From Methanospirillum hungatei (GTDB lineage Archaea > Halobacteriota > Methanomicrobia > Methanomicrobiales > Methanospirillaceae), in assembly GCF_019263745.1 (NCBI RefSeq), contig NZ_CP077107.1, forward strand, positions 2,852,001 through 2,916,000: DNA of 64,000 bases, written 5' to 3'. The notes below the pieces were generated by a model. That model was not told the DNA's origin and searched no databases. It saw only the letters and a list, made by a program, of their open reading frames with translations. The position numbers were made by a program, and so were the translations under genes. Within the stretch, counting starts at the first letter, position 1, and each line of letters starts with the position of its first letter. Below are positions 1 to 64,000 of the stretch, one piece after another.

Positions 1-3000
1 AGGTAACCGGCCCGTCAGTTAACCCAAAACTTGTAACCGATACTGCAATTGTAAGTGAGAGGTCTGCAATATTAAGCGGTCATATTACAAATGCCGAACC
101 TGGTGTTGATTATCCGGTTAGTTTTAGGTATGAAGGTGGGGCAACTCCGAAGACAAAAGTTGGTTTATCTATTGTAAATCAAACGAACTCTACATATCGC
201 CATATCCTTACCGAGCTCAGTCCAGGCACAACCTATTACTATCGTGCAGTTCACCGTGATTCTGCGGGTCCTGAAAATCCACATTTAATTGATGCTGATA
301 ATCTTGAGTCATTCGTAATTGGAGGTAGCCCGTCGCCAACCATCACTTCAATCTCTCCCCTATCCGCCCCCAACACCACATTGGTCCAGTTCCGTATCAC
401 CGGCTCCAACTTCCAGTCCGCTCCTCTACCGATTGTGAATCTTTCTAAAACATTTGGAGATGGCCAGATAAACATCACCGGGACGAATATTGCCGTCCTT
501 GATTCCGGGAATATAACCGGCACATTTGATATTACCGGTAGAAGAACAGGAACGTATGATCTGGTTGTCAAGAATGGGGATGGACAGATCGCTGCGAAGA
601 GCGGTTCTTTTGAGGTAACTGGTCAGAGTTCATCTGTCATTGTAAACTCAATCGAACCATCGACTTCTTTTAATGATGATATATATGGATTTATCATTCA
701 TGGTGCTGGGTTCATTGAAGAATCTCTTGTGACGATTGCAAGACCTGGGACCGCTATCACGCGGAGTTGTTTGTATGGCGGTCCTGACACGATCTCTGTA
801 ATATATCACCTCCAGGGTGTTCCTGCAGGGATATACAATGTTACAGTCACTAATCCTGATGGCAAGTTAGGAAAGATGGAGAATGCACTTACTATTGAAG
901 ATAAACCTCCCAAACCTTTAGATTCAAAGTTTATAGCCTCAGTCGCCTCCGGTAAGGTTCCTCTGGAGGTAACATTTTATGATCAGTCTGATGGTAATCC
1001 CACATCATGGCTATGGGAATTTGGCGATGGAATGATCTCCAATGAAAAAAATCCTACCCATACCTATGTCAATACAGGGTATTACACGGTGAACCTGACG
1101 GTAAGTGATGGAACAACCTCTCGAAAATTGTCCCTGCCTGATTACATAATCGGGACTCCGGATGATACAGGAGATAAGTTAAAAATTAATAGTGCCGTCT
1201 CATATGCAGCAGGTACAATAAACACTGACTATTGTGGTAATTCATTGACGTTCATCAATGATGTGTATCAGAATGGGTCAGGGTATGCGTTTGATTCACG
1301 GATTCAGAGTTTTGAGCAGGTAAAAGAGTTATTTAAAAGGGCTAACAGAAATCAGACCCTAATCCCACCGAAAGGATCTGTTGCAATGTATCAATCCGGA
1401 GACATGGCCTTTGCTTTGTCTGAAGGAGACGGGAATGTTATTGGCTGTGATATGAATCAGAAGATCATTCACAGGGGGTATAATCCGAATCCTGAAGGAT
1501 ATATTGGATGGGCGTTTCCGATTATTTCGGCACCGACGGTGCTGTATCCGATAAACAACACTGAGGTCAGCAATGACTTTGAAATGACTTGGAAACATCC
1601 GATTTGGTCTAATCAAACCGATATCAGCCATTATGAAATAAATATACAGGAGGTTTTAATGAGTTCTGATGAAAATGTTGGATTAGCACAAAATTCCTAC
1701 ACAGATATTGTGAATTATCCTGCTAATACTTACAAATTTCTTTTAACTGGTGGAAAGGCCTTTTCACTTAATATTTATACTTGCTATTATAATGGATTCA
1801 AATCAAAAGATGTAACCAAACTGTTCACTACAACTGAAATGGGTGAATGGGTTGAAGTTAATAGTCCGACTGGAGCCTATATTGTTAGGAATCCTATAAT
1901 GATATCGGAATATCAAAATATTCCTCTTGATTTTAATTTTGAAAATGTTCCCGAAAATTTGAACACTAATAACCAATATTTTAAAAATCTTCAAAAAATT
2001 TTAAATTCAAATCCAATTACACAAATATCTGACATAGATTTTTATTATAAAAGACCATCAGAACAGGAGCCCGGCTCTCCGGGTTATGAAACTGATTTAC
2101 TTGGAAGTAAAACTAAGAATTCATTAGAACTATTCAAAAAAATACACTCATTTGATGAAGAAATTGGAATATCTATTCTGGATGTGGAAAAAACACCGAA
2201 AACAATTACGAAGTTAAATGAGAATAAAAATACTTTACAGCATCAGCCTATTAAATTGATTCCAAATGGGTGGGTTATTCAAAATAAATTTGAATTGTTG
2301 AATGGTTACCAACACATTTATGATGTCACTGATAAAACGGATGGATGGATAAAGATCGATGAAATTCAGTCTTCAATTTCTGAAGACAGGGCTGTGCAGG
2401 TAATAAAGGAAGAATCCTCCAGAAAGCCGATTATTAGGGGATTAGTGGAAGAATTAATTCCCATTTTTCTTAAAGCGGGAAGGTCATTTAATTATCCACC
2501 TACCGAATTTCCTACTTATCTCGTAATTGCAAAGATTGCTCAAGAATCATGGATTGTTCATTATGATAATGATTTTATCACAATGGATCCATGGGGTAGG
2601 GGAATCGCTCGCATTGATGCAGATAAATATGTGGGGAAAGCTTTGGGTATTAGATGGTGGAATGATCATGGTGATATTGATACATGTCGGGATTTAGGTT
2701 GTTCTGAGAGCCCATTACCCACAAAAATCGGAGAATCAACCTATTGTCTTTATTGTCCTACTGATAACCCAAATTGTGTATGGGCATCGAGAACGAAGAC
2801 AACTTGTGTAAAAAGATATCCCTCTGATTCATGCGGTGCTGAAAACATTAAAGATCGTTATAATTATCCTGGATGGAGTTGTGAGGCATGTACTCACTTC
2901 TACACAAATACAACACAGGGCATAAGAGCCAACATTGCTGACGGATTGTATGCTTTAAACGATCATTATAAATTAGTGAAAGATGGATATGAAAAGTGTA

Positions 3001-4637
3001 TTAAGTCCGATAATAAGAATATTTGTGTTGGGCAGGAAGAAAAAACTTGTTTTTCATGTGAAGAATTTGCATGGATTTCTGCTTTACAGAGATATAATGG
3101 CTATAAAACCTACCCCGGGACATATTTATGTGATTCTTCAATTGGACTCTGCTATCAATTAAAAAACCGTATTAAGGATTTTTACTACAATAACGGTAAT
3201 TATGATGATTATGAAACAGAAAAAAGTCAGATTGGTGGAAAAACAGTAAAAGAAGCTGCAGATGATTTCGCAAAGCGATTGGAAATTCTTGTAAGTCATT
3301 CTACAGAAATAAAAATGTGGAGTCCGATTGAACCACAAGTTATTGATTCTCTTGGAAGAATGACGGGAATATTAAATGGAGATGTGATTGAGGATATTCC
3401 TTTTTCTATTTATGATCCTGCTTTGGAGAGAATCTGGTTACCTGAAGATAATGACTCAATAATTTACCGCTTTATTGGGACGGAATCAAGTAATTACTCA
3501 CTTTCTATCTCCAGTACAGAATTATTCAACGCATCAGGTATATTAACAAAAAAGAGGGAGGTTCATGAATATTCTATAAATTGGACAATGCTTCAGAAAA
3601 ATGAAACAGGTGTTATGATTAAGATTGATAAAAATGGCGATGGTACTTTTGATACAATTGTATATTCTGATAAACACTGGAACCCTATAAAATCGAATTT
3701 TTCATCAAATATTACTAAAGGTTTTGTACCAACTGCTGTCTCATTTATTGATTTATCAATAAATTCACCCTCTCACTGGTTATGGACATTTGGCGATGGT
3801 ACAAATTCAACTTTACAAAACCCCATTCATATCTATAAAATACCCGGTAATTACACAGTCTCGCTTACGGTTTCAAATGATTTAGGTATTGACACCTCGA
3901 CCCAAATTGATTATATCATGTTAGCACCCTCTAATAATTTCATCACCTCCACCGCCTCCCCGAACGGCACCATCACCCCAGCAGGTTCAATCCCCGTCCC
4001 CGAAGGCTCTGATCAAACTTTCACCATCACCCCAAATCCCGGTTTCTATATCCATGACGTTCAGGTCGACAATCAAACAGTCGGAGCAGTAGCAAAATAC
4101 ATATTCCGCAATGTCACCACAAATCACACCATCCATTCGGATTTCACCGACATCCCTGGCCAGTATGAGATCAACGCCACAGCAGATTCCTGGTCAATTG
4201 TGTATCCATCTGGTAACATATCATACCCGGTGGGAACAAATAAGACCTATATCACCCAGCCAAAACCCGGAGCTGACCTGGTAGACGTAGTCGTAGATGA
4301 TGAATCAGAGGGAGCGATTAAAACCCGACCATTCACAAATATCTCTTCAGACCACCGGATGGCAACAGAAGGAACCCCATCACCAGGTCAGATCCACGTC
4401 TCCTTCAATGCCACTCCGACAACTGGCACCCCTCCACTTGAGGTTTCATTCAGGGATCAGTCCATTGGTGATCCAATATCGTGGTATTGGCAGTTTGGTG
4501 ACGGGGGGATCTCATCAGATAAAGATCCCGTTCACCAGTATAAAATTCCAGGGATATTCACCGTCTCTCTCCGAGCATATAATAATCAAACTGCAGGGTA
4601 TCAAGTGATGAATAATTTTATCCAAGTAAAAGGGTAG
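1..4637 (+). CDS. Giant modular surface protein (PKD/TIG/InlB-like repeats), 5' end outside window
   Basis: The frame is open from base 3 to the stop at 4635-4637, giving at least 1544 residues; the true start lies left of the window. Counting from base 3, I see a fibronectin-III-like end (GTTYYYRAV, about residue 80), two IPT/TIG-like blocks (about 116-300), a PKD domain (308-375, WLWEFGDG), a long AT-rich centre, a second PKD (about 1240-1306, WLWTFGDG), two InlB-B-like repeats (about 1312-1457) and a third PKD (about 1465-1544, WYWQFGDG) at the very C-terminus. The centre (bases about 2500-3180) holds some 15 cysteines and motifs resembling a lysozyme/SLT fold. Such repeats are typical of exported methanogen surface proteins. 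There is no C-terminal membrane anchor, so secretion or attachment must depend on the missing N-terminus. Cell-surface adhesion or wall remodelling is inference. Confidence 0.85.
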   Translation, partial: VTGPSVNPKLVTDTAIVSERSAILSGHITNAEPGVDYPVSFRYEGGATPKTKVGLSIVNQTNSTYRHILTELSPGTTYYYRAVHRDSAGPENPHLIDADNLESFVIGGSPSPTITSISPLSAPNTTLVQFRITGSNFQSAPLPIVNLSKTFGDGQINITGTNIAVLDSGNITGTFDITGRRTGTYDLVVKNGDGQIAAKSGSFEVTGQSSSVIVNSIEPSTSFNDDIYGFIIHGAGFIEESLVTIARPGTAITRSCLYGGPDTISVIYHLQGVPAGIYNVTVTNPDGKLGKMENALTIEDKPPKPLDSKFIASVASGKVPLEVTFYDQSDGNPTSWLWEFGDGMISNEKNPTHTYVNTGYYTVNLTVSDGTTSRKLSLPDYIIGTPDDTGDKLKINSAVSYAAGTINTDYCGNSLTFINDVYQNGSGYAFDSRIQSFEQVKELFKRANRNQTLIPPKGSVAMYQSGDMAFALSEGDGNVIGCDMNQKIIHRGYNPNPEGYIGWAFPIISAPTVLYPINNTEVSNDFEMTWKHPIWSNQTDISHYEINIQEVLMSSDENVGLAQNSYTDIVNYPANTYKFLLTGGKAFSLNIYTCYYNGFKSKDVTKLFTTTEMGEWVEVNSPTGAYIVRNPIMISEYQNIPLDFNFENVPENLNTNNQYFKNLQKILNSNPITQISDIDFYYKRPSEQEPGSPGYETDLLGSKTKNSLELFKKIHSFDEEIGISILDVEKTPKTITKLNENKNTLQHQPIKLIPNGWVIQNKFELLNGYQHIYDVTDKTDGWIKIDEIQSSISEDRAVQVIKEESSRKPIIRGLVEELIPIFLKAGRSFNYPPTEFPTYLVIAKIAQESWIVHYDNDFITMDPWGRGIARIDADKYVGKALGIRWWNDHGDIDTCRDLGCSESPLPTKIGESTYCLYCPTDNPNCVWASRTKTTCVKRYPSDSCGAENIKDRYNYPGWSCEACTHFYTNTTQGIRANIADGLYALNDHYKLVKDGYEKCIKSDNKNICVGQEEKTCFSCEEFAWISALQRYNGYKTYPGTYLCDSSIGLCYQLKNRIKDFYYNNGNYDDYETEKSQIGGKTVKEAADDFAKRLEILVSHSTEIKMWSPIEPQVIDSLGRMTGILNGDVIEDIPFSIYDPALERIWLPEDNDSIIYRFIGTESSNYSLSISSTELFNASGILTKKREVHEYSINWTMLQKNETGVMIKIDKNGDGTFDTIVYSDKHWNPIKSNFSSNITKGFVPTAVSFIDLSINSPSHWLWTFGDGTNSTLQNPIHIYKIPGNYTVSLTVSNDLGIDTSTQIDYIMLAPSNNFITSTASPNGTITPAGSIPVPEGSDQTFTITPNPGFYIHDVQVDNQTVGAVAKYIFRNVTTNHTIHSDFTDIPGQYEINATADSWSIVYPSGNISYPVGTNKTYITQPKPGADLVDVVVDDESEGAIKTRPFTNISSDHRMATEGTPSPGQIHVSFNATPTTGTPPLEVSFRDQSIGDPISWYWQFGDGGISSDKDPVHQYKIPGIFTVSLRAYNNQTAGYQVMNNFIQVKG

Positions 4638-4752
4638 TGTCGAGGTTTCATAATTGGCACATATCCCTTTTTTTCTTGAATCCATAATATATGGGCAGAA
4701 CTATTCCAAAAAACAATTAATTGATTCAGCTTGATGATATTCAATATACTAT

Positions 4753-4764
4753 ACTTAAATAATA
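4753..4764 (+). promoter_or_regulatory. TATA-like promoter element before the 55-aa gene
   Basis: The AT-rich box ACTTAAATAATA lies about 47-58 bases before the ATG at 4811, in an otherwise gene-free stretch after the surface protein. A start of transcription about 25 bases downstream would give a leader of about 25 bases containing the GGTGAT ribosome binding site. This is by eye only. Confidence 0.4.
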
Positions 4765-4810
4765 TGTGATAGTAAAAGGACACTGTTACGTATGATACGG
4801 GGTGATTGTT

Positions 4811-4978
4811 ATGGCTGTACCAGACATGAAAAAGATCCTCGAGCTCAAGCAGATTGCTATGAAGAGATGTGAGGATCGGATACTTGAAGCCGCTAGCCGT
4901 CCGCCCTGTAAAAAGAAGCTGGAAGATGCTGAAAGTTATGGTATGACACGACGGATGAAAAGTAAATACGGGCTGTGA
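4811..4978 (+). CDS. Small charged protein, 55 aa, unknown function
   Basis: ATG at 4811 is preceded by a strong archaeal ribosome binding site, GGGGTGAT (4799-4806), four bases before the start. The product is basic and probably helical, beginning MAVPDMKKILELKQ, with two cysteines (C20 and C33) and a Lys/Arg-rich C-terminus ending in MKSKYGL. I do not recognise a family. It lies 89 bases before ahaH on the same strand and could be co-transcribed with the ATP synthase, although a stem-loop with a T-rich loop (4979-5006) separates them. The evidence for coding is the ribosome binding site, the own promoter-like box and the clean frame. No function is assigned. Confidence 0.55.
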   Translation: MAVPDMKKILELKQIAMKRCEDRILEAASRPPCKKKLEDAESYGMTRRMKSKYGL

Positions 4979-5067
4979 TCTGGCCTGGTTTATTTTAATA
5001 GCCAGAGGCTGCTTACAAAGCAACTCAAACCGGTGACACACAGATCCTCATCATAACAGGGATAAGT

Positions 5068-5385
5068 ATGGAGACAGAACATTCACTGCTGGACCAGATA
5101 TCACGAAAAGAAGCTGAGCTCAAAGAGCAATGTGATGTCGTCTGTAAAGAAGCAGAAACCCGAATCCATGATGCTCGAGTCAAGGCGCGGAATTTGAGGG
5201 AAGAAGCAGAAAAGAAAGGAGCAGAAGAAGCATCCAGGTATATGAAGGAAGGTCTTTCTAAACTGTCCGAGGAAATTTCTTCTATTCACCTGGCTGGAGA
5301 AAAAGAGGCAGAAGAGATTCTCAAAAAAGGGGAAAAAAAGGTTGATGGTGCAGTAAAACAGATCGTCGAAATGGTTCTGGGGTAA
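5068..5385 (+). CDS. ahaH: A-type ATP synthase subunit H (peripheral stalk)
   Basis: First gene of the nine-gene ATP synthase operon. The 105-residue product is almost entirely a charged Glu/Lys/Ala coiled coil, as expected for AhaH, which pairs with AhaE to form the peripheral stalks holding the A3B3 head to the membrane stator. It has no membrane segment. The stop is followed after one base by the ahaI start, implying translational coupling. The length matches the family (about 100-110 aa), and the assignment rests on size, composition and invariant position before ahaI. Confidence 0.9.
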   Translation: METEHSLLDQISRKEAELKEQCDVVCKEAETRIHDARVKARNLREEAEKKGAEEASRYMKEGLSKLSEEISSIHLAGEKEAEEILKKGEKKVDGAVKQIVEMVLG

Positions 5386-5386
5386 T

Positions 5387-7300
5387 ATGCTGCAAAAGAT
5401 GAAACAGATCCTGGTGGTTGGTCCAAAAAAGGACTATCAAAGAATAGTTGATGTACTGTACCAGGCAGGTTCTCTTCATCTTGAGGATGCAAAAAATGAA
5501 CGCCTGGAGACCATGGAAATTGCTCCGCTTGATACTTTTAACCCTGAAGAAATCACGTCTCTATTAATTCGGATAAAGGGCCAGCTCCAGATCCTGACAC
5601 CAACGGATTCTAAGAAGGCTCAAAAAAGTCCTCTTATAGAAAAATACGCAGGCCTTTCTTATAATGAATTGTCCATTACGGCAACAGAAGTCTGTGATTC
5701 TCTCGAAGAACGGCTTCGGACTCTTGAGACCAGAAAAGGGGATCTTGATGTCAGGTACACAACCCTTGCAAGGTATGAAAAGATCATCAAAAAGATATCT
5801 CCACTCGAGCAACAACTTCCCACCCTTGAAGGATTTGAAGTCACCATTTTAATCATTCAAAAAGAATTCGAATCAGTCCTTGAGATTATTCATCCGTTTT
5901 TATCCGAAATAACCAGAAACCAATTTGAATTCATCAGTGCAGATCTTGATGACAAAAATATCGCGGTAATTACGGTATTCAGTAAAAAATATGCAGGTAA
6001 GGTTCATGATTTTCTCTATTCAAAGAACGTAAATGAAGTGCGGATTCCCCAGGAGTATACAAACATGCCCCTGGAGAAGGCACTGGCCCTTATTGCAGCA
6101 GATAAAAAAGCAATTATAGATGAAATTGCTGAAATAGAAAAAAGGATCAAGGAAATCTCTGTAGTATGGTATGCTGATCTCTTCACTCTGAAAACATTAC
6201 TCACTAACTTTCTTGAGGAGACCTCTGCATATTCTCACTTTGGTCAGACAGATTATACTTTTGTGGTAAAGGGATGGATACCACAGAAATATCTGCCTGC
6301 AACGAAAAAGGCGCTCAAAAGTAATTTTGATGAATCAGTGGTGGTAACTGAGCTCCCGTACGATCCAGCAGTTTTTGATAATGCCCCGGTGTATTTTGAT
6401 AATCCATTCTGGGCAAAACCATTCGAGTTCTTCATGAACCTGGTTCAACCCCCGCAATATCGTGAGATTGATCCCACACCACTTATTGCCATCTTCTTTC
6501 CCCTCTTTTTCGGACTCATCGTGGGTGATATCGGATATGGGATGGTAATTTTATGTTTCAGTCTTTTTGTCCGGTATAAATTTTCTCATATCGGGTGGCT
6601 AAAACAACTCATGGGAATCCTCATAATATCTTCTATTCCTACGATTATTTTTGGGTACATATTTGGGGAGTTTTTTGGAGATCTTGGCGAGCACATGGGC
6701 TGGCTTCACCCACTTACCATTTTTGGCATCACCTGGAACCGGATTGAATCAATCATTCCACTCCTCCTCCTGACAATAGGGATAGGCGTATTTCATGTAT
6801 TTTTTGGCTTGTCTCTTGGTATTTTGAATGCTCTCCGGCACCACAAGAAAAAGCACGCTATTGAGAAGATCGGTATGTTAGGCCTCGTGTCCGGGATTCT
6901 TCTTCTATTGGGTTCTTATGCCGGGCATATCCCGAAATCAGTGTTATTTCTGATCATTGCTTTGATGCTAATCTCAATCGGGTGCCTGATATACGGCGGT
7001 GGCAGTCGGGGAGTTATCGAAGTGATGGGAACAATTGGCAATATTATGTCATATGCCCGTCTGATGGCTATCGGGCTTGCCTCGGTGATACTGGCATTAG
7101 TTGCTAACCGGCTTTCGCATGAAATTGGTATCTTCATTGTGGGTATTATTGTTGCAATTCTCCTTCATGCATTAAACATTCTTCTTGCCATGTTTAGTCC
7201 ATCTATTCATTCCCTTAGATTACATGTGGTGGAGTTCTTCTCGAAATTTTATGAAGGAGGAGGTAATCCTTACAAACCATTTGGAAAAGAGCGACTCTAA
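5387..7300 (+). CDS. ahaI: A-type ATP synthase subunit I (membrane stator, a-subunit)
   Basis: The 637-residue protein has a soluble N-terminal half with helical hairpins (to about residue 330) and a C-terminal half with about seven to eight membrane helices, the V-type subunit a layout. The conserved arginine needed for ion translocation is visible in the segment IGNIMSYARLMAIG near residue 550. It forms the ion half-channels beside the AhaK ring. The start ATG (5387) directly follows the ahaH stop. A short T-run (7306-7311) and a new TATA box lie downstream before ahaK. Confidence 0.95.
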   Translation: MLQKMKQILVVGPKKDYQRIVDVLYQAGSLHLEDAKNERLETMEIAPLDTFNPEEITSLLIRIKGQLQILTPTDSKKAQKSPLIEKYAGLSYNELSITATEVCDSLEERLRTLETRKGDLDVRYTTLARYEKIIKKISPLEQQLPTLEGFEVTILIIQKEFESVLEIIHPFLSEITRNQFEFISADLDDKNIAVITVFSKKYAGKVHDFLYSKNVNEVRIPQEYTNMPLEKALALIAADKKAIIDEIAEIEKRIKEISVVWYADLFTLKTLLTNFLEETSAYSHFGQTDYTFVVKGWIPQKYLPATKKALKSNFDESVVVTELPYDPAVFDNAPVYFDNPFWAKPFEFFMNLVQPPQYREIDPTPLIAIFFPLFFGLIVGDIGYGMVILCFSLFVRYKFSHIGWLKQLMGILIISSIPTIIFGYIFGEFFGDLGEHMGWLHPLTIFGITWNRIESIIPLLLLTIGIGVFHVFFGLSLGILNALRHHKKKHAIEKIGMLGLVSGILLLLGSYAGHIPKSVLFLIIALMLISIGCLIYGGGSRGVIEVMGTIGNIMSYARLMAIGLASVILALVANRLSHEIGIFIVGIIVAILLHALNILLAMFSPSIHSLRLHVVEFFSKFYEGGGNPYKPFGKERL

Positions 7301-7340
7301 AACCATTTTTTCTATCTTCTTTTGTGACGGACAAATCACA

Positions 7341-7353
7341 ATATATAAATATA
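7341..7353 (+). promoter_or_regulatory. Internal promoter (TATA box) before ahaK
   Basis: ATATATAAATATA sits in the 83-base gap between ahaI and ahaK, just after a T-rich stretch (7306-7323) that could terminate or attenuate transcription. The expected start, about 25 bases downstream, falls just before the GGAGGT ribosome binding site at 7374-7379. An extra promoter would suit the proteolipid, which is needed in many copies per complex. Position and sequence are seen; activity is inferred. Confidence 0.55.
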
Positions 7354-7383
7354 CACAGGATAAGGTAATCGTTGGAGGTTATC

Positions 7384-7602
7384 ATGACAGGTTGGGAAGT
7401 CCCTATTGGTGCTGCAATTGCCTTTGCTGGAGGAGCAATTGCAACTGGAATCGCCCAGTCAAAGATTGGAGCAGCCGGAGCAGGAACTGTAGCCGAACGT
7501 CCGGAGTCCGCAGGTATTGTCATCGTTCTGGAGGCTATTCCTGAAACACTGGTCATTTTGGGTTTTGTAGTGGCCGCTATGATCATCATCATGGTTGAAT
7601 AA
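7384..7602 (+). CDS. ahaK: A-type ATP synthase subunit K (c-ring proteolipid)
   Basis: A two-helix hairpin of 72 residues forming the rotor ring. I choose ATG 7384 because GGAGGT (7374-7379) is placed correctly for it; an upstream in-frame TTG at 7372 would overlap that ribosome binding site. Helix 1 contains Q25 (GIAQSKIG). Helix 2 contains P53-E54-T55 with the ion-binding carboxylate E54. A glutamine in helix 1 combined with Glu-Thr in helix 2 resembles the coordination set of sodium-binding c-subunits, so Na+ coupling is possible but not proven. It is a single hairpin, with no duplication or fusion. Confidence 0.95.
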   Translation: MTGWEVPIGAAIAFAGGAIATGIAQSKIGAAGAGTVAERPESAGIVIVLEAIPETLVILGFVVAAMIIIMVE

Positions 7603-7637
7603 TCAACCAGGTACCGTTGTACAGAAGGTGAATAGCA

Positions 7638-8231
7638 ATGGCATATGAAGACCTTATCAAGTCCATAGAGTCTGCGGCGGATGAAAAAAATCGGGAGGTT
7701 CTCCGGGATGCTGATCGGGAAATAGAGGCAATTCTTCGGGAAACCGAAACTGAACTCTCGGCTATCCATGCTCAGTACCTGGAGAAAGCAAAACGAGATC
7801 TGGCTCTTGAATCTAACCGACAAAAATTTCTTGCAAAACAGGAAGTTAAACGAAAGGTAAGTTCCGTCAGACAACAACTCATACATGAGGCTATTGATAA
7901 ATCGTTGCAGAACATGGCCAATATAAGGTCTGACTCGATGTATGCCTCTTTATATGAGCGTCTTGTTGATGAGGTTATCCGGTCACTTGCCGGAGAACAG
8001 ATAGTTCTTCATATTGATCCAGCTGATGCAACGTTATGTGAAAAAGTCCTTCACAAAAACGGCCTTGATTATCGCATTGAAAAGGATTTGCGGACCATTG
8101 GTGGTTTGTGTGGAACATCTGCAGATGGCAAAATCCGTGCTGATAATACCCTGGAAACCAGGTTATCAAAAATTCAGGAACAATCAACCCTTGAGATCAT
8201 CACCCTGATTCTTGGAGGTCCTGATGGATAA
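7638..8231 (+). CDS. ahaE: A-type ATP synthase subunit E (peripheral stalk)
   Basis: The 197-residue product has a long charged N-terminal helix (about residues 1-90) for pairing with AhaH and a globular C-terminal domain (about 100-197) that docks on the A3B3 head. GGTGAAT just before ATG 7638 serves as ribosome binding site. The end of the gene contains the GGAGGTC ribosome binding site of ahaC, and the two frames overlap by 8 bases, indicating coupled translation. Length and position are standard for the family. Confidence 0.93.
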   Translation: MAYEDLIKSIESAADEKNREVLRDADREIEAILRETETELSAIHAQYLEKAKRDLALESNRQKFLAKQEVKRKVSSVRQQLIHEAIDKSLQNMANIRSDSMYASLYERLVDEVIRSLAGEQIVLHIDPADATLCEKVLHKNGLDYRIEKDLRTIGGLCGTSADGKIRADNTLETRLSKIQEQSTLEIITLILGGPDG

Positions 8232-9273
8232 CGGCTATGTGAATGCCCGAATCAGGGGTATGTATTCACGGCTGCTTGATAAAGGGAGCCTGAGCAATTT
8301 AATTTTAAAACCTGATATTTCTAGCCTGATTACAGCTCTTGAAGAAACGACATATCGGGAAGATTTGGAACGTGCTCTTGTTGGAAAACCAGGTTTATCT
8401 GGGATAGAAGATGCTCTCAGACAGAATCTCATCAGGACGATTCAAAAAATAGCACGGTTTTTAGAAGGGGAAAAGGGAGAGCGATATATTAAAATCTTCT
8501 CATCCCGGTGGGATATTCATAATCTTAAAACAATTCTCCGGGGAAAGAGGATCTATGTTCCTTCCATGCAAATCCAGGAAAACCTGGTTCCTGCTGGAGA
8601 ATTTGATGAGTCGCTTCTTACCGAACTTTTAAAGCAGCCGGATATAAAAGGCGTTATTGATCTTCTTGCAACTTGGGATGTTCCTTATGCTTCTCCTCTT
8701 ACCACTGCATTTCCGGAGTATTCCCGTGTATCGGATCTTATCATTCTAGAAAATGCACTTGATCAGTTTTATTATGAGCAGGCCCGTTCCCTTGTGAGTG
8801 GTAAATCTGAAGATGAACGTATTATCCGTGATTTAATTGCAACCGAGATAGATCTTATAAACCTTAAGTCTGTGTTGATGATTGTCAGGGATAATATCGA
8901 TACAGAGGATGCAGATCAGATTCTTATCGAAGGAGGCAGGGTATTTGATCGCAAAAAACTCCGGGTTATGCTGGACCTTGGGTCAGTACCCAGTGTTGTT
9001 GAATTCCTTGAAGAAACTCCATACCGTTTTTTGAGTGATTTACGAAGCACTGAAGGTGATAACCTCAAAATATCTGCGTATCAGCATCTCCTTGATGAAT
9101 ACCTGATTCGGCATGCTATCAGGTTGTACCGGGGCGATCCTCTTTCTGTTACGATTGTAATTGGGTATATGTGGGCTAAATATACCGAAATTATGAATTT
9201 GCGGATAATTGCACGATGTAAAAATGCTCTGATCCCTCCAGAAGATATGGAGGCGGAGATGGTGTATGTATAA
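8224..9273 (+). CDS. ahaC: A-type ATP synthase subunit C (rotor, d-subunit type)
   Basis: A 349-residue, largely helical soluble protein of the V-type d/AhaC family, the funnel that connects the central shaft (AhaD/AhaF) to the AhaK ring. ATG 8224 is chosen because GGAGGTC at 8214-8220 is a good ribosome binding site for it; the upstream TTG at 8212 overlaps that site. It overlaps ahaE by 8 bases and ahaF by 8 bases. The length fits the family. Confidence 0.93.
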   Translation: MDNGYVNARIRGMYSRLLDKGSLSNLILKPDISSLITALEETTYREDLERALVGKPGLSGIEDALRQNLIRTIQKIARFLEGEKGERYIKIFSSRWDIHNLKTILRGKRIYVPSMQIQENLVPAGEFDESLLTELLKQPDIKGVIDLLATWDVPYASPLTTAFPEYSRVSDLIILENALDQFYYEQARSLVSGKSEDERIIRDLIATEIDLINLKSVLMIVRDNIDTEDADQILIEGGRVFDRKKLRVMLDLGSVPSVVEFLEETPYRFLSDLRSTEGDNLKISAYQHLLDEYLIRHAIRLYRGDPLSVTIVIGYMWAKYTEIMNLRIIARCKNALIPPEDMEAEMVYV

Positions 9274-9586
9274 AGTCGTCATCATCACTGATCCTGAATC
9301 AGCAACCGGATTTCGCCTTGCCGGGTCTGATGTCCTGGAGGCTGAAGATTCAGTTACAGCATCACGACTGTTATCGTCTCTGCTTCATGAGGACGAAACG
9401 GGTATTATTGCAGTTCGTGAAGATTTTCTTGCAAATCTGGATAAAAGCCTGTATGAAGAGATTGAACGGTGTTATCACCCGGTCATTATTCCGATTCCTG
9501 CACCCCGGAAAGGCGACGAAGTGAGCGGGTATGTTGAACGTCTGCTCCGGAGAGCGATAGGATATAATGTGGTGATGAGGAGTTAA
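9266..9586 (+). CDS. ahaF: A-type ATP synthase subunit F (central stalk)
   Basis: A 106-residue protein beginning [20 protein letters not shown], the recognisable opening of V/A-type subunit F, a small Rossmann-like protein bound to the rotor shaft that modulates coupling. It starts inside the end of ahaC (ATG 9266) and ends one base before ahaA. Length and order are as usual. Confidence 0.93.
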
Positions 9587-9587
9587 C

Positions 9588-11342
9588 ATGATAACCGGAA
9601 CAATTGCCAGAATTTCAGGACCGGTAATTACTGCACGGAATATGACCGGATCGCGGATGTATGATGTTGTATCAGTGGGGAAGGCGGCCCTTCCTGGAGA
9701 AATTATCCGGCTTGAAGCAGATGAGGCAGTTATCCAGGTCTATGAGGATACAACCGGTCTTATGATCCACGAACCGGTGGAGAATACGGGAGTTCCTCTG
9801 TCTGTAGAACTTGGCCCAGGTTTACTGGCATCTATTTATGACGGAGTTCAAAGGCCTCTTCCTGCCCTGTATGCAAAGAGCGGGAATTATATTAGCAGGG
9901 GCATCATGGTTCCCGGGCTTGACCGGGATAAAAAATGGGCTTTTCATCCGGTCAAAAAAGCAGGGGATGATGTACAGTCAGGTGATGTAATTGGAACGGT
10001 CCAGGAGTTTCATCTTGTTCATTCAATTATGGTCCCACCCGGAGTTACGGGTACAATTAAAACCATTTCTTCAGGAGAATTCACTGTTGTCGATACCGTC
10101 TGCATCCTTGAGGATGGGACAGAATTATCCATGCTTCAGCGGTGGCCGGTAAGAAAGGGAAGGCCCTTTATCAAGCGACTGGATCCGGAGGTTCCCCTGC
10201 TCACCGGCCAGCGGGTCTTTGATACGATGTTCCCCCTGGTGAAGGGTGGGACTGCCATGATTCCGGGCGGGTTTGGAACCGGGAAGACAGTATCGGAACA
10301 AACCCTTGCAAAATGGGCTGATACCCAGGTGGTTGTTTATATCGGATGTGGTGAGCGGGGAAATGAGATGACTGATGTGCTGACTGAGTTTCCGGAACTG
10401 ACCGATCCGAGAACCGGTTACCCGCTGATAGAGCGGACGATCATGATCGCAAACACCTCAAATATGCCGGTAGCTGCCCGTGAAGCGTCTATTTACACCG
10501 GAATTACAATAGCAGAATATTACCGGGACATGGGCATTGATGTCGCACTTTTAGCAGATTCGACCTCCCGGTGGGGAGAAGCACTCCGTGAAGTCTCCGG
10601 AAGACTTGAAGAGATGCCGGGAGAAGAAGGGTATCCTGCTTATCTTGCAACCCGTCTTGCTGCTTTTTATGAACGTGCGGGACGGGTTATCTGTGCAGGT
10701 TCTGAAGAAAAAACCGGTTCGGTAACGATTATTGGTGCGGTATCACCTCCGGGAGGTGATTTTTCTGAACCGATAACCCAGAACACTCTTCGGATAGCTG
10801 GAACTTTCTGGGCTCTCGATGCAAATCTTGCATATCGCCGGCATTACCCGTCAGTGAACTGGATTCGGAGTTATTCCCTGTACCTCGAGGATGTTGAGGA
10901 CTGGTTTTCAGAACAGGTTGCCCGTGACTGGTACCAGTTCAGGGGTCGGGCAATGTATATTCTGCAAAAAGAAGTTGAACTTCAAGAGATTGTGCAATTA
11001 GTCGGACCAGACGCTCTTCCGGATAAGGAAAAAGTAGTCCTTGAGATTGCTAAAATTATTCGTGAAGATTTCCTCCAGCAGAGTGCTTATAGTGATGATG
11101 ATTCATTCTGCCCGCTTGAAAAGCAATACTGGATGCTGAAAGTGATTATCTGGTATTATGATGCAATCAGGGCTGCAATGAGACGGAGTGTTCCACTTCG
11201 TCAGCTTCTTTCAATCCCAGCCAGGTCAGAGATAGCACGGATGAAAGAACAGAAAGATTTGGGCCGGTTAAAAGCGCTCAGTGATCTGGTGTGGGAACAG
11301 ACTGAAACCCTGGAGGTGCAGACATGCAGCACGGCAGCCTGA
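9588..11342 (+). CDS. ahaA: A-type ATP synthase catalytic subunit A
   Basis: The 584-residue catalytic subunit. It has an N-terminal beta-barrel, the family-specific insertion (about residues 110-190) and the nucleotide-binding core with P-loop GGFGTGKT, then IGCGERGNE and [14 protein letters not shown]. It hydrolyses or makes ATP in the A3B3 hexamer in the cytoplasm. ATG 9588 follows the ahaF stop by one base with GAGGAG upstream. The last 19 bases overlap ahaB. No inserted intein or truncation is seen. Confidence 0.98.
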
Positions 11343-12724
11343 TTACAGTGGATTATCAGACGGTACATTATGTATCAGGTCCTCTCATCTTTGTTGAACG
11401 GCCAAAAGAGATCTCCTTTGGTGAGACTGCGCAGATTGTTCTTCCGGATGGAGAGATAAGGACTGGTCAGATCCTTGATATTGCTGAGGATATTGCTATT
11501 GTTCAGGTCTTTGAAGGGACCAGGGGTATTGATAGTCACGTGACAACCGTCAGGTTCACCGGCCAGTCTCCTCTTATTGATGTCTCGTATGATATGCTTG
11601 GCCGGGTGCTGAACGGAGTCGGGCGGCCACGAGACGGTGGACCGGCAATTATTCCCGAAGCCAGGCTTGACATCGCTGGAATGCCAATTAATCCCTATTC
11701 CCGTGACAAACCCGCAGAATTTATTCAGACTGGAATCTCTGCAATAGATGCACTTAATACACTTGTCAGAGGTCAGAAACTCCCCATTTTCTCAGGTGCA
11801 GGGCTTCCCGCTAACCAGCTGGCTGCCCAGATAGCAAAACAGGCCAAAGTCCTGGGAGAGGGAGAAAACTTTGCAGTGGTTTTTGCAGCGATGGGTATCA
11901 CCTATAAAGAAGCTTCATTCTTTATGAAAGAGTTTGAAGAGAGTGGTGCCTTAGAACGGGTCGTTTTCTTCTTAAACCTTGCCGATGATCCAACCATCGA
12001 ACGGATTGCAACCCCCCGGTGTGCTCTTACTGCTGCTGAGTTTCTGGCATATACACATAATCTGCATGTCCTGGTCATTCTGACTGATATGACCAATTAC
12101 TGTGATGCCCTTCGAGAAATCTCGACTGCTCGTGAGGAGATTCCGGGAAGGCGTGGATATCCTGGGTACATGTATACCGACCTTGCAACCATTTACGAAC
12201 GTGCCGGACGTATCAAGGGCTGCACCGGATCAATCACCCAGATTCCGATTCTGACCATGCCGGATGATGATATCACTCACCCAGTTCCTGATCTGACCGG
12301 ATATATTACCGAAGGGCAGATTGTGTTATCCCGTGACCTGTTTAGGAAAGGGGTTAATCCACCTATTGATGCCCTTCCCTGCCTCTCACGGCTTATGAAT
12401 CTTGGTATCGGGCCTGGAAAGACCAGAGAAGATCACCGGAATGTGGCAGATCAGCTCTATGCTTCCTACGCCTATGGACGGGACCTTCGAAGGCTGGTTG
12501 CTATTGTTGGAGAGGAGGCACTTTCAGAGCTTGATCGGAATTACCTGAAATTTGCGGACCATTTTGAGAAGCGATTTATCTCACAGGGAAATGTGGAGCG
12601 AAGTATTGAGACAACCCTGCAGGTTGCATGGGAACTTTTCAGCTTGTTGCCTGACCAGGAACTGAAACGAATAAAAGAAGAATACATCGATAAATATCGG
12701 ACACTTATCATCTCCGGAGGATAG
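11324..12724 (+). CDS. ahaB: A-type ATP synthase regulatory subunit B
   Basis: The 466-residue non-catalytic head subunit. In place of a P-loop it has the B-type sequence [15 protein letters not shown]; the conserved blocks [26 protein letters not shown] and [13 protein letters not shown] are present (both split here by eye, neither complete as a motif quote). It alternates with subunit A in the head. The ATG at 11324 lies inside ahaA with GGAGGT upstream, so translation is coupled. The stop is three bases before ahaD. Confidence 0.98.
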
Positions 12725-12727
12725 ACC

Positions 12728-13396
12728 ATGGAGCAGGTACACCCAACCCGGATGGAGCTGATGAAAAAGCGGTCCCAGATAGTGCTGGCAGAGCAGGGCC
12801 GTGATCTCCTGAAAGAGAAGATGGAAGCTCTTATCCAGGAATTTTTTAAGATAATGGTCAACTTTTCTGAGTCAAGAGAAGGGCTCGAACAGCTTGCCGT
12901 AGAAGCTGATATTGCCCTTCTGGTAGCGGAAGCCGTGGACGATCCAGTTGCAGTGAAATCTGCTTCGTATGCAACCAAAAGGCAGATCATGGTTGATATC
13001 TCTGGAAAAAATATTATGGGCGTCCCGGTTCCGGTGATCCAGAAGACGAGTGTAGCCCTGAATGTGATGCAGCGGGGGTATGGGCTTATCGGTACCAGCA
13101 GCCGGATAAATGAAGCGGCTGAAAAATTCGAATCCGAGTTGGATATGATAATCAGACTTGCCGAGACTGAGACTACGCTTCGCCGGCTTGGAAATGAGAT
13201 CCAGATGAACCGGAGACGTGTCAATGCTCTTGATCAGATTATTATTCCTGAATTGAAAGATCAGGCTAAATATATCCGGTTCAGTATTGAGGAGCGGGAA
13301 CGAGAGGATCTGTTCAGATTGAAAAAGGTGAAGAAACTGATAGAACGGAAGAAAGTAAAAAAGAAAATGGCTCAAGCCGGTACGAGATCAGCGTAA
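12728..13396 (+). CDS. ahaD: A-type ATP synthase subunit D (central rotor shaft)
   Basis: The 222-residue product is a long antiparallel coiled coil with the family opening HPTRMELMKKRSQIVLAEQG and a very basic C-terminal end (KKVKKLIERKKVKKKMAQ). It forms the rotating axle inside the head. GGAGG just precedes ATG 12728. It is the last gene of the operon. No ahaG is seen in this cluster. Confidence 0.95.
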   Translation: MEQVHPTRMELMKKRSQIVLAEQGRDLLKEKMEALIQEFFKIMVNFSESREGLEQLAVEADIALLVAEAVDDPVAVKSASYATKRQIMVDISGKNIMGVPVPVIQKTSVALNVMQRGYGLIGTSSRINEAAEKFESELDMIIRLAETETTLRRLGNEIQMNRRRVNALDQIIIPELKDQAKYIRFSIEEREREDLFRLKKVKKLIERKKVKKKMAQAGTRSA

Positions 13397-13419
13397 GTGA
13401 GTGATTATCTTTACCTTGC

Positions 13420-13590
13420 TCATATTCCGAGAAACTCAGCATTTTTTTGCCAAAGTTTAATTGCTTCATGCAGATTATCAAGAGCTTCTTTTGGGGTGGC
13501 ACCACAGGATGCAACTTTGATATCCCTGCATTGTGAGACGTAAACTCCCTCTTCTTCCCAAATCTGGGTTGTAAGTTGATATCTTTTCAT
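13420..13590 (-). CDS. HicB-like small protein (orphan), 56 aa
   Basis: The ATG at 13590 (minus strand) opens a 56-residue frame starting MKRYQLTTQIWEEEGVYVSQ and continuing through CRDIKVASCGATPKEALDNL to end in FLGI. The pattern of a beta-rich start, a G-x-T-P-x-E-A-L-x-N-L turn and a following helix is the HicB/UPF0150 fold, best known as the antitoxin of HicAB modules. There is no C-terminal DNA-binding extension and no HicA gene alongside. A TATA-like run lies upstream (13654-13665). It sits between the ends of ahaD and the ech operon. It may be a solitary ligand-binding or antitoxin-like protein. Confidence 0.6.
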   Translation of the reverse strand: MKRYQLTTQIWEEEGVYVSQCRDIKVASCGATPKEALDNLHEAIKLWQKNAEFLGI

Positions 13591-13728
13591 CTGCCAGACC
13601 TTGTTCGTTCTCTCTCATATATTCCCTTTCCTGCTTTTAAACTTGTCAAGCGAGAAAAATTAATATATAATCTGGTTGATTAATTCAGAATTTCCCAGAA
13701 AAAAGTATGAAATCTAATCCGATACCGG

Positions 13729-14106
13729 CTATTCCTGCCCCTCTTCCTTTCTATCCGGTTCCGGTCCGGTGAACGTCAGATAAGTTGCCGATGTCGATGG
13801 CGGAAGATAGGTCTGTTCAATGGAAAGACAATCTTTTGGACAGTAACTGACACAACACCCACAGATAACACACTGGAACTGGTTTAGCCTCCATGTCCGG
13901 TCAGGTTTGCTGACTTCAATGGCATCTGCAGGACAGTGCATCCGGCACAGACCACAGAATATACAATCGTCAATATTAATAACAAGGTGACCACGGGTTA
14001 CCGGTGTAACCTTTGCCGGTTGGTATGGATATCTGATGGTTGCAGGTCCTTTGACAAGGTTTTTCAGGACGGTCAGGGCCATAACTCCTACTTTCATGAC
14101 AATCAC
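13729..14106 (-). CDS. echF: Ech-type hydrogenase ferredoxin subunit F
   Basis: A 125-residue polyferredoxin with two [4Fe-4S] motifs, CIFCGLCRMHCPADA (about residue 45) and CVICGCCVSYCPKDC (about 78). It carries electrons between ferredoxin and the hydrogenase small subunit on the cytoplasmic face of the membrane complex. Its ATG overlaps the echE stop as ATGA. It is the last gene of the minus-strand operon echABCDEF. The short acidic tail after the second cluster is not conserved. Confidence 0.9.
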   Translation of the reverse strand: MIVMKVGVMALTVLKNLVKGPATIRYPYQPAKVTPVTRGHLVINIDDCIFCGLCRMHCPADAIEVSKPDRTWRLNQFQCVICGCCVSYCPKDCLSIEQTYLPPSTSATYLTFTGPEPDRKEEGQE

Positions 14107-15182
14107 CGCTCCATACAGCCGATACAGGGATCAATCGTCAGCACGATAACAGGAACATCGGCAAGTTCACAGCCCGCCAGCATATGAACAAGAGCAGGAA
14201 CATTCGCAAGCGTCGGCGTCCTGACCCGGTGACGGAGCAGGTTTTTCTTTCCGTTGGCCTTTACGTAATGAATGACCTCTCCCCGTGGCTGTTCTGCCCG
14301 TGCATAATATTCACCGGATGGGTTGCCTTTGACTGGTACCAAAATCTCGCCGGCAGGGATCCGGTCAATGGCATTCTCTATGAGATCCAGTGAGGTGAAC
14401 AGTTCCTCAGCCCTGACCAGACATCGGGCATGACAATCCGCCTCATCTCTGACAACGGGATTAAAATCAAGTTCATCATAGGCTCCATACCCGGTGGACC
14501 GAGCATCTATTGCATGCCCACTGCCCCTTATAACCGGGCCGACCGCTCCAAGATTCCATGCCTTGTCTTTGGGAAGCATCCCGATTCCCTTGGTCCTCGT
14601 CTGGACTGTCAGATCCTCATCAAATATCCGGGTTAGTTCTGTGAAGTCAGCACGTAATCCGGGGATTTCACTCTCAATCCGTTTGAGCTCTGCTGCATCC
14701 ATATCTCTGCTGACTCCACCAACCCGGTTTACTCCCTGTATAACCCGGCCTCCGGTTGTCCGTTCAAGTACATCAAGGATCTTCTCCCTGACTTTCCAGC
14801 AGTTCATGAAGAGGTTTTCATACCCCATACTGTCTGCAAAACATCCAAGCCAGAGGAGATGACTGTGCATACGGGAGTATTCAGACCATATTGCCCGAAG
14901 AAATTCTGCACGCCTTGGGATCTCAATTCCCATTATTTGCTCTACTCCCTGGCAATAGGTAGCTCCGTGAATGAAACTGCAGATCCCGCAGATACGCTCG
15001 GATATGAATACATAATCCTTGTAGTCTCGTTTTTCTACGAGTTTTTCAAGGCCGCGATGAACGTATCCGATTGAGGGGATTGCTTCTACCACTCGCTCAT
15101 CTTCCAGAACCAGGTCAAGATGAATTGGTTCAGGAAGGACCGGGTGTTGTGGCCCAAACGGGACAATAATCTGTTTACTCAT
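14103..15182 (-). CDS. echE: Ech-type [NiFe] hydrogenase large subunit E
   Basis: The 359-residue large subunit contains both nickel-ligand motifs, ERICGICS near residue 62 and DPCIGC at the extreme C-terminus. It is therefore a true [NiFe] hydrogenase and not a Complex I 49-kDa homologue lacking the ligands. It catalyses H2/2H+ interconversion with ferredoxin. The protein ends MER right after the last cysteine motif, so there is no C-terminal extension to be cleaved by a maturation protease, as in other Ech enzymes. It overlaps echD and echF. Confidence 0.95.
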   Translation of the reverse strand: MSKQIIVPFGPQHPVLPEPIHLDLVLEDERVVEAIPSIGYVHRGLEKLVEKRDYKDYVFISERICGICSFIHGATYCQGVEQIMGIEIPRRAEFLRAIWSEYSRMHSHLLWLGCFADSMGYENLFMNCWKVREKILDVLERTTGGRVIQGVNRVGGVSRDMDAAELKRIESEIPGLRADFTELTRIFDEDLTVQTRTKGIGMLPKDKAWNLGAVGPVIRGSGHAIDARSTGYGAYDELDFNPVVRDEADCHARCLVRAEELFTSLDLIENAIDRIPAGEILVPVKGNPSGEYYARAEQPRGEVIHYVKANGKKNLLRHRVRTPTLANVPALVHMLAGCELADVPVIVLTIDPCIGCMER

Positions 15183-15564
15183 GCTTGTCCTCCGGCTTCT
15201 TTTTCACTACCGCAATCTGTGGTGTTCCAAACGGGTGTGGAATGCTGGTTCTGATAAATGTCCCCTTATAATCAACTGTAATTCCTGAGAAGGGAATGCC
15301 AAAGAGATCTGCTATTTCGTTCTCATACACGAATGATGCAAGATAGATTCGGGAGATACTTGGAATACTGGTCTCCTGGTCCGCTGGGATCCTGAGATGT
15401 GAAAGGGCCAGATCCCTGTCAAAGGTGTAGGTCAGTTCAAAAGTATCCCCCTCCTGTGCACAACTGATCTGGACTAGGCGGTACCCATCGTCATGGAAGG
15501 AGTGGACCCGGTGAATGAGGTCTTCGACAGTAATGGTCTCGATGTTCTGTTCTGGCTGTTTCAT
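15175..15564 (-). CDS. echD: Ech-type hydrogenase subunit D (NuoC-like)
   Basis: A 129-residue protein related to the 30-kDa/NuoC subunit; the family pattern is visible in YLASFVYENEIADLFGIPF followed by VDYKG. It is a small hydrophilic structural partner of the large subunit. Start and stop overlap echC and echE by 4 and 8 bases. Confidence 0.85.
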   Translation of the reverse strand: MKQPEQNIETITVEDLIHRVHSFHDDGYRLVQISCAQEGDTFELTYTFDRDLALSHLRIPADQETSIPSISRIYLASFVYENEIADLFGIPFSGITVDYKGTFIRTSIPHPFGTPQIAVVKKKPEDKHE

Positions 15565-16007
15565 ACGGTCCCCTCCGCTCCGGCTTTCATCGTATTTCGT
15601 TTCTGTTCAAGTATTCCAAGTGCCTGCACGATACCATCAATGATCGATTCCGGACGTGCTGCACATCCAGGAACATATACATCGACAGGTATGACGGTTG
15701 CAACACCGCCGGAAATATTGTAGCATTCTTTAAATACTCCGCCAGAACAGGCACAGATACCAACCGCTACGACAACTTTAGGATGAGGCATCTGCTCGTA
15801 GATATTCTGCACAACCTCTTTATTTATCTCGTTCACACCACCGGTAATGACAAAGATATCTGCATGTTTTGGATTTCCTGTATTGAGAATTCCAAACCGC
15901 TCGACATCATAGAGTGGTGTCAGACAGGCCAATACTTCAATGTCACAGCCATTACAACTTGAGGCATCATAGTGAATTATCCAGGGTGATTTCTGTAGGT
16001 ATGACAT
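15561..16007 (-). CDS. echC: Ech-type hydrogenase small subunit C (NuoB-like)
   Basis: A 148-residue small subunit holding the proximal [4Fe-4S] cluster: SCNGCDIE near residue 17, then GICACSG and YVPGCAARPE. I use ATG 16007 because the protein begins there like its homologues (MSYLQKSPWIIHYD); an upstream extension in the same frame lies inside echB. It passes electrons between EchF and the active site in EchE. Confidence 0.92.
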   Translation of the reverse strand: MSYLQKSPWIIHYDASSCNGCDIEVLACLTPLYDVERFGILNTGNPKHADIFVITGGVNEINKEVVQNIYEQMPHPKVVVAVGICACSGGVFKECYNISGGVATVIPVDVYVPGCAARPESIIDGIVQALGILEQKRNTMKAGAEGTV

Positions 16008-16012
16008 GGTTC

Positions 16013-16870
16013 TCACATTATTGAAAGGGCAAAGATGTTTCCTGCTCCGGCTACGAGGGTGACAAACCAGGCACTGATCATGGCATCCTGCCATCTCACT
16101 CTTGATGTGCAGTTATCAACCAATATTTCTAGGACCATAATCACTACAATGGCAATTCCACACAGTATGAGATTATCACCAAAGAAGAGCCAGATAAATC
16201 CTAGCATTACGACAAGTTCGTAAATATGAGCAAGTTCCAGCATTCCAAGGGTCCAGCCTGAGAATTCTGTAGTACTTCCCTTCACCAGCTCCTGATGTGC
16301 ATGGTGAGACGTTGCAAGGTCAAATGGAGATTTCCTGAGTTTAAATGTTAATATATAAATAAAACCGAGAAATACACCGGGTAATAGCAATATCGGAAGT
16401 CCGGGATGATTTGCCATATCACCGATGAGGAACGAGTCATTCACCTGATAGAGCCCGATAGCCGCGATAATGATCATCGGCTCGACTGCCATTAACTGGA
16501 TAAGTTCCCTTTCGGCTCCGATATGGGCATATGGTGAGTATGAGACATAGGCACCAAGCACCAGGAAGACATGCCCCAGGGTAAAGGCGAAAATGACGAG
16601 CAAAATATCTCCTCCGGCGAAGAAGAGAGCTCCGGTGAATATTATGAAGATGAGATAACAGAAGATAAAGAAACTCTGTGCTCCCCAGACTGCTACCTGT
16701 TTTTTCTGGAATAATTTTCGGATATCATACCAGGGTTGCAATACAGGCGGTCCAACTCTCCCCTGCATTCTGGCTGTCAGTATCCGATCCAGTCCGGTGA
16801 TAAGAATTCCGACTACCGGTGCAAGAATGATAAATAATGCTGCTGCAAGGAAGGGATTGAATGAATTCAC
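16013..16870 (-). CDS. echB: Ech-type hydrogenase membrane subunit B (NuoH-like)
   Basis: A 285-residue membrane protein with about eight helices and the NuoH/HycD signatures GRVGPPVLQPWYDIRKL (cytoplasmic loop) and SPFDLATSHHAHQELVKG. It anchors the hydrogenase module and forms part of the ion path. ATGA overlap with echA at its start. Confidence 0.93.
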   Translation of the reverse strand: MNSFNPFLAAALFIILAPVVGILITGLDRILTARMQGRVGPPVLQPWYDIRKLFQKKQVAVWGAQSFFIFCYLIFIIFTGALFFAGGDILLVIFAFTLGHVFLVLGAYVSYSPYAHIGAERELIQLMAVEPMIIIAAIGLYQVNDSFLIGDMANHPGLPILLLPGVFLGFIYILTFKLRKSPFDLATSHHAHQELVKGSTTEFSGWTLGMLELAHIYELVVMLGFIWLFFGDNLILCGIAIVVIMVLEILVDNCTSRVRWQDAMISAWFVTLVAGAGNIFALSIM

Positions 16871-18801
16871 AGGCCACCTCCGATGATAAGGATATTGAGA
16901 AGTAGGACAATCAGGAAGATACCAATTCCAACACTGATTCGTGAGAGACGTTCTTCACCAAAGATCCTGTCCAGGTAATAATTTGAGAGGGTAATTTCCC
17001 GGTTGATTCCACAGCTTCCCATAAAGACAGTTGTCTGGCTTTCCGGAATTCCACACAGGTATCGTGGTACCCTCCTCGCTGATTGAGTGAACCGGGCAAG
17101 AGAAAATGGCATGATGAGCACTAAAAAGAGCATCATGAACATTATTTCAATGTTGCTGAGTGAGATGAGTTCTGTTACAGATTTATACATGGTTAAAAGC
17201 CATGGTTCAATGAGGTACCATGAAATTATCGGGAAACCAAAACAAACCCCTATGGTAAGAGCTGATAAAATATAGAGTATGTTTTTTTCAGATTTCGGAA
17301 TATGTGTCTCATCTTTTTGTTCAGGCTCACCAACTGCAATGAGTTTTCCCATCCATTTAGCCCAGAAGAAAGCGGTTATACCACTGCCATATGCGATAAT
17401 AATTACCAAGAGGATACCATAAGGAGGAACCGATTCTACAAACGCATGTAATGATGCCCATTTTGAAATAAGCATCCCGAATGGAGCAAGAAACATTCCG
17501 GCAATGCCAATAAGAATCATCATGGTGATCCGGGGCATCCTGGTGACTAGTCCTGTCATGTCTTCAATATCCCTGCTGTGGATCTGGTGCTCTACCGTAC
17601 CGACCGACAGGAAGAGTAGTGATTTTGCAATGGCATGGAAGACTATCAGGAGTACTGCCGCCCAGAGTGCTTCTGCGGTTCCAACCCCACAACATGCAAC
17701 AATAAGCCCAAGGTTTGCAATGGTGGAATATGCAAGAACTTTTTTCGCATTACTTTGAGATATGGCAATTGCTGACGCAGCAAGGAACGTGATGCCACCG
17801 ATAAGAGCAATTAAAATGCCAACAATCTGTCCTTCAAAGACCGGTGCAAACCGTGCAATAATGTATACCCCTGCCTTTACCATCGTGCTTGAGTGAAGGA
17901 GGGCAGATACCGGAGTTGGTGCAACCATTGCCCCGACAAGCCATGATGAAAATGGGAACTGGGCAGATTTAGCAAGTCCTGCAACCGCAATAAGTCCGGC
18001 CGGAATAAGAGCTAGACCAGGACCGGCACTGACAAGTTCATGGAGGCCGATAAGTTCAGATCCTCCGGTTAGAAAAATGAACAGGAAAGCAACCGGGATA
18101 CATGCTCCTCCAACCAGGTTGAAGAGAAGAGCCCTGAATGCATTTTTTATTGCCTCATCAGTCTCCGGGTATCTGATCAGAAGGAATGAACAAAGTGTTG
18201 TTATCTCCCAAAAAAAGAACAACCAGAGAAGATTGTTTGAGAATACGACACCGAACATTGCAGAGAGGAATAGGAACATGATTCCAAAGAATTGTGGTCT
18301 CGTGTCTGGTCGATCCGGATGCTCTGAATGATATTCCCGCATATATCCAAGAGCATACACACAGATGAGCCCACCGATAACACCAATTATCGCAGCCATT
18401 ATTCCGGAGAGCTGATCTGAGAATAATTCCGGTATATGTGCATGATCTGCGAGTGCAAGATATTCTACCGTACACAGTAGTATAAGCTGAATCACGGTGA
18501 TACCAGTCACCAAATATTGCCTGGCTTTCAGACTGACGAAAATGATGTACCCGCTAATGATAATATCCCCGATAAAAATCAGGATCCCGATAGTATCTAC
18601 CGGGACGGAATAAAATACCGCCTGACTGGTGACACTTTGAGCGAGTGCAACAAGAGACGCAATCCCAACCAGGACTGCTCCGCTTATTACTGCTGCTCTT
18701 CTGAAATTTTCACCTGGTATGAATACTAACAGGCCGGCCATCAGAAGAGGAAAGAGTATCAGGAAGATGAGCAGTTCCATGTATGTAACGTTTATGACCA
18801 T
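16867..18801 (-). CDS. echA: Ech-type hydrogenase membrane subunit A (NuoL/antiporter-like)
   Basis: A 644-residue integral membrane protein with about 16 helices and the proton-pumping antiporter core; conserved stretches include FFWEITTLCSFLLI, KSAQFPFSSWLVGAM, APTPVSALLHSSTMVKAG and HAIAKSLLFLSVGTVEHQ. It is expected to pump protons or sodium when H2 is made from, or used to reduce, ferredoxin. The start is uncertain: ATG 18801 has no clear ribosome binding site, and ATG 18780 (MELLIFLILF) would give a more typical N-terminus. First gene of the operon. Confidence 0.93.
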   Translation of the reverse strand: MVINVTYMELLIFLILFPLLMAGLLVFIPGENFRRAAVISGAVLVGIASLVALAQSVTSQAVFYSVPVDTIGILIFIGDIIISGYIIFVSLKARQYLVTGITVIQLILLCTVEYLALADHAHIPELFSDQLSGIMAAIIGVIGGLICVYALGYMREYHSEHPDRPDTRPQFFGIMFLFLSAMFGVVFSNNLLWLFFFWEITTLCSFLLIRYPETDEAIKNAFRALLFNLVGGACIPVAFLFIFLTGGSELIGLHELVSAGPGLALIPAGLIAVAGLAKSAQFPFSSWLVGAMVAPTPVSALLHSSTMVKAGVYIIARFAPVFEGQIVGILIALIGGITFLAASAIAISQSNAKKVLAYSTIANLGLIVACCGVGTAEALWAAVLLIVFHAIAKSLLFLSVGTVEHQIHSRDIEDMTGLVTRMPRITMMILIGIAGMFLAPFGMLISKWASLHAFVESVPPYGILLVIIIAYGSGITAFFWAKWMGKLIAVGEPEQKDETHIPKSEKNILYILSALTIGVCFGFPIISWYLIEPWLLTMYKSVTELISLSNIEIMFMMLFLVLIMPFSLARFTQSARRVPRYLCGIPESQTTVFMGSCGINREITLSNYYLDRIFGEERLSRISVGIGIFLIVLLLNILIIGGGL

Positions 18802-19254
18802 GTCTATTTATCATTATTTATCATGATAGTTAGTAGGAATCATGGTGAATACAAAGACAATTTATGTGTTTTTATTTTTATTTGAGTTAATAAAATAGAT
18901 AATTCGTGAATTGTCGATATTTTTACTCTTCTTTATCCTAAAAATGCTTTTTCTTACAGGGTGGTGAGGCGTATTCAATTTTTAGTATACATAAAAAAGA
19001 TATTTGACCACTATTTTGATAAATCTAAAATATTTATGATATTTTATATATCTCTGTCCACGCAGGGAAAAATGGGGTTAATAATAGACGCAAATGCTAT
19101 GATCTACGAATATATCGATTTTATAAAGGGGTGCTATTGGAAGTAGAAACAGGGGTATACAATGTATGGGGATATGTGCAAAAAGCCAATAGCGTGCCGT
19201 TATTTAAATGTCGATCATAATCACAATTGGGAGCATTATCAAAAATGGTAGTAA
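18802..19254. other. Gene-poor AT-rich interval upstream of ech
   Basis: I find no convincing gene here. It contains the tandem motif ATTTATCATTATTTATCATGATA (18806-18828 overall, two copies) directly upstream of echA, and a plus-strand TATA-like run (19043-19050) followed at the right distance by a 24-codon open frame from ATG 19072 that lacks any other coding support. Confidence 0.5.
18806..18829 (-). promoter_or_regulatory. Tandem TTATCAT motif upstream of echA
   Basis: Two near-identical elements, ATTTATCATT and ATTTATCATGATA, abut each other immediately before echA. Read on the minus strand they give TATCATGATAAATAATGATAAAT, which could hold both a TATA box and a binding site. The same TTATCATGA core recurs upstream of the 83-aa gene (53103-53122) and in the acs intergenic region (48583-48594). 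Confidence 0.35.
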
Positions 19255-20103
19255 TCATCCTATCCACCTGACCTTCACAGGTTTTCGCTCAGGAATTGAA
19301 TACTGGATGAATGCCGGATGCCCGATCAAAAGTGCAGTCTGTGGTATGGAGCCTTCCGGGAGATCGAGTAATGCCAGGACATCTGGTGACCAATCTGCTG
19401 CCCGCTTTAAAATACCCGTCCAACAGGATCCCAGATTAAAAACCGGTGCAATCAGGTCCAGGTAACTTGTTGCGATAATTGCGTCTGTTGTTGCAGTCAG
19501 TTCATCATTTCCTGAGTATGTTAACAGAAGGTGTGGTGCTCCGTGTGTTATGAGATCCCTGCCTTTCTCCCATTCACTGGTAATATAGGGAAATGAAGTT
19601 CCAATCGCGAATTCATGAAGCCTTTGTTCGGTAATCATCAGGTTCATCCAGGATATTATCTCTTGAGCAATGTTTCTGATTACTTTAGTTTCATAGATAA
19701 CCTGCCATCGGACTGTCTGAAGGTTCATGGCTGACGGTGCATATCGCACAATATCCAGGATCTCTTCTATTGTATCCCGCGGAACCGGTTTTTGCAGGTA
19801 TTTTCTGATTGACCGCCTGTGGAGAACCAGATCCTGTATCTGTTCGGTGGAAACCGGATGAATATTTTGAGAAAGATTTGGTGGTTTTAGGTCTGGGATG
19901 TTCAGGTGAATGGCACCCTCCGGACAGAATGTTTCGCAATGTCCACATTGACTGCAGGGTGGAACGTTTGATGAGATAACGGGTTTTCTTGTTGTTTCAT
20001 CCATGATTATCACGGAGAACATGCAGACTGATGAACAGATCCCGCAGGATATGCATTTTTCTATGTCAATTATAACTGAATGAGTGGGTGATGTCTGCTT
20101 CAT
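19255..20103 (-). CDS. Nitroreductase with N-terminal two-cluster ferredoxin domain
   Basis: The 282-residue product fuses a ferredoxin-like domain (CISCGICSSVC near residue 17; CSQCGHCETFCPEGA near 50) to an FMN nitroreductase fold (about 90-282), opening with the usual RRSIRKYLQKPVP and YAPSAMN. The fused clusters suggest that the flavin is reduced by ferredoxin-type electrons and not by NAD(P)H. The substrate is unknown. It is the last of three minus-strand genes after the sulfite-reductase-like and cupin genes; an 89-base gap with U-tract signals separates it from the cupin gene. Confidence 0.85.
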   Translation of the reverse strand: MKQTSPTHSVIIDIEKCISCGICSSVCMFSVIIMDETTRKPVISSNVPPCSQCGHCETFCPEGAIHLNIPDLKPPNLSQNIHPVSTEQIQDLVLHRRSIRKYLQKPVPRDTIEEILDIVRYAPSAMNLQTVRWQVIYETKVIRNIAQEIISWMNLMITEQRLHEFAIGTSFPYITSEWEKGRDLITHGAPHLLLTYSGNDELTATTDAIIATSYLDLIAPVFNLGSCWTGILKRAADWSPDVLALLDLPEGSIPQTALLIGHPAFIQYSIPERKPVKVRWIG

Positions 20104-20162
20104 ATTTCTTAATCATTCTACCTGCAAAATATAAATCCGGATATTCATGATGGTAAATCTGA

Positions 20163-20190
20163 GTGAAAAAAAGTGGTAAAAAAGGGAAAA
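20163..20190 (-). terminator. U-rich terminator after the cupin gene
   Basis: Read on the minus strand this segment carries three successive T-runs (5, 6 and 7 bases) right after the cupin stop, the form of an archaeal U-tract terminator. Some readthrough to the nitroreductase gene remains possible. Confidence 0.5.
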
Positions 20191-20192
20191 AT

Positions 20193-20531
20193 TTAAAGCA
20201 ATTTTGTCTCTTCAGTTGGTTTTGGGACTTTTACAACAAGAACTCTGAAAACTTCAGTACTCTGGTTAATCCATCGGTGCGGAATCCTGGCTGGACTTTC
20301 CACTAACTTATCTTTTGTTACCTCGGCTTTTTCATCACCGATCTCAACAATTCCTGTCCCTTCCAGGACATAAAAAAAGACGTCGACCGGTGTTATATGT
20401 TTTTTGAGTGATTCTCCTGGTTGAAGCGTAATGACAACTGTCATAGCATGGGGGGAATCATAGATCTTTCTGGCATCCACGTGGTGAGGATTGGGTCCTG
20501 AAGGAACCTGTGCTACATCGGTAATAATCAT
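20193..20531 (-). CDS. Small cupin-domain protein
   Basis: A 112-residue single-domain cupin with a beta-barrel pattern: LQPGESLKKHITPVDVFFYVLEG (motif 1; H at the metal-binding position, then D-V-F) and ESPARIPHRWIN (motif 2 with PHRW). Such proteins bind metals or small ligands; the role is unknown. AAGGTG precedes ATG 20531, which lies only two bases after the sulfite-reductase-like stop, so the two genes are certainly co-transcribed. Confidence 0.85.
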   Translation of the reverse strand: MIITDVAQVPSGPNPHHVDARKIYDSPHAMTVVITLQPGESLKKHITPVDVFFYVLEGTGIVEIGDEKAEVTKDKLVESPARIPHRWINQSTEVFRVLVVKVPKPTEETKLL

Positions 20532-20533
20532 GG

Positions 20534-21217
20534 TTACACCTTATCCAGATTTATATATGGAATCATAGAGAGCAATTCAGATTTTAATGTTTCTATGCCA
20601 ATACGCTCCATGAACCTGGCGGTCCGCTCCTGGGATTCTCCGTGTTTTTGGTAATATTCTAGAAGTCTGCTGACCAGATCACATGCCTCATCTATTGAAA
20701 GGCCATAGGCAATCGGGTCTGCAATTCGAGGCTTTCTTCCACCATTTCCTCCAAAAAGGACAATCCAACCCCGTGTAGTGCCAATAAGTCCGATATCACG
20801 GAGTTGACTCTCACTACAACACCGTTGGCACCCTGATACCCCGATTTTGATTTTTGCCGGGAATTTTTTATCCTGAACGAGAATTTCTATTCTGGATGCA
20901 AGCCCGATTGAATCCTGTGCTCCCCACTTACACATTTCTGTGCCAAGACACCCCTGAACAAATTTAACACAAGGTCCGAGGTCAGGCTTTCCGAGAGTGC
21001 CAAGCTCTTTAAATACGTTATCGACATCATCAGCGGGTATTCCAGCAAGAATAATCCGCTGTCCTGATGTTATTTTCATGACCGGAATGTGAAATTTTCT
21101 CCCGACAGCAGCGATTTGTTCAAGATCCTCAGAAGTGATCATGCCGGCGGGTGTATTTGTCATGATTCCGTATGTTTTCCCATCCCGTTGCAGAATTGCT
21201 CCGTTTATTTTTTTCAT
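20534..21217 (-). CDS. Small siroheme sulfite/nitrite-reductase-like protein
   Basis: A 227-residue member of the sulfite/nitrite reductase superfamily, about the size of the short DsrA-like proteins of methanogens. The siroheme-[4Fe-4S] ligands are complete: C90-x5-C96 and C130-x3-C134 (SGCQRCCSE). It lacks the second half-repeat and any ferredoxin insert. The substrate is not known; assimilatory sulfite reduction or another siroheme reaction is possible. GGAGGA precedes ATG 21217. Confidence 0.85.
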   Translation of the reverse strand: MKKINGAILQRDGKTYGIMTNTPAGMITSEDLEQIAAVGRKFHIPVMKITSGQRIILAGIPADDVDNVFKELGTLGKPDLGPCVKFVQGCLGTEMCKWGAQDSIGLASRIEILVQDKKFPAKIKIGVSGCQRCCSESQLRDIGLIGTTRGWIVLFGGNGGRKPRIADPIAYGLSIDEACDLVSRLLEYYQKHGESQERTARFMERIGIETLKSELLSMIPYINLDKV

Positions 21218-21269
21218 GATATCTTCCTCCTGTTGATATTACGTAAAAGAGGATATATTTCTCCTTTCC

Positions 21270-22280
21270 TCACTGACCGGTATCTGATGGATAATGTAGA
21301 ATATTTATCGGAATTGCCCGCATTTCAATTGCTATGGGTTTTTTAAAATGCTCATCAAGTGCCAGGTGTAAATATTCAAGATCCGGTATCTCTCCGATTC
21401 CGATTATATGAAAAGTAAGGTTCTGTTTCCGAAGATCAAATGTAGTTATCTCATATCCTGATCCGGACAACCAGTTCTTTGTAATGTCTTGTGCTTCTTT
21501 TGAATAATATGCCTGTTCCAGGGTCTCATAACCAGAGATGAAAAGTGGGACTGATATCAGGGCGACACAGATGACTGCAATGGTAAATGCCTGTTTTCGT
21601 TTTTTAGATCGGCTTTTATCCATCCATCCAGGATTAATTCCGGAAATCCAGAAAACTGCCCCCCCGGATACCAGAATGGCAAACAGGTTTGTGAGAAACA
21701 AGAGAAATGAACCGCTTGCATCTCCCCATTGAAATTTGGACAGAGAAATACCAACAACACTGAGCGGAGGAACAAGAGAGATAGCAATCGCAACTCCAGG
21801 CAGTGAGTCACTGACCGATTCCCGGCTGACGGCAAAAGCTCCTGCAGCTCCAGATGCAAGGGCAACATAGAGTGCAAACATATCAGGTGCGGTTCTCGAG
21901 AGGATCTCTGGATTTCCCTGAAAATCAATGGCAAGAGGTGAGATACTACAAGTGAGCAGAGCAGCCAGAAGGATAACAAAAACCGTGCTAATCGTTACCA
22001 TAATCAACGATTTTCCGGCCCGGTGTGTGTCCCCAAGTACAATCGCAAGTGTTGTTGCCATAATTGGTGTCATCAAAGGAGCAATTATCATGGCACCGAT
22101 CACGGTGGCGGTTGAACCTGCAATCACACCATAGGTTGAGATAATGGTTGCAAGTGTCAGGAGTACTCCATAATTTAGTATTCCGTTTCCGGCACATTCA
22201 CCTTCAAAACAGAGTTTTTTCTGTAGTATGGGGAGGTATGCCTGGTCAAATTTATTAACTCTTATAAATTCTTCGAGCAT
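21270..22280 (-). CDS. DUF389-family membrane protein
   Basis: The 336-residue protein has a compact membrane domain of about six to seven helices (residues 30-250) with the family block GSTATVIGAMIIAPLMTPIMATTLAIVLGD (first part visible near residue 57) and VPPLSVVGI, followed by a soluble C-terminal domain. DUF389/TIGR00341 proteins are of unknown transport or sensing function. Transcribed alone; only a short gap separates it from the sulfite-reductase-like gene downstream. Confidence 0.85.
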   Translation of the reverse strand: MLEEFIRVNKFDQAYLPILQKKLCFEGECAGNGILNYGVLLTLATIISTYGVIAGSTATVIGAMIIAPLMTPIMATTLAIVLGDTHRAGKSLIMVTISTVFVILLAALLTCSISPLAIDFQGNPEILSRTAPDMFALYVALASGAAGAFAVSRESVSDSLPGVAIAISLVPPLSVVGISLSKFQWGDASGSFLLFLTNLFAILVSGGAVFWISGINPGWMDKSRSKKRKQAFTIAVICVALISVPLFISGYETLEQAYYSKEAQDITKNWLSGSGYEITTFDLRKQNLTFHIIGIGEIPDLEYLHLALDEHFKKPIAIEMRAIPINILHYPSDTGQ

Positions 22281-22366
22281 AGACCAATGGATGATATGAG
22301 TTCATCCATTATCATAACATTGGTAATAGGGAAATATTCCCTTATTTCATCTATTCAGGCGAATGA

Positions 22367-22375
22367 AAAAAAAAT
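22367..22375 (-). terminator. Poly-U terminator of the thioredoxin-like gene
   Basis: A run of nine A on the plus strand, read as T9 on the minus strand, lies within 20 bases of the stop at 22384. This is a simple archaeal U-tract terminator. Confidence 0.55.
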
Positions 22376-22383
22376 TAAAAGAT

Positions 22384-22848
22384 TTATTCTCCTGTGAATG
22401 ATGCCATATACCAGGTATATACTATATCGAAGTAATTCTTAATGTCATCTGTTCCTTCCAGAGCAACCGGACCCAGGTAAACCAGTGGAATAAAGGTCTT
22501 TTCACGGTTATATGACTGGGAGAATTCCTTAAACCGATCCATCTGATCAGCACCTTCTTCAAGGTTGACCTGCTCCAAAATGACATCCGGATTTTCTTTT
22601 AAGTATGTATCCCAAAAGTCATGGACTGGCATACAGGCACCACAGTTCGGATCATAAAAATAGATGGCTCCCGGTTTTTCAAAATCTGGAGCAGGCTCTT
22701 TTAAGTACTGTATAAGGCCCTGTTCATCGAGTTCCGTTCCATCTTCAATGAAAATGGTAGCTGATACGGGAAAGAATGCGATAATCAAGCTGATTAAAAT
22801 AAAACTGGTGATTATCTTCATGATTAGTTTCCAAGATACATTCTGCAT
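22384..22848 (-). CDS. Exported or membrane-tethered thioredoxin-like protein
   Basis: A 154-residue product with a hydrophobic N-terminal helix (about residues 10-32, MKIITSFILISLIIAFFPVS) that can be a signal peptide or anchor. A thioredoxin-like domain follows, with the redox motif CGAC in YDPNCGACMPVHDFW. I choose ATG 22848 because GAGGA lies five bases before it; ATG 22878 (longer) and ATG 22821 (shorter) are alternatives. Thiol-disulfide chemistry outside the cell membrane is inferred. Partners are not obvious. Confidence 0.75.
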   Translation of the reverse strand: MQNVSWKLIMKIITSFILISLIIAFFPVSATIFIEDGTELDEQGLIQYLKEPAPDFEKPGAIYFYDPNCGACMPVHDFWDTYLKENPDVILEQVNLEEGADQMDRFKEFSQSYNREKTFIPLVYLGPVALEGTDDIKNYFDIVYTWYMASFTGE

Positions 22849-23015
22849 ACGGTTCCTCTTCATCATGTATAATAACAATTCAATGGTTTTTGAATTTTTG
22901 AGTGAATAGAATATATGTTTTCTTTAGAATATGGATTTAATTACTAATATACAGAAGAAAGCGGTTGTAGTCTTTTCATTTTTTTGAAAAATAGTGTGGA
23001 TCATGTCCCATTATC

Positions 23016-24290
23016 CTATATTGGATATAATTTTTCAAGTTTTCTGATGAGGTATGCTAAAACAAAGAGGAGCAGTCCATTTACAACAATAATCTCTGCA
23101 TTAATAAGCCCTGGCATTATCCCTGGGATGAGCATCGAAATACCAAAGGCAATGGATACAAAATTGAGTATGGTCTGGGTAACATTCATTTGTTTAAGGA
23201 TTGGTGGTTGAAAAACCGGTTGATCCGGTGGATTTCTCATTGCCAGGAGTACTGGGTAAAAACGTCCGATAAGTAACACGACACCCCCAATAATATTAAG
23301 CAGACCGATTAATGCCTGGAGCAGGTTGATTAAAACTCCGGGAACAACGCTGGATATAATTCCAAAGGTTGCAAAGGTCATACCAATAATGACCATCAGC
23401 CAGGAGCGTTTGTATGCACCAACCGGCGTTTCACCGAGTGCCATCATCTGAATCGCAAAAATGACCAGAAGCATCCCTAACAGCCCATCTTGTGAAAAAG
23501 GAAATAATCCCAGATTTACCGGGATCAGGACTAATCCAAGAAGAGTTAGGAGAACTGCAACCAGAAGAAGAACACTCAATGAGAGGGAGAGTGAAGTATC
23601 TTTTAGTACCAGCCAAATCCTACTTGTTTGCGTATTATCAATTCTCGCATGAATATCATTGGCTGTTTGTTTTGAAGACGGGTATTTTCGAGCAATCTTC
23701 TGAATACACCATGCAAGGTAAAATAAACTTATTGCATACAGAATTAGAATTACAGCGGTTTGTTGATTGGTAGTTATCCCAGGAAAAAGAGTGATCAGGC
23801 CACAAAAACAGCTTATAATGTATACTATCCCACACGCCAGGATGAGGTGCTGTAACACACCTGAACTATGTCTCCATGTTTTTGCCTTGTCTTCCCTCAA
23901 AAATAATTGTAGGAAAAGAGCTGCTCCTCCGAAAAAAAGAACGCTTCCGACAAGGATCCTAACATACTCTGAAAGATAGCCAGGAATAAAACCTGCAGCC
24001 ATACCTACAATCGCAACGCATATACCTGCCAAAATCAAAAGCCAAGACCGCTTGAGATCACCAAATGGTGTCTTTCCCATGGTGACGATTTGAAAAGCGA
24101 TAAGGAGGAGGAACAATCCATAGGTGCTATCTGGTGCATATGGAAGAATTCCGGTGTTAATCTGAAAGAGAAGTACCCCAAAAAGAAACATAAAAATCCC
24201 AAGAATGATCAAAATGACCACTTCGATCGTAAGATCTGCTTCCCCGGTAATTTTAAGATGGTTCTTTATCTGCCTGTGTTCGTCTGTCAT
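23016..24290 (-). CDS. Multi-spanning membrane protein with internal duplication
   Basis: The 424-residue protein contains about ten to twelve membrane helices in two similar halves. FQIVTMGKTPFGDLKRSWLL (first half) matches IQMMALGETPVGAYKRSWLM (second half), each followed by a glycine-rich helix pair. The family is unknown to me; it resembles HdeD/DUF308-like small membrane proteins in its regular hairpins. Start ATG 24290 is supported by AAGGAG nine bases upstream; a longer version from 24341 has no such site. Transcribed alone. No catalytic motif is visible. Confidence 0.7.
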   Translation of the reverse strand: MTDEHRQIKNHLKITGEADLTIEVVILIILGIFMFLFGVLLFQINTGILPYAPDSTYGLFLLLIAFQIVTMGKTPFGDLKRSWLLILAGICVAIVGMAAGFIPGYLSEYVRILVGSVLFFGGAALFLQLFLREDKAKTWRHSSGVLQHLILACGIVYIISCFCGLITLFPGITTNQQTAVILILYAISLFYLAWCIQKIARKYPSSKQTANDIHARIDNTQTSRIWLVLKDTSLSLSLSVLLLVAVLLTLLGLVLIPVNLGLFPFSQDGLLGMLLVIFAIQMMALGETPVGAYKRSWLMVIIGMTFATFGIISSVVPGVLINLLQALIGLLNIIGGVVLLIGRFYPVLLAMRNPPDQPVFQPPILKQMNVTQTILNFVSIAFGISMLIPGIMPGLINAEIIVVNGLLLFVLAYLIRKLEKLYPI

Positions 24291-24612
24291 ATAATATACT
24301 ACTCCTTGAATGGCGATTGTACCCTTAATGCATTCTTTCAAAGTAGCATTATTTTCGAAAAATGATATTTCTATCTGAATCCACTTATCTGTCGATAACT
24401 GCCCGCTGGCACACGTATTTTAAATCGGACACCTTCACCTGGAATACTACAGCAGATATCAAAATAAAAAAATCTTATAGTATTATGTTGTATTATCGAT
24501 AATTCAATCAATAAATTATTAATACTTATGGCATAATCATGCAATAAGATGATAACCTGAAATTATAAATCTTCATGGCTCTTATTACACGATCAAGTTT
24601 TATAGAATTTGG
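24291..24612. other. Intergenic region between divergent genes
   Basis: About 320 AT-rich bases without a recognisable gene. It must hold the promoters of the duplicated membrane protein (minus) and of the ATPase-like/MscS pair (plus). TATA-like runs are too numerous to choose one. Confidence 0.4.
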
Positions 24613-25677
24613 GTGATTTTCATATCCAGGATCCAGAATGATAACTCTCTAAACCAAACATGTATTCTCGGAAATGATGTCCTGTTGTATGAATCTAAAA
24701 TATGTGAGATCCTGACACATATCAGAAAACCCGGAGACTTCAGAACTCCTCCAAAAATCGCTATAATAAGTCCAACTTCATACTCCAGAACCGTTGTAGC
24801 AGATAGTATTGCCAGGGAAATTTCTGTATTAGTTAAGAGGAAAAATTTTTCTGGAGAACCATTTGGAAAAAGAGAGTTGGAGAATTTATTTGAAGAACAT
24901 GCGGTTTATGTCTGCGAAGAATGTCAATATCTTTATGAAAGAAGGCCACATGGTTTTGATCTTCTGAGGTTATTTCTATCTTCTCTTGTAACGAATTCAC
25001 GTCAGGTTATTACTACATGGAACCAGTATTCATGGAATTTCCTGAGTGGATTTCTTCACATAGAACGCTGGTTTCCGATAATTATTACTCTTCCTCTCTT
25101 ATCCTTACCTGAATTAAAAAAATATCTCATTGCTGATGGGAAAGAAAACCTTCATTTTATTATTGATACTGAACTGGATAATTCATTGGAATTAGTAAGG
25201 AAAGATTATGATATTACCATTTCTTCATTAAATCTTTCGTTTTCTATTCCATATCTGACCGTTCAACGTCGTTATGCATCATATATTCCTTTACTCGCAG
25301 ATAAACAGGCTTTGCCAGAAGAACTGATCTTTCGGGAAATATATCGACTATCTTCAGGTGAACCAGGGATCGCTCTGAAAATATTTCATGATGCGATAGT
25401 GGAAGATGAAATCAGAGTAACACACCTTCCAAAGCCGCTTTCTGTCCCTGAATTATATGCTATTGATATCTTTGTGTTAACCCTTATTCTCATGTATGAA
25501 TTACCTGTATATTCAAGGCTAAATGAGTCCATTCAGGATAAAGCAATGCTTAATTCTTCATTATATCGACTGGTATCATCAGGGCTGGTAATCAGAAATG
25601 AGGAAGTATGGTGCATCAGTTTAGAGGGATTTGCACCGGTTGTGGATTACTTAAAACAACGGAGGATGATTTGGTAA
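24613..25677 (+). CDS. Degenerate AAA/STAND-like ATPase-type protein, unknown function
   Basis: A 354-residue protein that I do not recognise by family. Its order of elements suggests a P-loop NTPase remnant. AIISPTSYSRTVVADSIAREI sits where a Walker A strand-loop-helix should be but lacks GKT. HAVYVCEECQYLY resembles Walker B, and SRQVITTWNQYSW a sensor strand. The C-terminal 90 residues look like a winged helix (SSLYRLVSSGLVIRN). The start is uncertain: GTG 24613 lies within GGGTGAT, which may instead be a ribosome binding site. The stop overlaps the MscS start as TAATG, so the two proteins are made together and probably work together. AT-rich compared with the neighbouring housekeeping genes. 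Confidence 0.6.
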   Translation: MIFISRIQNDNSLNQTCILGNDVLLYESKICEILTHIRKPGDFRTPPKIAIISPTSYSRTVVADSIAREISVLVKRKNFSGEPFGKRELENLFEEHAVYVCEECQYLYERRPHGFDLLRLFLSSLVTNSRQVITTWNQYSWNFLSGFLHIERWFPIIITLPLLSLPELKKYLIADGKENLHFIIDTELDNSLELVRKDYDITISSLNLSFSIPYLTVQRRYASYIPLLADKQALPEELIFREIYRLSSGEPGIALKIFHDAIVEDEIRVTHLPKPLSVPELYAIDIFVLTLILMYELPVYSRLNESIQDKAMLNSSLYRLVSSGLVIRNEEVWCISLEGFAPVVDYLKQRRMIW

Positions 25678-26552
25678 TGAATGAAAGCGTTGCGTTGGAT
25701 ATGGGCTCACCTGTTGCCCCTCTTTCCGGAGACTATTCTTTCCTTATTCTATATATTGTCCTGATTTATCTTTTAACATTTATTCTTAACTGGATTATTG
25801 GTCATTTTCTCCAACAATTTTCCGAGATGTTTTCTAAAGATCGTATCACCATACAAATGCTGATACCGCTAGTAAAAATTGCTTTTTATTGTATTGCTAC
25901 CTGGTTTGCCATCACTGCAATTCTCGCTCCTTCCTATACTGAGATGGTTGCCTTTTTTGGATTATTTGGTGCTGCATTGGGTTTTGGGCTGAAGGATCTT
26001 CTGGCCAACATTATCGGAGGTATTGTGATAATTTTTGAAAAACCATATCAGATTGGGGATAAAGTAGCGTTTGGAGCGTATTATGGTGAAGTGACAGATA
26101 TTGGTCTTCGAACAACAAGAATGGTTACTCCGTCTGACGATGTTGTGACCATACCAAATTACCAGATATTTTCCGGAACTGTTTCTAGTGGAAATTTTGG
26201 TTCCACTGCAATGATGGTTGTAACAGATCTCTTCATTGATACGGATTCAGATTATTCCCTGGCTCAAACTCTTGTCAGAGAAACAATTGCAAGTTCACCA
26301 TATGTAATTATTAGTGATGATTTTCCTTACACAGTTCTTATTCACTCATTTCCATTTTATAATCGAATAAGGGCCAAAGCATATGTGACAGATCATAGGT
26401 ATGAGTTTGAGTATCAATCTGATCTCCATCAACGAGCCTGGGATGCGATGAGAAATGAGAATATTCGTTCTCCACCATACCCGGGTGTCCTAATGGAAAA
26501 ACAACAAGACTCTAACCAGTATTTAATCACTGAAAAGTTAGAGGGGAGATAA
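25677..26552 (+). CDS. MscS-family mechanosensitive channel
   Basis: A 291-residue small-conductance channel with N-terminal membrane helices (about residues 15-115), the pore helix FGLFGAALGFGLKDLLANIIGGIVI, the beta domain (IGDKVAFGAYYGEVTDIGLRTTRM) and a mixed C-terminal domain ending near residue 260. It releases solutes on hypo-osmotic shock. ATG 25677 is chosen for its GGAGGATGAT site and its one-base overlap with the preceding stop. A run of T8 follows the stop (26555-26562). The neighbours Kup and abl point to osmotic balance. Confidence 0.85.
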   Translation: MNESVALDMGSPVAPLSGDYSFLILYIVLIYLLTFILNWIIGHFLQQFSEMFSKDRITIQMLIPLVKIAFYCIATWFAITAILAPSYTEMVAFFGLFGAALGFGLKDLLANIIGGIVIIFEKPYQIGDKVAFGAYYGEVTDIGLRTTRMVTPSDDVVTIPNYQIFSGTVSSGNFGSTAMMVVTDLFIDTDSDYSLAQTLVRETIASSPYVIISDDFPYTVLIHSFPFYNRIRAKAYVTDHRYEFEYQSDLHQRAWDAMRNENIRSPPYPGVLMEKQQDSNQYLITEKLEGR

Positions 26553-26686
26553 TGTTTTTTTTCAAAGGTATTTTTATCACGTTTTCTCTTGAAAACAGAC
26601 ACCGATCTGTTATTGTTGTGTAATTCAAATGTAGAGTTCATAAAAAAACCAAAAGCACTTTATTATTTCTTTTAAAACGTAAAGGT

Positions 26687-28498
26687 ATGTTTTCTACCCT
26701 GGTCGATTCCCGGGTTCTTAAATCATTAGGGCTTGTATTTGGAGACATCGGGACAAGTCCGATTTATACAATTGGCATCATACTTCTTGTTCTCGTCCCG
26801 GATGAGGGAAATATTTTTGGAATTATCTCTTTAATTTTCTGGAGCCTTTTTCTAATAATCACGGTCCAGTATGTCTGGTTTGCCATGAATGTTGGATCAA
26901 AGGGTGAAGGAGGTACTATTGTATTAAAAGAAATTCTGACTGGATTATTAAAGGACAGCCCATTGGTTCCGTTTATATCACTCCTGGCGATAGTCGGTGT
27001 TTGTCTTTTCATGGGTGACGGGGTGATCACACCTGCTATCAGTATTTTATCTGCTGTTGAAGGAATTAGACTCGTTCCAGGGCTTGAAGATATAAGTGGT
27101 ACTATTTTGCTTCTTATTGCAGCTTCAATTGCAATCTGTTTATTTGCATTCCAGAGAAGGGGAACAGATAAGATTTCATGGGCATTTGGTCCGGTGATGG
27201 CAATATGGTTCCTCTGTCTCTCAATTACAGGGCTAATCAGTCTGGTATCAACACCGCACATTCTGTTTGCGTTAAGCCCTCATTTTGCATTTGGGTTTTT
27301 ACTGGATAACGGCCTTGCTTCACTCATCGTGTTATCAGCTCTTGTATTATGTGTCACTGGAGGTGAAGCATTGTATGCTGATATGGGTCACCTTGGTCGG
27401 GAACCTATTGTAAAAGGGTGGTATTGTGTGTTTCCTGCTCTAATGCTTAGTTATCTGGGTCAGGGGGCATTTGTACTAGAACATGGTTCTACCGGAACGG
27501 TCCTCTTCTCCATGGTTTCCTCCATAGTTGGACCATTATACATTCCGTTTCTGGTCATGAGTATCTGTGCAACGGTTATAGCGTCTCAGGCTATGATCAG
27601 CGGTATGTTTTCTATTGTTTATCAGGCAATGACAACACGGATTATACCAAAAATGAAGATAGATTACACATCTTCATCACTTCGGTCACAGATCTATATT
27701 GACAGCATAAACTGGATCCTTTTATTAGCAGTGTTGATCGTTATGGCTGCTTTTCAGTCATCAGAACATCTTGGGGCAGCATATGGACTTGCAGTTGCCG
27801 GAGATATGTCAATAACTGCTTTCATGCTTCTTGTCATATTTTCCATCAAAAGGGATGCAGGAAAGGTTGGAGTCATGTGTTTATTACTTGGAATTAACCT
27901 GACCTTCTTCATGGCCTGTTTAACAAAACTCCCACATGGAGCTTACTGGTCTTTTCTTCTGGCCCTGATACCTTTTATCATAATCATGATATTTATACAG
28001 GGGCAGCAGAAACTTCGTTCAGTATTTAAACCCATCCCCTATGAAGAGTTTATCGATAAATATCATCAGTTATACAAGGGAGTATGCAAAATTTCAGGTG
28101 CTGCACTGTATTTTACCTCAGATATTCGATCAGTCTCTCCCTATATTGGACAAATTTTTTTCCAAAATAACATCATTTACCAACAAAACATTCTGGTTTC
28201 TGTCAGAGTCAAAGGATATCCTTTTGGAGTTACATCTGATTATCAGGAAGGACTGGCAGAAGGGCTTTCTGCATTTATCATTGAAGCTGGGTATATGGAA
28301 ATTGTAGATATCGAAGGTCTTCTCCGTGAGAGAGGGATTTATGAAAAAACGATCTTTTATGGCATTGAGAATATCATAAGTGACCGGATGATCTGGAACC
28401 TCTTTGGTCTGATGAAAAAAGCTTCTCCACCATTTGTTCAGTTTTATTCATTGCCGGCTGAGAAAATTCACGGAGTAGTTACCAGGTTTGTAATGTAA
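26687..28498 (+). CDS. kup: Kup/HAK-type potassium uptake transporter
   Basis: The 603-residue product has 12 membrane helices and a cytoplasmic C-terminal tail (from about 450), with the family signatures LGLVFGDIGTSPIYT at the N-terminus and TGGEALYADMGHLGR near residue 228. It imports K+ with protons. Potassium accumulation is the first response to salt in methanogens, which suits the adjoining MscS and compatible-solute genes. The start ATG 26687 has AAAGG directly next to it, closer than ideal, so a slightly later start is possible. Confidence 0.92.
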   Translation: MFSTLVDSRVLKSLGLVFGDIGTSPIYTIGIILLVLVPDEGNIFGIISLIFWSLFLIITVQYVWFAMNVGSKGEGGTIVLKEILTGLLKDSPLVPFISLLAIVGVCLFMGDGVITPAISILSAVEGIRLVPGLEDISGTILLLIAASIAICLFAFQRRGTDKISWAFGPVMAIWFLCLSITGLISLVSTPHILFALSPHFAFGFLLDNGLASLIVLSALVLCVTGGEALYADMGHLGREPIVKGWYCVFPALMLSYLGQGAFVLEHGSTGTVLFSMVSSIVGPLYIPFLVMSICATVIASQAMISGMFSIVYQAMTTRIIPKMKIDYTSSSLRSQIYIDSINWILLLAVLIVMAAFQSSEHLGAAYGLAVAGDMSITAFMLLVIFSIKRDAGKVGVMCLLLGINLTFFMACLTKLPHGAYWSFLLALIPFIIIMIFIQGQQKLRSVFKPIPYEEFIDKYHQLYKGVCKISGAALYFTSDIRSVSPYIGQIFFQNNIIYQQNILVSVRVKGYPFGVTSDYQEGLAEGLSAFIIEAGYMEIVDIEGLLRERGIYEKTIFYGIENIISDRMIWNLFGLMKKASPPFVQFYSLPAEKIHGVVTRFVM

Positions 28499-28522
28499 AT
28501 TAAGAAAAAAATTATTTGAAAT

Positions 28523-29362
28523 TCAAGTCAGACTCTTATACCAGATATTCATACTCTCAAATTTTCCACAAATATTTGTATTTTTAATGAGCGTTCCACC
28601 ATGTTGATACCCGAAACCGGAAAATAAACGGTTGATTTGGAGTGGTTCTGCCCTGCAAATCGTAAATGCTGTTTTAACATGATTTTTCTTCATGTGTTTC
28701 TCCATAAATGAAAGAAGTATTTTTGAGATTCCATATCCCCGATATTTTGGATTTACGGCTAAATCACTCATTTCAACAGCAGAAGCATGTGCATCAATTT
28801 CACAAGAGCCTGCACCTATAACTTCATTTGATATTTCAGCAACAAAAAAAGGTACACCAGAACTCATGATCTTTTTCAGATAATAAGGTTCACATATCGG
28901 AAATGGATATGTCTCAAAAACCTTTTTGTATAGGGCACATAGCTCTGAAATATCAGATGTGTCTGCTTTTCGAATCCTTATTTCTTGCGAATAATTTTTT
29001 TGAACTGGTGGGAGCAGGTTATTCTGGCAGGTATGAATGTTTCTTTGGATTTTATTAAACCCATCTTCTTCAGCTCTCCGGATATTAAAAAACCTGGATA
29101 AAAAAAGAGCATCTTCTATACCCTGGTAATAACCCGGAATACGCGCTTCAATCCGTGTATCCGGGGTTTTAAAATCCCTCTCTAATGATCTGGGAACCTT
29201 AAGGATAATCTTTTCATAAGAGTAAACAAGTTGTAAATAATTGATTCTATGCAGGATGAGTTCAATATCGTCCGGATGAACCTGGATAAGGTAAATCCTG
29301 TTATTATAATATCCATGTTGAATCAGGCTTTTCCCAATGGTTACTAAAAAATCAGTCTCCAT
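28523..29362 (-). CDS. ablB: Beta-lysine N6-acetyltransferase
   Basis: A 279-residue protein with a C-terminal GNAT domain (about residues 135-279; the acetyl-CoA loop is seen in [20 protein letters not shown]). It acetylates the epsilon-amino group of beta-lysine to give the osmolyte N6-acetyl-beta-lysine. ATG 29362 is supported by GGAGGG just upstream and overlaps the end of ablA by 11 bases. A U-tract (minus strand, 28505-28511) follows the gene, shared head-on with the end of kup. Confidence 0.9.
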
Positions 29363-30665
29363 CTGCCCTCCTAGAGATTCGGTCAAGATCTGCTGGGAGG
29401 ATTGTAATATCATTTTCATAATCTGATAATAATGCCTCAATCCCCTGAGCACGTTTTCCTGCACTTTCCTCATCAATTGAATGTTGGAGTACACATGCCT
29501 CACACCGAAGATCACAAGTTACTCCCTCATATGAAGATGGTTCCTGATAAGTAGTGAACATCCCTTCATAATTACGGAGAACAACCTTGTTGGAAGACCA
29601 CGATACGAGATAATAGGGCATCACTGGGATTTTTCCACCGCCTCCTGGTGCATCAATTACATACGTAGGAACTGCAAGACCTGAAGTATGGCCAATAAGG
29701 CTTTCAATAATTTCGATTCCTTTCCCTACTGGTGTTCTGAAATGAGCAAGGCCCTCTGCAAGATCGCATTGGAACAAGTAATATGGCCTGACACGGTTTT
29801 TTACAAGTTCTTGAACCAGTTTTTTCATGATGACCGGACAGTCATTTACCCCTGCTAATAGAACAGACTGGTTACCAAGAGGAATTCCTGCATCCGCAAG
29901 TTTTGCAAGAGCGTTACGTGAATCATCCGTGAATTCTTTTGGATGGTTAAAATGAGTATTTAGCCAGAGGGGGTGATATTTTTTGAGGATTGAAACAAGA
30001 TTATCAGTTATCCGGAAAGGAAGAACAACAGGTACCCGGGATCCGATTCTGATAATCTCAATATGAGGTATTTTTCGTAACCTGCTTAGTATTCTGTCCA
30101 GTTGATGGTCTGACAGCATGAGAGGATCCCCTCCTGATAACAGGACATCTCGGATTTCGGGATGATTTTCGATGTATGAATAGGCTGCTTCCAGTTCCTC
30201 TTCCAATGGAATTGAGGATACCTGACCTACCTTTCTCTTTCGTGTACAATGTCTGCAGTACATTGCACAGGTGTTGCTTATCAGAAACAGGATTCTGTCC
30301 GGATACCTGTGTGTGATCAATGGGCATGGACTATCTGCGTCTTCTCCCAGTGGATCGTGAATATCATAGTCCTCTATGATTAATTCTCCGACAGATGGAA
30401 CCGCCTGTTTAAAAATGGGATCATGATATGGATCATGGGTATCGATCAAAGACAGGTAATAAGGAGTAATAGACATAGGAAAGATGTCACATGTCTTCTG
30501 TATATCTTTTCGTTCCGTATCAGACAATGGTATGTCAAGCATGCGTTCTAGAGTTTTAATATCAGTAATGCTATGCCCAACTTGCCATTTCCAGTCTTTC
30601 CACCTTTGTTTATTATCTTCGGCAGCTTGTTCGATAGATGGAGGGATTGTTTTTATATGAGTCAT
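29352..30665 (-). CDS. ablA: Lysine 2,3-aminomutase
   Basis: The 437-residue radical SAM/PLP enzyme converts L-lysine to L-beta-lysine. It has the cluster motif C133-x3-C137-x2-C140 (CAMYCRHC), SGGDP for SAM binding, the PLP lysine K345 in GGGGKIP, and both aspartates that hold the substrate's epsilon-amino group in characterised enzymes (D301 in FQCDL; D338 in VIDAP). It is paired with ablB, the standard osmolyte operon of methanogens. No ribosome binding site precedes the ATG, so the transcript may be leaderless. Confidence 0.95.
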
Positions 30666-30740
30666 ATTTTTGTATGATTTTGATGAATTTGGTTTTTACC
30701 AACATTTTTTCATAAAACTGGCGAATGGGTACCTCAAGAA

Positions 30741-30748
30741 GAAAAAAA
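30741..30748 (-). terminator. U-tract after the second aminomutase gene
   Basis: On the minus strand the stop at 30750 is followed at once by T7 then CTTCTT. This separates the aminomutase-like gene from ablA, which starts 84 bases downstream. Confidence 0.5.
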
Positions 30749-30749
30749 C

Positions 30750-31913
30750 TTAGTAGGTTGCCACTTCACGATAAGCAGCAGGATCATATTCAAACAGCCA
30801 CTCCCGGATAGGGCCTGTTCCTGGAGTAAACGGCTCATAATCATCAAACCATCGTGCCTGTGGATTTGAATGAGATATCATGAATTTGTCATAATCTTCT
30901 GGATCGGCTGCCTGATGGTACCTCATAAAGATGTTATGGTTATTCATCCCGACAACCTCTACCTTCCCGGTGCTATGAGACATAATAAATCTAGCCCGCT
31001 TTGCAAGACCTGAACATTGTTTAAATGCAGTATGCATAATCTGGTATGACTTTTCTACTGGAACTGTATAGATCTGGTTTCCTATTGTCGGCCTGCACTG
31101 GAAGACATAATATGGCGAAATTCCCTGGAATGATAATTTTTTAAATAATTGGGCCATAATGGCTGGATTATTATTCACTCCATCGATAACCGGAGTCTGG
31201 TTTACAATAATGGCACCTGCCTGCTGAAGCATCCCGATTGCCTGTATTGATTCGGGGGATATCTCTGCCGGATGGTTGAAATGAGCCATGATGTATATTT
31301 TTTTGTTTTCTTTGGATGACTCATTGATCAGAGAGATGAAATCCGGATCCCCGGTAATCCTTCCAGGATTATATGCCAGCATTTTTGTTCCTATCCGGAT
31401 GATTCCAACATGATCGATAGACTTCAACTCATTGATTACTTTTCGGAGGTGTGGTGTTGAAAGGATGAGCGGATCACCACCTGATAACAGTACATCGGTA
31501 ACTTCAGTATGATCTCTGATGTATCCTAGTGCCGGAGTATAATCTCTGACAGTCTGCCTTTGACAGTCCATGAAAAGACGTTTTCTGAAGCAAAAACGAC
31601 AAATGCCACCGCACTCATCTGAAAGAAGGAACAGAGATGTCTGGGGATATTTATGCTGCAATCCATGTTGGACTGTGTAATTTTGTTCCTGGGATGGATC
31701 ACGGCTGCCGATCATAGATAGTTCACCAGGATCTGGGAAAATGATTCTTTTTAGTGGATCGTTAGGATTATTCCAATCGATAAGAGAGAGATAATGACGT
31801 GATGCACGGAATGGGAATCGTTCTGTCACCTGTAAAAGGCTCTCTTGTTCGCTTTTTTTCAGAGACTGAAAGTATGGGATCCTGGTAATGTCTGTAATAT
31901 ATGTTCCTTTCAT
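30750..31913 (-). CDS. Radical SAM aminomutase, lysine-2,3-aminomutase paralogue with altered substrate residues
   Basis: A 387-residue KamA-family protein with the cluster motif C101-x3-C105-x2-C108 (CGGICRFC), SGGDP and the PLP lysine K317 (STGKVEV). The aspartate of the QCD motif is arginine here (R274 in FQCRP), and the second substrate aspartate is replaced in FIMSHST (M311, with a one-residue deletion). Lysine is therefore an unlikely substrate; glutamate 2,3-aminomutases also replace these aspartates, so an acidic amino acid such as glutamate is plausible. ATG 31913 is fixed by AGGAGGTG eight bases upstream. The leader (31920-32045) is long and contains stem-loops. Confidence 0.85.
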   Translation of the reverse strand: MKGTYITDITRIPYFQSLKKSEQESLLQVTERFPFRASRHYLSLIDWNNPNDPLKRIIFPDPGELSMIGSRDPSQEQNYTVQHGLQHKYPQTSLFLLSDECGGICRFCFRKRLFMDCQRQTVRDYTPALGYIRDHTEVTDVLLSGGDPLILSTPHLRKVINELKSIDHVGIIRIGTKMLAYNPGRITGDPDFISLINESSKENKKIYIMAHFNHPAEISPESIQAIGMLQQAGAIIVNQTPVIDGVNNNPAIMAQLFKKLSFQGISPYYVFQCRPTIGNQIYTVPVEKSYQIMHTAFKQCSGLAKRARFIMSHSTGKVEVVGMNNHNIFMRYHQAADPEDYDKFMISHSNPQARWFDDYEPFTPGTGPIREWLFEYDPAAYREVATY

Positions 31914-32048
31914 CGTGTTCACCTCCTGGTGGTTAACAATAAACCCCTGGGTGTAGGAGGGAATCCCTCGGGGTATAGAGTATCCGGGCAATGGTCAATA
32001 AGATTGGTATTCTGAAAGTCCCGGTTAAGGAATAATTGGGGATCCTCA

Positions 32049-32060
32049 TATTTATAGTTT
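32049..32060 (-). promoter_or_regulatory. TATA box of the aminomutase paralogue
   Basis: On the minus strand ACTATAAATATG is a near-ideal archaeal TATA box. Transcription would start near 32027, leaving a leader of about 115 bases before ATG 31913. That leader includes nested complementary segments (GAGGG/CCCTC within CCCC/GGGG, 31945-31974). Confidence 0.45.
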
Positions 32061-32063
32061 CTT

Positions 32064-32090
32064 AGATCTGATTACTATTAGTAATGATCT
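32064..32090. promoter_or_regulatory. Inverted repeat, possible operator between divergent genes
   Basis: The core TTACTA-T-TAGTAA (32072-32084) is a perfect 13-base dyad, and outer AGATC/GATCT arms extend it imperfectly to 27 bases. It lies just upstream of the aminomutase TATA box and about 70 bases before the HTH-PAS gene, a natural place for that regulator to bind. Binding is inference. Confidence 0.45.
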
Positions 32091-32159
32091 TGATTTATCA
32101 CATACCACAATGTATTTCTAGGTCAAAGAAAAACGATATCCGTTTAATGGAGTTCTCAT

Positions 32160-34031
32160 TTGTCTACAGGATCATATGAAGAACAGGTCCACTCTCTGTT
32201 ATGCTCAAATAGAGAAGGGTTGACAATCGAGGAAGTATCACGGTTATTGCATATAACCCGGACAACTGCGGCCCGGTATCTTGAGTCTCTTTTCCACGCT
32301 GGAAGGGCTGAGCGACGGTCTCTTGGACCTGCAAAAATATATCGTGCATCGTTCCGGGTTTCGAGCTCAGAAATTCTCGCTGTCCTTGATGAAGGAGTTC
32401 TCATCATTAGTCATGATGGAACAATCACTGATGTAAATCCAGCATTTTGTGAAATGCTTTTTACTTCTTGTGATACGTTGAAAGGCAGATCAATCAGATA
32501 CTCTCCATTGGCTGCTATCTTTTCTGAGGAAATTCAAAAAGTACTCCTGGAACCTCCTTTACAGGCTATTGAGGGCATTTTACATCTTTCAGGACAAATG
32601 AGGGAAAAATTCCTGCGTTATCGTATATTTGCAATTCAATTGGTGGGGGATGAACGTGGATCAGTGATGATCCTTCAGGATCAAACTGAAATCCAATCAA
32701 GTAAAGAGCAGGCAAAGAGTCTTGCATCCGAGTATGAACATCAGATCTCTCTTATTCACTCTGATTTGACGAACAATCTGGAAAAAGCAAAAAGCACAGT
32801 TCGGGAGGTATCAAGTCGTGAACGAGCAATCCGTGATCTCCTGCAGAATGTTCGCGCTGTGATTCTGAAGGTAAACTCTGCCGGAAAAGTTGTTTTTTGT
32901 AATCATTATGCATCAGAGATTGTTCATCTCCATGATGGGGAGCAAGACCATCCGGCTCTATTACATACTTTGTTTCCTCATCTGGATGAACAGGGGATAG
33001 TAATTACTGATAAAATTGACCTTGTCCGAAATGGTATTTCTGATTTTTCAAGTTGGGATTCATCACTCATCATAGAAAATCAGATCTCCTCACAGATTTA
33101 TTCCTGGAATCTGATACGACTCCGGAAAGGGAAGAATGGTGCTTCAATGATTCTCGCCGGATTTGATATAACAGATCTAATCACCCGTGAACGGCAGGTT
33201 GTCCAGTCGCAAAAGAGAATGGAGTGGATTTTAGATCATCTTCCTGATCCAACATTTGCCGTTGATAAGAATAAACTGATAATACTTTGGAATAAGCAAC
33301 TCGAGAATATGGCCGGTCTTCAATCAGAGGAGACAATTGGAAAATCTATTGATCTTTTTGTACCAGCAATATATGGATATAGTCGCCCTGTCCTTGCAGA
33401 TCTGATATTTAACAGGTATGATCCGTCAATAAATGCATTTTTTAAAAACATTGTCCAGGAAGGGGAAGCTCTTACTGCAGAGACCATCGCATACAGGCAG
33501 GATGGGAGTAAGCGGATTTACTGGGTCAAGGTTACACCATACTACACAGAGACAGGTGAACTCTCTGGAGCTATCCAGTCACTTCGTGATATTACCTCTT
33601 TCAGGGAGAATGAAGCAAAAATCAGGGATGAAGAGGAATTACTCCGAGGTATTGCTGAGCATGTTCTGGATGATATTATGGTCATCAACCGGGCGGGTAT
33701 GATATTGTATGCAAATCCATCCCTGGGAAGGTTAATTGGGACCAGTCCTGAGAATCTTATCGGGGTGCACATAAGCGAGGCCCAAGAAATCCGTAAGATT
33801 TTTCCTACCTGTGATCGATTTAAGTCTGTTTTTTTGTCTGGAATACCTCTACATGAACTTTTCACTATTACTCATGATGGGGTAGAGATGCTCATGGATG
33901 CTATGTTCATTCCAGAGAAAGATAACGCAGGCCTCATCTCTGCAATTCTCATCGTGCTTCGAAATGTTACATCACTTCGGGATGAAATATACAGTCTGCA
34001 ACATCGTATAACTGGATTTATCGAATCATAA
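32160..34031 (+). CDS. HTH-PAS sensory regulator (wHTH plus four PAS-like domains)
   Basis: A 623-residue protein. An N-terminal winged helix (residues about 5-65, ITRTTAARYLESL as recognition region) is followed by a PAS domain (about 70-175), a coiled coil (175-225) and three more PAS-like domains (about 225-350, 355-480, 490-600). It has no kinase, receiver or output enzyme, so it should act as a one-component transcription regulator. The start is TTG 32160, supported by GGAG seven bases upstream. It shares its architecture and helix sequence with the protein at 47127-48515. T8 follows the stop. Ligand unknown. Confidence 0.8.
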   Translation: MSTGSYEEQVHSLLCSNREGLTIEEVSRLLHITRTTAARYLESLFHAGRAERRSLGPAKIYRASFRVSSSEILAVLDEGVLIISHDGTITDVNPAFCEMLFTSCDTLKGRSIRYSPLAAIFSEEIQKVLLEPPLQAIEGILHLSGQMREKFLRYRIFAIQLVGDERGSVMILQDQTEIQSSKEQAKSLASEYEHQISLIHSDLTNNLEKAKSTVREVSSRERAIRDLLQNVRAVILKVNSAGKVVFCNHYASEIVHLHDGEQDHPALLHTLFPHLDEQGIVITDKIDLVRNGISDFSSWDSSLIIENQISSQIYSWNLIRLRKGKNGASMILAGFDITDLITRERQVVQSQKRMEWILDHLPDPTFAVDKNKLIILWNKQLENMAGLQSEETIGKSIDLFVPAIYGYSRPVLADLIFNRYDPSINAFFKNIVQEGEALTAETIAYRQDGSKRIYWVKVTPYYTETGELSGAIQSLRDITSFRENEAKIRDEEELLRGIAEHVLDDIMVINRAGMILYANPSLGRLIGTSPENLIGVHISEAQEIRKIFPTCDRFKSVFLSGIPLHELFTITHDGVEMLMDAMFIPEKDNAGLISAILIVLRNVTSLRDEIYSLQHRITGFIES

Positions 34032-34241
34032 CCTCAATTTTTTTTGATCTGATTCGTTCAACATTTGTTTTTCTAATCAATCTACCCCTTTTTTTTATGA
34101 GTGGCTTTATTGAGATATTTCCTAACTTGTATACTCCAATTCTAATATATATCATCATGCAGTTTATACCCGAACAGCAAGGGAGGTTTAGGTCCGGCTT
34201 CCAGGGCTGTTTTATGATGGACGACGCCCTAATCTTAAGGC
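34032..34241. other. Leader region of endA
   Basis: A TATA-like run (34144-34152) precedes two possible hairpins: AACAGC/GCTGTT (34173-34178 with 34206-34211) and ACGCC/GGCGT (34224-34228 with 34239-34243), the latter covering the GTG start of endA. No convincing gene is present. Confidence 0.35.
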
Positions 34242-35249
34242 GTGAAGGCACGGATAGAAGATAATAAAGTCCTTCTTGGATCGGAGGGATATGCCCTCTA
34301 TGAACAGAGCGGATTTGGAAGACCGCAAAAGGACGGGCTCCGTCTCTCTCCGGTAGAAGCACTCTATCTCGTGTACCGGGGAAGAATTGAGATCCCTGGG
34401 TTTGATTTTGATTCACTTCTGGTTAGGTTTTCTGAAGATGCCCATATGATCAGATCTTTTCTGGTGTATCGTGACATTCGGGAACGTGGCTATGTGGTTC
34501 AGACAGGTCCACATGATTTCCGGGTGTTTAAAAGAGGCGAAAAACCAGGAAAAGGCGAGTCACAATACATGGTCAGAGTGCTTTCCGAACGTGATCTAAT
34601 TGATTTTGCCGTAGTTCAGAATGAGGTAAAAACCACACTGAATATGAGAAAGCAACACGTACTCGCCGTGGTCGATGATGAATTTGAGATAACGTACTAT
34701 GAAGTAAAAATACAGAAACTCCCAAGCCTTGAAGTAACACCTGACCCAAAGCCGGCTGTTGGAATTCTTTCAAGTATATCTGTTATCATAACCGCAGATG
34801 CAGATCTCGGTTATGATCAGGCATTTTATGGAAAAAGACTTGATGAAGCAAGGATTGTCCTTGCAACGGTTGAAGCAACCTACCTGATGGAGCAGGGTCT
34901 TGTGACGATTCATCAGGGTGAGGAGATATTAACCCCTGACGGGTATTGCACCCTGATCCGTGATTCAGATCCTGAACTTGACAAAAAAATTGCTGTGTAC
35001 CGCCATTTGCGGACACTCCAGTATATTCCAAAGACCGGGTATAAGTTTGGGCATCATTTCCGTGTTTATTCCGGAAGAAAAATCCATTCAGAGATGCTCG
35101 TTCAGGCAATCGACAAGGGTGAAACCCTTCCCATGAATAGTATATCACGGTCTGTACGGATGGCACATAGTGTCAAAAAGAAGATGTTATTTGCCGGTAT
35201 ACATGATGAGGGCATTGTCTTCATAGAATTTGCACGAATAAAACTCTAG
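34242..35249 (+). CDS. endA: tRNA-splicing endonuclease (fused two-repeat type)
   Basis: The 335-residue protein consists of two tandem EndA repeats, the alpha2 type of many euryarchaea. The C-terminal repeat keeps the catalytic set: Tyr in FRVYSG, His in HSEMLVQ, and Lys in AHSVKKKML. The first repeat (DFRVFKRG...GESQYMV) has lost Tyr and His and is structural. It cuts introns from pre-tRNAs at bulge-helix-bulge sites. The start is GTG 34242, with no strong ribosome binding site. trpS follows after seven bases, so the two are co-transcribed. Confidence 0.93.
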   Translation: MKARIEDNKVLLGSEGYALYEQSGFGRPQKDGLRLSPVEALYLVYRGRIEIPGFDFDSLLVRFSEDAHMIRSFLVYRDIRERGYVVQTGPHDFRVFKRGEKPGKGESQYMVRVLSERDLIDFAVVQNEVKTTLNMRKQHVLAVVDDEFEITYYEVKIQKLPSLEVTPDPKPAVGILSSISVIITADADLGYDQAFYGKRLDEARIVLATVEATYLMEQGLVTIHQGEEILTPDGYCTLIRDSDPELDKKIAVYRHLRTLQYIPKTGYKFGHHFRVYSGRKIHSEMLVQAIDKGETLPMNSISRSVRMAHSVKKKMLFAGIHDEGIVFIEFARIKL

Positions 35250-35256
35250 AATCATC

Positions 35257-36525
35257 ATGGATACTGAAGCAGTAAATCCCTGGGCATCAGACCAGTCTGT
35301 CGATATTGAGCGTCTACATGCCGAGTTCGGAATTGAGCGAATCGAAACGGTTACCAATCTTCTCCCAGACGTTCCTGATTTTATCAGAAGAGGAATTGTC
35401 TTTGGTCACCGCGATTACCATCAGATAGCGAATGCAATCAGGACCAATGAACCCTTTAATGTTATGACCGGATTTATGCCATCCGGACATCCGCATCTGG
35501 GACACCTGATGGTCATGAAAGAAGTAGTCTGGCATGTAAAGCAGGGAGGGAGGGGATATATCTGTATTGCTGATCGTGAGGCTCATGCAGTCCGGAACCT
35601 TACCTGGGAACAGTGCCGGAAATATGGTGATGAATACCTCTCCTGCCTCTATGCCCTCGGGTACCATGGAGAAACGTATGAGCAAAGTTCTAACCGGATC
35701 GTACAGGATCTTGCATTTGAAGCATCAGCCAAAGTGAATTTTTCAGAGCTCTCTGCAATTTATGGATTTACTCCTGATACCGACATCGGTCATGCTATGA
35801 GTGTCTTAACCCAGGTTGCAGATATTCTCCATCCCCAGGTGGAATCAGAACCGGCCCCGACTGTTGTGCCAGTTGGTCTTGACCAGGATCCGCATATCCG
35901 TCTTACGAGAGGGGTTGCCCATAAACTCCGGATGTTCACCGTCGAAGATCGGAATACTCATGTCAGTGTCCGGTCAAAGGAGGCCCCGGAAGAGGCGATG
36001 GAAGCGGTGCATAAGGCATTTAGGGGATCCAAACGGTACGAAGGACATATAGATATTACCGGGGTTCCTCTGGATGTCGTAAAAAAGACTATCCGGGCGA
36101 TCGAGCGGACTTATGGGGGATATGGATTTGTTACTCCCTCAGCGACCTTTCACCGGTTTATGCCCGGTCTGACCGGGGGGAAGATGTCATCCAGTATCCC
36201 GGAGAGTATTATTGGATTTTATGAGGATGACAAGAAGGTCACCAAGAAGATCATGTCTGCCCTGACTGGTGGCCGGATGACACTCCAGGAACAAAAAGAG
36301 CTTGGTGGAGAAGCAGATAAATGCCCGGTGTTCCTCCTGAATCTGTTTCATATGGTATCAGATGATACAGAACTTGCTGAAATCCGGCGGAAATGTATGG
36401 CTGGAGAACTCATGTGTGGGCAGTGTAAGAAAGATAGTGCTGCGAGAGTTTTAGCATTCCTGGATGAATTCAGGGAAAAGATGGCAGTTGCAGCAGATCA
36501 GATACGATCAGAAAAGAGTTGTTAA
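35257..36525 (+). CDS. trpS: Tryptophanyl-tRNA synthetase
   Basis: A 422-residue class Ic synthetase of the archaeal/eukaryotic type. The HIGH-like motif is SGHPHLGH (about residue 76), the KMSKS-like motif is KMSSS (about 309), and VGLDQDPHIRL identifies the TrpRS branch. A small CxxC (CGQCKK) lies near the C-terminus. It lies seven bases after endA; archaeal tRNA-Trp precursors commonly carry an intron, making the pairing functionally sensible. Confidence 0.95.
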   Translation: MDTEAVNPWASDQSVDIERLHAEFGIERIETVTNLLPDVPDFIRRGIVFGHRDYHQIANAIRTNEPFNVMTGFMPSGHPHLGHLMVMKEVVWHVKQGGRGYICIADREAHAVRNLTWEQCRKYGDEYLSCLYALGYHGETYEQSSNRIVQDLAFEASAKVNFSELSAIYGFTPDTDIGHAMSVLTQVADILHPQVESEPAPTVVPVGLDQDPHIRLTRGVAHKLRMFTVEDRNTHVSVRSKEAPEEAMEAVHKAFRGSKRYEGHIDITGVPLDVVKKTIRAIERTYGGYGFVTPSATFHRFMPGLTGGKMSSSIPESIIGFYEDDKKVTKKIMSALTGGRMTLQEQKELGGEADKCPVFLLNLFHMVSDDTELAEIRRKCMAGELMCGQCKKDSAARVLAFLDEFREKMAVAADQIRSEKSC

Positions 36526-36537
36526 TCAAGAATTCTC

Positions 36538-36545
36538 TTTTTTTT
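36538..36545 (+). terminator. U-tract terminator after trpS
   Basis: A run of eight T lies 13 bases after the trpS stop. No clear stem precedes it, as is usual for archaeal U-tract termination. Confidence 0.55.
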
Positions 36546-36749
36546 CCGCTTGGTATGGATAGTTATCTGAGTATCCATGATACGCAAGGTAATCCTTCAT
36601 CACCTTCACGCAAGTTCAAACGTAAATTCAAATGTTTTTATAAACCCCTGCTTTTCCAATTGGGTTAAAGGGCGGGAATGATAGATCTTTGTTCCCTGAC
36701 GGAGCATCTCTAGTGCCCTACAGTAGTTTGTTAATCTCTGTTTGTACCG
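36546..36749. other. Left flank of the insertion sequence
   Basis: This short stretch holds a good TATA-like run (GTTTTTATAAACC, 36634-36646) but no intact gene. A plus-strand frame open from 36644 runs into the insertion sequence and continues in frame beyond it (see the disrupted-gene entry). Confidence 0.4.
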
Positions 36750-36754
36750 AATAT
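36750..36754. repeat. Target-site duplication, left copy (AATAT)
   Basis: AATAT immediately outside the left inverted repeat, identical to the copy at 38481-38485. Five AT-rich bases is within the range known for IS1634-type elements. Confidence 0.75.
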
Positions 36755-38480
36755 CCCACATTCCGCAGTTTGTTATGTGAAATAATATTTTTCATGATGC
36801 GTCCCAAGCAATCGAATAATTTTCCGAATCGTTTTATCCAAATTGAGAACTTTGGTGACGATTCTGCCTTCAATCCGAAGTGAGAGTTCTCTAACTCTTC
36901 GAAATAAAAAGAAAATCCAGCGTAATGTTGGTTTTTGAGTTGGTTTACCGGTTTGATTCGGCACTGTTTCATTAGTCTCTTTGAGACTTTTCCGTAACTT
37001 GTACTCTGTTATGGCGTATACATATAGACAAAGAACCATGATCATTGCCAAAGCCTGAATTCTCCCTGTATTTTTGAGAAATACGTCAGACACCCGGAAC
37101 GTTTTATCCTTCAGAAACCTGAATCCTTTTTCGACCTGTGATTGACCTTTATAATAGTTTAACGTGGTTTCAGGATCCAAATCCAGATCATTTGTCGCAA
37201 TAATAAATCTGCCAAGAATTGACTTTTCTTTTTCTAATTCAGTAAAATTTAGTGAGATATCAGCCTCAATAACATATTTCAGTATGAGCGTTTCATCTTT
37301 TCCAGGCCGTCCCCGTTTCTTCTCTAATCGCTCGTGAACTTGTTTTATAGAACAAGTATCAAAAATTACCCACGGGTGTTTCGAAACCCATTCGGCAGCA
37401 GCACTTCTGGCATCGGGTTCACAGGCAAAACGTTTACAGGCCAGGTGTTTTAGGGATTTTTGAGCTCGTATGAGTTCTTTCTCTACTTTTTTATCAAAAT
37501 CCTTCTCTTTTTTTCTTTGTTGTTCACTTGAATGAAAGACAATCCAAGTTTGTCTGACTCCGGCGTAATTGGATGATGAGCAATAGTATGAATAACGACT
37601 GTCTTCGCAGGAAGTGAAAGATTCAGAAGTTTTTCGAAGAGACTCAGCTTCAGATATTGTTAAGGGAACACGTGATATCCAGAAGGTATGAAAGCCGAGC
37701 GTCTGAAGATTTTCTTCAGTATAGAATGCTGAATCTGCTACATGAATGACTTTTTCTGCAACATTGAGGTTCTTTTTAACTTTCGTTATGATCTCAAGGA
37801 GTGCTTTTTTATCAGACTCATTCCCTGAGAATGTCTGAAGAAGAAGAGGAATTCCATGTTGATTGGTTGCCATTCCAAGTGCAAATCGTTTAAGATCCCA
37901 GCGACCATCCTTTGGATGACCATGCGTTATCTCAATTTCTTCAGTATTGCTGTCTGAGTCATAGTTTCCATGGACACTAAAGTTGGTAGTATCGTTATTT
38001 ACTAAATTGATTGCGAATTGGTCTCTTTCAAGGCATTCCGATACAATATGATTGAACATTTCGGTTTCTCCAAACGCATGAATTGCATCTAAAGTCCGAC
38101 CCAGAAGATCATCATTCAATTGTGTTGGAGTGATCTCCTTGTTAAAAAGACGAGTGAGGGAGATATCGGTAAAAAATGCAGGAAAAAGATAAAGCCGCCG
38201 TTCAATATATCCTAGGCCATTTATGACCATTGCTTTAACAATATCGCCATGTGTCAAGTGATGTGGACCTGTTTTTGGAATGAAGTTATCAATTATCTGA
38301 CCAATATTCAGTTCATCATAACTACCAGCAACAAGTCCAAGATGACCGATTGTCCTATCTGAATCTGATACGAAGATATCATCGAAATCCATCGTTTATC
38401 CATAGAGATCGATCAGGAAGTATTTATAGTTAAGCTTTTATGATTAATTGAATTTTATAAAAGGATATGCGGAATGTGGG
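36755..38480 (-). mobile_element. Complete IS1634-family-like insertion sequence, 1726 bp
   Basis: Perfect 13-base terminal inverted repeats, CCCACATTCCGCA (36755-36767) and TGCGGAATGTGGG (38468-38480), bracket one transposase gene and are flanked by AATAT duplications. The internal layout is compact: the transposase stop is only five bases from the left repeat, and its start 75 bases from the right one. All parts are intact, so the element may be active. It sits between trpS and the pheST promoter region. The family assignment rests on the transposase type, size, and duplication length. Confidence 0.85.
36773..38392 (-). CDS. IS1634/IS4-type DDE transposase
   Basis: A full-length 539-residue transposase. 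Likely catalytic residues are D134 (NNDTTNFSVHG), D220 (HVADSAFY) and E421 (YKGQSQVEKGFRFLKD, the Y-(2)-R-(3)-E-(6)-K-like region of the IS4 group). The N-terminal 100 residues resemble the DUF4277 domain of IS1634 members. No frameshift or stop interrupts it. It inserts the element by cut-and-paste, making short AT-rich duplications. Confidence 0.9.
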   Translation of the reverse strand: MDFDDIFVSDSDRTIGHLGLVAGSYDELNIGQIIDNFIPKTGPHHLTHGDIVKAMVINGLGYIERRLYLFPAFFTDISLTRLFNKEITPTQLNDDLLGRTLDAIHAFGETEMFNHIVSECLERDQFAINLVNNDTTNFSVHGNYDSDSNTEEIEITHGHPKDGRWDLKRFALGMATNQHGIPLLLQTFSGNESDKKALLEIITKVKKNLNVAEKVIHVADSAFYTEENLQTLGFHTFWISRVPLTISEAESLRKTSESFTSCEDSRYSYYCSSSNYAGVRQTWIVFHSSEQQRKKEKDFDKKVEKELIRAQKSLKHLACKRFACEPDARSAAAEWVSKHPWVIFDTCSIKQVHERLEKKRGRPGKDETLILKYVIEADISLNFTELEKEKSILGRFIIATNDLDLDPETTLNYYKGQSQVEKGFRFLKDKTFRVSDVFLKNTGRIQALAMIMVLCLYVYAITEYKLRKSLKETNETVPNQTGKPTQKPTLRWIFFLFRRVRELSLRIEGRIVTKVLNLDKTIRKIIRLLGTHHEKYYFT

Positions 38481-38485
38481 AATAT
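38481..38485. repeat. Target-site duplication, right copy (AATAT)
   Basis: AATAT directly after the right inverted repeat, matching 36750-36754. It marks the insertion point exactly. Confidence 0.75.
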
Positions 38486-38745
38486 CCTTTTTTCATTCAT
38501 TTTGTGTGGGTTCCTGATGTCATTCGATATGTATACTGTAGTGGATATTTCATTCTAAAGTCTGATCACTTCTCTTGTTCTGGAAATACCATACAAAATG
38601 GTTTGTGTCCCTTTTCTGCGGGAGATTGTAAGAGCGAACCAATTCGATCATATGGAGGTCTTATTCCCGGTATAATGGGAATTTTTTGCAGGAATCATTG
38701 TATGTTTTTTGGTTATTGTGTTATTCTTTACTCACGATCCCGATC

Positions 38746-38754
38746 TTATAAATA
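38746..38754 (+). promoter_or_regulatory. TATA box of the pheST operon
   Basis: TTATAAATA is a canonical archaeal TATA element. With the usual spacing of about 25 bases, transcription would start near 38775-38779, only some 7-11 bases before the leader-peptide ATG at 38786 and about 215 bases before pheS. It is the best promoter-like element between the insertion sequence and pheS. Confidence 0.6.
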
Positions 38755-38785
38755 CTAATCACTGGTAACATTACAGCAGACTTTC

Positions 38786-38845
38786 ATGAGCAATATCGGA
38801 TCGTTCTCTCAATTCTTTTCCGGCTCATTCTTTTCGTTTAGGTAG
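38786..38845 (+). CDS. Phe-rich leader peptide upstream of pheST
   Basis: ATG 38786 opens a 19-codon frame, MSNIGSFSQFFSGSFFSFR, ending at TAG 38843-38845. Six of 19 residues are phenylalanine (F7, F10, F11, F15, F16, F18) and six are serine. It would be the first ORF of the pheST transcript. It ends at the base where a strong hairpin begins, and its codons TCC-GGC (38819-38824) can pair with the 3' arm of that hairpin. Bacterial pheST and pheA leaders (pheM, pheL) have the same design: a short Phe-rich peptide whose translation senses charged tRNA-Phe. It lacks a ribosome binding site and may be read as a near-leaderless mRNA. Translation is not proven. Confidence 0.6.
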   Translation: MSNIGSFSQFFSGSFFSFR

Positions 38846-38870
38846 GGGTCTGGATACGTTGCCGGACCCC
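38845..38870 (+). promoter_or_regulatory. GC-rich hairpin in the pheST leader, possible attenuator
   Basis: GGGGTCTGG (38845-38853) pairs with CCGGACCCC (38862-38870) over nine positions (one G-U), with an eight-base loop. It begins at the last base of the leader-peptide stop codon. No T-run follows, so it is not a plain terminator. A ribosome sitting on the stop codon would cover its 5' arm, and a 6-base segment of the leader frame competes for its 3' arm. A second small stem, ACAACC-GTT-GGTTGT (38888-38902), follows directly. Confidence 0.6.
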
Positions 38871-38918
38871 TGTAATAATCGATTACTACAACCGTTGGTT
38901 GTCAGGAGATGTATACCG

Positions 38919-39002
38919 ATGAACAACATACAAAAAACGCACATATTGATCCTTCATCAAAAGCAAACTACCAAATCATGTAAGGAGATACGATGCAACT
39001 AA
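38919..39002 (+). CDS. Possible second upstream ORF overlapping the pheS start, 27 aa
   Basis: ATG 38919 has a well-placed AGGAG (38904-38908) ten bases upstream, better than many genes here. It opens a 27-codon frame (starting MNNIQKTHIL) that runs through the pheS ribosome binding site and stops at 39000-39002, ten bases inside pheS in another frame. It could couple translation to pheS or hold back initiation. There is no coding evidence beyond the ribosome binding site. Confidence 0.3.
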   Translation: MNNIQKTHILILHQKQTTKSCKEIRCN

Positions 39003-40429
39003 CTTTGAACGAGAAACGTCTGCTTCTCGAACTTGAAAAAACCGGGACCACAACTCCGGAAGAGATGGGAAGTATTCTTTCCCGGCCTGCTGAGTCAGTT
39101 GTTCAGTATGGGGGACTCTTATCGCAGAAAGGTCTTGCAACTGTTGAACGGAACGTCACAACAACACTATCCCTGACTGAGGAAGGAAGCCGGTACTTGA
39201 CTGAAGGTCTCCCGGAACGTCAACTCTATGATAGTTTTGGTGACTCCTCTTCCATTGCAGATTTGAATGCCCATCCTCATGCAAAGATAGGGCTTGGCTG
39301 GATGAAACGGCTTGGCTGGGTAAAAATAGAATCCGGAATGGTCAAAAAAACCGGAGATGCAACCCTCTCTCCTCTTGAAATCAATCTGAAAAATCCTAAT
39401 GCCGCTCCAGCTGACATCAAAAAGGATCTTCTCAAGCGAGGCCTTGTTATAGAAGATGAATCTGTAAGATATTTAATCTGTATTACTGATGAGGGGAAAA
39501 AACTGGCTGCAGCCGGGATTACACTTACTGAAGAAACCGGAACCCTGACTGCAGACCAGATCAGCTCCGGAGCCTGGAAGGATCTTTCTCTTCGCCGATA
39601 TGATATCACGAAGCTCCCTCGCCCTGTCTGGCCCGGAAAGATTCACCCGTACCAGCGTATGATCGATGAGATGCGACGGATTCTTCTTGACATGGGTTTT
39701 ACTGAACTCCATGGAAGCATCATTCAGGGAGCCTTCTGGAATTTTGATGCCCTGTTCCAGCCTCAGGATCATCCGGCCAGGGAGATGCAGGACACATTCC
39801 ACCTTGCCGGAAAGCAGGATCTCCCGGGAGGTTGGGAAAAAGTCCGTGATATGCATGAATCTGGAGGCGATACTTCATCAACCGGATGGGGAGGGAAATG
39901 GGATCCTGAAAAAGCAAAGGCAACAGTGCTTCGGACTCATACCACCAGTCTTTCTATTCAGCACCTTGCAGGGCATCAGAATCCTCCGGTTAAGGCTTTT
40001 TGTATCGGCCGGGTATATCGTCGGGAAGCAATCGATCCAACCCACCTTCCTGAGTTTGAACAACTCGAAGGCATAGTCATGGATTCGAATGTGAACTTCC
40101 GTAACCTGCTTGGATTTTTAAAAGAATTTTATGTACGGATGGGATTTGAGTCGGTTCGGTTCAGACCCGGATACTTCCCATATACTGAACCCAGTGTCGA
40201 ACCAGAAGTATATATTGAGGATCTCGGCTGGGTTGAGCTTGGTGGGGCAGGAATTTTCAGAGAAGAAGTAACATCACCCTGGGGTATTAACTGCCCGGTT
40301 CTTGCCTGGGGTCTAGGCGTCTCCCGTGTTGCCATGCTGAGGATGGGTCTTACTGATCTTCGTGAACTATACCAGAGTGATATAGACTGGGTACGGAGAA
40401 TGCCGGTCGTTCATGGAGGGCGATGCTGA
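38993..40429 (+). CDS. pheS: Phenylalanyl-tRNA synthetase alpha subunit
   Basis: A 478-residue class II synthetase subunit of the archaeal/eukaryotic type. Winged-helix N-terminal domains (about 1-170) are followed by the catalytic core with motif 2 (FQPQDHPAREMQDTF near 257) and motif 3 (WGLGVSRVAMLRMGL near the end). It charges tRNA-Phe as an alpha2-beta2 enzyme. AAGGAG lies five bases before ATG 38993. Its stop overlaps the pheT ATG as TGATG. Confidence 0.95.
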   Translation: MQLTLNEKRLLLELEKTGTTTPEEMGSILSRPAESVVQYGGLLSQKGLATVERNVTTTLSLTEEGSRYLTEGLPERQLYDSFGDSSSIADLNAHPHAKIGLGWMKRLGWVKIESGMVKKTGDATLSPLEINLKNPNAAPADIKKDLLKRGLVIEDESVRYLICITDEGKKLAAAGITLTEETGTLTADQISSGAWKDLSLRRYDITKLPRPVWPGKIHPYQRMIDEMRRILLDMGFTELHGSIIQGAFWNFDALFQPQDHPAREMQDTFHLAGKQDLPGGWEKVRDMHESGGDTSSTGWGGKWDPEKAKATVLRTHTTSLSIQHLAGHQNPPVKAFCIGRVYRREAIDPTHLPEFEQLEGIVMDSNVNFRNLLGFLKEFYVRMGFESVRFRPGYFPYTEPSVEPEVYIEDLGWVELGGAGIFREEVTSPWGINCPVLAWGLGVSRVAMLRMGLTDLRELYQSDIDWVRRMPVVHGGRC

Positions 40430-42048
40430 TGCCGGTTGTTTCACTTCCTTACAAATATCTGGAGCGTCTGTGTGGAACAGACCGACAGACTATCATAGAT
40501 CACCTCCCCATGATTGGTTCAGATATCGAACGTATCCTCGAGGAGCAGGTGGATGTTGAATTCTTCCCGTCACGTGTGGATCTCTATTCAACAGAAGGTG
40601 TTGCACGTGCCATGCGAGGTTTTCTTGGACTGGAAACCGGAGAAGAGACCTATTCTGTTACTCCTTCATCTATCTCGTTTTCTGTTGATGATAACCTGAA
40701 AGATGTCAGACCTTACATCGCTTCAGCTGTAATCAGAGACATTCACCTTGATAATGAAGCGATCATCAGTCTCATGGGAGTACAGGAGGCACTGCACTGG
40801 GTAGTTGGTCGTGGCCGGGCAAAAGTAGCCATCGGTGTTCATGATCTTGATAAATTGACCCCTCCATTCAGATATTATGGAGCGCCATTAACGAGATCAT
40901 TTGTTCCACTGGATTATGATCGGGAGATGACGCTTGCTGAGATCATGGAAGAGCATCCGAAAGGACGTGACTATTCCCATATCGTGAAAGACAAACCGGT
41001 CATGCCACTTATTGAGGATGCAAATGGCAATGTTCTTTCATTCCCGCCCATCATCAACGGAGAATTAACCAGGGTGACTGAATCATCGACGAACCTTCTC
41101 CTTGATGTAACAGGAACCGATGAACGTGCAGTTATGACGGCCCTGAAGGTTTTATGTACAACTCTCATCACTGCTGGAGGAAGATGTGAAAGTGTAACCG
41201 TCAAAAATTCTGTGATGCCAGATCTCTCCCCGACTCTTCGGGAAATTCATGTTGGATCCTGTAACAAACTCCTTGGGACATCATTCTCTGCTGAAAAAAT
41301 TGCTGATATCCTGAAGAAGATGCGATATGGTGCTGAGAAATCAGGAGAAGATATTGTCTCAATACGAATCCCTTGTTATCGTGCAGACATTATGCATGAA
41401 TGGGATGTGTACGAAGATGTTGCAATCGGAACTGGATTTAGTAACCTTGAAGCTGAGTTGCCTCCCACTTTTGCAACTGGGTGTGAACACCCCATCAATA
41501 CCCTTGCATCATCTGTCCGTGATATATGCTGTGGATTAGGATACCTTGAGGTCATGCCGTTCACGCTTTCAAACGATGAGATCATGTACTCTAGGATGAA
41601 GCGTGAACCTGATCCAAAAGCGCTTCGTGTTCTTCACCCGATATCAGAAGAACAAACACTTGTCAGAACAGATCTTCTCCCCCTCCTTCTGGATCTGTTG
41701 AGAATGAACAAACGGCGCGAACTTCCCCAGCGGATTTTTCACACCGGGGATATCGTCTCTGATCTACAGACGTTCCAGAGTCTTGCTCTTGCTTCAACCC
41801 ATCCAGGGGCTGATTTTTCAGAAGCTTATGCAACTGTTGATGCCCTGATGAGAGAACTTGGAGTTGCATATACTCCAGCAGAAAGTTCTGATCCTGCCTT
41901 TACATCCGGAAGAGCCGTTGATATTTTGGTTAACGGAAAAAAAGTTGGAGTATTTGGGGAAATACACCCAGGAGTATTAAACCTGTTTGATATTGACCAG
42001 CCGGTCGCGGGTATTGAGATTTCTCTTCATCTTATTTTTCAACAGTAA
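40429..42048 (+). CDS. pheT: Phenylalanyl-tRNA synthetase beta subunit
   Basis: The 539-residue beta subunit of archaeal size, with B3/B4 tRNA-contact and editing-type domain (about residues 80-265), B5 (about 270-345) and a catalytic-like core. ATG 40429 is preferred: GGAGGG lies eight bases before it and it overlaps the pheS stop by one base; an ATG two codons earlier is too close to that site. It forms the heterotetramer with PheS. Confidence 0.95.
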   Translation: MPVVSLPYKYLERLCGTDRQTIIDHLPMIGSDIERILEEQVDVEFFPSRVDLYSTEGVARAMRGFLGLETGEETYSVTPSSISFSVDDNLKDVRPYIASAVIRDIHLDNEAIISLMGVQEALHWVVGRGRAKVAIGVHDLDKLTPPFRYYGAPLTRSFVPLDYDREMTLAEIMEEHPKGRDYSHIVKDKPVMPLIEDANGNVLSFPPIINGELTRVTESSTNLLLDVTGTDERAVMTALKVLCTTLITAGGRCESVTVKNSVMPDLSPTLREIHVGSCNKLLGTSFSAEKIADILKKMRYGAEKSGEDIVSIRIPCYRADIMHEWDVYEDVAIGTGFSNLEAELPPTFATGCEHPINTLASSVRDICCGLGYLEVMPFTLSNDEIMYSRMKREPDPKALRVLHPISEEQTLVRTDLLPLLLDLLRMNKRRELPQRIFHTGDIVSDLQTFQSLALASTHPGADFSEAYATVDALMRELGVAYTPAESSDPAFTSGRAVDILVNGKKVGVFGEIHPGVLNLFDIDQPVAGIEISLHLIFQQ

Positions 42049-42101
42049 GGAAACGAAATCTTAAACCCGTTTCCCGTCTCAGCATAGGACATTCACAGCC
42101 T

Positions 42102-42578
42102 ATGCAGAAACGACTCACTATTCTGGTAACCGGCCGGGTACAACGGGTCGGGTACCGGGGATTTGCCAGACTGATTGCAAACCGGCATGGAATTTTCGGA
42201 TATGCTGAAAATCTTCCGGATGGATCAGTCAGGATTGTTGCTGAAGGGGATGAAGACGACCTTGCCAGGTTTTGCGAGGATCTAAAAGCTGATGATGAAC
42301 CACTTATTTTAGTAGAATCACTTATGGTCTCTGAATCAGCCTATGAAGGAACCCTTACTCACTTTGAAGCTCATTTTGGTGATTTTCAAAAAGAGATGTT
42401 TCACCGGTCAGAACTTGGTCTTGAATACTTGAAAGAGATGATCAAGCTCCAAAAGCGGAGCCTGAAGATGCAGGAAGAGATGGTGTCTGCTCTGCGTGAC
42501 ATGAAAAAGGAATCAAGAAAACGCCGTGAAGTTTTGGAACGGGTTATTGAAGCAATTCATACTCAGGGGATTGGTTAA
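42102..42578 (+). CDS. Acylphosphatase-like domain with C-terminal coiled coil
   Basis: A 158-residue protein. Residues 1-90 form an acylphosphatase domain with GRVQRVGYRGF, including the phosphate-binding arginine, and the catalytic-type asparagine in YAENLPDGSV. Residues about 95-158 are a charged coiled coil (LKEMIKLQKRSLKMQEEM), not found in ordinary acylphosphatases of about 90 residues. Hydrolysis of acyl phosphates is possible; the coiled coil suggests oligomerisation or a partner. The stop overlaps the next start as TAATG. Confidence 0.8.
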   Translation: MQKRLTILVTGRVQRVGYRGFARLIANRHGIFGYAENLPDGSVRIVAEGDEDDLARFCEDLKADDEPLILVESLMVSESAYEGTLTHFEAHFGDFQKEMFHRSELGLEYLKEMIKLQKRSLKMQEEMVSALRDMKKESRKRREVLERVIEAIHTQGIG

Positions 42579-42949
42579 TGAAAGTAGAAAAGCCAGCGTT
42601 TCCGGTAGTTGTTGCAAATCTTGCTCCAGGTATGGTTGTAGATATCAGGGCACTTGAACAAATTTCGGTCCGGGAACCATGTGAGATTATTGTATATTTT
42701 GAAAAGGACCTTGCATATAACTCAACATATGAGAAGGATTTGAATGAGTATGGAAAATTTGAGGAACATGAACGTCCATTCATTCATCTCCCTGTCTTTC
42801 TGGAAATTCAGCGGGAGATGAATCCTGCGTTTAACGAGGCACTGAGCGTTATTCCTCTTGGGGTGTCTATTGTCAGGATAGAACAGGATGGCACTATTCC
42901 CAGAGTTATCGGATTACTTCCATTTCTTGATGAGATGGATGTATCCTAA
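42578..42949 (+). CDS. Conserved-looking small protein, unknown function
   Basis: A 123-residue soluble protein translationally coupled to the acylphosphatase-like gene (TAATG overlap). It has alternating strands and helices, one cysteine (C36) and an acidic middle (YEKDLNEYGKFEEHERPF). I recognise no family or catalytic motif. The coupling suggests it works with the upstream protein. Confidence 0.6.
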   Translation: MKVEKPAFPVVVANLAPGMVVDIRALEQISVREPCEIIVYFEKDLAYNSTYEKDLNEYGKFEEHERPFIHLPVFLEIQREMNPAFNEALSVIPLGVSIVRIEQDGTIPRVIGLLPFLDEMDVS

Positions 42950-43147
42950 TCTTTCTGAGATTCTTTTCCAAATTGTATAATTTTCATATATTTTCGCTCA
43001 TTGTCTTCTAATAATAAAGATAAGGTTATAATGAGAAGTCCTTTTAAATAATAAACCCTATGTCGCTATATATGTGGGTAAAAATATATTCCAATTTTTA
43101 TGATCCGATGCTAATATCTTTCATGAAAGAAGAAGAATTTCTGTAGT

Positions 43148-43726
43148 ATGGCAGTCAACATGGGGCGGGGTATTGGGTCCGATATCAGGGAACAGTTTCT
43201 CACATTAAAAGTGATGGCGAATAATATCAAGTCACAAGAACAGTTTTTGATGATGGTGGATCGACAGGATATCATACCTGATATGGCCCGCCGATTATCC
43301 AAGGAAGCTGTATCCTCTGATCTGATCTCGAATAAACGTGTTTTGTTGGATTTTTTGTATAATATGCTGGTTCGAACAGGTCCGGATGAACCACATATGG
43401 ATGTCGAATTTCATTATATCATTATTGGAAAAGGTTTTTTTGAAGTCGACAAGAGTGTTCTCTGGATGGAGGATGTTGAACTTTCAATCCCATTTGAAAT
43501 TGGAGACAAATTTGGGAAAAAAATAGTTGGTGAAGATGTAACTGATGCGGTTAAAAAAATAATGGCTTTTTATAAAGAAGCAGAATTCAGGTTTGACCAG
43601 GAACAGTTTGGTAACCTTGAGCGGTGTTCACTCCTCATTCTCGAAGAGCATTACCCTCAGTCATCATGGCATATCAGAATGCGATTACCTGCAAAAATAT
43701 TAAATGATTATCCGGTTAGTATCTGA
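43148..43726 (+). CDS. Unknown soluble protein, 192 aa
   Basis: A 192-residue protein beginning MAVNMGRGIGSDIREQFL, mostly helical in the first 75 residues and mixed later. I recognise no family. ATG 43148 has no ribosome binding site, but a seven-codon frame (MKEEEFL, 43123-43146) ends one base before it and could deliver ribosomes. TATA-like runs lie upstream (43045-43053, 43071-43078). Its 3' end overlaps the end of the minus-strand receiver-PAS gene by 19 bases. Confidence 0.6.
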   Translation: MAVNMGRGIGSDIREQFLTLKVMANNIKSQEQFLMMVDRQDIIPDMARRLSKEAVSSDLISNKRVLLDFLYNMLVRTGPDEPHMDVEFHYIIIGKGFFEVDKSVLWMEDVELSIPFEIGDKFGKKIVGEDVTDAVKKIMAFYKEAEFRFDQEQFGNLERCSLLILEEHYPQSSWHIRMRLPAKILNDYPVSI

Positions 43727-44763
43727 CCGCTCTTCTTTTCTCCCTGACCTGGGTATGATATATTTTTAATTTCTCCAAGGTTTTTTAGCACACCATCAGC
43801 CCGAGTGACAATCTGATGTAGGCGATATGTCTCTTCTGATGATGCAAGAAAACGGATCTCTTTTATTGTGTCGATTACTTCTTCAAGCAAGTTTCCAGAT
43901 GAATCAGTAATTTCTGTTTTAGCTCCTGTCCCGCTCTCTCCTGGAAGAATAATTGCAACGATAAAATGTAGTACTCCTTTTTCCATAAGTGGCAGCATAT
44001 CGACTCTGTATCTATGAGGTGTCCCTTTTATGGGAATTGGTCCGTTTATTGAAAATCCTTTGCCTTCTTTAAACCGGTTCTTTCCTGAGGCCCATATCTT
44101 TCTACACAATTCGGGTAGTTCGTCTATAGAGGAAGGTGTGGAATCATATTGATTCGTAGTCATCCGATGAAAATTACGGAATGCAGGATTAGAATAGGTA
44201 ATGGCTCCATTTGTTGATAAGAGGATCACTGGGTGCGGTATAGCCTGAACAGCAAGAATACCGAGCCGTAAATCCTGAGGACGAGCAGGTTGAGGAGCAG
44301 GAATAGCAGCTGGAGTCTGGGTTTCCTGTCGACGGTCCATACCTCCTCGTGGTTCTTCAGGCTCGCTTCTTGCTGAAGTGGTTCGATAGAGTTTGTGTTT
44401 GTGTGCCACCATCTCGATATTGCTATACAGTTCCCGCTCTTTAAACGGCTTAATCAGGTATCCGAACGGGCCTGATTCTACTGCTCTTTTTATTGTGTCT
44501 TCATCCGAATGTGCTGTCAGATAAATGCTTGGGATATTATACTGTTGGTAGATCAGTTTTGCCGTTTCAATACCATCCATATCTCCCTGAATTCGAATAT
44601 CCATTAATATGAGATCTGGGTGCTTCTCCCTGGCAATTTCGATAGCTTCTCTACCATCAAAAGCACTACCTACAACTTCGTATCCCAGTTCTTTCAGAGT
44701 CTTCTCAAGCATTACTGATGTAACTGCCTCATCTTCAACGATCAGTATTCGTCGTGGACTCAT
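43708..44763 (-). CDS. Response regulator with PAS domain
   Basis: A 351-residue protein with an N-terminal receiver domain (residues 1-120; acidic pocket in IVEDEA, phosphoacceptor Asp in LILMDIRIQGDMDG, Lys in LIKPF) and a PAS-like domain (about 170-290). The proline-rich linker (about 135-165) is probably flexible. There is no DNA-binding or enzymatic output. ATG 44763 is chosen for AGGGGA upstream; it overlaps the kinase gene by 29 bases, so the two form a signalling pair. Confidence 0.85.
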   Translation of the reverse strand: MSPRRILIVEDEAVTSVMLEKTLKELGYEVVGSAFDGREAIEIAREKHPDLILMDIRIQGDMDGIETAKLIYQQYNIPSIYLTAHSDEDTIKRAVESGPFGYLIKPFKERELYSNIEMVAHKHKLYRTTSARSEPEEPRGGMDRRQETQTPAAIPAPQPARPQDLRLGILAVQAIPHPVILLSTNGAITYSNPAFRNFHRMTTNQYDSTPSSIDELPELCRKIWASGKNRFKEGKGFSINGPIPIKGTPHRYRVDMLPLMEKGVLHFIVAIILPGESGTGAKTEITDSSGNLLEEVIDTIKEIRFLASSEETYRLHQIVTRADGVLKNLGEIKNISYPGQGEKKSGQILTG

Positions 44764-47053
44764 TTTTTCCCCTGCCCCCATCTATTTTTGGAAATGTAAC
44801 GGTAAATACCGTTCCTTTATCACTGGAAATATCAAGTTTTCCCCGTAACTGATGTGTCAGCTGGGATGTTAGTTCCATGCCAAGAGACTGACTTTTCCTA
44901 ACATCGAAGTCTTTTGGAAGCCCCCGTCCATTGTCGGCCACCTGCATCTGGTATGACTGAATGTCCTGAGTGAATGAAATTTTGATCTCCCCATCCTGAT
45001 CAGGTTCAAATGCATATTTTACTGCATTCATAATAAGTTCATTCAATATCAGTCCGCAGGGAATACATCGTTCGATATCAAGGACGATTACAGGATCCAC
45101 TCTGACAATGAGTTTTAGTCTCGCTGATATACCTTCATATTCCTGTTTAAAATGATCAACCAGTTTGCTTATATAGTCTTCTACACGGACTCTTCCTATA
45201 TCTCTTGAATTATATAATAATTCATGAATCGAAGCCATACTATAGACCTGACTTCGACACTCCTGGATGATCTCCTGGGCCCGTGGATCCTGAATTCTCA
45301 TTGATTGAAGTTTTAAAATTCCGGATATTATCTGAAGGTTATTTTTTACCCGGTGATGAACCTCTTTGAGAAGGAGCTCTTTTTCATGCAATGATGTTAT
45401 GATCTGTTTTTCTGTTATAACCCGATCTGTCACGTCATTGTAGATGAGAAATATCTCCACATCAGTTCGCTCTGTTCCAACAGGAGCACTACTTAGGAAT
45501 ATATCAAAATATCGCAGACCATTTGGATATTGTATTGCACATTTCTGGATCGTTCTTGCTTTTTTATCAATTAAGATATCAGAAAGAGCATCATGTAACT
45601 CCTGGTCTGCTGCATGAAAGAGTGACTGAAAATCCGTACCGATGAGATCAATCTTTGTTCTCTGTTCAATCTCCTCTGCTGCCCGGTTTATATCAATTAT
45701 CACCGTATTCTCTACCGTTCCTTCACTCTTAAAGATAATACAACCGGCTGCCATGAGCATAAAGAGCGTTTTCAGACGAGTATGGTACATTTTTACCTGA
45801 TCATCAAGGATTTTCTGTCTGGTGATATCCATGACGATTCCTTCAATTCCTGTCAGAGTCCCGTCAGAATCATATATCCCGGTACCTTGCTCAAGTACCC
45901 ATTTGAATTTATTTTCTCTTGTTAAAATCCGGTATGTGAGGCGGAACATGACATTTTTCTCAATTGCACGAGTAATTACTTCAGGGATGTGACTTCTGTC
46001 ATGCGGATAAATGAGTGATCCCCAGGATCTGACAGTATTATGAGTTATTTCATTTGGATGAAAACCAGTTAGGAGATACACTGCTTCACTGACAAAGTCC
46101 ATGGTTCTTTCTTCATCAATATGCCCATGATACACCATACCTGGAAGGTTCCTGATGAGTGCCTTCATCCTGTTTTCGCTGTTCTTTAATGCTTCCTCTG
46201 CGAGTCGGTCAGAGATATATCCACCAACCTGGACGATAATATCGGTGACAAAGCGTTGGAGTGATACCTCAAAGACATCATGTTTATGGTAGGAAAAAAT
46301 ATGGACTGCACCAATTTTTTTCCCATGATGATGCATACTGGCACAAATGTCTGTTTGAATGTTTTCAATTTCTCCTAATACCGGAGTTGTCTGCATGATC
46401 TCAGGTTGTTCCCGAAATTGGGTTTTCGCGTGTTTTAAGATCGCTTGAAGCAGAGGAATAACCTGTTGCTGGACAGGTTGTGTGTGATAACCAGGCACGT
46501 TTCCACTTGCAGTGGCAAGGGACAGATCTCCCTCATAAAATAAATATATTCCAACGCCATCCATTCCGGAGACGTCAAGAATTGCACGAGTACAGATGAG
46601 CAATGTTTCTTCGAGGGTCTTTGCATTGGCATTTGCCAGCGCAAGGTCGCGTTGTATTTTTAGGTTTTTTTCTGCTCTGAATAATTCAACTGACTTCGTA
46701 ATGGCGTGGGCAAGTTCGGCAAAAACAACCTGGGGAAGTTTTTCCTTTTGCATGTAAAAGTTAGCCCCATTGTTTATCGCCTCAATTGCAATCTCTTCTC
46801 GTTCTCGAATGGTAAAGAGGATGAAGGGGATGGTACTATGAATTTCCCGGATTTTTCGCAACAGGGCAATTCCATCCATCCCAGGCATGGAATAATCAGA
46901 AATTATTGCATCTATTGTCTGGTTTTCAAATACCTCTAATGCCTCATTTCCGGATGATGCAGTAATTGTTGCAAATCCAAACTTCTGTTCCAGTATTCGT
47001 TGCTCAAGTTCCAGGAGTTCGGGTTCATCATCAACAAGCAGAATGCGTATCAT
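44735..47053 (-). CDS. Hybrid sensor histidine kinase (receiver-GAF-PAS-HisKA_2)
   Basis: A 772-residue soluble sensor kinase. Receiver domain (1-120, DYSMPGMDG), GAF-like (about 135-285), PAS (about 295-415), second PAS-like (about 425-545), then a HisKA_2 dimerisation box with the phospho-histidine in KEVHHRVKNNLQII (about 560) and an ATPase domain with NELIMNAVKYAF and DNGRGLP. With no membrane segment it senses a cytoplasmic signal. The receiver at the N-terminus suggests it sits mid-cascade. It likely phosphorylates the overlapping response regulator. Confidence 0.88.
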   Translation of the reverse strand: MIRILLVDDEPELLELEQRILEQKFGFATITASSGNEALEVFENQTIDAIISDYSMPGMDGIALLRKIREIHSTIPFILFTIREREEIAIEAINNGANFYMQKEKLPQVVFAELAHAITKSVELFRAEKNLKIQRDLALANANAKTLEETLLICTRAILDVSGMDGVGIYLFYEGDLSLATASGNVPGYHTQPVQQQVIPLLQAILKHAKTQFREQPEIMQTTPVLGEIENIQTDICASMHHHGKKIGAVHIFSYHKHDVFEVSLQRFVTDIIVQVGGYISDRLAEEALKNSENRMKALIRNLPGMVYHGHIDEERTMDFVSEAVYLLTGFHPNEITHNTVRSWGSLIYPHDRSHIPEVITRAIEKNVMFRLTYRILTRENKFKWVLEQGTGIYDSDGTLTGIEGIVMDITRQKILDDQVKMYHTRLKTLFMLMAAGCIIFKSEGTVENTVIIDINRAAEEIEQRTKIDLIGTDFQSLFHAADQELHDALSDILIDKKARTIQKCAIQYPNGLRYFDIFLSSAPVGTERTDVEIFLIYNDVTDRVITEKQIITSLHEKELLLKEVHHRVKNNLQIISGILKLQSMRIQDPRAQEIIQECRSQVYSMASIHELLYNSRDIGRVRVEDYISKLVDHFKQEYEGISARLKLIVRVDPVIVLDIERCIPCGLILNELIMNAVKYAFEPDQDGEIKISFTQDIQSYQMQVADNGRGLPKDFDVRKSQSLGMELTSQLTHQLRGKLDISSDKGTVFTVTFPKIDGGRGKNESTTNTDR

Positions 47054-47126
47054 CTGGTCTTTTCAATTGGGTCATGTTTTTAATTAACCGTATGGGTTCA
47101 TGGAAGGCCTTAAAAATGAATAGAGA

Positions 47127-48515
47127 TTATCGCATCTCTCTTGCTATTGAGCAGAACAAAGTCATAGAACCTGCTTTGAAAAATGTCCTTGAGACCTCGA
47201 CCGGAATAATTGTGTCATCCCTTCTGACATGAGTTGATATCACCCGTGATATCCCAGATTCTTCTTCTGCGTTTTCCCACATTTCATCCCATATTTCTTG
47301 TGTTATCTCTTGGTTAATGTCAAAAACTGAAATATGGGATATCTCTTCCTGCGTATATCCAAGCAGCCTGCAGCTTGTTTCATTCGCCCGCCAGAGATCT
47401 CCTGATCGTTCAAATAGGAGAATTGAGTCTGATGCATGGTTAAAGGCGGCTTCAATGATGAGGAGTTCACGCTCGATCCGTTCTCTGCGTGCTATCTCTT
47501 TCATAAGGTCCTGGTTAGCCTGCCGCATCTCTTTCGTACGCTGCTTAACAAGAGCCTCAAAACTTGCATGAAATGTGTTGAGTTGTTCTTCGAGGTGTTT
47601 TTGTTTCGAAATGTCATGCCCTACAGCCAGATACCCGGAAAGAGTACCATTCTCGGTAAATATTCCCCGGTATGTCCATTCCTCGAATGCCACCATTCCA
47701 TCTGGTTGAATCGCTTTAAATGAAATGGTCTGTGTGGGAGAAGAGGGTGTAATTTCACGTTTTATCTTGGATAAGCGTTCGATGTCCACATGCGATATTA
47801 CTGGTTCATAAGGGAATCCGAGCAACTCCTCCGGTTTTCTGTCCATCCTGATACAGAATGGATGATTTACCCGTTTGAGGATGCCATCAGGTGTACATCG
47901 GAAAACAAATTCTGTTAGATCCTCAGATACCATCCTGAGTTCTTTCTCACAGATCTCAATCTCCTGTCTGATCATGGCAAGTTCAGTGATGTCTTCTATG
48001 AGAAATGAGCATCCTGCCCGGCCATCATCAAATACAATAGGAACAATCCGGATGTGCAAAACTCTCTGCATCTTTTTTCCGGTTAATGAAAGATCTATTT
48101 CATCTGGGGTTCCCAAGACTGCACGCTTACAAATGTCAGTCATGGTGTTATGAGTAAGAGAGTGAAGAGCGGGATCGGAGAGATCTTTACCGGTAATGTC
48201 GCCCTCGATACCACAGATTTCTGCTAGGTCTGATGAGTAGTCTTTCACTATCAGCCGTGCTGAGAAGAGGATGTATGGACCATTATAAAAATTACGGATT
48301 ACTGCTGCTGGGATTCTGTTTGAAAGGTGATATATTTTTGATGTTCCCATGATCCGAAGGTCAACATCACCTTTCATCTGAAGCATATCCAGGTATTTCG
48401 CTGCAGTTGTCCGATGTAGATGTAACTCCTGTGATATGTCAGTTATTGACATCCCCTGTGGAGATCCTTGTAACAGTTCTTTAATGGTCCGTATTTCTTC
48501 GTAATCTCCAATCAT
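47127..48515 (-). CDS. HTH-PAS sensory regulator (wHTH plus three PAS domains)
   Basis: The 462-residue protein repeats the plan of the protein at 32160-34031: an N-terminal winged helix (residues about 5-70, LHRTTAAKYLDMLQMKGDVD), PAS-like domains at about 75-190, 195-310 and 345-462, and a coiled coil (about 310-345). No kinase output. The two helices share the core R-T-T-A-A-x-Y-L. It is divergent from acetyl-CoA synthetase across an AT-rich region with a perfect palindrome, so it may control that operon or itself. Confidence 0.8.
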   Translation of the reverse strand: MIGDYEEIRTIKELLQGSPQGMSITDISQELHLHRTTAAKYLDMLQMKGDVDLRIMGTSKIYHLSNRIPAAVIRNFYNGPYILFSARLIVKDYSSDLAEICGIEGDITGKDLSDPALHSLTHNTMTDICKRAVLGTPDEIDLSLTGKKMQRVLHIRIVPIVFDDGRAGCSFLIEDITELAMIRQEIEICEKELRMVSEDLTEFVFRCTPDGILKRVNHPFCIRMDRKPEELLGFPYEPVISHVDIERLSKIKREITPSSPTQTISFKAIQPDGMVAFEEWTYRGIFTENGTLSGYLAVGHDISKQKHLEEQLNTFHASFEALVKQRTKEMRQANQDLMKEIARRERIERELLIIEAAFNHASDSILLFERSGDLWRANETSCRLLGYTQEEISHISVFDINQEITQEIWDEMWENAEEESGISRVISTHVRRDDTIIPVEVSRTFFKAGSMTLFCSIAREMR

Positions 48516-48860
48516 GATATGTGTGACTCCGATTCATTCCAGATACAGGAGAACAAATGTCGTACATATACATCCTGTTTTCATCATGATAAATCTGACT
48601 TCTTTTCATATTGTTGAAAAAAAACAATATTGATAATGAAATCTAAATAAAATTTCAATAATTATTGAAAATAAAACTAATAATTAATTTTTATTATGTA
48701 CAACATATCTGTACTACCTATACAAATAATTAATTTATACGCAATCCTTCTATTTTCTGATGCTTAGCATTATCAGTACGAGATATACATGCATTCTTTG
48801 TGTCATATTTCTGGAAAAGCCAGATGATAAATGTGGGCTATTTATAAAAGGAGTTGGATA
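48516..48860. other. AT-rich regulatory region between HTH-PAS gene and acs
   Basis: No gene is seen. It contains a TCATGATAAAT motif (48584-48594), an 8-base inverted repeat ATATTGTT/AACAATAT (48608-48615 with 48623-48630), the palindrome at 48653-48670, and at its end the AAGGAG ribosome binding site of acs. Confidence 0.5.
48653..48670. promoter_or_regulatory. Perfect 18-bp palindrome, possible operator
   Basis: TTTCAATAATTATTGAAA equals its own reverse complement over 18 bases. It lies about 140 bases upstream of the HTH-PAS start and 190 bases upstream of acs, in a region of low complexity, which lowers its weight, but the flanking 8-base inverted repeat adds support for a binding region. 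Confidence 0.4.
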
Positions 48861-50750
48861 ATGTCAGAGAATTTTGAAGTTGTGATGAATTCTAAATCGT
48901 ACCTGCCAGATCCCGAATTTCAAGAACAATCACACCTTGGAGATTACAAAAAAGCATATGGGGGCTTTAAAGCTGATCCTGAATTGTTCTGGGATCAAAT
49001 GGCTAGGGAAATTGACTGGATAAAGCCTTGGAATAAAGTTCTGGAATGGGATTACCCATATGCCCGATGGTTTAATGGTGGATCACTCAACATAACCACC
49101 AGTTGTCTGGATCGCCATATTAAAGCTGGGAGAAGGAATAAATTAGCATTAATCTGGCGTGGTGAAGACGGGGAAGAACGGGTATTTACCTATCGTCAAC
49201 TCCACCGGGATGTAATGCGATTTGCAAACGCACTAAAAAAAATAGGGATTTCAAAAGGTGATCGGATCTGTTTTTACATGCCTCTGGTTCCTGAGCATAT
49301 CATTGCATTGTTAGCCTGTGCTCGTATAGGAGCTGTTCATTCTATTGTGTATGCAGGATTTGGGGCAGAAGCTCTTCATTCCCGTATTCGGGATGCTGAA
49401 GCAAAAGTTGTTATCACAGCCGATGTCGGGAAACGCCGGGGAAAAGTTATCTCACTTCGAAGTATTGTCGATGATGCCATCAGGAATGCACCAAGTGTTG
49501 AGAAAGTCATCGTCTTATGTCGTGAGAAATGTTCGGTAGAGCTGTATTCAGAAATGGAAGAAGACTTTTACGGTCTCCTTGAGGGCGTTGATACAGACTG
49601 CCCCCCGGAAGAGATGGATGCAGAGGATCCCCTGTTTATTCTTTACACCAGCGGAACTACCGGGATGCCAAAAGGAATCGTCCATGCATGTGGAGGCTAC
49701 GCAACCGGTGTTCACTACACTGCAAAGTATATCTTTGATCTAAAGGAGAATGATGTCTTATGGTGCACTGCTGATACCGGATGGATCACGGGCCATAGTT
49801 ACATTGTTTATGGGCCGCTTGCTGCAGGAGCTACGGTGGTTATCACTGAGACTACTCCTGACTGGCCTGACCCCGGGATATGGTGGAGCATTATTGAAGA
49901 ATTGGGGGTTACCATTTTCTATACCGCTCCAACAGCCATCCGTATGTTCATGCGGGTGGGAGAGGAATGGCCGAATAAGCATAATCTGGATTCACTCCGG
50001 ATTATTGGATCTGTTGGAGAACCTTTGAATCCGGAAGCATTTGAGTGGTACTATCGGGTTATTGGAAAGAGCCGGTGTCCAGTCCTAGATACCTGGTGGC
50101 AGACTGAAACTGGAATGCACATGATTACAACACCTCTTGGTGAACCAATGAAACCCGGTTTTGCAGGATTACCTATTCCTGGTATTGAGGCAGACGTGGT
50201 TGATAAAGATGGTAATAGCCTACCACCTGGTCAGGGAGGTCTTCTGGTCATAAAAAAACCCTGGCCATCCATGATGAGGACTGTTTATCGCAATGATGAG
50301 CGGTATCGCAAATACTGGAACCAGATTCGGAACTATTACACTGCCGGGGATCTTGCAGTAAAGGATGATGACGGTTATATTATGATCCTGGGCAGGTCAG
50401 ATGACATCATCATTGTGGCAGGTCATAATCTTGGAACTGCAGAGGTTGAATCAGCACTCGTTGAGCATGAAGCTGTAGCAGAAGCTGCTGTAATCGGGGT
50501 ACCTGATGAAATTAAGGGACAGGCAGTCAAAGCATTTGTCATTCTGGTCAAAGGATTTGAGCCAAGTCAGAAACTGGTTTCAGAACTTATATATCATGTC
50601 CGGATGAGCATCGGGCCAATTGCGATGCCTGCTGCAATAGAATTTGTTGATTCTCTTCCTCGGACTCGAAGTGGGAAAATTATGAGACGAATTCTCAAAG
50701 CAAAGGAGATGAACATGGACCTTGGTGATACTTCAACTCTTGAGGAGTAA
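48861..50750 (+). CDS. acs: Acetyl-CoA synthetase (AMP-forming)
   Basis: The 629-residue enzyme makes acetyl-CoA from acetate, CoA and ATP. It has the adenylate-forming motif YTSGTTGMPKG (about residue 262), DTWWQTETG (about 412), YYTAGDLAVKDDDGY (about 495) and the C-terminal catalytic lysine in RTRSGKIMRR (about 605). ATG 48861 is set by AAGGAG eight bases upstream; an earlier ATG (48831) lacks one. It is followed after seven bases by a transporter gene. Acetate is a usual carbon source of this methanogen order. Confidence 0.95.
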   Translation: MSENFEVVMNSKSYLPDPEFQEQSHLGDYKKAYGGFKADPELFWDQMAREIDWIKPWNKVLEWDYPYARWFNGGSLNITTSCLDRHIKAGRRNKLALIWRGEDGEERVFTYRQLHRDVMRFANALKKIGISKGDRICFYMPLVPEHIIALLACARIGAVHSIVYAGFGAEALHSRIRDAEAKVVITADVGKRRGKVISLRSIVDDAIRNAPSVEKVIVLCREKCSVELYSEMEEDFYGLLEGVDTDCPPEEMDAEDPLFILYTSGTTGMPKGIVHACGGYATGVHYTAKYIFDLKENDVLWCTADTGWITGHSYIVYGPLAAGATVVITETTPDWPDPGIWWSIIEELGVTIFYTAPTAIRMFMRVGEEWPNKHNLDSLRIIGSVGEPLNPEAFEWYYRVIGKSRCPVLDTWWQTETGMHMITTPLGEPMKPGFAGLPIPGIEADVVDKDGNSLPPGQGGLLVIKKPWPSMMRTVYRNDERYRKYWNQIRNYYTAGDLAVKDDDGYIMILGRSDDIIIVAGHNLGTAEVESALVEHEAVAEAAVIGVPDEIKGQAVKAFVILVKGFEPSQKLVSELIYHVRMSIGPIAMPAAIEFVDSLPRTRSGKIMRRILKAKEMNMDLGDTSTLEE

Positions 50751-50757
50751 CAAGAAC

Positions 50758-52017
50758 ATGGCTGATACCTCATTCTCACAAAACCAAAGTAATCCCATGT
50801 TTTGGGGTATAGATGCAGAGAAAGGGAGATGGATTCTCGTATTTCTTGGGATGGCTATAAACCTGTGTCTGGGAAGTGTATATTCCTGGTCGGTTTTTGT
50901 TGGCCCACTCACCGAATATTTTACACAGACATTAGGACAGGCTGTAACCGCTAGTGAGATCCTTATGCCATTCTCTGTATTCCTTGCCTGTTTCGCCATA
51001 GCAATGCCATTGACCGGTAAATATCTTGATATCTACGGGCCCCGGAAGATTATCATGGCTGGTGGTGTCTTGACCGGACTAGGGTGGATTCTGGCATCAT
51101 TTTCCACATCTGTCCTCATGCTCTATTTCCTATATGGGGTAATCGGCGGACTTGGTGTGGGTATTGCATATGGAGCCCCTGTTGCAGCAGCTGCCAGATG
51201 GTTTCCTGATCGACGGGGATTTGCAGTTGGCCTTGTCCTACTGGGATTTGGGTTTTCGGCATTTATCACTGCAAATCTTGCAGGTGTATTGATTGGGATA
51301 ACAGGGGTCATGGGAACGTTTCGGATATTTGGACTAGCATTTTTAATTCTGACTCTACTCCTGGCTATTCCATTCAGGTTTCCGCCATCTGGCTGGACTC
51401 CCAAAGGCTTTGCTGGATCTCCAGCAGCTGCTTCATGTGCCTGTTCAACAGCCCTTCCAGAAATGGTCAGGTCAGGACGGTTTTATGCCCTTTGGCTATG
51501 TTATTTTATCGGCTGTCTGGCTGGTCTTATGGCAATATCAATATCAAAACCGGTTGGATCAGAAGTGGTCGGGATTGAGGCAACTCTTGGGATTATGCTT
51601 GTCGGATTTTTTGCAATTTTTAATGGAGGAGGAAGGCCGGTCTTCGGGGCATTGACCGATATGATAAATCCCCGGAATACGGCAATTGTCTCATTTATCC
51701 TTATCGGAGGAGCATCATTGCTTATTGCATCTGTCCCTTCAGTTCCGGTATACATACTGGCATTTGCCCTTCTGTGGGGATGCCTTGGTGGATGGCTTGC
51801 AATAGCTCCTGCTTCTACTGCCCGGTTCTTTGGAACTGGTGATTACCCGCGATGTTATGGAGTAATCTTTCTTGCATATGGGGCAGGTGCAATCGCCGGG
51901 CCACAGATCGCAGGATACATCCGTGACGCAACAGGTTCGTACCTCGGAGTATTTCCCGTAGTGGCCGTACTTGCACTTATTGGGATCATCACAGCATTTT
52001 TCATGAAAGACACATAA
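50758..52017 (+). CDS. MFS transporter of the oxalate/formate antiporter (OFA) family
   Basis: A 419-residue protein with 12 predicted helices. The N-terminal WILVFLGMAINLCLGSVYSW and GGLGVGIAYGAPVAAAARWFPDRRG are typical of OFA-family carriers of small carboxylates. ATG 50758 follows GGAGTAAC and the acs stop by only seven bases, so acetate or a similar monocarboxylate is the likely cargo. T8 after the stop (52019-52028 region) may terminate the pair. Confidence 0.88.
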   Translation: MADTSFSQNQSNPMFWGIDAEKGRWILVFLGMAINLCLGSVYSWSVFVGPLTEYFTQTLGQAVTASEILMPFSVFLACFAIAMPLTGKYLDIYGPRKIIMAGGVLTGLGWILASFSTSVLMLYFLYGVIGGLGVGIAYGAPVAAAARWFPDRRGFAVGLVLLGFGFSAFITANLAGVLIGITGVMGTFRIFGLAFLILTLLLAIPFRFPPSGWTPKGFAGSPAAASCACSTALPEMVRSGRFYALWLCYFIGCLAGLMAISISKPVGSEVVGIEATLGIMLVGFFAIFNGGGRPVFGALTDMINPRNTAIVSFILIGGASLLIASVPSVPVYILAFALLWGCLGGWLAIAPASTARFFGTGDYPRCYGVIFLAYGAGAIAGPQIAGYIRDATGSYLGVFPVVAVLALIGIITAFFMKDT

Positions 52018-52073
52018 TTCTTTTTTTAAAAGAGCCGGCATTTTTCTTTGCCATGAGAAACAACTAATGTGAA

Positions 52074-52514
52074 ATGATTGATTCTATCAAATCCTTTCAT
52101 CGACTCATGTATCTGATTCTTCTCATCCTGCTTGGTATCGTTCTTGTTGTTTCAATTATCAATCTTGGAATTACTGTATTCATGTTTCTTGTTGATGATA
52201 GCGGATTTATTTTGGAAAGCCATGAGATTATCCAGATATTTGGATATTTCCTCCTGGTTCTCATAGGTATTGAGTTTTTTGAGTCAATCCTGACTTATCT
52301 TCGCGATCATGTTATTCACGTGGAAGTAATAGTCATGGTTGCGATGACAGCGGTTGCACGAAAGGTTATCCTGCTTGATTCGGAGGTAACAGACATGCAT
52401 CTTATCGGGCTCGGAATCCTGATATTGTCCTTGGGAATCGCGTATTATCTTATCCGCAAATCAAACCGTGAGAAGATTAAAGAAGAACTTATAAAAAGAA
52501 CTCATGAGGCGTGA
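52074..52514 (+). CDS. PsiE-like membrane protein
   Basis: A 146-residue protein with four membrane helices and the PsiE-family loop LRDHVIHVEVIVMVAMTAVARKVI. PsiE proteins are induced by phosphate starvation in bacteria; the molecular role is unknown. ATG 52074 lacks a clear ribosome binding site. It follows the transporter gene after a T-rich stretch and is probably a separate unit. Confidence 0.75.
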   Translation: MIDSIKSFHRLMYLILLILLGIVLVVSIINLGITVFMFLVDDSGFILESHEIIQIFGYFLLVLIGIEFFESILTYLRDHVIHVEVIVMVAMTAVARKVILLDSEVTDMHLIGLGILILSLGIAYYLIRKSNREKIKEELIKRTHEA

Positions 52515-52578
52515 TGAGTACTGATTTATAAAAAAGAACAGAAATGCACGGAATTTCCATGCATCCTATGTAATAACT

Positions 52579-52773
52579 TCAAACTTTTTCTACAGTGATT
52601 TTGACCCGGTCACCTGGCTGTAATCCATGTCCCTTTGGAACATCGATGTTAAACCAGAGAACTTTTGGATCATTTTGTGTGTTATCCTGTGACATCAGAC
52701 AGTCTTTAAATTCGTTAATGTCTCCGACAAATTCTAAGTCTGACTCAAATGAAATGATCTCTTTCATACTCAT
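52579..52773 (-). CDS. Small acidic protein, 64 aa, unknown function
   Basis: A 64-residue frame beginning MSMKEIISFESDLEF and ending with a strand-turn-strand segment (GLQPGDRVKITVEKV) typical of small beta-barrel or OB/SH3-like folds. I recognise no family. It lies just downstream of the 83-aa HTH gene on the same strand, separated by a T7 tract. Confidence 0.55.
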   Translation of the reverse strand: MSMKEIISFESDLEFVGDINEFKDCLMSQDNTQNDPKVLWFNIDVPKGHGLQPGDRVKITVEKV

Positions 52774-52783
52774 GCATTCGGGA

Positions 52784-52791
52784 AAAAAAGA
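52784..52791 (-). terminator. U-tract after the 83-aa gene
   Basis: Read on the minus strand, T7 follows two bases after the stop at 52793. A simple archaeal termination signal. Confidence 0.45.
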
Positions 52792-52792
52792 T

Positions 52793-53044
52793 TTAATTCT
52801 TTACTGGGGATACCATCCAAGTGGTGCTGTTTGAGTAGCTCCACTTGACTATGGTCAGTTCCTGACAGATTTCTGCAAGAATTGCCATATTGGTCCCCAC
52901 TTCTTTGGAAGACAGTCCCAGGTCTTTTGCAATATACTTGGACTTGAAATAATGCCTTCCTGAATCGAGCCCTTTTCTGAGGTAAGTAATAAGCCGGGAC
53001 TGAGTCTCGTTGTACTTCTCTCTAAATTTTAAGTGTGATGGCAT
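52793..53044 (-). CDS. Small winged-helix-like protein, 83 aa
   Basis: The 83-residue product looks like a compact winged helix: helices in LKFREKYNETQSRLITYLRK, a turn, a recognition-like helix in YIAKDLGLSSKEVGTNMAIL and a C-terminal strand pair ending in WMVSPVKN. ATG 53044 is fixed by GGAGGT six bases upstream; an earlier start at 53089 lies in the promoter region. Paired TTATCATGA motifs lie upstream of its TATA box, possibly its own operator. Confidence 0.7.
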   Translation of the reverse strand: MPSHLKFREKYNETQSRLITYLRKGLDSGRHYFKSKYIAKDLGLSSKEVGTNMAILAEICQELTIVKWSYSNSTTWMVSPVKN

Positions 53045-53079
53045 TATGCGACCTCCATCAGCGTACTTTACACATTCAA

Positions 53080-53122
53080 TTGCAGACATTTAAAACTACT
53101 CTAATTATCATGATTTATCATG
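53080..53122 (-). promoter_or_regulatory. Promoter with paired TCATGATAAT motifs
   Basis: On the minus strand TCATGATAAATCATGATAATTAG (two copies of TCATGATAA, 53103-53124 region) lies just upstream of a TATA-like GTTTTAAATG (about 53080-53089). The arrangement suits a regulator acting at the basal promoter. The same core occurs before echA and between 48515 and acs. Confidence 0.4.
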
Positions 53123-53129
53123 ACTAATA

Positions 53130-54968
53130 TCAGGCTGTTGGAAATTCTCCAATTTTTTCGGAAAGACGTGAAATAACATCTTTTCTCATTCCTTCAACGA
53201 ATTTGATGCTTCCTACGACCAGATGGCCTCCACCATTAACTCCTGCTCCTGATATCTCATCACGGAGTTCGCGGACCATTTGGGGAATATTCATGAGGAC
53301 ACCCCGGGATCTTAGCACAACAAAATCAGGCCCGAATCCAAGTGTAACAACAGGTTCTCCGGCATATTGTTGACATAACCGATCATGAACCTCACCACAT
53401 GTTTTTCCTGGTGGTGGGAATGTAAATTTGTGAGCATGGATCTCGACATCAATTTGGAAGAGGTGCGCTCCATTTGGTAAAGATGAAGAGATGACATGCG
53501 GCATACAGGTTTTCACCTGTTCAGAGATCGCAAACTCAGCTTCAGCGACCAGGAGATCAACCATATTCCGGTATCGGTCATGATCACCGTTCAGGTCCAG
53601 AATATCCTTGATAAGTTCTTTTCCGTCATTAAATCTGAGATAGAACTGTATATAATCAAGGGCAAGAGCGATTTTTCTGCAATCCTCTTCAGTGTACCGC
53701 TCAGCGACAAGGTTCAGGTACTGCTGTCTTTCAGGTGCTTCACTCCGATCGGCAACTCCAGCAACAGCGGCGATATGGCGCACCTGTTGATCCACTCCTG
53801 GGAAGATGAGCCTGGCAATTTCGGTCCCCAGCATTCCCGCTGTTATCCCATAATCTCCATCAACGTGGTAGGGATTGACATGAGCATTGAGGTACTGGTC
53901 CACAATTTCATCCGGATGATGGTGGTCAAAGACGATCATGGGGATACCATAGACCTTTGCCATCTTCATCGCAGGAAGATCTTCTTCTGTGGAACCATTG
54001 TCAGTCAGCATGATAAGGGGCATCTTTTGCCCGAACCTGATGTTGTCACGGGTCGCATAATCCAGGTCACGGACAATGTCTTCTATCTCATAGAATGGAG
54101 CTTTCGACGGTGCACGTTTGAAAAGATAATTTGCAGTATCATAATCTCCACCAGAGTCGTTAATAAGGGCAACAACGGCCTGCTCAATGGCAACTGCTGA
54201 ACAGATACCATCAGCATCTGCATGGTGGCGGAGCAATATTGGCTGGGCGGTAAAAACTGCACGACGAATCTGTTTTGCAATCTTTCTCATTTCAGGTTTG
54301 AGTTTTTCAAGCACCGGACTTTCGATAAGAAGAGAAATTTCTTCCGGCTCCGCCCGATCATCGATAGCCTGCTCGATCCGGTCAAGTACTTCCTTTGCTT
54401 CTGGGCCATGTAGGACTTCAAGCCTGGCCAATTCAACCTGGACCTGACCTCCACGCATCATTACATCTCCGGTTGCCCGGACGGTGTCTCCCTGGTTTAC
54501 ATCTGGAAAAGCACGTTTTCCTGCTTCAATAAACCCTGCTGCATTTTCAGTTCCACTTTCGTCCACAAGTGTGAAGATGGTGGGCCCCGATGTCTGTTTT
54601 ACCTGGGCCACCTGACATTCAAGAGTAACGGATCGTCCAACTTTTTTATTTAATTCCTCAAGTTTAGTTGTCCGTCTTTTGCAAACGACTGGTTGTATCT
54701 GGTATGATGAGATGACGATCTCCTCGAGGTCAATATTCCCATTGTCACGGATGTTTCCAACCCTAACAATGACCGTGTCACCCTCCTGGTGACTCATAAG
54801 CATATTGGACTTGTGGATGAGCCCCTTGATTGAACTATTCAGATATACGAACGCCCCAAAATTTGCAAAACCCTGGATTGTTCCTGTATATGTCTTTCCA
54901 ATGACGATGTCAGTAATACTGCACCCATCGCCCAAGCTGTAAACTATTGTCTCTGTTCCTGTTGGCAT
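53130..54968 (-). CDS. Archaeal RecJ-like DHH-family protein with S1 and OB domains
   Basis: A 612-residue protein: S1 RNA-binding domain (residues 10-85, GKTYTGTIQGFANFGAFVYL), an OB-type nucleic-acid domain (about 95-180), the DHH phosphoesterase domain (HHADADGICSAVA near 240; IVFDHHHPDE near 340) and a DHHA1-type C-terminus ending with the glycine-rich NGGGHLVVGS. Metal ligands (DAD, DHHH) are retained, so nuclease or phosphoesterase activity is expected. Archaeal relatives act in DNA replication/repair or RNA turnover. ATG 54968 is preferred: GGTGAAT lies just before it, and the in-frame GTG three codons earlier is part of that site. Confidence 0.85.
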   Translation of the reverse strand: MPTGTETIVYSLGDGCSITDIVIGKTYTGTIQGFANFGAFVYLNSSIKGLIHKSNMLMSHQEGDTVIVRVGNIRDNGNIDLEEIVISSYQIQPVVCKRRTTKLEELNKKVGRSVTLECQVAQVKQTSGPTIFTLVDESGTENAAGFIEAGKRAFPDVNQGDTVRATGDVMMRGGQVQVELARLEVLHGPEAKEVLDRIEQAIDDRAEPEEISLLIESPVLEKLKPEMRKIAKQIRRAVFTAQPILLRHHADADGICSAVAIEQAVVALINDSGGDYDTANYLFKRAPSKAPFYEIEDIVRDLDYATRDNIRFGQKMPLIMLTDNGSTEEDLPAMKMAKVYGIPMIVFDHHHPDEIVDQYLNAHVNPYHVDGDYGITAGMLGTEIARLIFPGVDQQVRHIAAVAGVADRSEAPERQQYLNLVAERYTEEDCRKIALALDYIQFYLRFNDGKELIKDILDLNGDHDRYRNMVDLLVAEAEFAISEQVKTCMPHVISSSLPNGAHLFQIDVEIHAHKFTFPPPGKTCGEVHDRLCQQYAGEPVVTLGFGPDFVVLRSRGVLMNIPQMVRELRDEISGAGVNGGGHLVVGSIKFVEGMRKDVISRLSEKIGEFPTA

Positions 54969-54977
54969 ACTATTCAC

Positions 54978-55199
54978 CAGAGCGAGATCCGGCCCGTCAG
55001 CCGGCAGCAGGAATTCAAAAAATTCTGCTCCTTTGAAGGCGGAATGTAATGTATCGCGTCAGAAGAATACCACTCGTGTTCACGGAGCGGTTCATATGAG
55101 TGTTGATAGTATCGTCTTTTCTCCTATTTCAGGAGATCTGTCTGGAATGATCCGATAAGGGATTTCGTCTAACTTCATTTGCATTGCTGAGAAAAATGG
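54978..55199. other. Intergenic region with two hairpins before the RecJ-like gene
   Basis: No gene is seen. CCGGC/GCCGG (54989-54993 with 55000-55004) and AGCAG-AATT/AATTCTGCT (55006-55015 with 55021-55029, one bulge) form two adjacent stem-loops about 20-60 bases before the RecJ-like start on the minus strand. Confidence 0.4.
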
Positions 55200-56156
55200 T
55201 TATACATCCCTGAAGGGGACATCGAAAACAGTAAGATCATCCGGGGCTAGGATCTCTCCTGAAAAATGGGTTTTTGCATCGGCTATATGGGTATCGATTG
55301 ATGTGTACCGGGTACTGAAATGGAAGAGAGCCAGGCGGTGGGCTTTCAGGGCTTGTGCAACAATACCTGCTTCTGCCGCAGTTGCATGCATGAACTCTCT
55401 TGCCCGCTCCTCTTCCTGGTGGTCAAACGTCGCATCATGGATGAGGAGATCTGCATCCTCTCCGATATCTGCAAGTTCTGAAAGAACCGGCCGGGTATCC
55501 CCGGTATAAATAACTTTTCTTCCTGGCCGGGGTGGGCCCATAACCATATCCGGAGTAATGACCCTTTCTTCGCCGTCAATTGTGATGGTAACCGGAGATC
55601 CCCTTTGCAGCTTTCCAAAGAGCGGTCCGGGTCTGATACCCAGCTCGATGGCACGTTCACGGTTAAACCGCCCAGGTCTCATATTCTCTTCAAATATATA
55701 TCCTACCCCGGGAATGCCATGATCTACTCCAAAGACCCGGATTGAATACCCTTCATAGATGAGCAGATCACCCCCCCGCACCTTTTGAGATTCTACTGGG
55801 AATCCCAGCCTGGTTCTACATAATCCTTTGATATCAGTGACCATATCATGGACACAATCAGGACCAACGATAGTCAGTGGCTGCTCCCGTCCGTTAAAGG
55901 ACATGGTCTGAAGAAGGCCAATGATCCCGAGAAAATGGTCTGCATGCCAGTGAGATATGTAGATGACTTCGGGTGAGAACCCTGCACGCGCCTTCATCAT
56001 CTGTCGCTGAGCTCCCTCTCCACAGTCAAAGATCAGATCATGAGATCCCCACTTTAAAAGTATGCAGGGAAGATTCCGTGATATGGTAGGAAGTGCCCCT
56101 GATGTTCCAAGGAAAAAGAGCTGCAGGGTCTCTCCGGCTATTATCTCCACCCCCAT
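55200..56156 (-). CDS. rnz: Ribonuclease Z (tRNA 3' processing)
   Basis: A 318-residue short-form RNase Z with the metallo-beta-lactamase motif HWHADH (about 71), the opening FFLGTSGALPT, and the downstream YTGDTRP and LIHDATF motifs of the zinc site. It trims the 3' end of tRNA precursors. The start is taken as ATG 56156, overlapping the preceding gene by 16 bases; AGGT lies very close, so a nearby GTG is possible. Confidence 0.93.
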   Translation of the reverse strand: MGVEIIAGETLQLFFLGTSGALPTISRNLPCILLKWGSHDLIFDCGEGAQRQMMKARAGFSPEVIYISHWHADHFLGIIGLLQTMSFNGREQPLTIVGPDCVHDMVTDIKGLCRTRLGFPVESQKVRGGDLLIYEGYSIRVFGVDHGIPGVGYIFEENMRPGRFNRERAIELGIRPGPLFGKLQRGSPVTITIDGEERVITPDMVMGPPRPGRKVIYTGDTRPVLSELADIGEDADLLIHDATFDHQEEERAREFMHATAAEAGIVAQALKAHRLALFHFSTRYTSIDTHIADAKTHFSGEILAPDDLTVFDVPFRDV

Positions 56157-56911
56157 ACCTGGGCTAGGGAGCGTTTTGCTTCAGGAATTGATCTTCCCTC
56201 TACAACCACTACTCCCCGGTATTCTCTTATAAGGGCTTTCGAAACCTTGTTCCAGTCTATCGTTCCTTCACCGATAGCAAGGTGCTCATCAGATTTCCCA
56301 TGGTTATCATGGATGTGGACATGAGAAGCAGATTTGAGTGCCTTGATAAAGTCATTTACCTTTCCCATTGTATTCGCATGACCAAAGTCAATCGTCATGG
56401 AGACTCCTTCGATCCCTTCGATAATCCCTTCTATCTCTTCGGGATATCTGCAAAGGAAGTCATGGATATCTGGCATGTTTTCAAGGCAGGCGATAACCCC
56501 GTATTCTGTTGCAGCTTTTCCTATCTCCCTCATTGCTTCCTTTTGCAGTTGCCAGATTTTATCGGGGACCAGTTTTCCGGTGCAGGAAAGGTATCCGGGA
56601 TGGATGGTTATCCGATCGGTAATCTCTGATGATAATCTGATGCACTCTGAGAGTTGCCTGACCGTCTCCCGCCAAATAGGATCATTGATTGCAGCAGGAT
56701 TGAGGTCACCAAACGGAGCATGGACTGTTGCCTGCAGGGTTGTAGATCGGAGAGTTTCGATAACTCTCTCGTACTGATCTTTCTTACCAAAATGGTAATT
56801 CCCATCTGCACAGATCTCCCACCCATCAAATCCTGCCTCTTCAATGCCATAAATCCACGAAATGTCTTCCCAGACTTTTGACGAGGACCCAAAAAAATAT
56901 TTGATATTCAT
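56141..56911 (-). CDS. TIM-barrel protein, xylose-isomerase/AP-endonuclease-2 family
   Basis: A 256-residue single-domain TIM barrel with the superfamily's metal-site pattern: HAPFGDLN (about 65), IHPGYLS (about 102), CLENMPD (about 143), TIDFGHANTMG (about 173) and HVHIHDNHGKSDEH (about 197). Members are sugar-phosphate isomerases or endonuclease IV-like; the substrate cannot be read from sequence. It overlaps UPF0200 at its start (ATGA-type) and RNase Z at its end. Confidence 0.85.
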   Translation of the reverse strand: MNIKYFFGSSSKVWEDISWIYGIEEAGFDGWEICADGNYHFGKKDQYERVIETLRSTTLQATVHAPFGDLNPAAINDPIWRETVRQLSECIRLSSEITDRITIHPGYLSCTGKLVPDKIWQLQKEAMREIGKAATEYGVIACLENMPDIHDFLCRYPEEIEGIIEGIEGVSMTIDFGHANTMGKVNDFIKALKSASHVHIHDNHGKSDEHLAIGEGTIDWNKVSKALIREYRGVVVVEGRSIPEAKRSLAQVWGWR

Positions 56912-57453
56912 GTAGACTTCATCCCAGCCAGATACTTCCTGACCTTCTCCTGAAACTCTTCTCTGGTTCCGGTATTATCTATCTTCACAGATGCAAGTTC
57001 CATTGCTTTTCCAAGTCCAAACGAACATTCCCGTTCATCCCTGGCAATGAGTTCATGAATATTTTGCAGGTCATCTGTTCGTCCCCGTTCGGACAATCGT
57101 GCGAACCGGGTGATGAGCGGTGATTCGATGGAGACGAGGGAGAATTCAGGGAATGAATCTGAGAACAGAGTAACTTCTGCATCCCCTCTTACTCCGTCAA
57201 CCAGTACCACAGATGCTTGTTGCCGGGCAATCACTGGTACACATACATGAGCTATTGCCGCCATGCCATATTTTTCTCTGAGCCCTCGAGCTATAATTCC
57301 CATACTTTCATCGGTCGGAGGAAGGCCCTGGTTTTTTACTTCTTCTCTGATAACATCGCCCATCACCACAACCGGGATTCCCATTTCCTGTGCGATAGCG
57401 GAGAATTCACCTTTCCCTGATCCTGGCATCCCCACTACTGCTATTACTCTCAT
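56908..57453 (-). CDS. UPF0200 nucleotide-kinase-like protein
   Basis: A 181-residue P-loop protein with GMPGSGKGEF at residues 8-17 and a kinase-like layout (DVIREE, VDGVRGDAE, RDDERE-type lid region). UPF0200 is an archaeal family related to adenylate or dephospho-CoA kinases; the substrate is unsettled. Its first 47 bases overlap the end of the radical SAM gene, and the P-loop requires this start. Confidence 0.85.
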   Translation of the reverse strand: MRVIAVVGMPGSGKGEFSAIAQEMGIPVVVMGDVIREEVKNQGLPPTDESMGIIARGLREKYGMAAIAHVCVPVIARQQASVVLVDGVRGDAEVTLFSDSFPEFSLVSIESPLITRFARLSERGRTDDLQNIHELIARDERECSFGLGKAMELASVKIDNTGTREEFQEKVRKYLAGMKST

Positions 57454-58153
57454 ATATTATTTCTCCATCACTTCGAGTGCGTATTCTGACTTTCCGGCCT
57501 AAGCGGTCTGCTATTTTTTGCAGATTATGTATATCAAGAGGTCTGATACCCATCAATACTCCCTGTTGTAAAACCAGGTCAATATCAGGGGCAACGTCAT
57601 GGGAAATTGTCATGACTTCTTCCCCATATCCTGGAAACAAGGTTACCACGACTTCAAAACCGGGGAGTGTTCCGGAATGGTAGGCTGCAGTACATTGTGT
57701 CAGTGAATCCTTAACCTGTTTTCCAACTGCTCGTTCTTTCCCCCTTACGGTATACAAGTTCCATTCAGCTTTGACATCAAGGGCGATATGATCAATAAGT
57801 CGTTTATCGATTAGCTTTTTGATTACATCCGGATATACTCCGTTTGTATGTAACCCGGTAGAAAGCCCGATAGATTTGCTGTATTCTGCCAGTGAAAAAA
57901 GCGCAGCTGGTTGCATGGTTGCTTCACCTCCCGAAAAAATGACTCCACTGATGAGTAATGATGAAGAGCGGATGAGTTCTTTGATTTCATCAACGGGTCT
58001 TCTATCTTCACCAGACAGGATGCTCTGGTTGTGACAGTACCAACATTTGACCGGGCACCCTCGAAAAAATACGACGCAAACTGATTTTCCCCGCCAGTCT
58101 ACCGTGCTGAGAGGAACAAAACCTCCGAAGTTGATATGTATTGATTCAGACAC
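57407..58153 (-). CDS. Radical SAM protein, NrdG-like activating enzyme
   Basis: A 248-residue radical SAM enzyme with C-x3-C-x2-C in FRGCPVKCWYCHNQ (about 33), SGGEAT for SAM binding (about 76) and the short core typical of anaerobic ribonucleotide reductase or glycyl-radical activating enzymes. The GGF(V)PLSTVDWRGK opening is common in the archaeal NrdG2-like group. The start is GTG 58153 without a clear ribosome binding site. No glycyl-radical partner lies nearby, so the target is unknown. Confidence 0.8.
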   Translation of the reverse strand: MSESIHINFGGFVPLSTVDWRGKSVCVVFFRGCPVKCWYCHNQSILSGEDRRPVDEIKELIRSSSLLISGVIFSGGEATMQPAALFSLAEYSKSIGLSTGLHTNGVYPDVIKKLIDKRLIDHIALDVKAEWNLYTVRGKERAVGKQVKDSLTQCTAAYHSGTLPGFEVVVTLFPGYGEEVMTISHDVAPDIDLVLQQGVLMGIRPLDIHNLQKIADRLGRKVRIRTRSDGEIIYESNSSSGDARIRER

Positions 58154-58298
58154 TACTCATGAAGGTTTGATCTCCCAGCTATAGAATATTCAGGGTGAAT
58201 TCAAGGCAGAACAATATTTCTTGTTTTCAAATAAACAAAAATTGACTCTCTTTTGTAAAAAAGAGCCTTTATGTATCTTCTAAATGAACATATAGGCT

Positions 58299-59579
58299 AT
58301 GTCAATAGTCGAGGATGCAAGAAAAGGCATCATCACCGAAGAAATGAAGGTCGTAGCAGCCCAGGAAGGCGTTACTGAAGATTTTATCCGAAGGGGGATC
58401 GCAGGTGGCCAGATAGTAATCCCGGTATCACCCTATAGAAAAGTAAAATTCTGTGGTATTGGTGGAGGGCTGAAAACCAAGGTGAACTGTTCTGTTGGAA
58501 CCTCGACCGATATCGTCGATGTGGATATGGAAGTTGAGAAGGTAAAAGCTGGAGAGCGTGCTGGTGCCGATACCATTATGGAACTCTCAACTGGTGGCGA
58601 CTTTGTTGAGGTTCGCAGACGGTGTATTGAAGCGACCACACTCTCCGTTGGTTCAGTTCCATTGTATCAGGCTTTTATCGAAGCTGCAAGAAAAGATGGA
58701 GCAGTCATCCATATGCGGGAAGATGACCTCTTCCGTATCACTGAGGAGCAGGCAAAACTTGGAACCAATTTCATGGCAATTCACACCGGTATAAACCGGA
58801 TCACCCTTGAACGGCTTCAGCGCCAGGGACGACACGGAGGTCTCTGTTCGCGTGGTGGTGCCTTCCTTACTGCATGGATGCTTCACAATGACAAGGAAAA
58901 TCCCCTCTATGCGGAGTTTGATTACCTGTGTGAGATCTTGAAAGAGCATGAGGTAACCCTCTCAACTGGGAATGGAATGCGGGCAGGAGCTGTCCATGAT
59001 GCAACCGACCGTGCACAGATTCAGGAACTGATAATCAACGCAGAACTTGGTGACCGTGCTCATGAAATGGGTATCCAGGTTATAGTTGAAGGTCCGGGTC
59101 ATGTGCCCCTTGATGAGATTGAGACAAACGTCAAGCTGATGAAGCGTATGTCGGGTAATAAACCATTTTACATGCTTGGTCCTATCGTTACTGACATTGC
59201 ACCAGGATATGATGACCGTGTCTCGGCTATTGGTGCTGCCATGTCCTCCATGTATGGTGCTGACTTTATCTGCTATGTAACTCCTGCAGAACACCTCGCC
59301 TTACCAAATCCGGAAGAGGTTTATGAAGGTGTTTTCTCCAGTCGGATCGCAGCACATGTTGGTGACATGATCAAACTGAACAAACGTGACCAGGATCTTG
59401 CTATGGGTCATGCCCGTCGTGATCTTGACTGGGAAGCCCAGTTCAACCTTGCTATTAATCCTGCCCGTGCACGACAGATAAGAAGTGAGCGTGCATCAGC
59501 TGATACTGACGCCTGCACCATGTGCGGTGACTACTGTGCCCTGAAGATAGCCAATAAAGTAATCAAAAAACTAGACTAA
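58299..59579 (+). CDS. thiC: Phosphomethylpyrimidine synthase
   Basis: A 426-residue ThiC of archaeal length, converting aminoimidazole ribotide to HMP-phosphate for thiamine synthesis. The unusual C-terminal radical SAM motif C-x2-C-x4-C is present (CTMCGDYCALK region), and GPGHVPLDEIE and RDLDWEAQF are characteristic. I see no TPP riboswitch upstream, only a small AT-rich stem (58248-58265). The ribosome binding site is weak. A YjbQ-like gene follows. Confidence 0.96.
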   Translation: MSIVEDARKGIITEEMKVVAAQEGVTEDFIRRGIAGGQIVIPVSPYRKVKFCGIGGGLKTKVNCSVGTSTDIVDVDMEVEKVKAGERAGADTIMELSTGGDFVEVRRRCIEATTLSVGSVPLYQAFIEAARKDGAVIHMREDDLFRITEEQAKLGTNFMAIHTGINRITLERLQRQGRHGGLCSRGGAFLTAWMLHNDKENPLYAEFDYLCEILKEHEVTLSTGNGMRAGAVHDATDRAQIQELIINAELGDRAHEMGIQVIVEGPGHVPLDEIETNVKLMKRMSGNKPFYMLGPIVTDIAPGYDDRVSAIGAAMSSMYGADFICYVTPAEHLALPNPEEVYEGVFSSRIAAHVGDMIKLNKRDQDLAMGHARRDLDWEAQFNLAINPARARQIRSERASADTDACTMCGDYCALKIANKVIKKLD

Positions 59580-59637
59580 ATCTATTTTTATTCTTTTTTC
59601 CGAAAAAATCTTGCATGCTGAATGCAACAGTCAATGG

Positions 59638-60057
59638 ATGGCAGTATCCGGAACCATAACTCTGTCAACCAGGGGAGAAGGGGACATTGTTGATATTACT
59701 GGAAAAGTGCAGGAGACAGTCTGTTTATCTGGAGTCAAAATCGGTCTGTGCCATGTGTTTGTGACTGGATCTACAGCAGCAGTGACGACCATCGAATATG
59801 AACCAGGAGTTCTCAACGACCTCTCTCGAGCTCTGTCGGTCTGTGCTCCGTCTGATATTACCTATGCTCACGATAGTCGGTGGGGCGACGGCAATGGAAG
59901 ATCCCATGTAAAAGCAGCAATGGTTGGACCTTCGCTCACTATTCCGATACGTGATGGCGCGCTTATACTCGGAACATGGCAACAGATTGTTCTCCTTGAA
60001 CTAGATATGAGGCCACGTCGGGATCGTCACCTTGTAATAACTATCATTGGTGAATGA
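59638..60057 (+). CDS. YjbQ/UPF0047-family protein
   Basis: A 139-residue protein of the YjbQ fold: GDIVDITGKVQETV, SGVKIGLCHVFV, the conserved block near DSRWGDGNGRSHVKAAMVG and the terminal GTWQQIVLLELD. The usual HTTAA motif reads GSTAA here (residues 44-48), so one active-site histidine is missing while H90 remains. YjbQ proteins have weak thiamine-phosphate synthase activity; the place right after thiC makes a thiamine link plausible. The start ATG 59638 matches the family length; no ribosome binding site is visible. Confidence 0.8.
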   Translation: MAVSGTITLSTRGEGDIVDITGKVQETVCLSGVKIGLCHVFVTGSTAAVTTIEYEPGVLNDLSRALSVCAPSDITYAHDSRWGDGNGRSHVKAAMVGPSLTIPIRDGALILGTWQQIVLLELDMRPRRDRHLVITIIGE

Positions 60058-60134
60058 CTACGGTCATGTTTCATTTTCGTCTGACCAAAAGGCCCTGGAG
60101 GAAGATTTCTCTCCTCCGAAAATAGGATGTACGT

Positions 60135-60398
60135 TTAATCGAGCGGTACAGTTTCAAGTTGCGACACTAATTCCCAGACACGGGTTCGTGCATGAACCGG
60201 CATGTTTGGGTCACTGCTGATTTCATCAATCTTTGAAATTGCCTCTGCTGCCCGAAGACCAAGCTGGCGATCCTGGTTCTGGAGAATAGTACGGGTCTCA
60301 TCTGCTACACGGCGGATATTTCTGGGGATGGTGCCATCGTCAATAATGGCGGATAACATCTGGATACAGATATCGATGGTTTGTTCTGGAGTTGGCAT
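60135..60398 (-). CDS. UPF0147 small helical protein
   Basis: An 87-residue all-helical protein with the family run [18 protein letters not shown] and a closing [17 protein letters not shown]0147 is an archaea-specific family of unknown function. Isolated on the minus strand, divergent from the UPF0148 gene across 63 bases. Confidence 0.88.
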
Positions 60399-60461
60399 AT
60401 TATCACCTGCTGGAACCTTCGCTTATAAGTAGACCCCCACCCCATAAAACAGTACTGACCG

Positions 60462-60863
60462 ATGACTAAAATAAAAAGCCCTGATGAGATTATGGCCGAG
60501 TACCTCTTGAAGGGAGGGAAGATGCTGTCAAAGACCTGTCCGGTCTGCCATTCACCACTCTTTGAATATAAAGGCGAGACTCTGTGTGTTGTCTGCCAGG
60601 AAGAACAGGTTGCACGATCACACCATGAACAGCAGCCTACCACTGTTCCATTACCAACTTCCAGGCCGGTACTGTCACAACAGGTACCAGTTGCACCCGG
60701 AGGCCTTGAAGATGAGTTTTCTCTCACCCTTCGGGCTCTTCTGATTCAGGCACGCGAGGAACAGGACAGTACCCGGATTCTTACCCTGATGGAATCGGTT
60801 AAGAAAGGGGCTGAAGCATATGCACTTCTTCTTTACGGGTACGGCCGACGGGATAACTCGTAA
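60462..60863 (+). CDS. UPF0148 zinc-ribbon protein (p27/SSSCA1-like)
   Basis: A 133-residue protein with an N-terminal helix (YLLKGGKMLSKTC), a four-cysteine zinc ribbon (CPVC...CVVC; the first Cys of the ribbon at about residue 26) and a C-terminal helical region after a proline-rich linker. UPF0148 resembles the autoantigen p27 family; function unknown. Its last 31 bases overlap the end of hef on the opposite strand. Confidence 0.88.
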   Translation: MTKIKSPDEIMAEYLLKGGKMLSKTCPVCHSPLFEYKGETLCVVCQEEQVARSHHEQQPTTVPLPTSRPVLSQQVPVAPGGLEDEFSLTLRALLIQAREEQDSTRILTLMESVKKGAEAYALLLYGYGRRDNS

Positions 60864-63085
60864 ATCATCTCTGCTTTTTTTGCACCGATACCTGGGATAT
60901 GAAGAAGATCCTCTTTTTCAGCATCGATGATGGCTTTAAGCGAACCAAATGCTGTGAGGAGTGCACGGGCATATTTTGGCCCAAGATCCGGGAATGCACT
61001 CATGATTGCCTCCTGAGCTGATGCAAGACTCTCGTATGTCTCTTTCTGGCTGGATCCTCGTTCCGTAAATCCGTTCTCTTCTTCCCTCCGTGCAAGGACC
61101 AGGAGCAGGTCTGCGGTATCACCCGGATCCCGGGTCTGAAAGATCGTGATTCCCATGGAGACAGAAATTGCAGCAAGAGCACCTCTGATAGCATTCGGGT
61201 GAATGTCCCGTTGAGCATAGATATCACCCCCCTCAATAATCAGGACAGGTTTTGGGCACACCCTAGCCATATCTCTGAGCTGATCAAGGAGATCCCGGTC
61301 GATGAGACTATCAACAAAATCACGGGAAGTCTTCCGCTCAACAAGAATCCTATCACCAATTTTATAATCGCCCTGAAAAAGCCGTTCAATCCGTATAACT
61401 GCTCCGGCAGAGGAGAGGTATTCGGCAACCTTTGATACCAGTTCCCGATCATCAATGATAATCTTTGGTCCTGAGAAGTACTCCTCTTGTGTTTCTTTCG
61501 CTTTTTGCAGTTCTTCCTGATCCAGAGGGAGTGCGGTCTGGAGAATTTTTTTCTCATGACCAACAATATTTTTCATGCCGGTTGCCATCGCTTTCTCCCT
61601 TCTTCTGGAGACTATCTGAAAGGTCTCATCAGCAGTTTTCCTGGTAACCAGAACAATTATTCGTCCAGTGCTGTGACGCCCGGTTCTTCCCTTTCTCTGT
61701 ATACTCCGGATCTCAGAGGGGACCGGCTCATAGAAGATTACCACATCGGTTGAGGGGATATCTAATCCTTCCTCTCCGACTGACGTAGCGACTAATACGG
61801 AAAATTCTCCCTCACGGAACCTGCTTATAGTAGCAATTTGTCTCTTTTGGGAGAGTCCTTTCTCCTGATCCTTGTTTGCTTTACCAACAAACCGTTCTGC
61901 AGAAATTCCCGTTGCCTGCAGAGTATCAACGATCATCTTGACCGTGTCCCGATAGGTCGCAAAGATGATGATCCTGGTCTCCGGTGATTCCTCCAGGATA
62001 GACTGTACCAGGTCAGGGAGGATAAGGAGTTTCGGGTGGCATTCCTCCTTCCATTCGATGGACCGGTTCAGCAGCCTCATGAACCTGGGATCATAGGCAA
62101 TCCTCTTTGATGCCTTTGACCCGCCTGGTGCATTTCCTTCTGCGAGGAGTTTGTTCAGGTAGGCTTTCAGGACCATACAACCCTGTGACTCTGCCAAACC
62201 AATGGCATGCCTGAGTTTCATCAGTTCAGCATGGATACTGGCCGCAGCAAATCCTGAAGCATCCCGTTCTGCAATCCGTTGCTGGATAATTGCTGATATC
62301 TCCTGGAGTGCCTTCATTGAAAGGGAAGACTGGTCGATAACTGGAAAACCTGCTTGTTTCAGCTGGTTAAGTCGATCACTGACGAGTGCTTTTAGATCTT
62401 CAAGAGCGATTTTTAGTTCTGCCGGAAGATCGACATGGATGATCTCAACTTCTTTTTCGTGGACATATGGTTTCACATCCGGGTCGTTCTCGGTCCTTGT
62501 TTCAATTGATTTGATATGCAGGTTCTCGACAATATCTGCGATCTTTTCCTTATTTCCCCCTGGAGATGCAGTCATTGCGAGGATGAGCGGTTCTTTTGCT
62601 GTCTGTATGTATCGGTCTGCCAAAAAGACATAGGCATAATTTCCGACTGCACGATGTCCTTCGTCCACAATAAGGAGTGACACATCCGAGAGATCATACC
62701 TGCCGGCTATGATGTCATTTTTAATAACCTGAGGGGTAGCCAGAATCACCGATGCAGCCATCCATTCTTGAGTTCTCTTATCCGGTGATGCTTCTCCGGT
62801 GAACATCGCAAACTTTGTGTTATCATCTCCGGGGATGGCGAGATGAGTCTGAAAATAGCGAAGGTGCTGCTCGACCAGAGGTTTTGTCGGGGCCATCATC
62901 AGCACCTTCCCCCCGTTCTGGTACAGACGGGAAGCTGCAACAATAAGTGCAATTGCTGTTTTTCCAAGGCCTGTCGGAATAACAACAAGTGTATTTCCCT
63001 CAAGAGCGTTCATGGAGATAGAGAACTGGTATGTCCTCTTTTGCATTGTCTCCGGAACAACAAAAGGATGGGAGATATAATCCAT
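60833..63085 (-). CDS. hef: Hef: SF2 helicase fused to XPF-type nuclease
   Basis: A 750-residue archaeal Hef. Helicase motifs: PTGLGKT (37-43), DEGH (motif II), QRKGRTGRHSTG (motif VI). XPF nuclease core: GDRILVERKTSRDF (GDx..ERKx3D) near 580. Tandem helix-hairpin-helix ends with LLHIPGIGAKKAEMIYEL. It cuts and unwinds stalled replication forks. ATG 63085 overlaps the glyS stop (TGATG), so it is co-translated with glycyl-tRNA synthetase. Both activities appear intact. Confidence 0.95.
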   Translation of the reverse strand: MDYISHPFVVPETMQKRTYQFSISMNALEGNTLVVIPTGLGKTAIALIVAASRLYQNGGKVLMMAPTKPLVEQHLRYFQTHLAIPGDDNTKFAMFTGEASPDKRTQEWMAASVILATPQVIKNDIIAGRYDLSDVSLLIVDEGHRAVGNYAYVFLADRYIQTAKEPLILAMTASPGGNKEKIADIVENLHIKSIETRTENDPDVKPYVHEKEVEIIHVDLPAELKIALEDLKALVSDRLNQLKQAGFPVIDQSSLSMKALQEISAIIQQRIAERDASGFAAASIHAELMKLRHAIGLAESQGCMVLKAYLNKLLAEGNAPGGSKASKRIAYDPRFMRLLNRSIEWKEECHPKLLILPDLVQSILEESPETRIIIFATYRDTVKMIVDTLQATGISAERFVGKANKDQEKGLSQKRQIATISRFREGEFSVLVATSVGEEGLDIPSTDVVIFYEPVPSEIRSIQRKGRTGRHSTGRIIVLVTRKTADETFQIVSRRREKAMATGMKNIVGHEKKILQTALPLDQEELQKAKETQEEYFSGPKIIIDDRELVSKVAEYLSSAGAVIRIERLFQGDYKIGDRILVERKTSRDFVDSLIDRDLLDQLRDMARVCPKPVLIIEGGDIYAQRDIHPNAIRGALAAISVSMGITIFQTRDPGDTADLLLVLARREEENGFTERGSSQKETYESLASAQEAIMSAFPDLGPKYARALLTAFGSLKAIIDAEKEDLLHIPGIGAKKAEMIYELSRRPYP

Positions 63086-64000
63086 CAGATGAGTGAAGAG
63101 AATGAGCTTTTACCCCTGATAAGGGCTGGTATCAGATCAGCAAGCTGGTCTTTTGAAATTCGGATCTGTTCCATGCTGTCACGGTCACGAAGAGTTACGG
63201 TATTATCTTCAAGTGAGTCATAGTCAACCGTCACAGCAAATGGCGTTCCTATCTCGTCCTGTCTGCGATACCGACGCCCGATTGCCCCTGAGTCATCATA
63301 TTCAGCAAGAATACCCTGCATTTGAAGCGTTCTGGTAATTTCTTTTGCCATTTTATCCAGTCCGTCGCGTGACATAAGTGGGAATATTGCAACCTGAACG
63401 GGAGCGATTCTGCTCGGGAACCGCATCACTTTCCTGACTTCACCCTCGACTTCCTCTTCATGGTATGAGTGTTCAAGTACGGCATAGATCATCCGGTCTA
63501 TACCATAACTTGGTTCGATGACATGAGGTCTGACATCAACACCACGGACATCCACCTCTTCTTCTTTCACCTCGTAGAGTTCAGCCGGGACAAAGATCTC
63601 TTCCCCATCGATGACAACGGTTGCTCCATCCGGGCCGGGAGTGACCTCCTGCAGGGCATCTGATATAACCTTGGCTTTTCCCCGGTACTGTGGACCGAGC
63701 ACACCCATGTTAGCATTGATGACCCGTCTCATTTCCCGGCGTGGCTCCTCAAACTGGATATATGCGGTAAAAGAATCGCCACTCTGATCAGCATGGGCTT
63801 TCAGGTCATAATCTGTACGATCTGCAATTCCTACCGTCTCAACCCATCCAAACCGTTCGGAGAAAATCTCAGCATCCCAACAATCTTCTGCATAATGTGC
63901 ACGTTCATCTGGGAGGTGTTGACGGAATCTGAGACGTTCTGGAATTACCCCAATCGTGACGAGCAGTTCGTGGGTCAGGGCCAGATAGTAGGCGACGTAT
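63085..64000 (-). CDS. glyS: Glycyl-tRNA synthetase, C-terminal part (runs off the right edge)
   Basis: The minus-strand frame is open from the right edge to its stop at 63085, giving the last 304 residues of a class II archaeal/eukaryotic-type GlyRS. Visible are HYAEDCWDAEIFSERFGWVE, the motif-2/3 neighbourhood IEPSYGIDRMIYAVLEHSY, and the anticodon-binding domain (APVQVAIFPLMSRDGL onwards). The apparent internal ATG at 63732 is not the start. It ends one base into hef. Confidence 0.93.
   Translation of the reverse strand, partial: YVAYYLALTHELLVTIGVIPERLRFRQHLPDERAHYAEDCWDAEIFSERFGWVETVGIADRTDYDLKAHADQSGDSFTAYIQFEEPRREMRRVINANMGVLGPQYRGKAKVISDALQEVTPGPDGATVVIDGEEIFVPAELYEVKEEEVDVRGVDVRPHVIEPSYGIDRMIYAVLEHSYHEEEVEGEVRKVMRFPSRIAPVQVAIFPLMSRDGLDKMAKEITRTLQMQGILAEYDDSGAIGRRYRRQDEIGTPFAVTVDYDSLEDNTVTLRDRDSMEQIRISKDQLADLIPALIRGKSSFSSLI

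What the first reader, a model, noticed from the sequence alone, without database searches (positions are those of the whole stretch)
2500..3180. Lysozyme/transglycosylase-like, cysteine-rich segment in an archaeal surface protein
The order IAKIAQESW, WGRGIARID, NIADGLYALNDHY and WISALQRYNGY parallels the SLT/goose-lysozyme pattern (catalytic E-S, G-x-x-Q-I, N-I-x-x-G-x-x-Y-L, A-x-x-Y-N-x-G), with about 15 cysteines between. Archaea of this order have no murein, so such a domain could target bacterial walls, a sheath polymer, or act as a binding module. Similarity is by eye only.
Basis: inference. Interest (0 to 1): 0.62.

Follow-up and report, generated by a model that had tools for sequence, protein, structure and literature searches.

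The report
Lysozyme-like module in methanogen surface protein
A giant secreted protein that a Methanospirillum methanogen gained at one locus carries a cysteine-rich stretch that resembles, but is not proven to be, a bacterial-wall-cutting lysozyme, next to other modules that look borrowed from bacterial cell-wall enzymes.

Summary
The motifs and exactly 15 cysteines are present as reported, inside a 2,392-aa secreted protein. Sequence evidence for a GH23/SLT lysozyme domain is suggestive, not conclusive. In a four-motif test, 2 of 1,345 own-genome windows score as high; in an unselected six-block test, 40 of 1,361 do. No Pfam, NCBIfam, PHROG or PDB profile recognises it. An alignment-guided AlphaFold model is partly confident, but Foldseek returns no lysozyme. 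The catalytic-type Glu848-Ser849 is kept; the Gln of GxxQI is Arg870.

The surroundings add support. Residues 404-505 look like an NlpC/P60 (C40) domain without its catalytic Cys and His. Pfam calls an fn3 at 522-565. Weak PG_binding_1-like and SH3b-like stretches follow. This is a peptidoglycan-hydrolase layout. The module behind (1107-1223) is a methanogen surface module. The block is AT-rich (GC 0.34 against 0.43-0.45).

The gene lies in an 8.0-kb insertion between two A-type ATPase operons. M. hungatei JF-1 has only 76 bp there. No relative of the lysozyme-like domain was found.

Best reading: a laterally assembled, secreted murein-binding and perhaps murein-cutting protein, about 45% likely. 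Main rival: an orphan Cys-rich domain with a chance likeness.

The parts
3..4637 (+). C-terminal 1,544 aa of a 2,392-aa secreted multi-module protein; the gene starts at window position -2541 (L001:9459-16637)
   Evidence: DUF7948, SBBP, TIG and PKD modules by Pfam
936..1118 (+). PKD domain before the unusual block (residues 312-372)
   Evidence: Pfam PF18911/PF00801
1212..1517 (+). degenerate NlpC/P60 (C40)-like module, residues 404-505; Ser414 at the catalytic Cys position, catalytic His missing
   Evidence: HMM of five Streptomyces plasmid proteins of NlpC/P60 or C40 type: this ORF ranks first of 1,390 own-genome ORFs; segment E = 0.0057. Not found by Pfam
1566..1697 (+). fn3 domain core (residues 522-565)
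   Evidence: Pfam PF00041 26.9 bits, cut-off 25
1977..2174 (+). possible PG_binding_1-like stretch (residues 659-724)
   Evidence: hhalign P = 0.008 in the expected register, but HMMER score below decoys; by eye otherwise
2271..2369 (+). possible SH3b-like stretch (residues 757-789)
   Evidence: by eye only; no Pfam match to SH3 families
2373..3272 (+). lysozyme/SLT-like, Cys-rich module (residues 791-1090)
   Evidence: four-motif test; hhalign; MAFFT; AlphaFold; negatives
2544..2549 (+). Glu848-Ser849, position of the catalytic Glu and following Ser of GH23
   Evidence: aligned with invariant E and S of SLT domains
2685..2891 (+). Cys-rich insertion 1 (Cys 895-963, with CLYC and CEAC), between motifs 2 and 3
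   Evidence: low model confidence (residues 886-969)
2997..3152 (+). second Cys group (Cys 999-1050, with CFSC), around motif 4
3321..3671 (+). methanogen surface module (residues 1107-1223), shared with an LVIVD/LGFP surface protein of Methanomethylovorans hollandica
   Evidence: tblastn E = 4e-11, 33.6% identity
1501..3750 (.). AT-rich block inside the gene: GC 0.338, GC3 0.256, against 0.434 and 0.453 on the two sides
1..4747 (.). right part of an 8.0-kb insertion (about -3300 to 4747) between two A-type ATPase operons; about 76 bp stands there in M. hungatei JF-1
   Evidence: L175, L176, L177; G198 length 3,544,738 bp equals JF-1

Best explanation
The segment is most likely a divergent GH23-like (SLT/goose-lysozyme superfamily) module with two Cys-rich insertions. 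It sits in a secreted protein whose central block copies the layout of bacterial peptidoglycan hydrolases: dead NlpC/P60-like, fn3, PG-binding-like, SH3b-like, lysozyme-like. Outside the cell the protein would hold bacterial murein through the N-terminal modules and, if Glu848 acts as the general acid, cut the MurNAc-GlcNAc glycan or loosen it. The targets would be bacteria that touch the archaeon, such as syntrophic partners or patescibacterial epibionts. Shown: the motifs, the Cys cluster, the fn3 domain, the AT-rich block and the lineage-specific insertion. Supported but not proven: the NlpC/P60-like module and the GH23 relationship. Inferred: secretion, murein binding, hydrolysis and ecological role.
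For: Four-motif test: 0 of 1,000 shuffles and 2 of 1,345 own-genome windows as good. hhalign finds the E-S and G-x-G-I register unprompted, P = 0.033. MAFFT aligns E848, S849 and G867 with SLT conserved columns, and Y1031-N1032 as well. In the guided AlphaFold model a helix ends at E848, as in lysozymes, and core helices reach pLDDT 70-83. NlpC/P60-like module ranks first of 1,390 ORFs. fn3 by Pfam. Patchy occurrence and an 8-kb insertion with altered composition fit the lateral, arms-race distribution described for archaeal murein hydrolases (PMC12352652). Undoubted SLT domains occur elsewhere in the phylum in propeller and PG-binding proteins. Methanospirillum is host to bacterial epibionts (PMC9763046, PMC12281837).
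Against: Unselected six-block SLT test: 40 of 1,361 windows as good. Own SLT HMM with --max scores the domain no better than decoys. No curated family. No lysozyme by Foldseek. Gln of GxxQI is Arg. The NlpC/P60-like module lacks its catalytic residues, so the whole array may be non-catalytic. No homologue, hence no conservation evidence.
Confidence: 0.45

Rival explanations
1. The segment is an orphan Cys-rich adhesion or structural domain, held by disulfides or bound metal (three CxxC pairs), and the likeness to lysozyme motifs is chance helped by reading freely spaced short motifs.
For: No family, homologue or fold match; unselected block test not significant; the unusual property that is certain is the Cys cluster; other Cys-dense genes exist in this genome.
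Against: Motif order rare in this genome; hhalign and MAFFT find the same register; neighbouring modules point to murein hydrolases.
Confidence: 0.37
2. The domain has a lysozyme-type fold but is a binding module without catalysis, one of several dead murein-hydrolase modules used to dock on bacteria.
For: Q to R870 in the sugar-binding GxxQI motif; NlpC/P60-like neighbour without catalytic Cys and His.
Against: The catalytic-type Glu and its Ser are kept; lysozyme activity can survive without the Gln (general knowledge).
Confidence: 0.13
3. The domain acts on the archaeon's own envelope (sheath, S-layer glycans or end plugs) during cell separation.
For: Methanospirillum has a protein sheath and plugs (PMC11641113, PMC6242892).
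Against: The gene is absent from the same locus in JF-1 and two other Methanospirillum species, and no relative of the domain was found in the genus, although the sheath is a genus feature.
Confidence: 0.05

Closest known systems
GH23 / SLT lytic transglycosylases and goose-type lysozymes (PF01464; SLT70, MltC, MltE, lysozyme g)
   Same: E-S after a helix, then G-x-x-x-I, N-I-x-x-G and Y-N in the same order; preceding amphipathic helix
   Different: Below detection by every curated profile; Q of GxxQI is R; about 75-residue and 20-residue Cys-rich insertions; 15 Cys
Archaeal modular peptidoglycan hydrolases (PMC12352652; e.g. Woldo of Halogranum salarium, M23 plus PG_binding_1)
   Same: Secreted archaeal protein with wall-hydrolase-like and wall-binding-like modules, patchy occurrence, presumed lateral origin
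   Different: Not detectable by the Pfam rule used there; giant propeller/PKD scaffold; catalytic module unproven
NlpC/P60 plus lysozyme bifunctional hydrolases (e.g. Tn916-like cell wall hydrolase, PDB 4hpe)
   Same: Both an NlpC/P60-type and a GH23-type module in one protein
   Different: Order reversed, NlpC/P60-like module lacks Cys and His, other modules between
LVIVD/LGFP surface protein of Methanomethylovorans hollandica (WP_015313879.1)
   Same: Same module behind the domain (33.6% identity over 117 aa), beta-propeller in front, bacterial-wall-type repeat (LGFP)
   Different: No lysozyme-like or Cys-rich segment

Membership tests
GH23 / SLT (PF01464) | Recognised by the family profile over the curated cut-off | tested here: not met
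   No match, with and without the Cys inserts; own SLT HMM at decoy level
GH23 / SLT (PF01464) | Catalytic Glu followed by Ser at the end of a helix | tested here: met
   E848-S849 aligned with invariant E-S of the SLT rows; modelled helix ends at E848
GH23 / SLT (PF01464) | GxxQI motif | tested here: not met
   GIARI, Q replaced by R870
GH23 / SLT (PF01464) | NIxxGxxYL motif after GxxQI | tested here: inconclusive
   N977, I978, G981, L985 present, Y absent; MAFFT does not place it consistently
GH23 / SLT (PF01464) | AYNxG motif | tested here: inconclusive
   Y1031-N1032-G present, spacing of G differs; aligned, not
GH23 / SLT (PF01464) | Lysozyme fold | tested here: inconclusive
   Model pLDDT 57.6, pTM 0.53; no Foldseek match
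GH23 / SLT (PF01464) | Cleaves murein glycan | not testable with these tools
   needs enzyme assay
NlpC/P60 (C40) | Profile similarity over the domain | tested here: inconclusive
   E = 0.0057 with a five-sequence HMM, first of 1,390 ORFs; no Pfam match
NlpC/P60 (C40) | Catalytic Cys and His | tested here: not met
   Ser414 at the Cys column, His column deleted
Archaeal modular peptidoglycan hydrolase (PMC12352652) | At least one Pfam catalytic and one Pfam wall-binding domain | tested here: not met
   Only DUF7948, SBBP, PKD and fn3 reach Pfam cut-offs
Archaeal modular peptidoglycan hydrolase (PMC12352652) | Secreted, patchy distribution | tested here: met
   Signal-peptide-like N-terminus by eye; lysozyme-like domain in 1 of 232 class genomes, gene missing at the same locus in three relatives

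The most novel reading that the evidence does not exclude
A methanogen carries a laterally assembled, secreted murein hydrolase with a new Cys-rich subfamily of GH23, mounted on a propeller/PKD scaffold, used against or to manage bacteria at its surface, for example patescibacterial epibionts that attach to Methanospirillum plugs.
Probability: 0.22. Interest if true: 0.72.

Novelty: new variant of a known kind. Interest (0 to 1): 0.42.

Why it matters
Archaea have only recently been shown to make peptidoglycan hydrolases that kill bacteria, and the published survey accepts only proteins with recognisable Pfam domains. If this segment is a lysozyme, diverged archaeal wall hydrolases have been missed, and a strictly anaerobic syntroph with known bacterial epibionts would have such a tool. 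Related species that lack the gene at this locus give a natural comparison (M. hungatei JF-1, the recorded host of Minisyncoccus archaeiphilus). If it is not a lysozyme, it remains a Cys-dense orphan domain in a recently gained surface protein.

Tried and rejected
Homologues of the lysozyme-like domain: class and phylum genomes, genome contigs (14, 21), viral contigs (25), phages and plasmids (20, 29, 30); none. The weak hits to the neighbouring region, mostly histidine-kinase ATPase motifs, and the hits (DNA-binding or membrane proteins) were inspected and rejected as chance. Excising the Cys inserts did not bring a Pfam hit, and phmmer against the PDB gave only Polo-like kinases. Scanning viral contigs for the WGRGIxxID pattern gave six chance matches, none in a lysozyme, so that motif is not diagnostic. 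A consensus of a PG-binding type recalled from memory found nothing useful, so my impression of a patescibacterial donor is untested and not claimed. Aligning SLT halves separately failed. Single-sequence AlphaFold was useless (pLDDT 37). Ends of the insertion show no convincing direct or inverted repeats and no tRNA. The Pfam hit to a kinetoplastid Dicer domain is below cut-off and rejected.
Full report
What the window holds. The ORF at window 3-4637 (+) is the C-terminal part of a 2,392-aa protein that starts 2,541 bp upstream. Its N-terminus has a hydrophobic stretch (YFLILFALMMLIQGVHA) that reads as a signal peptide, followed by DUF7948, SBBP beta-propeller repeats, TIG-like repeats and a PKD domain. 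Behind that PKD come about 870 residues that curated libraries do not explain, apart from one fn3, and then more PKD domains.

Organism. The related genome G198 has 3,544,738 bp in one contig, exactly the size of Methanospirillum hungatei JF-1 (PMC4704411), so the genus is Methanospirillum. The window's genome has 3,393,136 bp; its sampled genes average 42.5% GC. This fits M. purgamenti (3.39-3.52 Mb, 42 mol%, PMC11346949), probably strain GP1; the strain is my inference.

The observation. The Cys cluster is the second densest among 589 genes sampled. The motifs match the SLT pattern only in part: E848-S849 exactly, G867-x-x-R870-I871 without the Gln, N977-I-x-x-G981 without the Tyr, Y1031-N1032-G1033. 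A test with PSSMs from 38 distinct archaeal and viral SLT sequences found the same four sites by itself. No shuffle of 1,000 reached the score, and 2 of 1,345 windows from about 0.86 Mb of the same genome did. With all six conserved SLT blocks, chosen without regard to the query, 40 of 1,361 windows scored as high. The likeness is real but weak, and partly selected by eye.

Is it a lysozyme? Pfam, NCBIfam and PHROGs give nothing, and Pfam still gives nothing when the Cys inserts are cut out. hhalign of the single sequence with the SLT profile gives P = 0.033 in the expected register. MAFFT puts E848, S849 and G867 in the SLT columns, and Y1031-N1032 as well, but not the third motif consistently. 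AlphaFold with these 35 SLT domains as alignment rises from pLDDT 37 to 57.6 and pTM 0.53. The helices before and at E848 and around motifs 3 and 4 reach 70-83, while the Cys-rich insertion stays below 50. Because the alignment was chosen to contain SLT domains, this support is partly circular. Foldseek against the PDB and BFVD gives no lysozyme and nothing with E below 0.001. The fold is undecided.

Neighbouring modules. Residues 404-505 align over their length with NlpC/P60-type modules of Streptomyces plasmid proteins. An HMM of five of them ranks this ORF first of 1,390 own-genome ORFs, and the segment alone has E = 0.0057. The bait that fetched those five was written from memory, which biases the choice of family. 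The catalytic Cys column holds Ser414 and the His column is deleted, so this module should be inactive as a C40 peptidase. Residues 522-565 are an fn3 over the Pfam cut-off. Residues 659-724 have a weak PG_binding_1-like register (hhalign P = 0.008; HMMER not better than decoys). Residues 757-789 resemble the end of an SH3b domain by eye only. The order is that of modular bacterial peptidoglycan hydrolases, which is the strongest argument that the lysozyme-like motifs mean something; it rests on several weak calls.

The module behind. Residues 1107-1223 match a surface protein of Methanomethylovorans hollandica (E = 4e-11). That protein has an LVIVD propeller, an LGFP repeat and is annotated as a PGF-pre-PGF protein. 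So at least this part is a module that circulates among methanogen surface proteins.

Origin. The stretch 1501-3750 has GC 0.338 and GC3 0.256, against 0.434/0.375 before and 0.453/0.451 after it. The whole gene lies in an 8.0-kb insertion. In JF-1 the same flanks (a DUF gene next to a universal stress protein gene on the left, the second ATPase operon on the right) are about 76 bp apart; two other species also lack the gene there. No repeats or tRNA mark the ends. Neither the lysozyme-like domain nor the rest of the block before the shared module has a convincing relative in 232 genomes of the class. A phylum sample of 394 genomes, genome contigs, and phage, plasmid and viral collections also gave none for the parts searched there.

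How it probably works. The protein is probably secreted. Its central block most likely recognises a polysaccharide, with bacterial murein the natural candidate because archaea of this order have none. Catalysis is possible: the Glu-Ser pair and Tyr-Asn are kept. It is not assured: the Gln is Arg, and the neighbouring hydrolase-like module is dead. The 15 Cys with three CxxC pairs would stabilise the insertions by disulfides or metal. Methanospirillum lives in close contact with bacteria and carries patescibacterial epibionts at its plugs (PMC9763046, PMC12281837), so docking on, or attack of, such cells is a reasonable role; this step is inference only.

Compared with what is known. Archaeal peptidoglycan hydrolases that kill bacteria are established in haloarchaea, and modular homologues occur in about 5% of archaeal genomes (PMC12352652). 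SLT domains over the Pfam cut-off occur in 9 of 394 sampled genomes of this phylum, some in TolB-like propeller proteins or beside PG_binding_1-like repeats. This protein would be a diverged, Cys-rich variant of that kind. It fails the formal membership tests (profile, GxxQI), so it should be called lysozyme-like, not a member.

Noticed in passing
window about -3300 to 4747 (L001:8700-16747): 8.0-kb insertion between two A-type ATPase operons; empty site of about 76 bp in M. hungatei JF-1 and also gene-free in two other Methanospirillum genomes.
   Followed up: yes
L001 (G000:C1 2840001-2857500) and window 5068-12724: Two complete-looking A-type ATPase operons lie side by side; a third copy of the I subunit is at G000:C1 3358970-3360952.
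   Followed up: no
   Followed up: partly
L100:13020-13904: Own-genome secreted protein with a tandem Cys repeat (CGD-CYDP-TQSCC), 23 Cys in 156 aa.
   Followed up: no
L024, L026: Archaeal secreted proteins with a TolB-like propeller, an undoubted SLT domain and a C-terminal anchor-like end: clear precedents of a surface lysozyme-type domain in this phylum.
   Followed up: partly
L178:1-4634 (WP_015313879.1): Methanomethylovorans hollandica plasmid protein combining LVIVD propeller and LGFP (bacterial cell-wall type) repeats with the same module found at window 3321-3671.
   Followed up: partly
G000:C1 2852288-2852635 and L001 upstream copy: The TIG-containing stretch of the giant protein is duplicated within the protein at 76% identity, a sign of recent internal duplication.
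   Followed up: no
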